Position numbers and translations under genes: made by a program. Source: Candidatus Melainabacteria bacterium (GTDB lineage: Bacteria; Cyanobacteriota; Vampirovibrionia; 2-02-FULL-35-15). From it: a stretch of 39,355 bases of DNA. Below, one piece after another: positions 1-39,355 of the stretch; the first letter of the stretch is position 1; the number at the start of each line of letters is the position of its first letter. The stretch spans positions 1 to 39,355 of the forward strand of contig JACQBQ010000050.1 of assembly GCA_016201905.1 (NCBI GenBank). Direction: 5' to 3'. The notes beneath the pieces were generated by a model. It was not told the DNA's origin, did no database searches, and worked only from the letters and a program-made list of their open reading frames with translations.

Positions 1-144
1 ATACAAGAACACATGGCTAATCGTTATGTCAGATGTTACAAATCAATGTTTACTAAACTTGAGATGAGAGCTGCTTTACTTGCTCACACATTCTCAAAGT
101 GGGTTAAGCTGCTTTTGAACCTAATTTTTCACAGGTCGTTTTAG
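1..144 (+). CDS. C-terminal 47 residues of a multi-copy protein (partial)
   Basis: An open frame enters from the left edge and stops at TAG 142-144. It encodes a basic, helical-looking tail containing ANRYVRCYKS and AHTFSKWVKLLLN. The same tail, about 88% identical in DNA and differing at 5 of about 45 residues, occurs inverted at the right edge. Many of the differences are silent, so both copies look like expressed members of a protein family rather than random repeats. A transposase or another multi-copy mobile-element protein is likely, but I do not recognise the family from this fragment. Homology between the copies ends near base 140. Confidence 0.6.
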   Translation: MQEHMANRYVRCYKSMFTKLEMRAALLAHTFSKWVKLLLNLIFHRSF

Positions 145-220
145 TGTTTTAATAAATTCAATAGGATTATCCATCTGTATACTCACGGTTAAATTGTACT
201 CATTTCTAGATAAGTTTTCT

Positions 221-234
221 AAGGGTTAACCCTT
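221..234. promoter_or_regulatory. 14-bp perfect palindrome upstream of the secreted protein gene
   Basis: AAGGGTTAACCCTT is a perfect dyad. It ends 10 bp before a candidate -10 hexamer (244-249) and 21 bp before the start codon at 256. That position is typical of a repressor operator in the spacer/-35 zone. No regulator is encoded next to it. Confidence 0.4.
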
Positions 235-243
235 TGAGAATGA

Positions 244-249
244 TACAAT
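244..249 (+). promoter_or_regulatory. -10 hexamer TACAAT (extended TGA) 6 nt before the start codon
   Basis: TGATACAAT is an extended -10 element lying 6 nt before ATG 256. Transcription would start at or next to the start codon, and there is no Shine-Dalgarno sequence. Confidence 0.45.
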
Positions 250-255
250 AAAATA

Positions 256-957
256 ATGCTTTATTTTTTGCAATTTTTCTTAGCAGCAGGAATAATTTTT
301 CTAAATAATAATCTTTTTCCGGTTAAGGCTCAGGTAAAGCTAGAAGAAAATCAGATAGAAAAACAAATAAAAAAGCTAGAAAATGCTAAGAATGGACAAT
401 TAATATTCCGTGCAAAGAGATCTGCACTGTGGCTTAAGAGTTCTAAATTTATTGAAGATAAAAAACCTAATGATGTTATAGAAATTTCTTTGAATGGGGC
501 TCTGTATGATACTCCAAAAGAAGTTACTGAGGTAGCTAGGAGAAATATTGATAGAAGTACGCCGGAGGGAGCAGCAGCTTCATTCTTTTCTGCAACTAAG
601 TCTGGAGATGTTAAGTGGATAGTTGATAATTTTGTAGAGGACGAACAAGAAGAAATGAAGAAATTATTTAAGGATAAAAAAACAAAAAAAGAAAGCAATG
701 CTGATGCAAATCAAATTAAATCTGAGTTTATAATAGGCACAGCCCAGTATAATGATCACGTTATTCTTTTTGTTGAACAAAATTATAATGATGGAAGAAG
801 AGTAAAAGAACCAATGGTGTGTAGAAAAACACCTGATGGCTGGAAACAGACCAATGCATTAGCGGAGGATGATACTTTTGATGTTGTTTTTGCGGCCCTA
901 TCTACCGGTAAAGTCTTTTCAAAAAATGAAAAAACTTTAGATTCTATTTCCCCATAG
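256..957 (+). CDS. Predicted secreted NTF2/DUF4878-like protein
   Basis: A 233-residue protein with an N-terminal hydrophobic stretch (about residues 2-17) ending near PVKAQ, consistent with a Sec signal peptide. The middle contains TPEGAAASFFSATKSGDVKWIVDNF-type sequence (about 104-125), a pattern typical of NTF2-like/DUF4878 periplasmic proteins in which a helix pair is followed by a cone-shaped sheet. The C-terminal half (about 155-210) has the alternating strands such domains need. No catalytic residues are evident. It stands alone, opposite to the glycosyltransferase gene that follows. The family assignment rests on this pattern only. Confidence 0.55.
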   Translation: MLYFLQFFLAAGIIFLNNNLFPVKAQVKLEENQIEKQIKKLENAKNGQLIFRAKRSALWLKSSKFIEDKKPNDVIEISLNGALYDTPKEVTEVARRNIDRSTPEGAAASFFSATKSGDVKWIVDNFVEDEQEEMKKLFKDKKTKKESNADANQIKSEFIIGTAQYNDHVILFVEQNYNDGRRVKEPMVCRKTPDGWKQTNALAEDDTFDVVFAALSTGKVFSKNEKTLDSISP

Positions 958-1069
958 CAGCCATTGCAGCAGCCATCGCTTCTGCATCAAGCAGGATCAT
1001 AAGTGCATCTTGTTTTGCTTTTAGTGCGTGGTTAATCTTTAGTTTTATAGCAGTGTCTTTTTCAAAGTC
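944..1069 (-). other. Coding-like remnant without a start codon
   Basis: Directly after the glycosyltransferase stop codon, the minus strand holds about 40 open codons reading KAKQDALMILLDAEAMAAAMA near the end, then TAG at 946-944. No usable start precedes it in frame. The end overlaps the 3' end of the convergent gene at 256-957. It may be the last codons of a decayed gene, or chance. Confidence 0.2.
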
Positions 1070-2694
1070 TAACTAAACTTTCCGAGAAAATATCTTTTCC
1101 CCTGTTTAATGATTTCAAATCTTTTAAAGACTGCCTGGTTTTTTTCTACAATGGGCTTGGTTTTTTCAATGTCTGACAAATAACCAATTATATAACTATA
1201 TTTTTTTTCGTCCAATAAACTTTTAATTTTTTTAATTTGTTTTTGCTTATCATCAAAATCAACAGGAAGTCTCCCATAGTATACAAGAATAGGTTTATAG
1301 CCACCAAAAGATATTATTTCTCTTGCTCCTTTTTCTTTTGCTAGTCTTGCAAAACTGCATAGATCACCAAATGTAATTTTGTGGTAAACAATCATGCTTG
1401 AATTAAGAAGCACAATTCCAGGTATTACAAGAGTTATAACAAAGCATGTGATTAATGAATGGAGTTTTTTTCCGTAAAGCATTGTGCATGTAATCCCTAT
1501 TAATAAAAGCACAAAAGAAATCAATATTTTTGATAAAAGTATATTTTTGTCAATGGGCTCTAGGTTTGACTTTGGGATTAGTAAATAACTGACTATTAAA
1601 CCAGCTGATAAAAGTAAAAGCAAAGCTAGCACAGTGTTTTTTACCAGATTGAGTTTCTTTTTACCTGTAATAGTTATCCAGTGTCCCGTTATTATTGCAA
1701 GTGGAGGGAAAAGAAGCAAAATATAAGTAGCCATTTTAGTTTTACAGAGAGAGAAGAAAAGAAAAACAGTAATTGCCCAAATCATGCAAAACAAAACAAA
1801 TCTATTAAAGCTCTTTTTCCTTATGTGTTTTATAAACTGAAACAAAGCAGGTATAAGAAAAAATGTCCAAGGCATAAATCCCAGAAGAACAACAGGAAAA
1901 TAAAACCAGACTGGTCCTGGATGTTCTCCGACTACTGATGTAAATCTCTCAAGGTTATGTGTAAAGAAAAAAACCTTAGTGAACTCACCATTAGTTGCTA
2001 AATGAACCATAATGTACCATGGCAAACTCACTAATAATGCTGCTATGCAAATAAGAAAATAAACCTTTATATGTTTTACATCAAACTGTTTACGAAAAAA
2101 CAAAAACCCACTCAATATTACAAACAAAAGCACAATTCCAATTGGACCTTTAGTCAAGATGGCTAAACCAGAAAATATGCCTGAAGCTATAGTCCAAAAT
2201 ATTTTTATCTTCCAATCTTTTATAAAATAGCCTAAGTACATTGAATAGAGAGAGGCTGAGAAAAATAAACATAGTGCTATGTCAGTAGCTGCACGTCTGC
2301 CAAGGAAAATATATTCAATTGAAGTTGCAAGGATGATTGCTGAGATAAAACCAGTAGTGCTTCCTAAGACTTTTTTAGTCGTGTACCATGTGAATAATAC
2401 AAGTAAAATAGCACATATGGCTGAAGGTACCCTGCTTGAAAATGCACTTACTCTAAGCAGTTTATATGAAGCAGCAATTAACCAGTAAAATAAAACAGGC
2501 TTATCAAACCTGTCCTGGAAATTAAATTTTGGAACTGTGTAATTATGATTTTCAATCATTTCAAGTGCGCATCCTGCATAACGTGGTTCGTCCTTTGCAA
2601 GCAATCCATAGCTGCCAATTCCTGAAAAGAAAATATAAAACAATAGGAATATAAATAAAATATTTAAGATCTTAAACAAATTTTTTAGATGCAT
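1069..2694 (-). CDS. ArnT/PMT-type membrane glycosyltransferase (GT83-like)
   Basis: A 541-residue polytopic membrane protein with many hydrophobic segments. The first periplasmic loop carries the acidic DEPRYAG motif followed by N-F-Q-D-R-F-D-K-P-V-L-F-Y-W, as in the ArnT/PMT superfamily. These enzymes move a sugar from a polyprenyl-phosphate donor to lipid A, a protein or another glycan on the outer face of the inner membrane. The substrate cannot be read from sequence. I chose the start at 2694 because TGCTATATT, an extended -10, lies 6 nt upstream and MHLKNLFKILNILF is a natural membrane-protein N-terminus. An ATG at 2724 lies inside the tip of a palindromic repeat and is less likely. Confidence 0.82.
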   Translation of the reverse strand: MHLKNLFKILNILFIFLLFYIFFSGIGSYGLLAKDEPRYAGCALEMIENHNYTVPKFNFQDRFDKPVLFYWLIAASYKLLRVSAFSSRVPSAICAILLVLFTWYTTKKVLGSTTGFISAIILATSIEYIFLGRRAATDIALCLFFSASLYSMYLGYFIKDWKIKIFWTIASGIFSGLAILTKGPIGIVLLFVILSGFLFFRKQFDVKHIKVYFLICIAALLVSLPWYIMVHLATNGEFTKVFFFTHNLERFTSVVGEHPGPVWFYFPVVLLGFMPWTFFLIPALFQFIKHIRKKSFNRFVLFCMIWAITVFLFFSLCKTKMATYILLLFPPLAIITGHWITITGKKKLNLVKNTVLALLLLLSAGLIVSYLLIPKSNLEPIDKNILLSKILISFVLLLIGITCTMLYGKKLHSLITCFVITLVIPGIVLLNSSMIVYHKITFGDLCSFARLAKEKGAREIISFGGYKPILVYYGRLPVDFDDKQKQIKKIKSLLDEKKYSYIIGYLSDIEKTKPIVEKNQAVFKRFEIIKQGKRYFLGKFS

Positions 2695-2700
2695 AGAATT

Positions 2701-2706
2701 AATATA
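2701..2706 (-). promoter_or_regulatory. -10 hexamer TATATT (extended TGC) of the glycosyltransferase gene
   Basis: On the minus strand TGCTATATT is followed by 6 nt and then ATG 2694. No Shine-Dalgarno sequence is present, so a leaderless transcript is inferred. Confidence 0.45.
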
Positions 2707-2719
2707 GCAAACTTCTCTT

Positions 2720-2991
2720 GTCATTGGAGACTATCTGAAAACCCTCTAGTTACTTCCTAGATTTTTCTTGCAAAAGGTAGGACTTTAGTTACGTTAGTAA
2801 TTTTGTAAAGTAGCTGTTTACCGCACAAGTATTTTTTTGCTCCTTGTCGCTCCGCTCCGGCGTCACAAAAATAATACTTGTGCTGACGCGCCACTTTAGT
2901 TATTTGTAATTGCTTATTGTAAGAAAAATCCTTAATTACATAGGTGAGTTTTAAGATAGCTTCTTGCGAGGATTTTAGCCTTCACAATGAC
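2720..2991. repeat. MITE-like 272-bp imperfect palindrome
   Basis: The ends are GTCATTG (2720-2726) and CAATGAC (2985-2991). Inward, CTATCT-AAAAC is matched by GTTTTAAGATAG, and GATTTTTCTTGC by GTAAGAAAAATCC. The centre forms a strong stem of about 17 bp, GCACAAGTATTTTTTTG (2823-2839) with CAAAAATAATACTTGTGC (2866-2883), around a GC-rich loop with CTCCGCTCCGG. There is no coding capacity. This accounts for the gap between the glycosyltransferase and the next gene. A half-copy of the tip, GTCATTGGAAGCTATCT, recurs at 29980-29996. Confidence 0.6.
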
Positions 2992-3061
2992 GTTTCATTT
3001 TTAAATTTTTTTGATAGCTGGAAACAATAATAAAATGTACTTATTAATAACACCTCAGCGT

Positions 3062-3319
3062 TTATCGGTTTAATACTTTAAATTTAGGAATTAGTTTTGA
3101 GAAAAAGTCCTTGAACATTCCAGTCCATGAGCTTCCTTCTTTTGGTGAAGATGTAGTCTTAATTTTATTTTGAGTATTTGATAAATCTGTAGGTTCTGAT
3201 TTCTGTTCAAGTTCTTTCAAGAATTTTTCCATATCATCATTATCAAAAACAGTGGCATTAAATTGTTTAACTGGTTGCTTTGGAGGTAATAATTGTTCTG
3301 GATTAAGTCTTAGTCTCAT
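3062..3319 (-). CDS. Small hypothetical protein, 85 aa
   Basis: The protein is soluble, Lys/Pro/Ser-rich and probably partly disordered in the middle (about residues 40-65), with an amphipathic C-terminal FFSKLIPKFK-type tail. No family is recognised. It is divergent from the NUDIX gene, with only 31 bp between the start codons, so the two promoters must overlap. The likely -10 on the minus strand is TATTAA at 3330-3325. It could be a lineage-specific gene; coding potential is moderate. Confidence 0.45.
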   Translation of the reverse strand: MRLRLNPEQLLPPKQPVKQFNATVFDNDDMEKFLKELEQKSEPTDLSNTQNKIKTTSSPKEGSSWTGMFKDFFSKLIPKFKVLNR

Positions 3320-3350
3320 AAAATTTAATAACTATTGTATCATTTTATGC

Positions 3351-3761
3351 ATGCAATACACAGAAACAGCAGGTGGAGTTGTAGTTAATGAAAAAGGTTT
3401 AGTCCTTGTAGTAAACCAGAATAATAACTCATGGTCTTTACCTAAGGGGCATGTGGATGAGGGTGAGACCAAGCTTGAAGCAGCTGTGAGAGAGATTTAC
3501 GAAGAATCCGGAGTAAGAAACCTGGAGTTTATTAAAGAGCTTGGCAATTATGAAAGATTTAGAATTGGCTTAGATGGTGGAGAAGATAAATCTGAGCTAA
3601 AGAAAATTTATATGTTTTTATTTAAAACAAAACAGGAAGCTTTAAAACCACTTGATCCAACAAATCCTGAAGCAAGATGGATTAAAAAAGAGAAGGTTGC
3701 TGAATTATTGACTCATAAAAAGGATAAAGAATTTTTCCTAAGTGTTATGGATGGAATATAA
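3351..3761 (+). CDS. NUDIX hydrolase
   Basis: A 136-residue single-domain NUDIX protein. The NUDIX box is complete: G33-x5-E39-x7-R47-E48-I-x-E51-E52-x-G54-V, which binds the divalent metals used to cleave a nucleoside diphosphate linked to another moiety. The start AGGVVVNEKGLVLVV and the SWSLPKGHV strand are typical of Ap4A/ADP-ribose-type members, but the substrate cannot be assigned. An upstream in-frame start at 3252 would add 33 Cys-rich residues not seen in the family and would overlap the divergent gene. I therefore use ATG 3351, which has TATCAT at 3338-3343, 7 nt before it. The stop is 5 bp from the convergent aguA stop. Confidence 0.88.
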   Translation: MQYTETAGGVVVNEKGLVLVVNQNNNSWSLPKGHVDEGETKLEAAVREIYEESGVRNLEFIKELGNYERFRIGLDGGEDKSELKKIYMFLFKTKQEALKPLDPTNPEARWIKKEKVAELLTHKKDKEFFLSVMDGI

Positions 3762-3766
3762 ACAAG

Positions 3767-4798
3767 TTAAATTACCGGTTCTTGCTTAGTCATACAGTGC
3801 AACCCGCCACCTTCTTGAATGAGTAATGAACAATCAATACCTACAATTTTTTTATCCGGAAAAACCTTTTTAAAAATTGCAAGAGCTTCTTTGTCAGTAT
3901 TGCAGTTAAATACAGGAACGATAACCCCTCCATTTACAAAAATAAAATTAGCATAAGACTTTGGTAACCTTTCCTTCTTTATTTCCATACGCTCTGGCAT
4001 AGGGAGTTCTATTACTTCAAGCTTATATCTTTTTTCTTTGTGTTTCCATTTCTTTAAATATTCAATACTTTGATTTAAGTGATCATAATTCCCATCTTTT
4101 TTATCATTTGATTTGCAAATTAAAACCTTTCTTGGATCTATAAATCTTGCAACATCATCTATATGGCCATCTGTATGATCCCCCTCAAGACCACGCTTTA
4201 GCCAGATTACCTCTTCAATGTTAAATGCAGATTTTAAAATATTTTCAATTTTATCCTTGCTTAGATTTGGATTTCTGTTTTTATTTAATAAGCATTGTTC
4301 TGTAGTTAATATAAGTCCATTACCGGAGAATTCTATAGATCCACCTTCTAAAACGATCGGGTATGATTCTATTTCTTGTCCCAAATACAATGCAATTTCT
4401 TTTGGAGCTTGATTATCCAGTTCCCATGGAGAAAATTTTCCTCCCCATGCATTAAATTCAAAATCAAGAAGGAGTGATTTCTTTTTTTTGCTGCTTGCAG
4501 TCTCAAGAAAAAACGGACCATAGTCGCGAATCCATATGTCATTGTTTGGAACGATTATTTTTTTTAACTTAAACTTACTTTTTTGAACAGGAAAAAACCT
4601 TTCAACTTCTTCTAACATTTCCTCGTTTGTAAGCAGGAGATTTACATCCTGGAGTTTTAGAATCTGTGAGATTAATTCCTGAAAGAATCTTTTTATTTCA
4701 GGCAATCTTTTTCTACCCCATTCTTTTTCATTGTGAGGCCATGAAAGCCAGGTGGTACGCTGCTTTTCCCATTCAGGTGGGTATCTTCTGTTGTTCAC
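3767..4798 (-). CDS. aguA: Agmatine deiminase
   Basis: This cytosolic enzyme hydrolyses agmatine to N-carbamoylputrescine and ammonia. The 343-residue length fits the family. Visible hallmarks are the N-terminal WPHNEKEW, NNDIWIRDYGPFF, the EGGSIEFSG strand, GLEGDHTDGHIDD with the catalytic His/Asp, and the C-terminal GGGLHCMTKQ with the nucleophilic Cys of the guanidino-group-modifying fold. It follows aguB on the same strand with a 1-bp overlap (TAATG-type junction is not needed; the stop and start share base 4798), so the two are translationally coupled and make putrescine from agmatine. No arginine decarboxylase is in the window. Confidence 0.95.
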   Translation of the reverse strand: MNNRRYPPEWEKQRTTWLSWPHNEKEWGRKRLPEIKRFFQELISQILKLQDVNLLLTNEEMLEEVERFFPVQKSKFKLKKIIVPNNDIWIRDYGPFFLETASSKKKKSLLLDFEFNAWGGKFSPWELDNQAPKEIALYLGQEIESYPIVLEGGSIEFSGNGLILTTEQCLLNKNRNPNLSKDKIENILKSAFNIEEVIWLKRGLEGDHTDGHIDDVARFIDPRKVLICKSNDKKDGNYDHLNQSIEYLKKWKHKEKRYKLEVIELPMPERMEIKKERLPKSYANFIFVNGGVIVPVFNCNTDKEALAIFKKVFPDKKIVGIDCSLLIQEGGGLHCMTKQEPVI

Positions 4799-5679
4799 TA
4801 GTTGCTATCCCAGGATTTTAAAATTGTTTGATACTTATCAGTCCTTCTATCTCGCAAGAAAGGCCATGTTTGTCTGCATTCTTTTGTCTTACTAAAATCA
4901 ATTTCTACTTCTGAGGTTGTTTCAGTAGTCTTGTCTTGATGAACCACGCAGCCATAAGGATTTGCTAAAAAAGAATGTCCCCAGAAATTAAGATGTCCTT
5001 CTTTGCCTGTACGATTTACAGCCATGACATAGATGCCATTTGCAATTGCATGGGATTTCATAATAGTAGTCCAGGCTTCTACTTGTTCTTTATTTAAGGC
5101 TTGCCGTGGCAAGCTACTACAGGGTTCATTGTCATCCCAGCCAATAGCAGTCGGATAAATTAAAATGTCTGCACCTTTAAGTGCAGTAATTCTCGCTGCT
5201 TCTGGAAACCACTGATCCCAGCATATAAGCACCCCAATATTTCCAAGAGATGTTTTTGTGACCACAAAACCAATATCGCCCGGTGTAAAATAATACTTTT
5301 CATAAAAGCCAGGATCATCTGGAACATGCATTTTACGGTAATGTCCTACTATGTCTCCATTGTTTTCAATAATTAAGCAGCTATTGTGATAAATGCCTTC
5401 CGCACGCTTTTCAAAAATCGGCAATGTTAAAACAATTTTTAATTCTTTTGCCAATACCTGAAAATGTTTTACTGGCTCAGATTTAATGCTAATAGCTGTC
5501 TCAAAGTTTTTTTTATTTTCTGTAATAGGGAAATAGTCCCAAAGGAAAAGCTCTGGTAAAATAACTAGCTTTGCTCTGCTTTTTGCACAAGCGTATATTT
5601 TTTCAGAATAATACTTTAGATTTTTGTTAAAGTCTCCCTGAGACTTTCCTTGAATCCAAGCTGCTTTAAATGGTGGCAT
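4798..5679 (-). CDS. aguB: N-carbamoylputrescine amidase
   Basis: A 293-residue carbon-nitrogen hydrolase (nitrilase superfamily) with the catalytic triad in place: Glu in LVILPELFLWDYF, Lys in HYRKMHVPDD, and Cys in GVLICWDQWFPE. It converts N-carbamoylputrescine to putrescine, CO2 and ammonia, the step after AguA, which is encoded immediately downstream. Motif spacing and length match the plant/bacterial AguB group rather than general nitrilases. It is the first gene of the pair. TAATAT (5692-5687) lies 7 nt before the ATG and no Shine-Dalgarno sequence is seen. Confidence 0.94.
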   Translation of the reverse strand: MPPFKAAWIQGKSQGDFNKNLKYYSEKIYACAKSRAKLVILPELFLWDYFPITENKKNFETAISIKSEPVKHFQVLAKELKIVLTLPIFEKRAEGIYHNSCLIIENNGDIVGHYRKMHVPDDPGFYEKYYFTPGDIGFVVTKTSLGNIGVLICWDQWFPEAARITALKGADILIYPTAIGWDDNEPCSSLPRQALNKEQVEAWTTIMKSHAIANGIYVMAVNRTGKEGHLNFWGHSFLANPYGCVVHQDKTTETTSEVEIDFSKTKECRQTWPFLRDRRTDKYQTILKSWDSN

Positions 5680-5686
5680 ATGATTA

Positions 5687-5692
5687 ATATTA
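5687..5692 (-). promoter_or_regulatory. -10-like TAATAT of aguBA
   Basis: On the minus strand TAATAT lies 7 nt upstream of the aguB ATG (5679). A perfect 10-bp palindrome AGTGCGCACT sits further upstream near 5719-5730 and may be an operator or the end of the preceding transcript. Confidence 0.35.
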
Positions 5693-5737
5693 AATCACAG
5701 AGGCGGTTAAAATAACTACTAGTGCGCACTTTAGTGG

Positions 5738-5854
5738 TTAGCTTTTCTTTTCTCTTTGTTTTTTTTGATCGTATTTAAAATAAGCTGCCAAGAGGAAAAC
5801 AGGAATGACAACAGATGCAATCGCTAGTAAGCCAAGAAGGTCATTGTTTGACAT
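5738..5854 (-). CDS. 38-aa single-span membrane protein
   Basis: A short gene that is easily missed. ATG at 5854-5852 is preceded by a strong Shine-Dalgarno sequence (AAGGAGAG, 6 nt spacing) embedded in the end of the upstream gene. The frame runs to TAA at 5740-5738. The product is a 5-residue polar head (MSNND), a hydrophobic helix of about 20 residues (LLGLLAIASVVIPVFLLAAY) and a very basic tail (KYDQKKQREKKS), an N-out/C-in membrane microprotein by the positive-inside rule. The start overlaps the upstream gene by 14 nt, implying coupled translation. No family is assigned. Confidence 0.6.
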   Translation of the reverse strand: MSNNDLLGLLAIASVVIPVFLLAAYFKYDQKKQREKKS

Positions 5855-6065
5855 TTTTTCTCTCCTTGATTTCATTATACCCCATATAAAACAATATCCA
5901 ACTTAGACAAGATATTAGTAAACATAGAAAGAATCTCAAGCCTGAAAAATTTTTCTCGAATATTAAATACTGGAAAATTATTGCACCAGTTGGTGAAAGA
6001 AATGCAAACCCAACATTTCTATAAATTCCTGAAATATATTTTTGCTCTTCAGTAATCACAAGCAA
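5841..6065 (-). CDS. Small two-span membrane protein
   Basis: About 74 residues with two hydrophobic segments (about 18-36 and 44-62), a short basic loop and a charged C-terminus EIKERKNVKQ. No family is recognised. The start is uncertain: the longest frame begins with TTG at 6065, GTG lies two codons later, and neither has a clear ribosome binding site. Its last codons contain the Shine-Dalgarno sequence and start of the 38-residue microprotein, so the two probably form one functional membrane unit. Confidence 0.5.
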   Translation of the reverse strand: MLVITEEQKYISGIYRNVGFAFLSPTGAIIFQYLIFEKNFSGLRFFLCLLISCLSWILFYMGYNEIKERKNVKQ

Positions 6066-6093
6066 GAATTTAGCATTAGCCTTGTCAAAAATC

Positions 6094-6161
6094 TGTAACC
6101 TACGGTTACAAAAATAAGAATTAATAAAGAGTTAATTTTTTGTGTAACCCTCGGTTACACA
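6094..6161. promoter_or_regulatory. Pair of TGTAACC-N3-GGTTACA palindromes
   Basis: TGTAACC-TAC-GGTTACA spans 6094-6110, and the longer TGTGTAACC-CTC-GGTTACACA spans 6141-6161. An AATTAA/TTAATT dyad lies between them. Both sites sit upstream of the OsmC promoter. A third copy with a different centre is at 30009-30025. The conserved arms and variable triplet suggest a transcription-factor site or a short interspersed palindrome. They also satisfy the TGTNA-N7-TNACA pattern known for GlnR/TnrA-type MerR regulators, but no such regulator is in view. Confidence 0.45.
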
Positions 6162-6211
6162 GACCTTGGAAGAATTTAATGACGTTATAAGATCCTTTGC
6201 TATTGCTCAGG

Positions 6212-6240
6212 ATGACATGATACGATAGCTGGGTTATAAT
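6212..6240 (+). promoter_or_regulatory. Near-consensus sigma70 promoter of the OsmC gene
   Basis: ATGACA (6212-6217) matches TTGACA at 5 of 6 positions. A 17-bp spacer follows, then a perfect TATAAT (6235-6240). The predicted transcription start is about 6247, the A of the ATG, so the mRNA would be leaderless. Confidence 0.65.
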
Positions 6241-6246
6241 TCTCAT

Positions 6247-6654
6247 ATGTCAGTAGAGATAAAAGGACAATATGAAGGTGACCTAAGAGTAAAACTTACT
6301 CATGGTCCATCTGGTTCTGTAATTGAAACAGATGCTCCACTGGATAATCAGGGCAAAGGAGCCAGGTTTTCACCTACTGATATGGTAGTAGCAGCACTTG
6401 GATCGTGCATGATGACTATTATGGGCATTGTTGCAAAGCGTGATGGTATTAAGCTTGACGGTGCTTATTTTCGTGTAGAAAAACATATGGTTGAAAACCC
6501 GCGAAGGATTGGGAAAATAGTTTTGGAAATCCATATGCCAAAAGGACTAACAGATGATCAAAAGAAAAAACTTGAAAAGTTTGCTCATACTTGTCCTGTG
6601 CATCAGGCTTTGCATCCAGATATTGAACAGAATATAAAATTTATTTATCCTTAA
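6247..6654 (+). CDS. OsmC/Ohr-family peroxiredoxin
   Basis: A 135-residue OsmC-fold protein. The two redox cysteines are in context: ALGSCMMT in the central helix (about residue 58) and HTCPVHQALHP (about 115), as in OsmC/YhfA-type thiol peroxidases that reduce organic hydroperoxides in the cytoplasm. It is closest by eye to the YhfA-like branch, because of the N-terminal GQYEGDLRVKLTHGPSG and the FSPTDMVVAALGSC block. It has its own strong promoter and no Shine-Dalgarno sequence, and is followed after 11 bp by hflX, suggesting a shared stress-linked transcript. The two palindromes upstream may regulate it. Confidence 0.9.
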   Translation: MSVEIKGQYEGDLRVKLTHGPSGSVIETDAPLDNQGKGARFSPTDMVVAALGSCMMTIMGIVAKRDGIKLDGAYFRVEKHMVENPRRIGKIVLEIHMPKGLTDDQKKKLEKFAHTCPVHQALHPDIEQNIKFIYP

Positions 6655-6665
6655 ATTAAAACCAG

Positions 6666-7799
6666 GTGATTAACAAAACCATACTTGTAGATGTTATTCC
6701 TCCTGATATTTCAAAGGAAGAAAGTTTACAGCGCCTTAGTGAACTTGAAAGCCTTGTAAAAACTTACGGTGGAATTGTTGTAATAAAAGTCATTCAAAAA
6801 AGAGGGATACCTGACTATAAGACCTATATAGGTTCAGGAAAGATACAAGAAGTTCTGATTGAAAATAGATTAAACGATAAAAAAGATAAAGCAAGCCTTT
6901 TAATTATAAATAATTTACTAAAACCTACTCAAATATATAACCTTGGAGAAATTTGTAAGAAAGAAGGTATTGAAGTCTGGGACAGAATTGATTTAATTTT
7001 AAAGATATTTGACAAACATGCAAAAAGTGTGGAAGCAAAGCTGCAGATTGAACTCGCTGCTATAAGGCATATGGGTCCAAGGATTTATGGACTTGGTCTG
7101 GAATTAACCAGGCAAGCTGGTGGTATTGGTACACGTGGTATAGGTGAAACAAATATTCAGATTATGAAACGCCACTTAAAAAGAAGAGAACAAAAAATCA
7201 GAGAAAAATTAAAACATTACGATCTTGTGCAGGCAAACCACAGAAGACAAAGACGAAATAAAGATCTGAAAACTGTTTCACTGGTAGGTTATACAAATGC
7301 TGGTAAAAGTACTCTCTTAAATGCACTTACAAAAAAAGGAGTCTATGTGGCTGATAAGCTTTTTGCTACGCTTGAAACTACTGTTGGACAGTTATACTTA
7401 CCGGAGTCTGAAAAAATTACACTTTTGTCTGATACTATTGGGTTTATACAAGATTTACCACCTGATTTGATTGATGCTTTTAAGTCTACATTAAGTGAAA
7501 TCATCGATGCTGATATTTTGTTGCATGTGATTGATATAAGTGATCCACTTTTTAAGTCAAAAATCACAGTTGTAGAAAATATATTGTCAGATTTAGGAGC
7601 TTCAAACAAGCTTAAAATATATGTCTTTAATAAAACAGATTTAAATCCTGAAGCTGATATAAAAAAAATTACAAATACATACAATGAGTTTTCACCTGTA
7701 TTTGTTTCTTCGGAAAAAAAACAAGGATTAAGTGAACTTATTTTAAAAATTGAAAGGATAATTTGTTCATTGGGTGAGACATTAACACCTTCTTCTTAA
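6666..7799 (+). CDS. hflX: GTPase HflX
   Basis: A 377-residue ribosome-associated GTPase that splits stalled 70S ribosomes under stress. The N-terminal HflX domain includes the GSGK segment (about 56-59) and the conserved ERRxxxRRLRxL-like helix region. A GGIGTRGIGET glycine-rich linker (about 152-161) leads to the G domain with G1 GYTNAGKST (208-216), G3 DTIGFI (256-261) and G4 NKTD (near 327). The start is GTG at 6666, 11 bp after the OsmC stop; ATG is not available nearby. Length and motif order are normal. It is probably co-transcribed with the OsmC gene. Confidence 0.93.
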   Translation: MINKTILVDVIPPDISKEESLQRLSELESLVKTYGGIVVIKVIQKRGIPDYKTYIGSGKIQEVLIENRLNDKKDKASLLIINNLLKPTQIYNLGEICKKEGIEVWDRIDLILKIFDKHAKSVEAKLQIELAAIRHMGPRIYGLGLELTRQAGGIGTRGIGETNIQIMKRHLKRREQKIREKLKHYDLVQANHRRQRRNKDLKTVSLVGYTNAGKSTLLNALTKKGVYVADKLFATLETTVGQLYLPESEKITLLSDTIGFIQDLPPDLIDAFKSTLSEIIDADILLHVIDISDPLFKSKITVVENILSDLGASNKLKIYVFNKTDLNPEADIKKITNTYNEFSPVFVSSEKKQGLSELILKIERIICSLGETLTPSS

Positions 7800-7831
7800 A
7801 ATCTGGTATTATATTTTGTCTCGGAGAAAAC

Positions 7832-8560
7832 ATGTCCACAGTTCCAAAATTTAAGTTAAAAGACTCAAAACCAGATAGTGACTTCGTTCAGTGGAATGAA
7901 TCAATGTCTCATAAACAGGATATTGATTTGTATTATGAAGGTTCTCATCCGCTTATTAGGTGGGTTGAAAAACTTAGATTAAAGATCATTATTGATTTAA
8001 TTAAAGAGCACTCAGAGAAAAACAATTTATCTAATCCTGTTATTGTTGAAGCTGGTTGTGGCACGGGACATGTTCTTCAGTCAATTGCTGAAAACATTAA
8101 AACAGATAATTTAATCGGGATTGATCCTCTTGAATGGTGGCTGGACAAAGCAAGGAAAAGACTGGGTGATAAAGCAAAGCTAATTAAAGGGTTTGCTGAA
8201 GATATACCGTTCGAAGACAAGTCAGTTCACTTTGCAATATGTACTGAAGTTATTGAACATGTAATAGATCCTACTGTTGTATTAAAAGAACTAAAACGCA
8301 TAATAAAAGATGATGGACTTATTGTAGTTTCTATTCCAAATGAAAAGCTGATTAATAGATTGAAGGATGTAATTGATTTTTTCAAGATTTATCAAAAACT
8401 TTTTTCAAACATCCCAAAACACAATGATGATGAATGGCATATACATAGCTTTGATCTAAATTTATTTAAAAAATATATCCCGGATGGACTTAAAATTCAG
8501 TCTGTAATTCCTCTTCCATCATTTATTTTGCCGTTGAGATACGTGATAACTCTTGTTTGA
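7832..8560 (+). CDS. Class I SAM-dependent methyltransferase
   Basis: A 242-residue Methyltransf_11-type protein. Motif I is IVEAGCGTGHVL (about 68-79), the acidic end of strand 2 is GIDPLEWW, and motif post-I/II is FAEDIPFEDKSVHFAICTEVIEHV, a typical hub of the fold. The acceptor substrate is unknown. The ATG has a good ribosome binding site, CGGAGAA. It may form the end of an OsmC-hflX transcript (33 bp after hflX). The 3' end overlaps the convergent zinc-ribbon methyltransferase gene by 38 bp. Confidence 0.85.
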   Translation: MSTVPKFKLKDSKPDSDFVQWNESMSHKQDIDLYYEGSHPLIRWVEKLRLKIIIDLIKEHSEKNNLSNPVIVEAGCGTGHVLQSIAENIKTDNLIGIDPLEWWLDKARKRLGDKAKLIKGFAEDIPFEDKSVHFAICTEVIEHVIDPTVVLKELKRIIKDDGLIVVSIPNEKLINRLKDVIDFFKIYQKLFSNIPKHNDDEWHIHSFDLNLFKKYIPDGLKIQSVIPLPSFILPLRYVITLV

Positions 8561-9509
8561 ATACACACAGCATGCTTGTGCTTTTACCAATAAAATTTTG
8601 AATTATTGCAATTGGAGTAAATAACAAGCTCAATGGCATTAGGTAAAAAGACATTCCATTTTTTAATTTTGATTTTGTAAGGCTTAAATTCTGGAAAACA
8701 TTTTGAATTGAAATCGACCATTGCCCAGGATCACAAATAGGCTCAGTTATTACTTCTGTGAACCCCAAATCCTTACCAACTAATTTTATATTTTTTTCGT
8801 TAAACAGGAAAGTATGTCTTGGGGCGTGGAAGCCAGCCCAATAATTTTTAAAGAATAAAAGCTCTAATGCATCGGTATTTGGTGTGATTAAAATTATTAT
8901 TCCATTTTTGGATAAATTGCTTTTACAGTTCTCTAAAACTTTTTTAGGATTTAAAAAATGTTCAATAACATTATTCATAATAATTACATCAAAAACTTCA
9001 TTGAACGGAAACCTCTCCTCGATATTTGATGCTTTAAGTTCTATGCCTTTTTCTTTTAGGCTTGAAAACACTCTGTCCGTAAAATCGCTCCCAGAAAGGC
9101 TTGTGTAACCTTTTTCCTGTAATGCTAAAAGAAGCTGACCATTTCCAAATCCGATTTCTAGGATTTTTAAGTCGTTATTTTTAATATCCTTGTTAAAGTA
9201 TTTTGTGATTTTATTTGCCAGATTTTTAAACTGAGTATTTTTTAGAGATGTAAACAAACTCTTTTTTACTGGTAGGTAATTTCTGTATTCATCAGGATAA
9301 AATCTTTGCAGAAGATTAATTTCAGGCAATGGATACTGGGAAATTAATCCACAATTTTTACAGAGTAAATAATCAACAGGTTTATATGTTTCATACTCAA
9401 GATCTTTAATACCCTTAAAAATCAATTCTTGATCTATGGAATTACATAGAATACAATTTACTTGCTTTATAATAGTCTTTTCTAAGATAGTATTAATCTC
9501 TGTAACCAA
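8523..9509 (-). CDS. Zinc-ribbon class I methyltransferase
   Basis: A 328-residue protein in two parts. An N-terminal four-cysteine knuckle (CILC about 19-22 and CKNC about 50-53) is typical of the methyltransferases found in sugar and secondary-metabolite pathways. The Methyltransf_23-like domain carries LKILEIGFGNGQLLLAL and DVIIMNNVIEHF. A hydrophobic C-terminal segment (about 285-305) may touch the membrane. The start is TTG at 9509, overlapping the upstream START-fold gene by 17 bp, which implies coupled expression. By context it may methylate the product of the adjacent oxygenase-like pair; that is inference. Confidence 0.8.
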   Translation of the reverse strand: MVTEINTILEKTIIKQVNCILCNSIDQELIFKGIKDLEYETYKPVDYLLCKNCGLISQYPLPEINLLQRFYPDEYRNYLPVKKSLFTSLKNTQFKNLANKITKYFNKDIKNNDLKILEIGFGNGQLLLALQEKGYTSLSGSDFTDRVFSSLKEKGIELKASNIEERFPFNEVFDVIIMNNVIEHFLNPKKVLENCKSNLSKNGIIILITPNTDALELLFFKNYWAGFHAPRHTFLFNEKNIKLVGKDLGFTEVITEPICDPGQWSISIQNVFQNLSLTKSKLKNGMSFYLMPLSLLFTPIAIIQNFIGKSTSMLCVFKQELSRISTAK

Positions 9510-10134
9510 GCTCTACACTTTCATCAAATGGTCGCTCTAAACCATCTTTTGTGTTTATAGCTGAAAAGCTTTTTATCGGTGGATTGAATTCATATTTTTT
9601 CACTTCAATTTTGCCAGGTTTTGGAAGTTTTTTATTTATGTAATCAATTCCGTAAAAATCTTTAAACCCTAAATTATGTACTTTCCAGCGACGAAGCCTC
9701 ATTGGAGCATCTTCTACCCATGTTGCATGAAACCAGCCCTGAAATAGTTTTTGAAACATTGACTGAAATACTTTAAAGAAAGGATGAGTATTTATATTAT
9801 AAATCACTGTCATATGCGAACGATTATTTGGCAAGTCCTTAAAATGAACTTCCATCTCAAGTAAAAAACCAATAGAGTCCTTGTGGAATGTTTTCATAAC
9901 ATTATTTTCCATAAGCTGAAGTGCAATTCCTGAGCAATGAAAAGGCAAAAGAGGCATTTTCATTTTTCTGTAAACCAGTGCCCAGCTGTCCTTTTCAGCT
10001 AATACTCTTGCTTGGTTATAGTACTTATAGTGTGTGCCTACCAAGTGTTCATGATCATAGTAATTCCACATTACAATTTCTTTAGGACAATCCATTTCAC
10101 CTTCGCATTTAAGTGTTAAAGTAACGTTTTTCAT
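9493..10134 (-). CDS. Candidate catalytic half of a split Rieske oxygenase (START-fold)
   Basis: A 213-residue protein with START/Bet v1-like (SRPBCC) character: alternating strands and a long C-terminal helix region. Near the N-terminus it has N24-YY-D27-HE-H30-LVGT-H35, matching NxxDxxHxxxxH, the mononuclear iron signature of Rieske non-heme iron oxygenases such as KshA and PaO. D142, in VEDAPMRLR, lies about 107 residues later, where the third (Asp) ligand is expected. The normal N-terminal Rieske domain is missing, but a separate Rieske protein is encoded just upstream on the same strand. Alternative: a non-catalytic SRPBCC lipid-binding protein with a chance match. Confidence 0.6.
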   Translation of the reverse strand: MKNVTLTLKCEGEMDCPKEIVMWNYYDHEHLVGTHYKYYNQARVLAEKDSWALVYRKMKMPLLPFHCSGIALQLMENNVMKTFHKDSIGFLLEMEVHFKDLPNNRSHMTVIYNINTHPFFKVFQSMFQKLFQGWFHATWVEDAPMRLRRWKVHNLGFKDFYGIDYINKKLPKPGKIEVKKYEFNPPIKSFSAINTKDGLERPFDESVELGYRD

Positions 10135-10145
10135 TTTTTATTATC

Positions 10146-10223
10146 GGAAAAATCTCGGCTCAAACGAGATTTTTCCTTTTCCCTCCCGACGCAAAAAATG
10201 TTCCAAGGAGGAACATTTTTTGC
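10146..10223. terminator. Two tandem perfect hairpins between the Rieske and START-fold genes
   Basis: Hairpin A has 12-bp arms GGAAAAATCTCG (10146-10157) and CGAGATTTTTCC (10165-10176). Hairpin B has 14-bp arms GCAAAAAATGTTCC (10191-10204) and GGAACATTTTTTGC (10210-10223). Between them is GGGAGGG-type purine sequence on the minus strand. Hairpin A ends 12 nt before the START-fold start codon. They could be terminators, mRNA processing/stability elements, or a switch that sets the ratio of the two proteins. Confidence 0.6.
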
Positions 10224-10277
10224 TTGTTGAATGTTTTAAATAAAAATAGGCGACTCTTCATAATTGAACTCTTTTCT

Positions 10278-10643
10278 TTATCCTAATAGATTAATGTAAA
10301 TTTTTTCATCGATAACTTTTATGTCATATTGCCGAAGAGGAAGTCCGGAATGAGTTAAGCATGAACCATCTTTTGCAGAATATTGCCAGTTATGCCAGAG
10401 GCATGTAAAAACACCTTTTTTACATTTGTGGTAGCCTACAGGTCCGCCAAAATGTCTGCAGACATTGCTTATAGCTTTTATTTCTCCTTCATATTCATAT
10501 AACAAAATATCGTGGTCATCAATCCAGCGTGTTAACTGACCATCTTTTTTAAGTTCTTTTAAGGTAGCTAAAAACTGGTAAGTTGCTTCGGTGCCTTCTT
10601 TGTTATTAACTTTAATTGTTTCTGTTATTTCTGTACTCATCAT
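10278..10643 (-). CDS. Rieske [2Fe-2S] ferredoxin-like protein
   Basis: A 121-residue single-domain Rieske protein. The cluster ligands are C62-x-H64 (VCRHFGGPV) and C81-x2-H84 (TCLWHNWQY), spaced as in Rieske ferredoxins and in the N-terminal domain of ring-hydroxylating oxygenase alpha subunits. GPVGYHKCKKG lies between them and KDGSCLTHSGLPLRQY follows. No signal peptide or membrane anchor is present, so it is not a cytochrome bc/b6f Rieske. It is followed on the same strand, after 143 bp and two hairpins, by the START-fold protein with the mononuclear iron motif. TATAAT lies 5 nt before the ATG and no Shine-Dalgarno sequence is seen. Confidence 0.9.
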   Translation of the reverse strand: MMSTEITETIKVNNKEGTEATYQFLATLKELKKDGQLTRWIDDHDILLYEYEGEIKAISNVCRHFGGPVGYHKCKKGVFTCLWHNWQYSAKDGSCLTHSGLPLRQYDIKVIDEKIYINLLG

Positions 10644-10648
10644 TATTC

Positions 10649-10654
10649 ATTATA
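10649..10654 (-). promoter_or_regulatory. Perfect TATAAT 5 nt before the Rieske gene
   Basis: On the minus strand TATAAT is followed by GAATA and then ATGATG. The predicted transcription start falls on the first codons. The 290 bp between this gene and the divergent DsbA-like gene otherwise hold no convincing gene. Confidence 0.5.
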
Positions 10655-10936
10655 CAAAGGTAAAATCAATATTTATCATCCTAAAGAAGGTCTATACTTA
10701 TCCAAATTGATGGTTTTGGTTTATCTTATTTATTGGCTAGAACCTTTTTCATTGTGTTTAGTCTTTGTAATTTGTAAATAAATTCAAAGGATATCTGAGA
10801 TAAACTCATAAAAGGTGGGAATAAAAAATAAGCAAAGTACTGTTCTAAGCAGTATTTTATGTGTAGGGTAGAAAGGGAAATGAAAAATCTGTAGTTTTTT
10901 AGATATGCATGATTTTTCAGGGTAAGAGATAAAAAT

Positions 10937-11680
10937 ATGGAAACCAAAAAACTAATAGCAATTACAGTTGCAGTAGTAGTTGTTCTGAATGTACTGCATC
11001 ATGAGTCAAAAAAGAGTTTTGATAAATCAGTTATTGAAGCAATTAAAAATAATCCAGCTGAAATGAAAGATGCTATTAAAGCTGCGCTTGGGGTGCCGTC
11101 AGCAGCGCCACCAGCAGAAGCGCCTCCCAGTGAAGAAGAACAAATGAAGAAAGCACTAGCTGACAAAGTGAATGTTGATTTGGGAAATACGCCGGTTTTT
11201 GGAAATAAAAATGCAAAAATTAAGTTAGTAGTGTTTAGTGATTTTCAATGTCCTTTTTCTAAGAGAGGCGTAGATACTACACATGAACTTATAAAAAAAT
11301 ATGGTAACAATATAATGTATGTTTATAAAAATCTTCCTCTGCCTTTTCATCCTGAATCAATGCCTGCTGCAAAGGCTGCACTGGCTGCTGGCAGACAAGG
11401 GAAGTTTTATGAATATCATGATAAGCTTTTTGAAAATCAAGCTCAGCTTGGTGAAGAACTTTACGTAAAAATAGCAAAAGAACTAGGTCTAAATCTTGCT
11501 AAATTTAATGCTGATAGAAACAGCAAAGAAATAGAAGATCAAATAAAAGCAGACAACGCTCAAGCAAATTCACTTGGCTTTAATGGTACCCCCGGGTTTG
11601 CATTAAACGGAGTAAAAATCTTAGGTGCATATCCTCAGGATCATTTTGAAAAAATAATTAGTGCATTGGGGTTAGGTTAA
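10937..11680 (+). CDS. DsbA-family thioredoxin-fold protein with a single active-site Cys
   Basis: A 247-residue protein with an N-terminal membrane anchor or uncleaved signal (residues about 5-20), an Ala/Pro-rich linker (about 51-68) and a DsbA/BdbD-type thioredoxin domain with a helical insert. The active site is C105-P-F-S108 (codons TGT CCT TTT TCT), so the usual second Cys is replaced by Ser. The cis-Pro loop reads GTPGF. It acts outside the cytoplasm by inference, perhaps as a monothiol reductase/isomerase, or with a thiol-independent role. The stop overlaps the convergent 636-residue gene by 4 bp. Confidence 0.85.
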   Translation: METKKLIAITVAVVVVLNVLHHESKKSFDKSVIEAIKNNPAEMKDAIKAALGVPSAAPPAEAPPSEEEQMKKALADKVNVDLGNTPVFGNKNAKIKLVVFSDFQCPFSKRGVDTTHELIKKYGNNIMYVYKNLPLPFHPESMPAAKAALAAGRQGKFYEYHDKLFENQAQLGEELYVKIAKELGLNLAKFNADRNSKEIEDQIKADNAQANSLGFNGTPGFALNGVKILGAYPQDHFEKIISALGLG

Positions 11681-13587
11681 ACAGCTATTCCAAACAATCT
11701 ATTAACTGTATTTCCAAGACCTTTTGTGCATTTTGCAATTACAGGCAATAGCTCATATTCAAAAGATATTCTTTTCTCATCATTATCATAGGCTGTAGTC
11801 ATGTTGTGATGGCTTGATCTATAATCAATCGCTTGTAATCTGGTTTTAAGATCAAATAATTTGAAAACATAGGTGGCTAAAAACTCAGCACCAATAAAAG
11901 GCAATTTTACTGTCCTTTTTGGTTTTGATTTAGGATCTGTTGTGTAATTTATTTTATTTTTTATTATTTCAGATATTTTATTTCTTTCTTCACTTGTAAC
12001 TTTATGCCCACCTTGGCTTGCATCTTTTTCAACATATTCCAAACAATAAGCAACAATTTTGTTTTTATCATCATCACTAATTACATTGCCATCCTGAAGC
12101 AGTTTTTTAAATCCATTGTGTTCCCTTGCCTGGTCAAAACTATAATTTGCTTGTATTTGTTCATATGTTAAATATCCATGGTCATGTTCTCGTGTGTAAA
12201 AGTCTGGTACTAATTTTTCTATGCATCTTTTTGCTGTATTAGATAAGCTATTTACAAAGCGTGAATCACAAATTTTCTTTTTAAGATCATTTAAATCATT
12301 TATAGATGCTTCTTTCCTGGTAATTTTCCCTTTCAACTTTTTGCCAAAATAAGACATTTGGAATATAGCTTGTGGAAGCCTTGCAAGAGTTACGTATAGC
12401 CCTGTGAATACCACAGTGAGGGTTTTGCCATAAATACCAATTCCTTTGTTTAATTTTGCTGCTAAACCACTGTGAGCTTGTGCTTCTTCATTTATGTGTG
12501 ATTCATCAAGAAGTGGTGTGAATAATGCAAACATAGATAAAGGGCTTAAAGTATGGAAAAGTATTTCTGCATAGTGCCTGATTGATTTTAATAAATTATC
12601 TTGTCCTGAAAACTTTTTCTCAAGATTTTCTGCGAACTGGAATGCTTTTTTACTTTTTAAAAATCTAGGCAGAGCAGGCTTTAAATTTTCTCTTTCTTTT
12701 ATTACTCTGACCAAGGAATCAACTCCTTTTGCAAAGGTTTCAGGAATTCCAACGATCAAACTAACCAACCTGCTCACTCCAAGAAATGGTTTTTCAAAAA
12801 ATTCCCGTGGTGGTATTTTACCTGTTAAAAATGCCATGGAATCCGCCCATTGTCTAAGACCCTGTAAAGTAGGATTAGCAATACTTCCAATTACAGCACT
12901 TCTTTCACAGCCGTCATATAATTGATTAAATGCTTCTGCTCTTTTTTTATATAAATCTGCTTCCTGATGATTGCCTTCTTTAAGAGCTTTTCCATTAAGG
13001 GACTGCTCTTTCTTTCTAAGGCACCATAATATAAGTGCTTTTAAATTGCCAATACCCCATGTGTAGCCTGTGAAAATTAAATTAGGTATATTAGCAACAG
13101 TTGCAAGTTTGTGAAATGCAGATTTCCCAAATTTTTCAGGATTAACAAATGGCTCAAATATAAATGGTGTAAATCCAAGACTTGCACAACGATAAAATCC
13201 CTTTTTTAAGTCGTCAAATACCTGAAAATCTTTTTCATTGGCACCTTTTAACAGCTTATGATTTTTAATTTCATTTCCTGCTATAAATACTGGAGCAGCA
13301 ATAGCAGCAATAGAACCAAAAAAATCTCCGACTGTTTGAAGTGCTTTTGCAGGAAATGTCCATCCGTTTCGCAGTACTCCTCCTATTAATACTAGTGCAG
13401 AAACTCCTGCAACACCACCACCAATCTTTTTAAATTTCTTTTCTACTTCATTGAATTCTTTTTCAGCTTTTGCAATGGCATCTAGTTTGTTTTGGCCAAC
13501 TTTGCCTTTTTCAGATGTTGTAATTTCTGGACTTAGCTGCGTATATCCAGAAGTAAGTCTTTGAGTAATTAGTCTGGGATCTGTCAT
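11677..13587 (-). CDS. Large unrecognised membrane-associated protein, 636 aa
   Basis: No family is recognised. The protein has several hydrophobic stretches, including about 53-72 (GGVAGVSALVLIGGVL), 85-104, and around 345-360 and 390-410, separated by basic amphipathic regions. Near residues 470-540 is a soluble, charged region (YTREHDHGYLTYEQIQANY onward) that could be a separate domain. It has no Cys-rich, ATPase or protease motifs. It starts at ATG 13587 without a Shine-Dalgarno sequence and is transcribed alone. The structured repeat at 13729-13889 lies upstream. Probably lineage-specific. Confidence 0.6.
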   Translation of the reverse strand: MTDPRLITQRLTSGYTQLSPEITTSEKGKVGQNKLDAIAKAEKEFNEVEKKFKKIGGGVAGVSALVLIGGVLRNGWTFPAKALQTVGDFFGSIAAIAAPVFIAGNEIKNHKLLKGANEKDFQVFDDLKKGFYRCASLGFTPFIFEPFVNPEKFGKSAFHKLATVANIPNLIFTGYTWGIGNLKALILWCLRKKEQSLNGKALKEGNHQEADLYKKRAEAFNQLYDGCERSAVIGSIANPTLQGLRQWADSMAFLTGKIPPREFFEKPFLGVSRLVSLIVGIPETFAKGVDSLVRVIKERENLKPALPRFLKSKKAFQFAENLEKKFSGQDNLLKSIRHYAEILFHTLSPLSMFALFTPLLDESHINEEAQAHSGLAAKLNKGIGIYGKTLTVVFTGLYVTLARLPQAIFQMSYFGKKLKGKITRKEASINDLNDLKKKICDSRFVNSLSNTAKRCIEKLVPDFYTREHDHGYLTYEQIQANYSFDQAREHNGFKKLLQDGNVISDDDKNKIVAYCLEYVEKDASQGGHKVTSEERNKISEIIKNKINYTTDPKSKPKRTVKLPFIGAEFLATYVFKLFDLKTRLQAIDYRSSHHNMTTAYDNDEKRISFEYELLPVIAKCTKGLGNTVNRLFGIAV

Positions 13588-13728
13588 AAAGTAGATAATT
13601 TTAGTCGGATATAAGCTTATTTCATGTATATATTAAGCTCATTTAGTAACTCTGTCTATAGTTATAACCCTATTAATCAGAGTATATTAGTCAACTTTAA
13701 TATAGCCTTAACAATTGAAATATCAAAA

Positions 13729-13889
13729 AATAAACCGACTTCTTTTTAACTTCGCTATCCCTGGGGCAAGCCCGCAGGGTATTTCGCGAAGTTAATGACT
13801 TCGTCACCAGTCGTCGGAAAAGTCGGTTTGTTATTCGTTGCTTATATCTCTCGTGGCAAGCCACGGAGTATTACGCTCCTTCATAATAA
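13729..13889. repeat. 162-bp structured dispersed repeat, copy 1
   Basis: Nearly identical to 36075-36236 (one indel and about two substitutions). It folds as nested stems: AAACCGACTT (13732-13741) with AAGTCGGTTT (13820-13829); TTAACTTCGC (13746-13755) with GCGAAGTTAA (13786-13795); and an apex GGGC-AA-GCCC (13764-13773). A second hairpin follows, CGTGGC-AA-GCCACG. Both hairpins share a GGCAAGCC tip. There is no open frame of note. It accounts for most of the gap between the 636-residue gene and the dnaJ-like gene. Confidence 0.8.
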
Positions 13890-13946
13890 GCAGGAATTTC
13901 ACTAAATCTTGTCCATTAATATTTAAATCTAAGATGTTAGGAGTAG

Positions 13947-14894
13947 CTACTTTTTCTTTTTCTGTTGTAGTTTTACAAGCTCCTGATAAAGTTTTCTTTC
14001 TTCTTCACTGAGAATCATTGGAATATTTATTTTTACTTTTACAAAATGGTCGCCACGTCCTTCTTTTTTTTGTCGAGATAATCCTTTGCTGCGCAGTCTT
14101 AGAACTTTATCATTTTGTGTACCTGGCGGAATTACCATTTTTACAGGACCATCAAGCGTTGGAATCTCAATTTCTATACCTAAAACAGCATCAGCTGGTG
14201 TAAGGGATATTTCTGAGTTTATGTCATCATTTTCAATTTTAAAAAACGGATGTTGTTTTAATTTGACTATTAAATATAAATCTCCGGACGGCCCACCGTT
14301 TTTTCCAAGAAGCCCTTCTCCTGCCATTCTTATTTTTGAATTCTCCCTGACATTTGGTGGTATTTTTACTTCAAGTCTTCTTGATTCACGACCAGGAACA
14401 CTAATATCTATTTTTCTAGCTGTTCCTTTATAAGCCTCTTCAATAGTAAGCTCTAGTTTTAAAAAGTAATCTTCACCTCTGCGTTTGCTTTGAGGACGTG
14501 AATATGTCTGGGTAAATGTTTCTTGAAATGGAGAGGGCCTCCCTCTAAATGTTTCTCCAAAGAGCATTTCAAAAAAGTCACTAAAAGTAGTATCTTGCTT
14601 TTGTGTGAATCCATTTCCAAAATCAAACTTAAAATCAAAACCGGGTGGTGGAGTAAATTCACTTCCTGATGTAAAGTGATTTCCTAAAGTATCATATCTT
14701 CTTCTTTTTTCCTTATCACCTAATACTTCATAGGCTTCGTTAATTTCTTTGAATTTATCTTCTGCTTGTTTGTTTCCTTTATTTGTATCAGGATGATATT
14801 TACGAGCAAGTTTTCTAAATGCAGTTTTGACCTCCTTTTCAGTTGCACTGCGTGGAACACCTAATATTTCGTAATAATCCTTGTATTTAACCAT
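13947..14894 (-). CDS. DnaJ/CbpA-type Hsp40 co-chaperone
   Basis: A 315-residue class B J-protein. The N-terminal J domain (about 4-70) has [11 protein letters not shown] and KYHPDTN with the HPD motif that stimulates DnaK ATPase. A Gly/Phe-rich linker (about 75-125) follows, then two C-terminal beta-barrel substrate-binding domains (IDISVPG and [21 protein letters not shown]). The CxxCxGxG zinc finger of class A DnaJ is absent, so this is CbpA-like. Cytoplasmic. It is divergent from the radical SAM gene with 53 bp between starts; TATTAA lies 7 nt before the ATG. Confidence 0.93.
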
Positions 14895-14933
14895 CGTTCA
14901 ATTAATACCCTTACAAAATCACTCTAAGTAATT

Positions 14934-14939
14934 TATTAT
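14934..14939 (+). promoter_or_regulatory. -10 hexamer TATTAT close to the YhcC start
   Basis: TATTATATA runs from 14934 into the 8 nt before ATG 14948. No Shine-Dalgarno sequence is present, consistent with a leaderless or near-leaderless mRNA. Confidence 0.4.
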
Positions 14940-14947
14940 ATACTCAT

Positions 14948-15934
14948 ATGTTAAAAACGGTACTAAAGCAAAAAACAGAAGCTCAGGTATATAAGTCACA
15001 GTTAAATCCTTTTTACTACAGCCTTAGCTCTTATTTAAGGCAAAAATTTGGTACAAAAGTCCAAAGAGTAACACTTGAAGCAAATCTTGACTGTCCAAAC
15101 CGAGATGGTACTAAAGCATTTGGTGGTTGTACTTTTTGTACTGCTGATGGTAGTAGTGCTGGTGCTTTTGATATTAAAGATCCTATTTCAAAACAACTTG
15201 AAGATGGCATAAAGCTTTTTTCAAAGCGGTTTGGTGCTAAAAAATTTATTGCTTATCTCCAGTCTTTTACAAATACATATGCATCAATTGATAAATTAAA
15301 AAAAATCTATAATGAGGCTACTAGTCATCCTGATGTAGTTGTCTTAGCGATTGGGACAAGACCTGATTGCTTATCTGAAAAAGTTTTGGATTTAATTGAA
15401 ACTTATAGAGATAAAGTAGAAATCTGGCTTGATATTGGTTTACAGACTGTGCATGATAAAACATTAGATTTTATAAATAGGGCACATACGCAGAAAGATT
15501 TTTTTGATGCATTAGAGAGAGCAAAAAAAAGAAACTTAATTGTCTGTGCTCACACTATATTTGGGCTGCCAGGTGAAACAAAAGAAATGTTTTATGAAAC
15601 AATTAATATGCTTGCTGCTTCAAAGATTGATGCGATTAAAATCCATCAGCTTTTAGTACTTGAAAAAACAAAAATCGCCAAGCAGTATAATGAAGGCTTA
15701 TTTAAGACATTAGAGCTTGAAGAATACATAAACCTGGTTTGTGATTTTCTCGAACTTCTTTCACCGAGCGTTGTTGTCCACAGACTTTTTGCAGAAGCAA
15801 AACCAGGCGAGTTGATTGCACCAAAATGGGCAGAGCAGGATGATGGAAGAAGAAACAAGCAACAAATTTTAAGAATGATTGAAGGAGAATTAATAAGGCG
15901 TAAGACAAAGCAAGGAGCAAAGTTTAGACCTTAA
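14948..15934 (+). CDS. Radical SAM protein, TIGR01212/YhcC family
   Basis: A 328-residue radical SAM enzyme. The 4Fe-4S motif has the spacing of this family: C-PNRDGTKAFGG-C-TF-C (about residues 49-65). It is followed by AYLQSFTNTYAS and LSIGTRPDC/LDIGLQTVHDKTL-type segments diagnostic for YhcC. E. coli YhcC is tied to glutamate synthase, but its reaction was not established as far as I know, so no substrate is given. Length matches the family. The gene is divergent from dnaJ, and its stop overlaps the convergent GST gene by 11 bp. Confidence 0.9.
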   Translation: MLKTVLKQKTEAQVYKSQLNPFYYSLSSYLRQKFGTKVQRVTLEANLDCPNRDGTKAFGGCTFCTADGSSAGAFDIKDPISKQLEDGIKLFSKRFGAKKFIAYLQSFTNTYASIDKLKKIYNEATSHPDVVVLAIGTRPDCLSEKVLDLIETYRDKVEIWLDIGLQTVHDKTLDFINRAHTQKDFFDALERAKKRNLIVCAHTIFGLPGETKEMFYETINMLAASKIDAIKIHQLLVLEKTKIAKQYNEGLFKTLELEEYINLVCDFLELLSPSVVVHRLFAEAKPGELIAPKWAEQDDGRRNKQQILRMIEGELIRRKTKQGAKFRP

Positions 15935-16556
15935 CTCCAGTTTTCATCTCTACATATCCTAGTTGACTTTCTACTCTTTTTTGCCAGGCAAGAATATTTT
16001 TAAATTCTGACAGATCAATATTCCCTTCAGGGGCTATATAAATCTGCCCATAGCAAGAAATGTCAGCCATTGAGTAATCAATTGCCAGAAAATTGTTTTT
16101 ACTTAGATGTTCATCAACTATTTTTAAGTTTCTCTTTGAATCTTTTTTGTATTTATCTAGCTCATCTTTTTTTAATCTTTCTGGAGGCATATATTTAGTA
16201 AGGAATCTAGCACCACCAATATTTTTACTTAGCGTGGTCGATTCATAAGTTATCCACTCAAGCATCATTCCAAGTTTTTTAATATCCTGTGGAATAAGGC
16301 TGTTTGTTATTTGGGGTGCAAATTTCCTGCCCAGATAAAGCAAAATAGCATTAGATTCCCATATAGAGAAATCATCATCTACTAAAGTAGGTACTTTTCC
16401 ATTTGGATTTAACTTTAAAAACCAGTCTTTTTTTTGTTCATGACTTTTTAGGTCTACCTGTATCCAGTCATAGTCAACTTTTAAATTTGAAAGAGCAAGT
16501 CTTACCTTGTAGCCATTTTGAGATTCTATGTAATCGTATAATTTTAACTTTGACAT
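15924..16556 (-). CDS. Glutathione S-transferase family protein
   Basis: A 210-residue cytosolic GST-fold protein. The N-terminal thioredoxin-like domain contains KLNPNGKVPTLVDDDFSIWESNAILLYLG, with the cis-Pro (VPTL) and the glutathione-binding E-S pair. The helical C-terminal domain includes MADISCYGQIYIA. SQNGYKVRLAL replaces the usual catalytic Tyr/Ser region, so class and substrate are unclear. It has a good Shine-Dalgarno sequence, AAAGGAAA. Glutathione itself may not be the thiol used in this lineage. Confidence 0.87.
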   Translation of the reverse strand: MSKLKLYDYIESQNGYKVRLALSNLKVDYDWIQVDLKSHEQKKDWFLKLNPNGKVPTLVDDDFSIWESNAILLYLGRKFAPQITNSLIPQDIKKLGMMLEWITYESTTLSKNIGGARFLTKYMPPERLKKDELDKYKKDSKRNLKIVDEHLSKNNFLAIDYSMADISCYGQIYIAPEGNIDLSEFKNILAWQKRVESQLGYVEMKTGVKV

Positions 16557-16643
16557 TTTTTGTTTCCTTTCAGTAGTTAAAAGTAGCAGTTAACTATAAA
16601 ACTTGCATATTCTTTAATAGTTATTTTAACTTAACCTGATTTT

Positions 16644-16700
16644 CTTAACCTTCATTGGTTAAGCTTGGATCAAGCAAGTAAGACCTTGCTTGTTTTATTT
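16644..16700 (+). terminator. Tandem hairpins with U-tract before the J-domain membrane gene
   Basis: CTTAACC (16644-16650) pairs with GGTTAAG (16657-16663). CAAGCAAG (16671-16678) pairs with CTTGCTTG (16685-16692) and is followed by TTTTATTTT, the form of an intrinsic terminator on the + strand. The U-tract runs straight into AGGA, the ribosome binding site of the gene at 16714. No + strand gene ends just upstream, so a leader attenuator is possible. Confidence 0.5.
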
Positions 16701-16713
16701 TAGGAATTTATAT

Positions 16714-17556
16714 ATGTCAACCCTTTCAGTTAAAAATGGATTGATTAATATCTTAGGTACGCCTGTTGGATTTTTAATTAGCAATAGAAAAGCAGGTACT
16801 ATTGAAGAAGTAGTAAATTGGAAGAAAGATCAAAATGTCTTTAAGTGTACAACCCCATTAACGTTAATTGGGGCGGCTGCGTTACTAATTGCATTTGTCA
16901 CTCGCTTAAAGAATTGGTTCTCAAAAATTCTTGCACTAGTTGGACTTGGAGTAGCTGGATATGGGATTTATGACGGAGCTAACTTAGAAAACACTGTAAG
17001 AGCTGTTGCACCTACAAAACCCGAATCAAAAGCAAATCCTGTAAATGGAGAAGTCTTTCCTAAACCAGGAACTGCGCTTATGGTACCGCTAAATAAAAAA
17101 AGTGAAGACAAACCTATTGGAGCATCATTTTGGAAAAGGCCATTAGTGTGGATTGTAAATATCAAAGATAAAATCCTCTCAGGCATACGTTTGAATTCAT
17201 TTGTATTTTTAGATGATCCGGATGTCAATGGAATAATTGGTGGGGTCTTTGGATTGAAAGGCATGTTATTACTAGATCTTTTGAGATTGTTTAGGCGTCC
17301 AGTACTTGAAAGCGGACAGCAGGCAAGCAATGTACCAAGTACTGAAAAAAGAAAGTTTCTTAACAAGTACTATGAAACTTTAGGGCTTAAAGAAGGTGCA
17401 AGCCTTGATGAAATTAAAAAAGCATACAGGAAGTTAGCAAGGGATAATCATCCGGATAGAACCTCTAATGATGAGGAAGCAACAAAACGCTTTAAAGAAG
17501 CATCAGATGCTTTTGCTGCTTTAGAAAAACTTTTCTTAGAAGAACAAAATAGTTAA
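16714..17556 (+). CDS. Membrane protein with C-terminal J domain
   Basis: A 280-residue protein. Two hydrophobic segments (about 46-64 and 69-86) anchor it in the membrane, a Pro-rich linker follows, and a further hydrophobic segment lies near 175-195. The C-terminal J domain (about 215-278) has YYETLGLKEGASLDEIKKAYRKLA and N-H-P-D-R at 245-249, so it should recruit DnaK to the inner membrane. J domain at the C-terminus makes it a class C Hsp40. The N-terminal part is unrecognised. ATG 16714 is preferred over an upstream TTG because AGGA sits 9 nt before it. Confidence 0.75.
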   Translation: MSTLSVKNGLINILGTPVGFLISNRKAGTIEEVVNWKKDQNVFKCTTPLTLIGAAALLIAFVTRLKNWFSKILALVGLGVAGYGIYDGANLENTVRAVAPTKPESKANPVNGEVFPKPGTALMVPLNKKSEDKPIGASFWKRPLVWIVNIKDKILSGIRLNSFVFLDDPDVNGIIGGVFGLKGMLLLDLLRLFRRPVLESGQQASNVPSTEKRKFLNKYYETLGLKEGASLDEIKKAYRKLARDNHPDRTSNDEEATKRFKEASDAFAALEKLFLEEQNS

Positions 17557-17567
17557 AGATCATAATT

Positions 17568-18887
17568 TTAAACAGCAGCCATTTGAAGCTGATTTATTAT
17601 TTTTTCAAAATTAGGAAATGAAGTATTTATCCACTCTGAGCCTGGAATGTTAACAGGTTCATTTGCTTTAAGTGCTGCAACTGCAATTGACATTGCAATT
17701 CTATGATCAAAATGTTTTGGCCATTCAATGGAATTGTCGATTCTAAATGGTTCACCAGATAGACCATTTATTTCTAAACCATCTTCTAGTTCATTAACTT
17801 CTACAGATAGTTTTCTTAGAACCTGAGCCATTGTTTTAATTCTGTCGGATTCCTTGAAACGTAGTTCTTTTGCATCTTTTATAATTGATTTGCCTTTTGC
17901 CTGTGCCATTACAATACATAAAATAGGGATCTCATCAATTAAAAGCGGGATTGTATCACCCTTAACTTCAATAGCATTTAAATCATTTGATGTTACAAAC
18001 AGATCAGCAACAGATTCATTAGAAATCTCTTTTTTGTTTGTAATATTTATTTTTACTCCCATTCTTTTTAAGACATTTATAAAACCAGTTCTTGTGGGGT
18101 TTACTAAAACTTTTTGTAAAACCATTTCAGAGCTTGGAATTATGCTGCTTGCTGCTATAAAAAATGCAGCTGATGAAATGTCCCCGGGAATAAATATGTT
18201 TTGAGCTTCAAGGTGTTGTTCAGATCCAATTATAATTTCATTTTTTTCTTGTTTTATGGTGGCACCAAAAGCACTTAGCATACGCTCTGTATGATCTCTT
18301 GATTTTTCCTTTTCAATTATTCTTGTTTCTCCTTTTGCATAAAGCCCTGCAAACATAATTGCAGATTTAACCTGAGCACTACTTATAGGCATTTCATAAG
18401 TGATGCCATGTAAAATGCCAGGTGAGATTACAATTGGGGCTTTGGTATTGTTTTCACGCCCTGAAATCTTTGCCCCCATTAAAGTGAGCGGTTCAATTAC
18501 CCTTCCCATTGGGCGACTTAAAAGCGAATCATCACCTGTTAAAATTGATAAAAAACTCTGAGCACTGAGTATGCCGCTGAGCAGGCGTATTGTGGTGCCG
18601 GAATTACCACAATTTAAAATGCTTTTTGATTCTGAAAAAGAATGCAACCCTTTTCCAATGACAGTTACTGACTCAAAATTATTATAATTACTGATTTCAA
18701 CGCCAAGCTGCTGCATTATTTTTAAAGTGTTTAAGCAGTCTTCGCTTGCTAAGAAATTTTTAATCTCTGTTTTTCCGTTTGCTAATGAACCTATAATAAT
18801 AGCTCTGTGAGAAATAGATTTGTCTGGAGGAACTGAGATAGTTGATTTAATTGAGTTTTTTAAGGGGGATACTGCAAATTGTTTCAT
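17568..18887 (-). CDS. aroA: 3-phosphoshikimate 1-carboxyvinyltransferase (EPSP synthase)
   Basis: Sixth step of the shikimate pathway: transfers enolpyruvyl from PEP to shikimate 3-phosphate, in the cytosol. The 439-residue length is normal. Motifs include PPDKSISHRAIIIGSLA at the start, NCGNSGTTIRLLSG (the PEP-binding region), RPMGRVIEPLTLMGA, SSAQVKSAIMFAGL and LRFKESDRIKTMA near the end. The motif set is complete and appears functional. Its ATG overlaps the stop of the upstream TPR/NHL gene in TAATG, so it depends on that gene's promoter and translation. No other aro genes are nearby. Confidence 0.96.
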   Translation of the reverse strand: MKQFAVSPLKNSIKSTISVPPDKSISHRAIIIGSLANGKTEIKNFLASEDCLNTLKIMQQLGVEISNYNNFESVTVIGKGLHSFSESKSILNCGNSGTTIRLLSGILSAQSFLSILTGDDSLLSRPMGRVIEPLTLMGAKISGRENNTKAPIVISPGILHGITYEMPISSAQVKSAIMFAGLYAKGETRIIEKEKSRDHTERMLSAFGATIKQEKNEIIIGSEQHLEAQNIFIPGDISSAAFFIAASSIIPSSEMVLQKVLVNPTRTGFINVLKRMGVKINITNKKEISNESVADLFVTSNDLNAIEVKGDTIPLLIDEIPILCIVMAQAKGKSIIKDAKELRFKESDRIKTMAQVLRKLSVEVNELEDGLEINGLSGEPFRIDNSIEWPKHFDHRIAMSIAVAALKANEPVNIPGSEWINTSFPNFEKIINQLQMAAV

Positions 18888-19999
18888 TATCTTGTAGTTA
18901 TTGGCTGTTTTAATAGGTTCTGAGTATCAATCTCTACGAGGGAATCATTTCCTTGTACAGTGGCATAGAGCTTACTTAAGCGAAAGTCATAAAATAAATA
19001 ATAAGGCTTTATGACTTTTTCTACAATGACAGAAACTGTTTTATTCGGAGATATTTTTAGTATTGAATTCCCGTTATAGTTTGCTACATAAAGATTATCA
19101 TTTTCATCTACTGCTAATCCTAATGGACCGCTTATACCAACTTTCTCAATGAAAATTTCTTTGCTTCCGTCAGTGTTTATTTTTTCAATACTATCTTTAG
19201 TGAAATTAGCAATAAAGATATTACCTTTGCTGTCTTTTACTATGCCAGCTGGACCGCTTAAATTACCTGTAACTGTTTTAAAGCCAGCTTTAAAAGAATC
19301 TTTTGTTGGCTTTGTCAATGTGTTTACAAGAAGCTGTTCCTGATCCTTAGGAAGTGTTGGATTCTGAGCGCTGGGTGCTGCTGAGTCTTTTACAGTATCT
19401 GCTTTTTGGACTTCTCCTGAACCTGTTTCTACAAGTGATTTTTCAAGCTTATCAACCAAAAGCTGTGCCTGTGTTTCAGGTGTTTTAATTACTTCTGTCT
19501 GTCCAGTTTTGGCAGCATTTTCAATAACAACATATCTGTTTATTTTCTCTATGTTCTGCTTAGCATCATTATATTTTGCAAAATCGGTTGGTATTAGTGA
19601 AAAGTATTCTTTTGCTTTTGGATAGTTTTTATCTTCAAGATAGCATGAAGCAAGCTCAAAGGTCACTTCATGATCTTCAGGATTTATTTCTACAGCTTTT
19701 TGAAAAGCTCTAATTGCATTGTAATAATTTTTTTGTTTTTTATAAATGGCGCCTAAATTATAGTAAGCATCAACGAAATCCGGATCCAGATCAATTGCTC
19801 TTTTAAAATATGTGATAGCTGACTGCACATCACCATTTTCATAACTCTTTAACCCCAGGTTATAAACACTTGCGCTTGCAGGTTTTGGATTGCTAAAAGA
19901 TTTTTCATCGTTTTTATTTTCTTCAATAGAAATTCCTGAAAGCGGCGTCATAACTAAAATCAGAATGAGAAACGTAGTATAAAGCAACGATTTTTTCAT
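18887..19999 (-). CDS. Secreted TPR and NHL-repeat protein
   Basis: A 370-residue exported protein with a signal peptide (MKKSLLYTTFLILILVMTPLSG). TPR repeats follow (about 40-160), including AITYFKRAIDLDPDFVDAYYNLGAIY and the next, similar unit. After a low-complexity linker (about 185-225) come NHL/SMP-30-like beta-propeller blades with GPAGIVKDSKGNIFIANF and GPLGLAVDENDNLYVANYN. Too few blades are present for a full propeller, so it may be short or oligomeric. The start at 19999 is chosen over 20008 because TGCTAAAAT lies 7 nt upstream and the signal peptide then begins at M. It is coupled to aroA; a functional link is not evident. Confidence 0.8.
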   Translation of the reverse strand: MKKSLLYTTFLILILVMTPLSGISIEENKNDEKSFSNPKPASASVYNLGLKSYENGDVQSAITYFKRAIDLDPDFVDAYYNLGAIYKKQKNYYNAIRAFQKAVEINPEDHEVTFELASCYLEDKNYPKAKEYFSLIPTDFAKYNDAKQNIEKINRYVVIENAAKTGQTEVIKTPETQAQLLVDKLEKSLVETGSGEVQKADTVKDSAAPSAQNPTLPKDQEQLLVNTLTKPTKDSFKAGFKTVTGNLSGPAGIVKDSKGNIFIANFTKDSIEKINTDGSKEIFIEKVGISGPLGLAVDENDNLYVANYNGNSILKISPNKTVSVIVEKVIKPYYLFYDFRLSKLYATVQGNDSLVEIDTQNLLKQPITTR

Positions 20000-20006
20000 A
20001 ATTTGC

Positions 20007-20012
20007 ATTTTA
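20007..20012 (-). promoter_or_regulatory. -10 hexamer TAAAAT (extended TGC) of the TPR/NHL-aroA operon
   Basis: On the minus strand TGCTAAAAT is followed by GCAAATT and ATG 19999. It overlaps the alternative start at 20008, arguing that this longer start is not used. Confidence 0.45.
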
Positions 20013-20219
20013 GCATTTGTTGGCCACTGTTTTAAATCTTTACCTGTATATGTTATATCGAAATAACCTTTGTGTTAAATAATAAAGTAGTAAAAATTGC
20101 GTCAATAGGCTTTACCGCAGACTTAACACACCCTAGAATGAGTTGAGATGCAGGGTTTGAATAAAATGTTTTAATAAAATAGGATAAAACAGGAAGTAAA
20201 ATTAAAGGAAGTAGGAGAA

Positions 20220-21686
20220 ATGGTGGCTAAAGAAAAAGAATTAAAAACTAAAGAATTACAAGAGCAAACAGCTTCTACATTTAATCCTCAGTTATATTGT
20301 TTGAGACTATCTTCTCCAAGCGGCTCTTTTTCTGACATAGCAGCGATTATAAATCAATGTGGTGGTCATATTGGCGATATTAAAGTAATTGAGAGCAATC
20401 AAAAATTTGTTACAAGGGATGTTCACTTTTCAGGCAGTACTATTCAGGCAAGAGAAATCATTTCCAAATTACACGATATGCCTGGTACGCAGATTGTTGA
20501 TGTTCAAAATGAAGTTTACAATACTCACATAGGTGGAAAAATTGCTATTCAGTTGAAAACTGAAGTAAAAAATTATAAAGATCTTTCAATTGTTTATACA
20601 CCTGGTGTTGCTGAGGTTTGTAGAACTATACAACAGGATCAAAGGCTGGCATATAATTTGACCATAAAGGGAAATTCAGTAGCAGTAGTTACTGATGGCT
20701 CAGCAGTTTTAGGACTGGGAAATATCGGTCCATATGCTGGTATGCCGGTTATGGAGGGCAAAGCAATGCTCTTTAAGATGCTTGCTGATATTGATGCTTA
20801 CCCGATTTGCCTGGATGCAAAAACACCTGATGAAATAGTTCATGCTGTAAAAGCAATAGCTCCTGGTTTTGGCGGGATAAATCTGGAGGATATTGCTGCG
20901 CCAAAATGTTTTGAAATAGAAAGAAGACTACAAAATGAACTTGATATTCCTGTTTTTCATGATGATCAACATGGCACTGCTGTAGTGGTTTCAGCCGCGC
21001 TTTTCAATGCTGTTAAAGTAGTAAATAAAAAACTTGAAGATTTAGAAATAGTAATCACTGGTGCAGGCGCTGCTGGTATTTCATGTGCAAAGATGCTTTT
21101 ATATAGTGGAGCAAGAAATATTATTGTAACTGACAGAAATGGTGCTATTTATATGGGCAGAAAAGAAATGAATACAGCTAAAGAAGAGCTTGCTAATCTT
21201 ACAAACCCAAGTAAACAAAAGGGTTCTATTTCTGATGTTATAAAAGGTGCAGATGTTTTTATAGGTGTCTCAGGACCGAACTTGATTACAGTTGACGATG
21301 TAAAGTCTATGGCAGGTGACCCAATTGTTTTTGCACTTTCAAATCCAGATCCTGAGATAAGACCAGAACTTGCAAAGCCTTATGTAAAAGTAATGGCAAC
21401 TGGTCGCTCTGATTACCCGAATCAAATAAACAATGTTTTATGTTTCCCTGGATTTTTTAGAGGATTATTAGACAGTTATGCTACTACTGTGACTGAGAAG
21501 ATGAAATATGCAGCAGCATGTGCAATTGCATCTAATGTTCAGGACTATGAATTAAGTGAGACCTATATTATTCCAAGTATATTTAATAAACAGGTGGCTG
21601 CATCAGTAGCTAGTGCTGTTGCTGATGCTGCTTTTGAAGACAGGGTTACGAAAGTTATTCCTGAAGTAGATTTGAAGCTGGTGTAA
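20220..21686 (+). CDS. NAD(P)-dependent malic enzyme with N-terminal ACT domain
   Basis: Oxidative decarboxylation of malate to pyruvate. An ACT domain (about 24-95; [22 protein letters not shown]) precedes a standard bacterial malic enzyme: [49 protein letters not shown], the Rossmann motif [15 protein letters not shown] and [13 protein letters not shown] domains usually bind small effectors such as amino acids, so allosteric control is inferred. A strong Shine-Dalgarno sequence (GTAGGAGAA) and a leader of unknown length precede the ATG. At 488 residues the length fits the ACT-containing group. The stop is 1 bp from the convergent fadA stop. Confidence 0.93.
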
Positions 21687-21687
21687 A

Positions 21688-22962
21688 TCAGGTTCTTTTA
21701 ATAATCATAGCTATTGCTTGTCCGCCACCGACACAAAGGACAGCAAGACCTATGTTTAAGTTTTGTCTTTCAAGCTCATGAAGAATAGTAGTAATTAATC
21801 TAGCCCCACTAGCTCCAAGCGGGTGTCCTAGTGCAATTGCTCCACCATTTACATTTGTTTTATCAAGTGGAATGCCTGTATCTTCAATGGTAGCCAGTAC
21901 TACAGGAGCAAATGCTTCATTTATTTCAAAAAGATCAATATCATTTATGCTTAACCCTGTCTTTTTTAATACTTTTTCCACTGCATCAATTGTTGCAGTC
22001 AGTTGAAGTTTTTCTCCACCTTTTACTTTTGCTGATATTGCAGTTGCTATGATTTTTGCCCTTGATTCTAAATTATATTTGTCAAGTGCATCTTCGCTTG
22101 CAAGTAAAAGTGCAGCAGCACCATCAGATTCTGCACTTGCATGAGCTGCTGTAACCTCTCCCCATTTTGCAGGTAATCTTCCAAGGGTTGCATGCTCAGA
22201 AACTCTAATCCCGTCGTCCTGATCTACTACTCTGCCTTTTCCAGTTTCAACAGGTACAATTTCACGAGCAAATCTTCCTTCTGCTCTTGCTTTAAAAGCT
22301 TTTTTATGACTATCTATTGCAAATTGATCCAGTTCACGGCGTGTAAACTCATACTCATCAGCAATTAGCCCTGCTGAAATGCCCATGGGTGTAATCTGAG
22401 CACCTTTATGCATTGTGAACTTAGCAACTTTTGGTCCATTTAGTGCTGTTAATAAAAAGTTTTTTATACTACCAATATTGCTTATGCTTTGGATAGGTGG
22501 TAAAACATCTGAGCCCATACCAACCCCACCACCTTTTTTACCGTTTTGTGGAGACATAACTTCAACGCCACCTGCAATAGCAAGCTCAATGTTACCAGTC
22601 GATATTAATGAAGCAAGTTTTCTTGCAGCCATTAAAGATGAACCACATAAGTATTGATCTGTATCACCTGGAACATCAGGACCAAGTGCAACCTTTGCAA
22701 TATTTTTTCCAATATTAAAACCTTGTTTACCAGTTGGTGTAGCACAGCCAAAAGAAACTTCATCAACAGCTCTTCTATCCTTAAGTCCAGCTCTTAGAAC
22801 GAGCGCATCTACAACTATTGCCCCAAGTCCTACCGGATGAACATTAGCTAATTTGCCGATTTTTTTTGTCCATGGCATGAAAAGCGATTTTGCTGGCTTA
22901 GACTTATTAGTCTGTGGTGTTCTGACAGCTTCTACAATGTGAACTTCTCTGATTGATTGCAT
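21688..22962 (-). CDS. fadA: Acetyl-CoA acyltransferase (3-ketoacyl-CoA thiolase)
   Basis: Last step of beta-oxidation: thiolytic cleavage of 3-ketoacyl-CoA. At 424 residues, with the nucleophilic Cys in QYLCGSSLMAARKLA, the His in GGAIALGHPLGASGARL and the second Cys in VLCVGGGQAIAM. It is closer in look to the FadI/trifunctional-type thiolases (ADGAAALLLAS is conserved). I start at ATG 22962 because AGGAGAT sits 8 nt upstream; a longer in-frame start at 22998 would overlap fadN. It is the third gene of the fadE-fadN-fadA operon. Confidence 0.93.
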   Translation of the reverse strand: MQSIREVHIVEAVRTPQTNKSKPAKSLFMPWTKKIGKLANVHPVGLGAIVVDALVLRAGLKDRRAVDEVSFGCATPTGKQGFNIGKNIAKVALGPDVPGDTDQYLCGSSLMAARKLASLISTGNIELAIAGGVEVMSPQNGKKGGGVGMGSDVLPPIQSISNIGSIKNFLLTALNGPKVAKFTMHKGAQITPMGISAGLIADEYEFTRRELDQFAIDSHKKAFKARAEGRFAREIVPVETGKGRVVDQDDGIRVSEHATLGRLPAKWGEVTAAHASAESDGAAALLLASEDALDKYNLESRAKIIATAISAKVKGGEKLQLTATIDAVEKVLKKTGLSINDIDLFEINEAFAPVVLATIEDTGIPLDKTNVNGGAIALGHPLGASGARLITTILHELERQNLNIGLAVLCVGGGQAIAMIIKRT

Positions 22963-22984
22963 ACTGGTATCTCCTAAATACTTT

Positions 22985-25534
22985 TTATATAATCCCAAAC
23001 TTTTCTAAAATAGGTGCAAGCCATCCTGACTGTGCTGCTTTAACAATGCGCTGGATCTTCTTATCTATTTTTATAAATGACATTCTTAGTCTTTCATAAA
23101 ATTCTTCATTTCTATATTTTTCTGCATATTCTGGATCATGCGAATTATCAATAAGTTTTTCTGTTTCTTTCGCCCTATTTTTTCTAGTAGTAAAGAAACC
23201 CCATCTATGTTTAAATCCTTTTTTTAGTCCAAACTTTTCACGGATTTTATCTGAGTAATTGTTTTTGTCAAAGTTTTGTTTTCTTTCTGGTTTTCTTGAT
23301 AAATCTATTTCAGTATTACCTTTAATTACTTCAGCTAAGAATGGATAAAGCTCGGGTCTTGATACCACTGCATTAGCAAAACCTACTTCTTTTGCATCAC
23401 TTGCAGTAAGCTTAGGTGCTGCCAAAGGATTTCTTACATTACAAATCATTGCTTTTGCTAATTTTTTCCCAACTATCTCAGGGAAATATTCTGTTCCCAT
23501 CCACTCTGGATCAAGCCCCAATCCTACTTCTGGAAATGCAATATAGCTTTCTTCATCTACCATTATTCTATAATCACAGGCACTTGCTAATTCTGCACCG
23601 CCACCCACAGCAGGACCATCTATCAATGCAAGTGTCGGAAGTTCAAAGTTACGAATGGTTTTCATTACTTCTTTGCCAAGTAAAACAAATTCTTTTAATT
23701 TTTCAGGATCCTCTTTAACACTTTGTGCATAACTCAAATCAGCTCCGGAACTAAATACTCCACCACCTTGATCTTTAAATACAACTGCTCTTGCACCTCT
23801 TTCTTTTAATTCTCCTAGTGCTTGTTTAATACCTCTGAGCATTTCAGGACCCATTGAGTTTTGCATTTGCTGCAGGTTTTGGATATGGAGCCTTCCAAGT
23901 TCAAGAAATCCAATACCATCTTGAATATAACTTTTAACACCAGACAATTTATCATCAGTGATCTCAAAATTTGGAGATAATGCTATACCAGAATTACCTT
24001 CAGAAGTTTCTGTAAGACGACTAGCAATAAGTTCACATGCATTATCAACTCCTAGTTTATTAATAAATTCAAATGGTCCAATATTCCATTTAAATCCTTG
24101 TTTGCAGGCTATTTCTACATCGTGTATATCTGAAAGCCCTTCATTTACAATTTCTATGGCAATGGCACTGTAAGCTGCTAAAAGTCTTTCAGCAATTCTC
24201 TGTTCATCAGTTTCATTTCCACTTTGCTTATTAGATTCTGCTTCTGTTAATGTATATGGTTCTATTGTAAATGGAAGAATTAAATTGTCTTTATTCTTTT
24301 TAACTGACATCAAATATTTACCTACTACTTCAAGCTGTTTAGTGGCTTTTTCTTTTGCTTCACTAGTACGTTTTGCTGGTTTAAAGAATGATCCTAATTT
24401 TGCAGAGTTTTCAACTATACCTGCATACATTTTCTTTTGATTAAGTTCTCCTATTGCATCTTTTAAAAGTGCTAACTTTTCTTCAAAGAGTTTATCTAAA
24501 ATCTTTTGACCTTTATATCCTTTATTACTTGCAATTTTTATTTGATCATCTATAGCTTTAATCTTTTTATATGTTCCAACTTCATCATTGAAGAAGGCAA
24601 GTGTTATTGCTTCTTTGAACTGTGTTTTAGCTTTCTTTGTTTTTACATTGATTTGTTTGTCATAAAATATTTTTTTGAAAACCTGATCTACCGAATCTGA
24701 TGATACCTTCCACTCTTCAGCAATCTTGGCTGCCTCATTCAATACACCGACATATATTCTATTTGCAACAGCACCAGGTGTATCCTTCCAGCAGACTATG
24801 GGCTGTTTACCCATTGCATATGCCAGCTGCCTCATAGCTTCTATAACTTCTAAACTGGTTTTTTCTGTTGCTATTATTTCCACTAATGGATTTCTATCTG
24901 CTGGTTTAAAGAAGTGAAAACCAACTACATTTTCTGGATTATCCACTCGTTTTGCAATTTCGCTAACGCTTAAAAAAGATGTGTTAGATGCTAATACGGC
25001 ACCTTTCTTAAGTGCCAGATCAAAGAATTCAAATACATTTTGTTTAAATGATAAAAGTTCTGGTCCTGCTTCTATAACTAATGTAGTTTCTCCATAATCT
25101 TTTCTAACCTTGCTATCGGTAATCGCACTTCCTAAAAATCCTTTTACTATTTTTTCTGCTTCAGCTCTTCCTTCTTTATGGGCCTCAGTGATTTTAGAAA
25201 ATGGTTCTCTTTGATTGAAAACAATTGGTGGACCAATTAAACCAGCTCTATTAATATGTCTTTGTTGCCTTTCTGAAAGTTTATGTACTTTGACTGCTTT
25301 TGCCTGAGTCCTGACTATATTAGTTTTTGATGATTCTAGTGACTCTAAATCTATGTCCTGTCTAAAAGTTCCAGAGCCAGCTTTAGTAGTTGCATTGACA
25401 ATATCTGCACCCATTGTGCCACTGGCTCCAAGGATTACTGATTTATTTTTTCCTTTAAACTGCTGAGCTCTTTCTACTCCTCTTAAAAAAGGAAGTTTAC
25501 TTAATCTTTCATCAAATGTTATTTGTGTTGTCAT
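22985..25534 (-). CDS. fadN: Bifunctional 3-hydroxyacyl-CoA dehydrogenase/enoyl-CoA hydratase
   Basis: An 849-residue two-step beta-oxidation enzyme. Domain order is dehydrogenase first: NAD-binding GASGTMG (36-42), then VVGFHFFKPADRNPLVEI with the catalytic His. A long Lys-rich insert (about 300-400) follows. The hydratase (crotonase) is C-terminal: GGGVFSSGADLSY for the oxyanion hole, GGGAELASACDYR and FPEVGLGLDPEWMG carrying the two catalytic Glu. This order is that of Bacillus FadN, opposite to E. coli FadB/FadJ. The gap to fadE is 2 bp. The enzyme is larger than FadN of Bacillus (about 790) because of the insert and a long basic tail. Confidence 0.92.
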   Translation of the reverse strand: MTTQITFDERLSKLPFLRGVERAQQFKGKNKSVILGASGTMGADIVNATTKAGSGTFRQDIDLESLESSKTNIVRTQAKAVKVHKLSERQQRHINRAGLIGPPIVFNQREPFSKITEAHKEGRAEAEKIVKGFLGSAITDSKVRKDYGETTLVIEAGPELLSFKQNVFEFFDLALKKGAVLASNTSFLSVSEIAKRVDNPENVVGFHFFKPADRNPLVEIIATEKTSLEVIEAMRQLAYAMGKQPIVCWKDTPGAVANRIYVGVLNEAAKIAEEWKVSSDSVDQVFKKIFYDKQINVKTKKAKTQFKEAITLAFFNDEVGTYKKIKAIDDQIKIASNKGYKGQKILDKLFEEKLALLKDAIGELNQKKMYAGIVENSAKLGSFFKPAKRTSEAKEKATKQLEVVGKYLMSVKKNKDNLILPFTIEPYTLTEAESNKQSGNETDEQRIAERLLAAYSAIAIEIVNEGLSDIHDVEIACKQGFKWNIGPFEFINKLGVDNACELIASRLTETSEGNSGIALSPNFEITDDKLSGVKSYIQDGIGFLELGRLHIQNLQQMQNSMGPEMLRGIKQALGELKERGARAVVFKDQGGGVFSSGADLSYAQSVKEDPEKLKEFVLLGKEVMKTIRNFELPTLALIDGPAVGGGAELASACDYRIMVDEESYIAFPEVGLGLDPEWMGTEYFPEIVGKKLAKAMICNVRNPLAAPKLTASDAKEVGFANAVVSRPELYPFLAEVIKGNTEIDLSRKPERKQNFDKNNYSDKIREKFGLKKGFKHRWGFFTTRKNRAKETEKLIDNSHDPEYAEKYRNEEFYERLRMSFIKIDKKIQRIVKAAQSGWLAPILEKFGII

Positions 25535-25536
25535 AA

Positions 25537-27807
25537 TTAAGCTATTTTTTCCTCTCCTTGTGAACTAACAATTACAAACTGCTTAAATCTATCTGAGGAA
25601 TTATTTTCACTTCCTTTGAATATTTTTTCTTCCAGGCTTCTTTGGCTACTCAATTCATTTTCTGCTTCTTTAATATATGCATTTGCAATTTCCTCAGGAT
25701 AGAGATCTTTTTTCTTTAACTTAATAGGACTGATTTTTGTGATTATTTGACTTGTTGCAGCTTTTGGATAATGCTCATCATTTCTTATCCCTTCAATCAT
25801 TACATCTTTTCGTTTTAAATTTTTAATAAACTGCTTAAGAGCAAGTTTCTTATGTTCTGGAAGACTTTGATCGCGGAGTTTTAACAATACTGCTGCTGCC
25901 TGGTAGATTTCAATTGCTTCATCAGCAAGAGCTAAAAGTTCTTTTTGCTTGAGCATTGTTTTATTCCCATTAAGCAAACCTAATGCCATAGCTCTTGCAG
26001 AGTAACTCTTGGTTTTCCTTTGTATCCACCACATATCATTTATGCTTAAACCACCACTTTCATATTTAAGTCTGCTTGCTCCAAGTTTTCCAAGAGCAAT
26101 AGGATTCATACCTGCCTTTAAAGCTGGTTTTGCACCTACACCTACCAGGTGCTGTTTAAGTGCTTCAGTAACACCTTCTACAATTAATGGCACCCACATG
26201 TCTCGCCTAATAAGCTCAATGGGGTGACCCTTCATGAGGCTTTGGCCCCCAAACATTCTTGCAGCAGTTGTAGATATTTTCCAGGCTTCTTCACTTGATA
26301 GTACCTTGATTGCAGCACATTCAGCGATGATATTCATATGAGGAAAAGTGTCGACAAGATTAGTCGTTAGCTCTACAGCAGCATCAAGTGCTTCTGTTTT
26401 AATTGCCATCTCTGCAATATATCTTTTTACCTGCGGTAAGTCAGCCAGCCTTCCTCCATGCTCATCAAACCTTCTTCTTTGAATTGCTTCAAGCACTGAC
26501 ATTTGAAATGCACATCTTGCAGCTTCTGCACAAAACGATCCAAAACCAGCACGTCCTGCATTGAGACTATTAAATATTACTTTTGTACCTTCACCAACTT
26601 CTCCAAGAATATTGGTTATACCCTCTTCATTTACTATTGGGATTTCAAGATTATGAAATTCTATATATGCCTGATTGCTACCTCTAATTCCACTTAGCTT
26701 TAATGGTTTAGAGATATAAAATCCTTCTTCTTTTAATTTTTGCCTTTTTTCATCAATTTGTTCTTGTGTATCTGAAAGTCTAAATGGCAATTCCTTAATA
26801 AAAACTGTTGGCTTTAATTCAGGCCCACCATCGTCAACCTTTGCAAATATAAGCATCAGACTGGATCTATGTGTATTAGTTATATAAATTTTTGAACCAT
26901 TTAAAATATACTTCTTTCCATCAGGTGAGAGCTTGGCAATTGTTTCTGCATTATTAATTGCATCAGTTCCAGAGCCCCTTTCTGTGAGAGCAAATGAAAC
27001 AAGACCATCTCCTCTAGCTATCTTTGGAAGATGATGATGCCTTTGCTGAAAATCTCCATAATACTCAAATGGTTTAGAACCAAGCGTACTATGTGCACTT
27101 ATCTTTCCTGATAGTGTGCCAGAGTAAGTATGAATAACAGTCCGGATCACTTTATCATACTCTCTTTGATTGAATCCTAGCCCACCAAATTTTTCAGGAA
27201 TCTTTAATCTAAAAAGCCCAAGATCTCTCATTCTTTCAAGGAGTTCAGGACGAACATATATTTCTTCATCTATTTGAAATGGATTTACAAGTGCTTCTTT
27301 TAGATCTTTAAACTTAAGATTTAAATTATTCATCCATTCTTTTACTTCAGTACTGGGATTTTGAAGTCTGGCAAGAGATGCATTATTACTAATGGTCCAC
27401 CTTGCAAGGTTATATTCATATTCTTTTTTTAAGTCTGGTGCAATGTCATCTGGTGTTGAACCGTAACCATCAAGCCAGTTAAGCACAATGTCGCTTTTCA
27501 GTCTCATAGCATCATTAATAAGCTGGGAGTATGCATTAATTTCTTTTTGTTTTTCTGGACTTAGTTTATTGTCAGCAGCTTCTTCTAATGAATTTAATCT
27601 TAAAACTCCTCCTGCTGTCATATCCGAGATAATTCCGTTTTGCCCAGTGCCAAGCATCCCACCACTTTTTTTCATTAACTGCTTTACTGTTGCATCTTGA
27701 TTTTTAGTAGTGGCTGATTTGCCTTTTCCACCTAAATAATCAGGAAGATAAAGCTGTCCCGGGACATAAAAATTAAAAGCTGGATCTACGTCTACAATTA
27801 ATGACAT
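25537..27807 (-). CDS. fadE: Acyl-CoA dehydrogenase with long N- and C-terminal extensions
   Basis: First step of beta-oxidation: FAD-dependent oxidation of acyl-CoA to 2-enoyl-CoA. The catalytic core (about 180-560) has FALTERGSGTD (272-282), the strand GSKIYITN and the base E544 in VEGVTEALK, where VLCAD/FadE-type enzymes have it. About 170 residues precede the core and about 200 follow, giving 756 residues against 380 for short enzymes. The C-terminal part resembles the extra helical domain of VLCAD/FadE types. The N-terminal extension is unrecognised. GATAAT lies 6 nt before the ATG. It leads the fad operon. Confidence 0.92.
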   Translation of the reverse strand: MSLIVDVDPAFNFYVPGQLYLPDYLGGKGKSATTKNQDATVKQLMKKSGGMLGTGQNGIISDMTAGGVLRLNSLEEAADNKLSPEKQKEINAYSQLINDAMRLKSDIVLNWLDGYGSTPDDIAPDLKKEYEYNLARWTISNNASLARLQNPSTEVKEWMNNLNLKFKDLKEALVNPFQIDEEIYVRPELLERMRDLGLFRLKIPEKFGGLGFNQREYDKVIRTVIHTYSGTLSGKISAHSTLGSKPFEYYGDFQQRHHHLPKIARGDGLVSFALTERGSGTDAINNAETIAKLSPDGKKYILNGSKIYITNTHRSSLMLIFAKVDDGGPELKPTVFIKELPFRLSDTQEQIDEKRQKLKEEGFYISKPLKLSGIRGSNQAYIEFHNLEIPIVNEEGITNILGEVGEGTKVIFNSLNAGRAGFGSFCAEAARCAFQMSVLEAIQRRRFDEHGGRLADLPQVKRYIAEMAIKTEALDAAVELTTNLVDTFPHMNIIAECAAIKVLSSEEAWKISTTAARMFGGQSLMKGHPIELIRRDMWVPLIVEGVTEALKQHLVGVGAKPALKAGMNPIALGKLGASRLKYESGGLSINDMWWIQRKTKSYSARAMALGLLNGNKTMLKQKELLALADEAIEIYQAAAVLLKLRDQSLPEHKKLALKQFIKNLKRKDVMIEGIRNDEHYPKAATSQIITKISPIKLKKKDLYPEEIANAYIKEAENELSSQRSLEEKIFKGSENNSSDRFKQFVIVSSQGEEKIA

Positions 27808-28114
27808 TTTTTTATTATCTTAAACAATTATCCTTACAAATTGATTACGATAAATTTACTTGGTAAGCAAAATAAAAGCAATAGCAAAAAAAATAAAATA
27901 TTTTGCTTATTGCAATTACATAAAATAAACAGCATTTGTCTTTGTTTTAACTTATAAAAGATTAGTGCATGTGCTTTTCTGCAAACCATATTTACGTAAG
28001 CATGTTCTTAAACATGTATCTCAGGCAGCTTGTGAAAAACTAATTTTCAAAGTAGTTTAAGTTAAAGTAGGAAACACAAAGCTGAAAGTTTTTACTTATA
28101 ATCAAAACTGATAA
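27808..28114. promoter_or_regulatory. Divergent promoter region of fadE operon and transporter
   Basis: 307 bp with no convincing gene. An inverted repeat GCAATAGCAAAA (27878-27889) / TTTTGCTTATTGC (27901-27913) and a shorter one, CATGTT-CTTA-AACATG near 28001-28016, are operator candidates. GATAAT (27819-27814, minus) serves fadE and TATAAT (28097-28102) the transporter. Confidence 0.45.
28097..28102 (+). promoter_or_regulatory. Perfect TATAAT before the MFS transporter
   Basis: The hexamer lies 12 nt before ATG 28115, so the leader would be only about 6 nt. No Shine-Dalgarno sequence is seen. Confidence 0.45.
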
Positions 28115-29323
28115 ATGACCAAAGTTAAAAATAATTATTTTCCTCTTTTAGTTGCAGTAGCATTTGCTTATTTTGCTTTTGGTGCCATTACAAATGTAGC
28201 AGGTGCAATTGTCCCTAAAATTAAAGAGACATATCATGTAACCGGCTCAGCATCAAGTTTTTTGGCCGCAGTGTTTTTTATAGCTTATGGCTTAACATCA
28301 GTCCCGTTTGGAATTCTTATAAATAAATATGGGACTAAACTAACACTTGTATTTGGCTCATTAATTACTACTATTGGTGTGTTTATGTTTGCAAGCGTAC
28401 CTGGTTATTATGCAAATATGGCAGCAATGTTTATTTGTGGAGTAGGAATTACTGCTATTCAAGTAGCCATGAATCCTCTTGTAAAAGAAATCAGCAATCC
28501 TGAAAAATATTCAAGGAACTTAACTTTATTTATGGTGTTGTTTGGAGTAGGCTCAACAGTTGCACCTTATATCGTAACTTTTATTAAATCACGAGGACTG
28601 GAATGGAATTATAATTACTGGCTTTTTACAATTATTTCAATAATAATGCTTTTTGGTTTAGCGTTTCCAAAATATCCGGAAGAAAAAAGACAAGAAGCAG
28701 GGAGTAAGAAACAGGATGGCAATTTCACTGAACTTTTAAAAGATCCTTTGATGATTATGTATGCCCTTGCAATTTTTCTCTATGTGGGTGTAGAAGTTGG
28801 CATTGCTTATAATATTGCATTGTTTTTGGAAGATGTTCATAAGGTTTCTAATGTGTTAGGAAATCATGCAGAAGCTGCAAAAAATGCAGCAGTTGGAAAC
28901 TATTGGTTTGGATTACTTATTGGCAGGCTCATTGGCAGCTTTGTTCTTGATAAGATTTCAACTAAAAAAGCAATCCAGATTTATATTTCATGTGCTGCAA
29001 TTTCTTTAGCTGTTGCTGTCTTTTCAAAAAATTTAACGCTTGTTTTGTGGGCATTTCCATTTGTAGGTTTCTTTATTTCTATTATGTTTCCTTCAATCTA
29101 TGGACTTGCAATTGATTCTTATAAAAAAGAGTACTCAAGTATGGTTTCAGGAATACTTTGTACTGCTATTATAGGTGGAGCTGTGATTGCACCTATTATT
29201 GCTAAGGTAGCAGAAATTACAGGCTCAGTAGCAGAACCAAACTGGCATCTTGGAATGTTCATTGCTTTTGCTTGCTATGCATATATTTTTACTGTGGGTA
29301 TTTGGGCTAAGCAAAAAGGATAA
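28115..29323 (+). CDS. MFS transporter, FucP-like
   Basis: A 402-residue major facilitator protein with about 12 membrane helices. It has the family's TM1 sequence AFAYFAFGAITNVAG, the cytoplasmic loop INKYGTKLTLVFGSL between helices 2 and 3, and a central charged loop (about 190-210). FucP/GluP-type sugar:H+ symporters of the inner membrane look like this, but the substrate is not determinable. The stop overlaps the next reading frame as TAATG. It is divergent from the fad operon. Confidence 0.85.
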   Translation: MTKVKNNYFPLLVAVAFAYFAFGAITNVAGAIVPKIKETYHVTGSASSFLAAVFFIAYGLTSVPFGILINKYGTKLTLVFGSLITTIGVFMFASVPGYYANMAAMFICGVGITAIQVAMNPLVKEISNPEKYSRNLTLFMVLFGVGSTVAPYIVTFIKSRGLEWNYNYWLFTIISIIMLFGLAFPKYPEEKRQEAGSKKQDGNFTELLKDPLMIMYALAIFLYVGVEVGIAYNIALFLEDVHKVSNVLGNHAEAAKNAAVGNYWFGLLIGRLIGSFVLDKISTKKAIQIYISCAAISLAVAVFSKNLTLVLWAFPFVGFFISIMFPSIYGLAIDSYKKEYSSMVSGILCTAIIGGAVIAPIIAKVAEITGSVAEPNWHLGMFIAFACYAYIFTVGIWAKQKG

Positions 29324-29946
29324 TGTACATGCGTCATTGCGAGGAGCATCAGCGACGAAGCAATCCAGCTAACTATTTCAAAGTTACGTTTTCTAGATTG
29401 CTTCGTCGGTTCTTTGAACCTCCTCGCAATGACGTGGTTAGGTCAGTCCTTTTGTTTTTTGCCTCTATTGCTATTTCTATATCTCATGCCCAAGCCAAAC
29501 TTGGAAATAAAGTTCATGAAAATGAGAAACAATTTGGGAAAGAACTAATAACAAAACAATTTTCTGAAACTGAGAAAAATTTTACCGGTAAAAAGATATA
29601 TCAGTTTCCATTACATGGCTGGCAGGTAGAGGCTATATACAGAGATGGAAGATCCTTTTCTGAAACAGCAAGACCTAAGGGCAATAAAGTTAAAAATCAG
29701 ATGTTAACAGAGCGGGAAGCAAATGTTATTGCTGACATGCTTTATCCCCGAAAAGACCGCGGATCTTATAAAAAACAAATCGACAATGCTAATTTTGTTA
29801 GCCATTTTTTTGAATATGGAGTAGTTAGCTATGAAATGGAGCTTGATAAAAGAAGAAAAAAACATGTAGGTGTGGTTGGAGTTAGAACTGTTTTATATAG
29901 TGATGGCGATAAGTTTAAAAATATTATGGTTAATGCCTATCATTGA
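29323..29946 (+). CDS. Predicted secreted protein whose N-terminus is a translated palindromic repeat
   Basis: The reading frame starts at ATG 29323, overlapping the transporter stop (TAATG). Its first 37 codons are the palindromic repeat at 29332-29434, translated as RHCEEHQRRSNP...LLRRFFEPPRNDV, a peptide typical of translated CATTGCGAGG-type palindromes. Codon 38 is GTG (29434), after which comes a clean signal peptide VRSVLLFFASIAISISHAQA. The mature part (about 115 residues after SHAQA, to residue 207) is basic, has a Q-F-P-L-H-G-W-Q-V-E-A strand and is unrecognised. Either the true start is GTG 29434 or the repeat is part of the protein; the first would give 170 residues. Confidence 0.6.
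   Translation: MYMRHCEEHQRRSNPANYFKVTFSRLLRRFFEPPRNDVVRSVLLFFASIAISISHAQAKLGNKVHENEKQFGKELITKQFSETEKNFTGKKIYQFPLHGWQVEAIYRDGRSFSETARPKGNKVKNQMLTEREANVIADMLYPRKDRGSYKKQIDNANFVSHFFEYGVVSYEMELDKRRKKHVGVVGVRTVLYSDGDKFKNIMVNAYH
29332..29434. repeat. REP/MITE-type palindrome of the CATTGCGAGG class
   Basis: Outer arms CGTCATTGCGAGGAG (29332-29346) and CTCCTCGCAATGACG (29420-29434) are perfectly complementary over 15 bp. Inner arms CGACGAAGCAATC (29353-29365) and GATTGCTTCGTCG (29396-29408) are perfect over 13 bp. Elements with these arms are widespread in low-GC genomes with many repeats. It sits entirely within the 5' part of an open frame. Confidence 0.85.
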
Positions 29947-30008
29947 TGTAATTGTTTAGGAGTAATTTCATCTTTCTACGTCATTGGAAGCTATCTCAAA
30001 AGGATAAA

Positions 30009-30025
30009 TGTAACCCACGGTTACA
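30009..30025. promoter_or_regulatory. Third TGTAACC-N3-GGTTACA palindrome
   Basis: TGTAACC-CAC-GGTTACA is perfect over 7-bp arms and lies 37 bp before the ORF6N start. GTCATTGGAAGCTATCT (29980-29996), a half-copy of the tip of the repeat at 2720-2991, is 12 bp upstream, so the palindrome may travel with that repeat. Confidence 0.45.
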
Positions 30026-30062
30026 GTATCACAATTTGCAGAGTGGTTAAATTAAAATCCTT

Positions 30063-30581
30063 ATGTCAAGTTTAATTGCAGAAGAAAAAATTGAAAAGAA
30101 GATTTTTCTTATAAGAGGGAAGAAAGTAATGCTTGATAAGGATCTGGCTGAACTTTATGGAGTAAAAACAAAAGCTTTAAATCAAGCCGTAAAAAGAAAT
30201 ATTGAACGTTTTCCAGAAGACTTCGTGTTAAATCTCTCTAGAGAAGAAGCTTATTCTTTAAGGTCACAATTTGTGACCTTAAAGCAAGGTCAACATATTA
30301 AACATCTGCCTTATGCCTTCACAGAACAAGGTGTAGCAATGCTTTCAAGCATATTGAAGAGTAAAAAAGCTATTCTAGTAAATATTCAAATTATGAGAGC
30401 TTTCACAAGGCTAAAAAGATTAACCACTACTCATAAAGAACTTGCTAAGAAAATAAATGAGCTAGAAACTAAAGTCACAAAACATGATAAGGAGATCCAA
30501 TCAATCTTTGATGCAATTCATAAACTCATTGAGCCGCAAATTAATAAACCAAAAAGAAAAGTTGGATTTACTCCTAATTAA
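30063..30581 (+). CDS. ORF6N-domain protein (phage-type DNA-binding)
   Basis: A 172-residue protein with an N-terminal ORF6N domain (about 12-115): VMLDKDLAELYGVKTKALNQAVKRN, FPEDFVLNL and HLPYAFTEQGVAMLSSILKS, diagnostic of the KilA-N/ORF6N group of phage and prophage antirepressor-like proteins. A coiled coil (about 133-155, LAKKINELETKVTKHDKEIQ) forms the C-terminal part. It is present as a lone gene without other phage genes. TAAAAT (30053-30058) is 4 nt before the ATG. It may be a domesticated regulator or a phage remnant. Confidence 0.85.
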   Translation: MSSLIAEEKIEKKIFLIRGKKVMLDKDLAELYGVKTKALNQAVKRNIERFPEDFVLNLSREEAYSLRSQFVTLKQGQHIKHLPYAFTEQGVAMLSSILKSKKAILVNIQIMRAFTRLKRLTTTHKELAKKINELETKVTKHDKEIQSIFDAIHKLIEPQINKPKRKVGFTPN

Positions 30582-30706
30582 GCAAAGCTTCCTACCTTTT
30601 AAGCCTTAACCTGGGTTTGAAAGCAGCTTGAAAAAGCAGAATTAATGCACTTTAATACAATGTTAAAATTAAGTTTGTATTTAAGAATGAATTTGTACTT
30701 TGTTAT

Positions 30707-31729
30707 ATGACACAGTTTAAAATTACAGCTCCTATTTTTTCCAAAGCTGATACATCAAAGATGAAAGCAGTACACCTTAGAGGTATTACTGGTGAAGTCA
30801 GTAAAAATAATTTACCAATGAATGTAATTAACCGAGATAAAACTAAAGGTACAGCTAGTAACGGGTATTGGTGGCAGATGCCTCAGATTGACGTTAAAAG
30901 CATGCAGATACTATCAAGAGAAGATTCTACATTTGGACGCTTACCATTTATTGGCGGTATCCTAACGGAGGAAAATACTGCAATTGCTGACACTGCTACT
31001 TCTATAGGTACACTGAATGAAAATGCAGCTAATGCATTTAACCGTACAGAACCAATACATGTAGTATTTCCAGCAACAAAAAAAGATTACGATGGAGATT
31101 ATATATTTATTGCAGAAGAGGCTATTGATTTTTTACCTGCAATTGCTGCAATTACTACAACAATAAGAGCCAATTTACCTCACCCTAAACTATGGAAATA
31201 CTTGGATGTTAATGTTCGTATCTCTTCCAATGTAGTAAAGCCTGGAGAAAGTGGTGAGGCTGTTGAACGACATGACATAAACAGTAAACCTAGACCATCT
31301 ACATGGCATAACCATATGGATGGCACTAAGCTTCCTGTAGTTAATATGCCGGATATTGTTGTTGCTGGACAAATGCCAACAATGTTTTCACATGAACATC
31401 GTTTAGCGCTCCCACATGAGAACTTAAAATCACTTGAACGAGAAGGTTGGACAGTAGTTACAATAGGCAATAACAACCATCTTTTTCGTGAAATTACTTC
31501 ATTAACACCAACTGAAGTCTTAATGATGAGTAGAACTACATTTCATAGTGCTTCAAAAAATATCAATGATAAACCAATTTATCGAACTTTTATGCGTGCT
31601 TTTACACGAATTGATCACCCTACTACAGAGAAAATTCTAAAGGACAAGGAACTTAAAAACAGCTTAAGGACTGAACCTCCAGAACAAATTTATATTTCTA
31701 ATGAACTTGATTTGAACATAAAAGAGTAA
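30707..31729 (+). CDS. Candidate 2-oxoglutarate/Fe(II)-type oxygenase
   Basis: A 340-residue protein that I do not recognise by overall sequence. The second half has the layout of a double-stranded beta-helix oxygenase: DVNVRISSNVVKPG (a strand before the metal site), W200-H-N-H203-M-D205 (an HxD pair), PTMFS, then FH280 followed by R293/R297 in YRTFMRAF, matching HxD...H...R. The first 120 residues are unrecognised. No signal peptide is present. If correct it would bind iron and 2-oxoglutarate; the substrate is unknown. It stands alone; guaA is convergent. A cupin without catalysis is the alternative. Confidence 0.5.
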   Translation: MTQFKITAPIFSKADTSKMKAVHLRGITGEVSKNNLPMNVINRDKTKGTASNGYWWQMPQIDVKSMQILSREDSTFGRLPFIGGILTEENTAIADTATSIGTLNENAANAFNRTEPIHVVFPATKKDYDGDYIFIAEEAIDFLPAIAAITTTIRANLPHPKLWKYLDVNVRISSNVVKPGESGEAVERHDINSKPRPSTWHNHMDGTKLPVVNMPDIVVAGQMPTMFSHEHRLALPHENLKSLEREGWTVVTIGNNNHLFREITSLTPTEVLMMSRTTFHSASKNINDKPIYRTFMRAFTRIDHPTTEKILKDKELKNSLRTEPPEQIYISNELDLNIKE

Positions 31730-31764
31730 ACATTTGTAGAGATCTAAAATCTGGAGATGTAATG

Positions 31765-33378
31765 CTACTCCCACTCTATAGTAGATGGTGGTTTTGAGGT
31801 AATATCATAAACTACGCGATTTATTCCTGTAACTTCATTTACAAGACGCGTGCTGATCTTTTCTAAAACTTCATAGGGTAATTTAGCCCAGTCTGCAGTC
31901 ATACCATCTTCACTGGTTACAGCCCTAAGTACAATAGGGTGAGAATATGTTCTTTTGTCTCCCATAACCCCAACGCTTTGTATAGAAAGCAACACACCAA
32001 AAACCTGCCACACAGAATTATATAGACCCGCTTTGTTTAGTTCATCCCGAATTATAGAATCTGCTTCTCTGAGTATTTTAAGTTTTTCTTCTGTAACTTC
32101 ACCAATGATCCTAATAGCCAATCCAGGTCCAGGAAATGGATGCCTTTCGATTATTCTTTTTGGAACACTTAGCTGCTTTGCGATTTTCCTAACTTCATCT
32201 TTAAACAATTTTCTAAATGGTTCTACTAATTTAAATTGAAGGTCTTTTGGCAGTCCTCCTACATTATGGTGTGATTTGATTTTTACAGCAACTCTTTCAC
32301 CTGTTTTTGGATCAACATTTGAATCAGCCGACTCTATTACATCTGGATATAAAGTACCTTGTGCCAGATAATCAAATGGTCCGATTTTTTTGGACTCTTC
32401 TTCAAACACCCGAATAAACTCTCTTCCTATTATTTTTCTTTTTTCTTCAGGATCAATAATTCCTTTAAGTGAAGAAATAAATCTTTCTTTTGCATTTATG
32501 TAATGAACTTTTATATGAAATTCATTCTGAAAAGTGGTTAGCAATCTTTCAGGTTCACTTTTTCTCATAAAACCCTGATCAATAAACATACATGCCAGGT
32601 TTTCACCGATAGCTTTATGAAGCAAAAAAGCAAGCGTTGAGCTATCGACCCCGCCTGATAAAGCTAGTAAGACTCTTTTGTTTTCTACTTGTGCACGAAC
32701 CTGGCTTATTGAATCCTCAATAAACTTATCCATGGTCCAGCTTGGATTTGCACCACAAATACTTATTACGAAGTTTCTTAGAATTTCCTGTCCGTTCATT
32801 GTATGAATTACTTCAGGGTGAAACTGAACACCATAAAGTTTTTTCTCTCTGTTTGAAATAGCAGCACATGTGGTGTTCATCGTTTTTGCACTGATTGAAA
32901 AACCTGATGGCAATTCAGTAACACTGTCGCCATGACTCATCCAGCTAGTAAACTTACTTTCAAGATCTAAAAATAATTTGTCTTTTGGATTTATTTCCAA
33001 TATTGATTTACCATACTCATGCTTATTTGCCTGAACGACTTTTCCTCCAAGCATCTTTGTCATAAGTTGCATTCCATAACAAACACCTAAAACAGGAATT
33101 TCAAGATTAAATATTTCCGGATCACAGCTTGGTGCAAAATCAGCATAAACACTGTTTGGTCCACCAGATAAAATGATTCCCTTAGGTGCTATTTTTTTTA
33201 TTTGCTCTGTAGTAGTACGATAAGAGACTACTTCAGAGTAAACATTTAATTCTCTTACCCTTCTAGCTATAAGTTCTGAGTATTGTGAACCAAAATCTAT
33301 GACAATTACTGAGTCATAAAAATCCATATTAATATCGGTTTTATTGGTTTGAAGTAATTGCTGATTTGAGGTGTTCAT
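31765..33378 (-). CDS. guaA: GMP synthase (glutamine-hydrolysing)
   Basis: Last step of GMP synthesis: XMP + Gln + ATP to GMP. A 537-residue two-domain enzyme. The N-terminal class I amidotransferase (about 20-210) has [10 protein letters not shown] with the nucleophilic Cys and GVQFHPEV with the His-Glu pair. The ATP-pyrophosphatase domain has the PP-loop [12 protein letters not shown] (about 240-251) and the C-terminal dimerisation part ends [14 protein letters not shown], as always. An alternative start at residue 18 ([17 protein letters not shown]) is closer to the usual length. The gene is transcribed alone. Confidence 0.97.
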
Positions 33379-33436
33379 ACAAGTATTGCTGGCAATTTTA
33401 CACTCTCAAAGCCATATGAATTGCAAAGATACAGAA

Positions 33437-33937
33437 TTATTTAATAATTCCTTCTTCTTTAACTTTTTCTGTAAGTTCTTTTGCTTTCTTAATAAGCAGT
33501 GGAATATCTTTTAAAGCTACATCTGGATCAAAAATACTAAACCCAAAATTGTCTTTAAGTCCAACTTCTCTTCTTCTTAGCGTAGGAGAATCATAGCAAA
33601 GACCATCATACTCACCCCAACCGCCGTTCTTCTTAACAGAATAAGTTGCTCCTAGTTGTCCTAGAGCACTAAATGCTATTTTATCTTTTAAATAATTCAA
33701 TTGATCTGTGTTTTGTGCTTTCATAATTTTATCTTCAACACTTTCATGCCCCCAAGATTCTAGATAGATATTACTATCAGTAAAAACCCTTCTACAAGAC
33801 ATATCAAAATCTTTTAAATCTCCGTGAAGCATTTGTATAATTTCTTTCTTAGCCATTTCTAATTTATCAGTTGCTTGTTTCCTTGCAAGTGCTTCTTCTG
33901 CTTTATGTATTGGTACAAATCCTTGAATCCTTGACAT
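33437..33937 (-). CDS. Hypothetical soluble protein, 166 aa
   Basis: No family is recognised. An N-terminal helix rich in Ala/Glu/Lys (about 10-40) precedes a middle region with ALGQLGATYSVKKNGGWGEYDGLCYDSPTLRRREVG, and a helical, Lys-rich C-terminus follows. It has a strong Shine-Dalgarno sequence (AAAAAGGAG, 6 nt spacing). No signal peptide or transmembrane segment is seen. Transcribed alone, upstream of guaA on the same strand by 58 bp. Probably accessory. Confidence 0.6.
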   Translation of the reverse strand: MSRIQGFVPIHKAEEALARKQATDKLEMAKKEIIQMLHGDLKDFDMSCRRVFTDSNIYLESWGHESVEDKIMKAQNTDQLNYLKDKIAFSALGQLGATYSVKKNGGWGEYDGLCYDSPTLRRREVGLKDNFGFSIFDPDVALKDIPLLIKKAKELTEKVKEEGIIK

Positions 33938-34049
33938 ATTTAACTCCTTTTTAAAACAATCTTTAACAGCTAATGAATTAATTATAAATGAACTAATTTA
34001 AAAATACAAATTAAATTAATAATTTAACTTTAAAGCATAAGCAGGTACA

Positions 34050-34196
34050 TTAAACAGAAGGCAAAACAGGAAGCTCAACACTTTGTTTATGATCAATGTA
34101 TGTAATTTTTGGACTGTAACCCTCTGGGTCTGAAATCACATCATTTTCAAGAGGCATTGAGATGTCGATAAATTTCTTGGGCATAATTAGGGACAT
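34050..34196 (-). pseudogene. N-terminal remnant of a metal-dependent cyclase (kynurenine formamidase-like)
   Basis: An ATG at 34196 opens 48 codons: PKKFIDISMPLENDVISDP, then YSPKITYIDHKQSVE and a stop after LPVLPSV. This is the conserved N-terminus of the PF04199 cyclase family (DIS-P-L-E-N-D-V-x-S-D-P-x-G-Y and Y-I-D-H). Normal members have about 200 or more further residues containing the HxGTHxDxPxH metal site, which is absent here. The gap downstream is AT-rich with no trace of the rest. It is a truncated gene remnant in the 380-bp gap between flanking genes. Confidence 0.6.
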
Positions 34197-34283
34197 CCTA
34201 TGAATTTAAAAATTTGACTTGAATAATTATAAAATTTTATAGGGATTCCACTATGCTCTATTATAAAAATAAACAGTAACCGC

Positions 34284-34312
34284 TTTAGATAGGTATTTTA
34301 GATAGGTATAAT
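34284..34312 (+). promoter_or_regulatory. Tandem 13-bp repeats overlapping the promoter of the VWD-like gene
   Basis: TTTAGATAGGTAT occurs twice head-to-tail (34284-34296 and 34297-34309). A perfect TATAAT (34307-34312) overlaps the end of the second copy and ATG follows 5 nt later at 34318. TTTAGA in the first copy sits at -35 spacing (17 bp). This looks like a direct-repeat operator over a leaderless promoter. Confidence 0.5.
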
Positions 34313-34317
34313 TAAGT

Positions 34318-35109
34318 ATGCAAATGACTCTTAAAAAAAGAATCGTTGTAATTTGTATGGGTATTTTTATTCTAAATACCTTGTTTTTTGTGTCAAGTCG
34401 GCCTCACTTAATAAAAGAAATAAAAGAGTGTTATGCATCAGGTTCGGTAATTGTTATTAATAAACACATTACAGATCGCATAATTGATAAGGTTAAAACT
34501 TTGCATTTACTACTACCTGCTGCAGCAGGTGGTGGTGGTGATCCCCATTTCATAGGTTTTGTAAATGCTGGCAAGCAAGTAACCTATGATGTACAAGGAG
34601 ATCCTAACAAAATCTATAATATTTTAAGTGATAAAGACCTACAATTTAATGCTAGATTTCTTCCATTTTTTAAAAAAGGAGCAAATATTATGGGTGAATT
34701 TGGGATAAAAATAGGTTCTAGCACCATAGACATTAAAAGAGATGATTCTCCACCAAGAGTAAACAACAAACCTATGAAATTAGATGAAATTATAAGACTA
34801 GAAGATGGTAGTGTTTCGTGGTATGGGAAAAATTTGCTTATCAAAACCAAAGAATATTCTATAAGCATAAGCAGGGAGCAACTAAGCACTTACCCATTCA
34901 CAAGACACCTAGACTTTACTGTATCAGTTAATAAATGTGGTGTTCTTCAGGATGGAGTAGCTCCACATGGTCTTTTAGGACAAACAGCAAGTGGCTGCCA
35001 AGGAAAAAATACAATTCAAGGAAACTACAAAGACTATGAAGTTTCAGATTTATTTGGTGATGATTTTAAATATAATAGATATGATCCAATCCCTAAGTGG
35101 GTTTGCTAG
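34318..35109 (+). CDS. Secreted VWD-like protein
   Basis: A 263-residue exported protein with a signal/anchor helix (about 6-25) in its N-terminus. After a Gly-rich hinge comes GDPHF (74-78) with VTYDVQGDPNKIYNILSDKDLQFNARF, the start of a von Willebrand factor type D-like domain. The end has PHGLLGQTASGCQG (216-229), the other hallmark of VWD and related root-cap/ITIH-type domains. These are extracellular domains in animals and plants and occur in some bacterial surface proteins. Disulfides are few (Cys at 38, 207, 227, 263). No sorting signal is seen. The next gene follows within 14 bp. Confidence 0.65.
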   Translation: MQMTLKKRIVVICMGIFILNTLFFVSSRPHLIKEIKECYASGSVIVINKHITDRIIDKVKTLHLLLPAAAGGGGDPHFIGFVNAGKQVTYDVQGDPNKIYNILSDKDLQFNARFLPFFKKGANIMGEFGIKIGSSTIDIKRDDSPPRVNNKPMKLDEIIRLEDGSVSWYGKNLLIKTKEYSISISREQLSTYPFTRHLDFTVSVNKCGVLQDGVAPHGLLGQTASGCQGKNTIQGNYKDYEVSDLFGDDFKYNRYDPIPKWVC

Positions 35110-35123
35110 GTAATAATTTTATT

Positions 35124-35606
35124 ATGCCAGCATATTTGATTCCTATTTCAGGTACTTCAAAACCAGTTACTTTGCAATGGAATGCTCACATATGTGGAAG
35201 AAAAAAAGCTTTTCCACATGAACTTGTAATCAAAGAATTTGAAAGATCAATAAGAGATAATTCTGATTACCCACTTGGAAGTTTAACTTTAATGAATAAA
35301 GCTGACTTTGCTGAGTTTGAACTTCATTTGCCATATAGACATAAGACAAAACTTGCAACTGATCTTGCACACTCATCTGCAGGTTTTTATATTTTCCAAT
35401 ATGTTGGAGGATTTAAAACGTTTGTTGAGAAGCATGGAGATATTGACATACTTGTAAATAAACATTCTTTAAAAACTCTTACAAACGAAATTTATGACGG
35501 ACTAATTTTAACTAATGGAGATGAAATTACATTTACAGAAGGAGGCAAAGGTAATCTAAAGTTCTATGCAGAAAGCTTTAGATTTTCTTTAAAGCTAGGT
35601 GAATAA
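35124..35606 (+). CDS. Hypothetical protein, 160 aa
   Basis: No family is recognised. It is mixed alpha/beta, with YLIPISGTSKPVTLQWNAHICGRKKAFPHELVIKEFERSIRDN at the N-terminus and YRHKTKLATDLAHSSAGFYIF in the middle. No signal peptide. I start at ATG 35124 rather than an in-frame ATG at 35097, which would overlap the VWD-like gene. It lies 14 bp after that gene and is probably co-expressed with it, so it could act in the same process. Confidence 0.6.
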   Translation: MPAYLIPISGTSKPVTLQWNAHICGRKKAFPHELVIKEFERSIRDNSDYPLGSLTLMNKADFAEFELHLPYRHKTKLATDLAHSSAGFYIFQYVGGFKTFVEKHGDIDILVNKHSLKTLTNEIYDGLILTNGDEITFTEGGKGNLKFYAESFRFSLKLGE

Positions 35607-35632
35607 AAAGAAGTTATAAAATGATGAAAATT

Positions 35633-35705
35633 AGCTGTCTAGTACAGAAAGTTTCGAACAAGAATTATAGAACATAATGGGCAGGTTCACATTCCAGAGC
35701 TGGCT
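35633..35705. repeat. 73-bp dispersed repeat B, copy 1
   Basis: About 77% identical to 37267-37338. The best-kept blocks are AGCTGT-TAGTACAG, TTCGAAC and CCAGA-TGGCT. It is intergenic, between two convergent genes, with no strong fold. Confidence 0.55.
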
Positions 35706-35713
35706 AGTATAAA

Positions 35714-35980
35714 TCATTTCTCCTTTTGATTAAATTCTTTTGCATATTTTACACCAGCTAAAAAACCAGCTTGTGCAATTTTAGATAGTGCTTGACGGCT
35801 CATTTGTTGCCTACTAATCTCTTCTAAAAAAGCTGCTTCAATAGGGACTAAATCAATAGGCACATAATCACCATATGGAACAATTGATACAGTGACAGCT
35901 TCTAAAGCCTTCTGTTGTGACCTTGCTCTTAAAAATAACGTGGGTTGGACATATACATGATTGAAATAAGCTCTATTCAT
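35714..35980 (-). CDS. Small hypothetical protein, 88 aa
   Basis: No family is recognised. It contains PTLFLRARSQQKALEAVTVSIVPYG, then an Asp/Pro/Ile-rich segment and a helical C-terminus (EEISRQQMSRQALSKIAQAGFLAGVKYAKEF). It has an excellent Shine-Dalgarno sequence, AAAGGAGA, 8 nt before ATG 35980, supporting that it is real. No signal peptide. It lies between two repeats and is convergent to the VWD-linked gene. Confidence 0.55.
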   Translation of the reverse strand: MNRAYFNHVYVQPTLFLRARSQQKALEAVTVSIVPYGDYVPIDLVPIEAAFLEEISRQQMSRQALSKIAQAGFLAGVKYAKEFNQKEK

Positions 35981-36074
35981 ATTCTATTTCTCCTTTAATT
36001 TAAAGATCATTATAAACCATAAAGGACATATTTACATACCCAAATTGGTTCTGGTTCCATGATTTGTTCTAACT

Positions 36075-36236
36075 AATAAACCGACTTCTTTTTAACTTCG
36101 CTATCCCTGGGGCAAGCCCGCAGGGTATTTCGCGAAGTTAATGACTTCGTCCACCAGTCGTCGGAAAAGTCGGTTTGTTATTCGTCGCTTAGATCTCTCG
36201 TGGCAAGCCACGGAGTATTACGCTCCTTCATAATAA
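36075..36236. repeat. 162-bp structured dispersed repeat, copy 2
   Basis: About 98% identical to 13729-13889, with the same nested stems and the same GGCAAGCC-tipped hairpins. The flanks differ from copy 1: here a 3' piece of repeat B (TTTACATACC...AATTGGTT, about 36031-36050) precedes it, and the secreted Cys-rich gene follows. A degenerate version of the second hairpin lies at 37204-37247. Confidence 0.8.
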
Positions 36237-36293
36237 TGCTTTTTACAACATCGTTTATCGAGTATTTAATTGTTACTTTTTAAAGTGTCTGGT

Positions 36294-36299
36294 TATAAT
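36294..36299 (+). promoter_or_regulatory. Perfect TATAAT before the secreted Cys-rich gene
   Basis: TATAAT lies 8 nt before ATG 36308, with TTGTTA (36270-36275) 18 bp upstream as a 4/6 match to -35. No Shine-Dalgarno sequence is present. Confidence 0.55.
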
Positions 36300-36307
36300 A
36301 GCTTAAT

Positions 36308-37183
36308 ATGAAGCGATATCTATTTTTAATTTTGGTTTTTCTGTCTTCAATAATTTTCTTCTTACGAGCTCAAGGCCAAACTGATTTCTTAAATCAAACT
36401 TCTTCTAGTAGTGGGTCACTTGCTACTTCATCATCTTCATCAGGCTCACAGTGTGATATAGAACTTTCTAAGACAATTACAAATGTTAGCTATCCGAATG
36501 GTTGTACTGTTGAAGGCAAAAATATAACTTGTTGCCCCTTATCTCAACTCGGGGTGGGTTTTATCACTTATGGTGACAGCCTGGGTGATGACTTGAATGA
36601 TCTAATAGTTTCCTGGACTGTAGACTGCTCATCTAAGAAAGTTACATTTACTGGCAGCGGTGAATCTGCATGCCTTGCAACTGCAACAACATTATGTGGA
36701 GAAGTTAATAACATGGATAGTTCACCGAAGATTTGTAATCTGCCATCAAGTTCAGTTTGCTGCCCAGGGATTTTGCCAACTCCTCTACCCACTCCTGAAG
36801 AACCTGAAATTATAAAAAGTCTAAACAGAATAATTGAGACAGAAGGCAAAGCTGTTGATAAATTAAGAGACGGTAAAATAGATAAGACTTTTGATAATCT
36901 AAATCCTGCACTAAGAGATCTAAAGTCATTCAGGGTAGATCTATTTCCAACAGATAGCTTGGTTCACAATGCAAGAGATGAAGTAAAAATAAGAATGAAA
37001 AATAATTTAAGTTGTGCAATAAAACATGATGATAAAGCAAGTAAAATACTTAGATCAGCTTTGAAGGATGGGGGAAGTTCAAAATTAGAATTAAATGCAT
37101 ATGATGAGTTAAAAAAAGCTCAAAATTGCAAACAAAAACTTTTAGAAGATCTTGAGTTCCTGGAAAAACACAAGAAAAAATAA
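36308..37183 (+). CDS. Secreted Cys-rich protein, 291 aa
   Basis: No family is recognised. A signal peptide (about 1-23, ending near RAQGQ) is followed by a Ser-rich low-complexity stretch (about 31-46). A Cys-rich middle (about 48-155) has about 11 cysteines including two CC pairs (CCPLS and CCPGI) and CSSK/CLAT, probably disulfide-bonded. A PTPLPTPEEPE linker separates this from a Lys/Glu-rich alpha-helical C-terminus (about 170-291). It is probably exported, and the helical end may bind a partner or the cell envelope. The gene is transcribed alone. Confidence 0.6.
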   Translation: MKRYLFLILVFLSSIIFFLRAQGQTDFLNQTSSSSGSLATSSSSSGSQCDIELSKTITNVSYPNGCTVEGKNITCCPLSQLGVGFITYGDSLGDDLNDLIVSWTVDCSSKKVTFTGSGESACLATATTLCGEVNNMDSSPKICNLPSSSVCCPGILPTPLPTPEEPEIIKSLNRIIETEGKAVDKLRDGKIDKTFDNLNPALRDLKSFRVDLFPTDSLVHNARDEVKIRMKNNLSCAIKHDDKASKILRSALKDGGSSKLELNAYDELKKAQNCKQKLLEDLEFLEKHKKK

Positions 37184-37203
37184 AGCGCTTTCACTTTAAT
37201 TTA

Positions 37204-37338
37204 CTATCCATGTGGCAAGCAAACAGAGTATTATGTTCCTTTACAAGCCTATTTAAAAAGGGAAAAAGCTGTTTAGTACAGGAAGTTCGAACTCGAATTA
37301 GAGAATACGAAGGGTATATTAACATACCAGAATTGGCT
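37204..37338. repeat. Degenerate hairpin of the 162-bp repeat plus repeat B copy 2
   Basis: CTATCCATGTGGCAAGC and GAGTATTATGTTCCTTTA (37204-37247) resemble the second hairpin module of the 162-bp repeat with lost pairing. Repeat B follows at 37267-37338. Together they fill the first part of the gene-free 598 bp between 37184 and 37781. Confidence 0.45.
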
Positions 37339-37442
37339 CCTGTAGCCTAAATAAAGCTATTTACTACAGTGTCAGATTACTTTATGTGTGTTTACTTAAA
37401 CACTAGTATTTTTTGTGCAGCCTTCACAACTGGAAAAACTTT

Positions 37443-37466
37443 AACCCACTGGGCATGGGTTTTTTA
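37443..37466 (+). terminator. Terminator-like hairpin in the gene-free region
   Basis: AACCCA-CTGGGCA-TGGGTT is followed by a T run. It is weak (6 bp stem). The surrounding 37370-37680 holds several CCCACTG and GGGGTA motifs but no convincing gene. Confidence 0.3.
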
Positions 37467-37680
37467 ATATCACCCTTGGGGTAGTATGGCCTACTATCTT
37501 AGAAAAAAAATTCTGTTAAAAAAATAGGATACCCTACTAAAGTAGCAGAGCATAGTTTTACCCACTGTCCCTTATTAACTTAGATGCTAAGTCTTAGAAG
37601 AAAACTTTTACCCCCCTGGCTTGGGGAATTGAGGTTGACGGGTGGGGTAGGTAATGATGGTACCTATGAGTATGTTCAGT

Positions 37681-37749
37681 GCCCACTGGGGTACATTGGG
37701 AACATGGGGTATAAATGCTGCAATTAAAGATGGTGTTACATACACACAA
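37681..37749. repeat. 69-bp direct repeat C, copy 1
   Basis: Same length as 38747-38815 and about 75% identical. The last 20 or more bases (AGATGGTGTTACATACACAC) are identical. It lies 32 bp downstream of the stop codon of the BRO-family gene on the minus strand. Confidence 0.65.
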
Positions 37750-37781
37750 AAAATTAATTATAAAAGTAACTACTAAAAGAT

Positions 37782-38651
37782 TTAGTTTTCTTCATTAACT
37801 TCACCTGCTAATTCTTTTTTCTTTTTCGGTAGATAATTCTCAGAAGTAATTATTCTTTTGCCTGCTTTTTGTTCTAATTCTCGTCTTGCATTTCCTGCAA
37901 CTGTACCACCATCTCTTGCAGCTTGAAGATTTTCTGGAAAGCCCTGGGCATCTCTTTTTACAGTAATTTCTTTTGTTGATGCTTCACCGAGCATACTAAA
38001 TATAAGTTCTAAGTCAGACATGTGGTCTCTCAAATTTTCCTTACCCTTTAAACTTTTATATTTTTTGTAATCAGCAGGAGTCATACCAAAAGTTGCTTTT
38101 GATATTTCAGAAGTTAATATCCCGAACTCTTTACCTTGTTTTACACTTCTTCTTGACCACTCAGAAGTAAGTTCTTCCCTAATTGCAATGCTACGCATTC
38201 TCTTTTCAATCCACTCTGGTGGATAACCTTTTGCTTCATATAAAGCTCTAGCTCTTTGAGATGCAAGTTCAGGATTTTCTATTTCTTGTATTCTTTCATA
38301 ACCAACCTTTGCTAGCCAGCGTTTAAAAGGTTCAGCTTTAGGGGATGGAATTGACTGAATAATTCTAAGCGTAGTTTCTGTATTAGCAACATCTGTTTCA
38401 CGCAGTTTCCCATCAGGAGCTTCCATTTTCAACTGTCCGATTTTTTCGGACACTTCAAAATAGCCTTCCTCTATAAGTTTTTTCTTAAGGTCAGACCAGT
38501 ATTTTCTTGGTCTGGTACTATCGGTTAAAACCTCAATTACGTCAACAATTGAAAACCACCATTCATTTTGATGAAAAACTTTTCTAATTTTTTTACCTTC
38601 AAAGAGAGCTACTTTTGTTATAGCTAATTCATTCTTTTTATTTTCTGCCAT
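37782..38651 (-). CDS. BRO-family (DinD-like) prophage-type protein
   Basis: A 289-residue protein. The Bro-N domain (about 12-105) includes GKKIRKVFHQNEWWFSIVDVIEVLTDS and KYWSDLKKKLIEEG, as in antirepressor-like proteins and DinD. A conserved C-terminal part follows (EELTSEWSRRSVKQGKEFGILTSEI, NLRDHMSDLELIFSMLGEA and GTVAGNARRELEQKAG), found in one group of bacterial BRO/DinD-like proteins; its function is unknown. No other phage genes are near. It is flanked by the two copies of repeat C. A weak Shine-Dalgarno-like AAGGGAA precedes the ATG. Confidence 0.85.
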   Translation of the reverse strand: MAENKKNELAITKVALFEGKKIRKVFHQNEWWFSIVDVIEVLTDSTRPRKYWSDLKKKLIEEGYFEVSEKIGQLKMEAPDGKLRETDVANTETTLRIIQSIPSPKAEPFKRWLAKVGYERIQEIENPELASQRARALYEAKGYPPEWIEKRMRSIAIREELTSEWSRRSVKQGKEFGILTSEISKATFGMTPADYKKYKSLKGKENLRDHMSDLELIFSMLGEASTKEITVKRDAQGFPENLQAARDGGTVAGNARRELEQKAGKRIITSENYLPKKKKELAGEVNEEN

Positions 38652-38746
38652 GGTTTAATTCCCTTGTAATTTTTACTGTATCTATATTACATCTTAAATT
38701 AACTTTATGGATTAATTTTCTAAAACAACAATTTCAAGCTTTAAAT

Positions 38747-38815
38747 AGCCACTGGGTGGGTTTGGGAACATAGGGTATCTTTGACATACTAAAAGATGGT
38801 GTTACATACACACAA
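38747..38815. repeat. 69-bp direct repeat C, copy 2
   Basis: It begins in AGCCACTGGG and ends in TTACATACACACAA, 2 bp before the stop codon of the 113-residue gene, on the same side relative to gene direction as copy 1. Confidence 0.65.
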
Positions 38816-38817
38816 CT

Positions 38818-39159
38818 TCAAACATTTTTAGCAACTGTTGAAAGAACTGCTTGTACTTCTTTAGTAGCATCTATGCATTTACCATCTTTTATTGCATACG
38901 CTTTTACAAACTCACCTTTAGTTTTTGCTTCTGTGTCATATAAGTAAAATGCAGCATATGTATCTAACCCTGGAATGTCATTTTTTAACATACCTTTTAC
39001 ATACATGCTTTTTTCTTTTGTTGAAGCAAATCTTTGTCCTATACCAAGATTTATCTCTCCTCCTTCTAATTCAACATGAGAAACACGTATTTGCCCACTC
39101 TGCCTTACTTTAGCAATTAAAAAGCTCTTATCACCTCTAAGTTTAATTTCATTCCCCAT
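38818..39159 (-). CDS. Hypothetical protein, 113 aa, possibly truncated at its 5' end
   Basis: No family is recognised. An all-beta-looking protein (KLRGDKSFLIAKVRQSGQIRVSHVELEGGEI) with a C-terminal helix. The ATG at 39159 has no Shine-Dalgarno sequence or -10. The frame stays open upstream, with the coding-like stretch RERTIGYLDFVRWL, to a stop at about 39223, just beyond the edge of the repeated gene at the right end. This suggests the original N-terminus was displaced by an insertion. Transcription may now read through from the upstream element. Confidence 0.5.
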   Translation of the reverse strand: MGNEIKLRGDKSFLIAKVRQSGQIRVSHVELEGGEINLGIGQRFASTKEKSMYVKGMLKNDIPGLDTYAAFYLYDTEAKTKGEFVKAYAIKDGKCIDATKEVQAVLSTVAKNV

Positions 39160-39196
39160 AAGCCATCTAACAAAATCTAAATAGCCTATCGTACGC

Positions 39197-39355
39197 TCAC
39201 GATCTCTTAATCCTCTCTGACGACTTGTGAAAAATTATATTCAAAAGCAGCTTAACCCATTTTGAGAATGTATGAGCTAGATGAGCAGCTCTCATTTCAA
39301 GTTTAGTGTAAATAGATTTGTAACACCTGACATAACGATTAGCCATATGTTCTTG
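39197..39355 (-). CDS. C-terminal part of the same multi-copy protein as at base 1 (partial)
   Basis: An open frame from the right edge to TGA at 39199-39197, 52 residues. It is homologous to the frame at 1-144 up to about base 39216 and then diverges (KSSERIKRS), as expected if the element ends there and the stop is supplied by the flank. It reads toward the 113-residue gene. Confidence 0.6.
   Translation of the reverse strand, partial: QEHMANRYVRCYKSIYTKLEMRAAHLAHTFSKWVKLLLNIIFHKSSERIKRS

What the first reader, a model, noticed from the sequence alone, without database searches (positions are those of the whole stretch)
9493..10643. A split Rieske non-heme iron oxygenase encoded by two genes
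Seen: a 121-residue Rieske protein (C62-x-H64, C81-x2-H84) is followed on the same strand by a 213-residue START-fold protein with N24-x2-D27-x2-H30-x4-H35 and a candidate third ligand D142. Known: NxxDxxHxxxxH is the mononuclear iron motif of Rieske oxygenase alpha subunits, where Rieske and catalytic domains are normally one polypeptide. Inferred: the two halves assemble into one enzyme, and the 17-bp-overlapping zinc-ribbon methyltransferase acts on its product. This is the best candidate for an undescribed system in the window.
Basis: partly seen in the sequence, partly recalled or inferred. Interest (0 to 1): 0.82.

Follow-up and report, generated by a model that had tools for sequence, protein, structure and literature searches.

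The report
Oxygenase split into two genes
Two neighbouring genes in a non-photosynthetic relative of cyanobacteria appear to encode the electron-relay half and the iron-catalyst half of an oxygen-using enzyme that is normally one protein; the two genes are always found together, but no activity or substrate is known.

Summary
A 121-aa Rieske protein (10643→10278, minus) is followed by a 213-aa protein (10134→9493, minus) with N24-x2-D27-x2-H30-x4-H35 and D142. The genome is a Candidatus Melainabacteria (Vampirovibrionia) MAG. The 213-aa protein matches no Pfam, NCBIfam or PDB family. In all nine relatives found it lies directly downstream of the same Rieske protein, and the five proposed iron-site residues are invariant. 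In 382 genomes of the class, both proteins occur in the same 9 genomes and in no others. AlphaFold gives a helix-grip (SRPBCC) fold at modest confidence, with N24, D27 and H30 in helix 1 and D142 in the C-terminal helix, the places they hold in Rieske oxygenases. Offsets N/D/H/H 0-3-6-11 are those of conventional oxygenases; D lies at +118, against +122 in SxtT. Sequence similarity to oxygenase catalytic domains is not detectable beyond this motif. Best reading: a two-gene Rieske oxygenase. The methyltransferase link is only partial (7 of 10 loci). Split Rieske oxygenases have precedents (NdmC/NdmD; Micromonas CAO), so this is a new variant, not a new kind. Enzyme activity, complex formation and substrate are untested.

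The parts
10278..10643 (-). Rieske [2Fe-2S] protein, 121 aa (P0002)
   Evidence: Pfam Rieske 54.3 bits; orthologue directly upstream of the catalytic gene in all 10 loci
10452..10460 (-). first cluster motif C62-x-H64
   Evidence: translation; invariant in A2
10392..10403 (-). second cluster motif C81-x2-H84 (C-L-W-H-N-W)
   Evidence: translation; invariant in A2; 23-residue span C..H as in 29 of 30 conventional oxygenases compared
9493..10134 (-). catalytic-half protein, 213 aa (P0001), predicted helix-grip (SRPBCC/START-like) fold, no named family
10030..10065 (-). iron motif N24-x2-D27-x2-H30-x4-H35
   Evidence: invariant in 10/10; N24, D27 and H30 in helix 1 of the model; 0-3-6-11 offsets shared with conventional oxygenases
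9709..9711 (-). candidate third ligand D142 (motif W-x-E-D-x-P-M-R)
   Evidence: invariant in 10/10; in C-terminal helix 118-154; 107 residues after H35 versus 110-142 in 30 conventional oxygenases
10135..10277 (-). 143-bp gap between the two genes with a dispersed two-hairpin element (hairpins 10191-10223 and 10146-10176)
8523..9509 (-). Methyltransf_23 protein with N-terminal cysteine pairs; facultative partner
   Evidence: Pfam; orthologue follows the pair in 7 of 10 loci, the window included

Best explanation
The two genes encode one Rieske non-heme iron oxygenase divided between two polypeptides. The Rieske protein carries the [2Fe-2S] cluster and hands electrons to the 213-aa protein, whose helix-grip fold would hold a mononuclear iron on H30, H35 and D142. 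D27 would be the aspartate that bridges cluster and iron, and N24 the usual second-sphere asparagine. The iron would then activate O2 to hydroxylate an unknown substrate. Shown: the genes, their obligate pairing, invariance of the residues, the Rieske signature and the fold prediction. Inferred: iron binding, assembly (probably three Rieske plus three catalytic chains in place of the usual alpha3), electron path, O2 chemistry, and an external ferredoxin or general reductase as donor. The substrate is unknown; the flanking methyltransferase, mannosyltransferase-like and nucleotide-sugar genes at some loci faintly suggest a surface glycan or lipid.
For: Adjacency Rieske-catalytic in 10/10 loci, including three of a second family and one 'Planctomycetota' contig with different flanks. 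Independent searches with each protein hit the same 9 of 382 genomes. N24, D27, H30, H35, D142 and the four cluster ligands are invariant. Helix-grip topology with the motif in helix 1 and D142 in the last helix. Offsets equal SxtT's Asn158/His164/His169 and nearly its Asp280; VanA-type oxygenases have the same D-x2-H-x4-H frame and a D 110-142 residues on, often in an E-D context. An in-frame read-through of relative L007 gives a two-domain model whose top 50 PDB matches are all Rieske oxygenases (SxtT/GxtA, E about 2e-11). Purifying selection on both genes. Known split precedents.
Against: No significant sequence or profile similarity of the 213-aa protein to oxygenase catalytic domains (hhalign E=0.85). 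Foldseek with the isolated model favours aromatase/cyclase and other SRPBCC proteins, with no oxygenase in the top 50. The two-domain model aligns with TM only about 0.24-0.32, so domain placement is not reproduced, and its Rieske part may drive the match. The Rieske tree places the clade nearer free-standing Rieske proteins than oxygenase alpha subunits, weakly. The genome has one NAD_binding_1 protein, which looks like PyrK, so no dedicated reductase of that type was found.
Confidence: 0.72

Rival explanations
1. The 213-aa protein is a non-oxygenase SRPBCC protein (ligand carrier, cyclase or lipid-binding protein) and the Rieske protein is a ferredoxin that serves it or another enzyme.
For: Best Foldseek matches of the isolated model are TcmN/ZhuI aromatase-cyclases and lipid transfer proteins; no oxygenase family match; the Rieske tree leans towards free-standing Rieske proteins.
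Against: Invariant N-x2-D-x2-H-x4-H plus D in the expected helix; 0 of 30 Polyketide_cyc2-type control proteins carry D-x2-H-x4-H; strict pairing with a Rieske protein.
Confidence: 0.15
2. The protein binds a metal through the His/Asp residues but is not an O2-activating enzyme (for example a hydrolase or isomerase, or an iron redox relay); H28 and E29, also invariant, may take part.
For: H28, E29 and H84 are also invariant; no substrate or reductase known.
Against: A Rieske partner implies one-electron delivery; spacing matches the oxygenase triad exactly in helix 1.
Confidence: 0.1
3. The split is an artefact: one oxygenase gene broken by a frameshift, sequencing error or inserted element.
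For: 143-bp gap with a repeat element in this genome; in L007 and L009 the two ORFs share a frame and are parted by a stop and one or two codons.
Against: Ten loci, different relative frames, each catalytic gene with its own ATG, low pN/pS on both genes; gap -1 to 37 bp elsewhere.
Confidence: 0.03

Closest known systems
NdmC / NdmD / NdmE (Pseudomonas putida CBB5 N7-demethylase)
   Same: Catalytic non-heme iron subunit without its own Rieske domain; the cluster comes from another polypeptide (PMC4408171)
   Different: There the Rieske domain is fused to the reductase NdmD and a GST-like NdmE is needed; here the Rieske protein is free-standing and no reductase or NdmE-like gene is adjacent
Micromonas pusilla chlorophyllide a oxygenase (CAO in two chains)
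   Same: One Rieske oxygenase divided over two polypeptide chains (PMC9615114)
   Different: Eukaryotic, acts on chlorophyllide; here a non-photosynthetic bacterium, and a catalytic protein with no detectable sequence similarity to known oxygenases
SxtT/GxtA and VanA-type alpha-only Rieske oxygenases
   Same: Rieske plus helix-grip domain; same N/D/H/H frame and similar distance to the Asp ligand; about the same total size (334 vs about 320-390 aa)
   Different: One polypeptide; 81-88 residues between the last cluster His and the Asn, against 60 in all here; detectable family profile (VanA_C), absent here
SRPBCC/START-fold aromatase-cyclases (TcmN ARO/CYC, ZhuI)
   Same: Overall predicted fold
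   Different: To my knowledge no Rieske partner and no D-x2-H-x4-H plus Asp iron site

Membership tests
Rieske non-heme iron oxygenase | Rieske [2Fe-2S] ligands C-x-H ... C-x2-H | tested here: met
   Pfam Rieske 54.3 bits and invariant ligands, on the separate protein
Rieske non-heme iron oxygenase | Helix-grip (SRPBCC) catalytic domain | tested here: met
   Predicted topology strand-helix-six strands-helix (mean pLDDT 64); Foldseek hits are SRPBCC proteins
Rieske non-heme iron oxygenase | N-x2-D-x2-H-x4-H in helix 1 and an Asp in the C-terminal helix | tested here: met
   Invariant in 10/10, right secondary-structure elements, near-identical spacing; 3D distances not measured
Rieske non-heme iron oxygenase | Sequence homology to a known catalytic-domain family (PF00848, PF19112, others) | tested here: not met
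   No Pfam/NCBIfam match; hhalign E 0.85 with VanA-type set; the query profile is shallow (Neff 1.7)
Rieske non-heme iron oxygenase | Both centres on one polypeptide (usual form) | tested here: not met
   Two genes in 10/10 loci; NdmC/NdmD and Micromonas CAO are accepted exceptions
Rieske non-heme iron oxygenase | Trimer with cluster-iron contact across subunits | not testable with these tools
   Only single chains can be modelled; coordinates not returned
Rieske non-heme iron oxygenase | Fe(II)- and O2-dependent oxidation of a substrate | not testable with these tools
   Needs the bench
NdmCDE type | Rieske domain fused to reductase, with NdmE-like GST | tested here: not met
   Rieske protein is 121 aa and stands alone; the neighbouring genes examined include no reductase or GST partner next to the pair

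The most novel reading that the evidence does not exclude
A Rieske-oxygenase-like enzyme in which both halves are free-standing, assembled in Vampirovibrionia from a ferredoxin-like Rieske protein and a minimal iron-binding START protein, rather than by fission of a known alpha subunit: a two-part oxygenase family with no sequence-detectable relatives.
Probability: 0.3. Interest if true: 0.72.

Novelty: new variant of a known kind. Interest (0 to 1): 0.56.

Why it matters
If true, this is a small bacterial model in which the electron-delivery and O2-activating halves of a Rieske oxygenase can be expressed, mutated and titrated separately. That would allow direct tests of inter-subunit electron transfer and of the bridging aspartate, which are hard to isolate when both centres share a chain. 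It would also add an oxygen-using enzyme to lineages sister to the photosynthetic cyanobacteria, and a catalytic-domain family that current profile libraries miss.

Tried and rejected
Profile-profile comparison with VanA-type, Ring_hydroxyl_A and Polyketide_cyc2 sets: nothing significant; the VanA alignment (E=0.85) did put the motif in register, and the Ring_hydroxyl_A set used there held only three sequences. PDB sequence searches with protein and profile: no relative. Viral contigs and plasmids: none. 386 genomes of the phylum: hits only in the same class; 392 genomes of the phylum of the 'Planctomycetota' contig: only that contig's own genome, so the contig may be mis-binned or the pair transferred. 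Rieske-domain tree: leans to free-standing Rieske proteins but weakly supported (88/78). Frameshift artefact: rejected. Dedicated reductase: none found with PF00175. Rfam for the gap element: nothing above gathering score.

Full report
What is there. On the minus strand of the window a 121-aa Rieske protein (10643→10278) is followed by a 213-aa protein (10134→9493) and then by a Methyltransf_23 protein (9509→8523). The closest relatives are MAGs named Candidatus Melainabacteria, so the genome (2.28 Mb, 98.9% complete) belongs to the Vampirovibrionia, the non-photosynthetic relatives of cyanobacteria. The Rieske protein is unambiguous (Pfam Rieske, E=1.3e-14). The 213-aa protein has no Pfam, NCBIfam or PDB relative.

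Pairing. Ten distinct members of the 213-aa family were found: the window, L007-L013, and L023 and L024 from two genomes of a second family (G108, G092), to which L012 (G040) also belongs. In every one the Rieske gene lies immediately upstream on the same strand, with a gap of -1 to 37 bp, except 143 bp in the window. Searching 382 genomes of the class separately with each protein returned the same nine genomes and no others. Related species are not independent samples, but the pair is kept in two families and on a 'Planctomycetota' contig with different flanking genes. Both genes are under strong purifying selection: pN 0.07-0.30 against pS 0.65-0.92, with synonymous sites saturated in several comparisons; finite omega values are 0.04-0.16.

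Residues. N24, D27, H30, H35 and D142 are invariant in all ten sequences, as are the four cluster ligands of the Rieske partner in the eight aligned. Over 60 other columns of the 213-aa protein are invariant too, so conservation alone does not single these five out. N-x2-D-x2-H-x4-H occurs in 0.14% of shuffles of this protein, and D-x2-H-x4-H is in none of 30 Polyketide_cyc2-type control proteins. The 0-6-11 offsets of N/H/H are those of SxtT (Asn158, His164, His169), and the candidate third ligand lies at +118 against +122 for Asp280 (PMC7293229). In 30 VanA-type oxygenases fetched here D-x2-H-x4-H is conserved (one member lacks one residue of the last spacer), and an Asp, often preceded by Glu, follows 110-142 residues after the second His, against 107 here. 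The cluster motif spans 23 residues in the window protein and in 29 of the 30. The pair's combined length (334 aa) is that of an alpha-only oxygenase.

Fold. AlphaFold on the ten-sequence alignment gives strand-helix-six strands-long helix, the helix-grip topology, with N24, D27 and H30 in the first helix and D142 in the last (mean pLDDT 64; residues 31-37 and the tail are poor). Against the PDB the isolated model matches SRPBCC proteins generally, best TcmN and ZhuI, with no Rieske oxygenase in the top 50. In relative L007 the two genes share a frame and are parted by a TAA and two codons; reading that stop as a residue gave a two-domain model whose top 50 PDB matches are all Rieske oxygenases, led by SxtT and GxtA at E about 2e-11. 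TM-scores of 0.24-0.32 show that the relative placement of the domains is not reproduced, and the Rieske part may carry much of the score. This supports the composition, not the docking.

What does not fit. No sequence or profile method links the 213-aa protein to a known oxygenase catalytic family; the local alignment with VanA-type enzymes puts the motif in register but is not significant (E=0.85). In a Rieske-domain tree the split clade falls with free-standing Rieske proteins rather than alpha subunits, with weak support (88/78). So function-like-an-oxygenase is better supported than descent from a known alpha subunit. The only NAD_binding_1 protein in the genome looks like PyrK, so the electron donor is probably a general one. 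The genome also has a 443-aa one-piece Rieske protein with a D-x2-H-x4-H motif (L004).

Methyltransferase and context. The methyltransferase orthologue follows the pair in the six same-family loci (window included) and in L010, where it is followed by a mannosyltransferase-like gene, but it is missing at all three loci of the second family. One of those (L025) has mannosyltransferase-like, WbqC and DegT genes on the opposite strand upstream of the pair; another (L026) has YfhO and acyltransferase genes nearby. A surface glycan or lipid substrate is a guess. The 17-bp overlap rests on a TTG start that relatives do not share.

Known systems. Split Rieske oxygenases exist: NdmC lacks a Rieske domain and uses one on the reductase NdmD (PMC4408171), and Micromonas CAO is found in two chains (PMC9615114). 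What differs here is that both halves are free-standing in a bacterium and that the catalytic half belongs to a family that profile libraries do not recognise. I therefore call it a new variant of a known kind. That the system is undescribed rests on the searches here and on an open-access paper library only.

Verdict. Observation confirmed; interpretation partly supported. Confidence 0.72 that the pair works as a two-gene Rieske oxygenase; iron binding, assembly, electron transfer and chemistry are inferred.

Noticed in passing
window 10146-10223, and loci L122-L146 of the same genome: A dispersed two-hairpin element (25 further matches in the genome). The second hairpin GGAAAAATnnnG...CnnnATTTTTCC varies with compensatory changes, and in 16 copies it ends 7-23 nt before a possible start codon of an open frame of 60 aa or more in the same orientation, among them the 213-aa gene here; not seen in the relatives' loci fetched. 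It looks like a repeated 5' leader or a mobile element with a fixed position; no Rfam family.
   Followed up: partly
L004 667-1998 (same genome, contig C20): A one-piece 443-aa Rieske protein with a D-x2-H-x4-H motif occurs in the same genome, so one-piece and two-piece forms may coexist.
   Followed up: no
L007 10722-11840 and L011 5730-6830: The agmatine deiminase-like genes carry an in-frame insert (VIASE[RQ]SERSNPDRDCFVA[NK]APRND) that the window copy (3767-4798) lacks; a similar sequence opens the ORF at window 29323-29946. Looks like a coding palindromic repeat.
   Followed up: no
L010 (JACQRL010000432.1): A contig labelled Planctomycetota carries the Rieske-catalytic-methyltransferase trio (first two genes 66-67% identical to the window's); none of the other genomes of that phylum searched has the family, so mis-binning or gene transfer.
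   Followed up: partly
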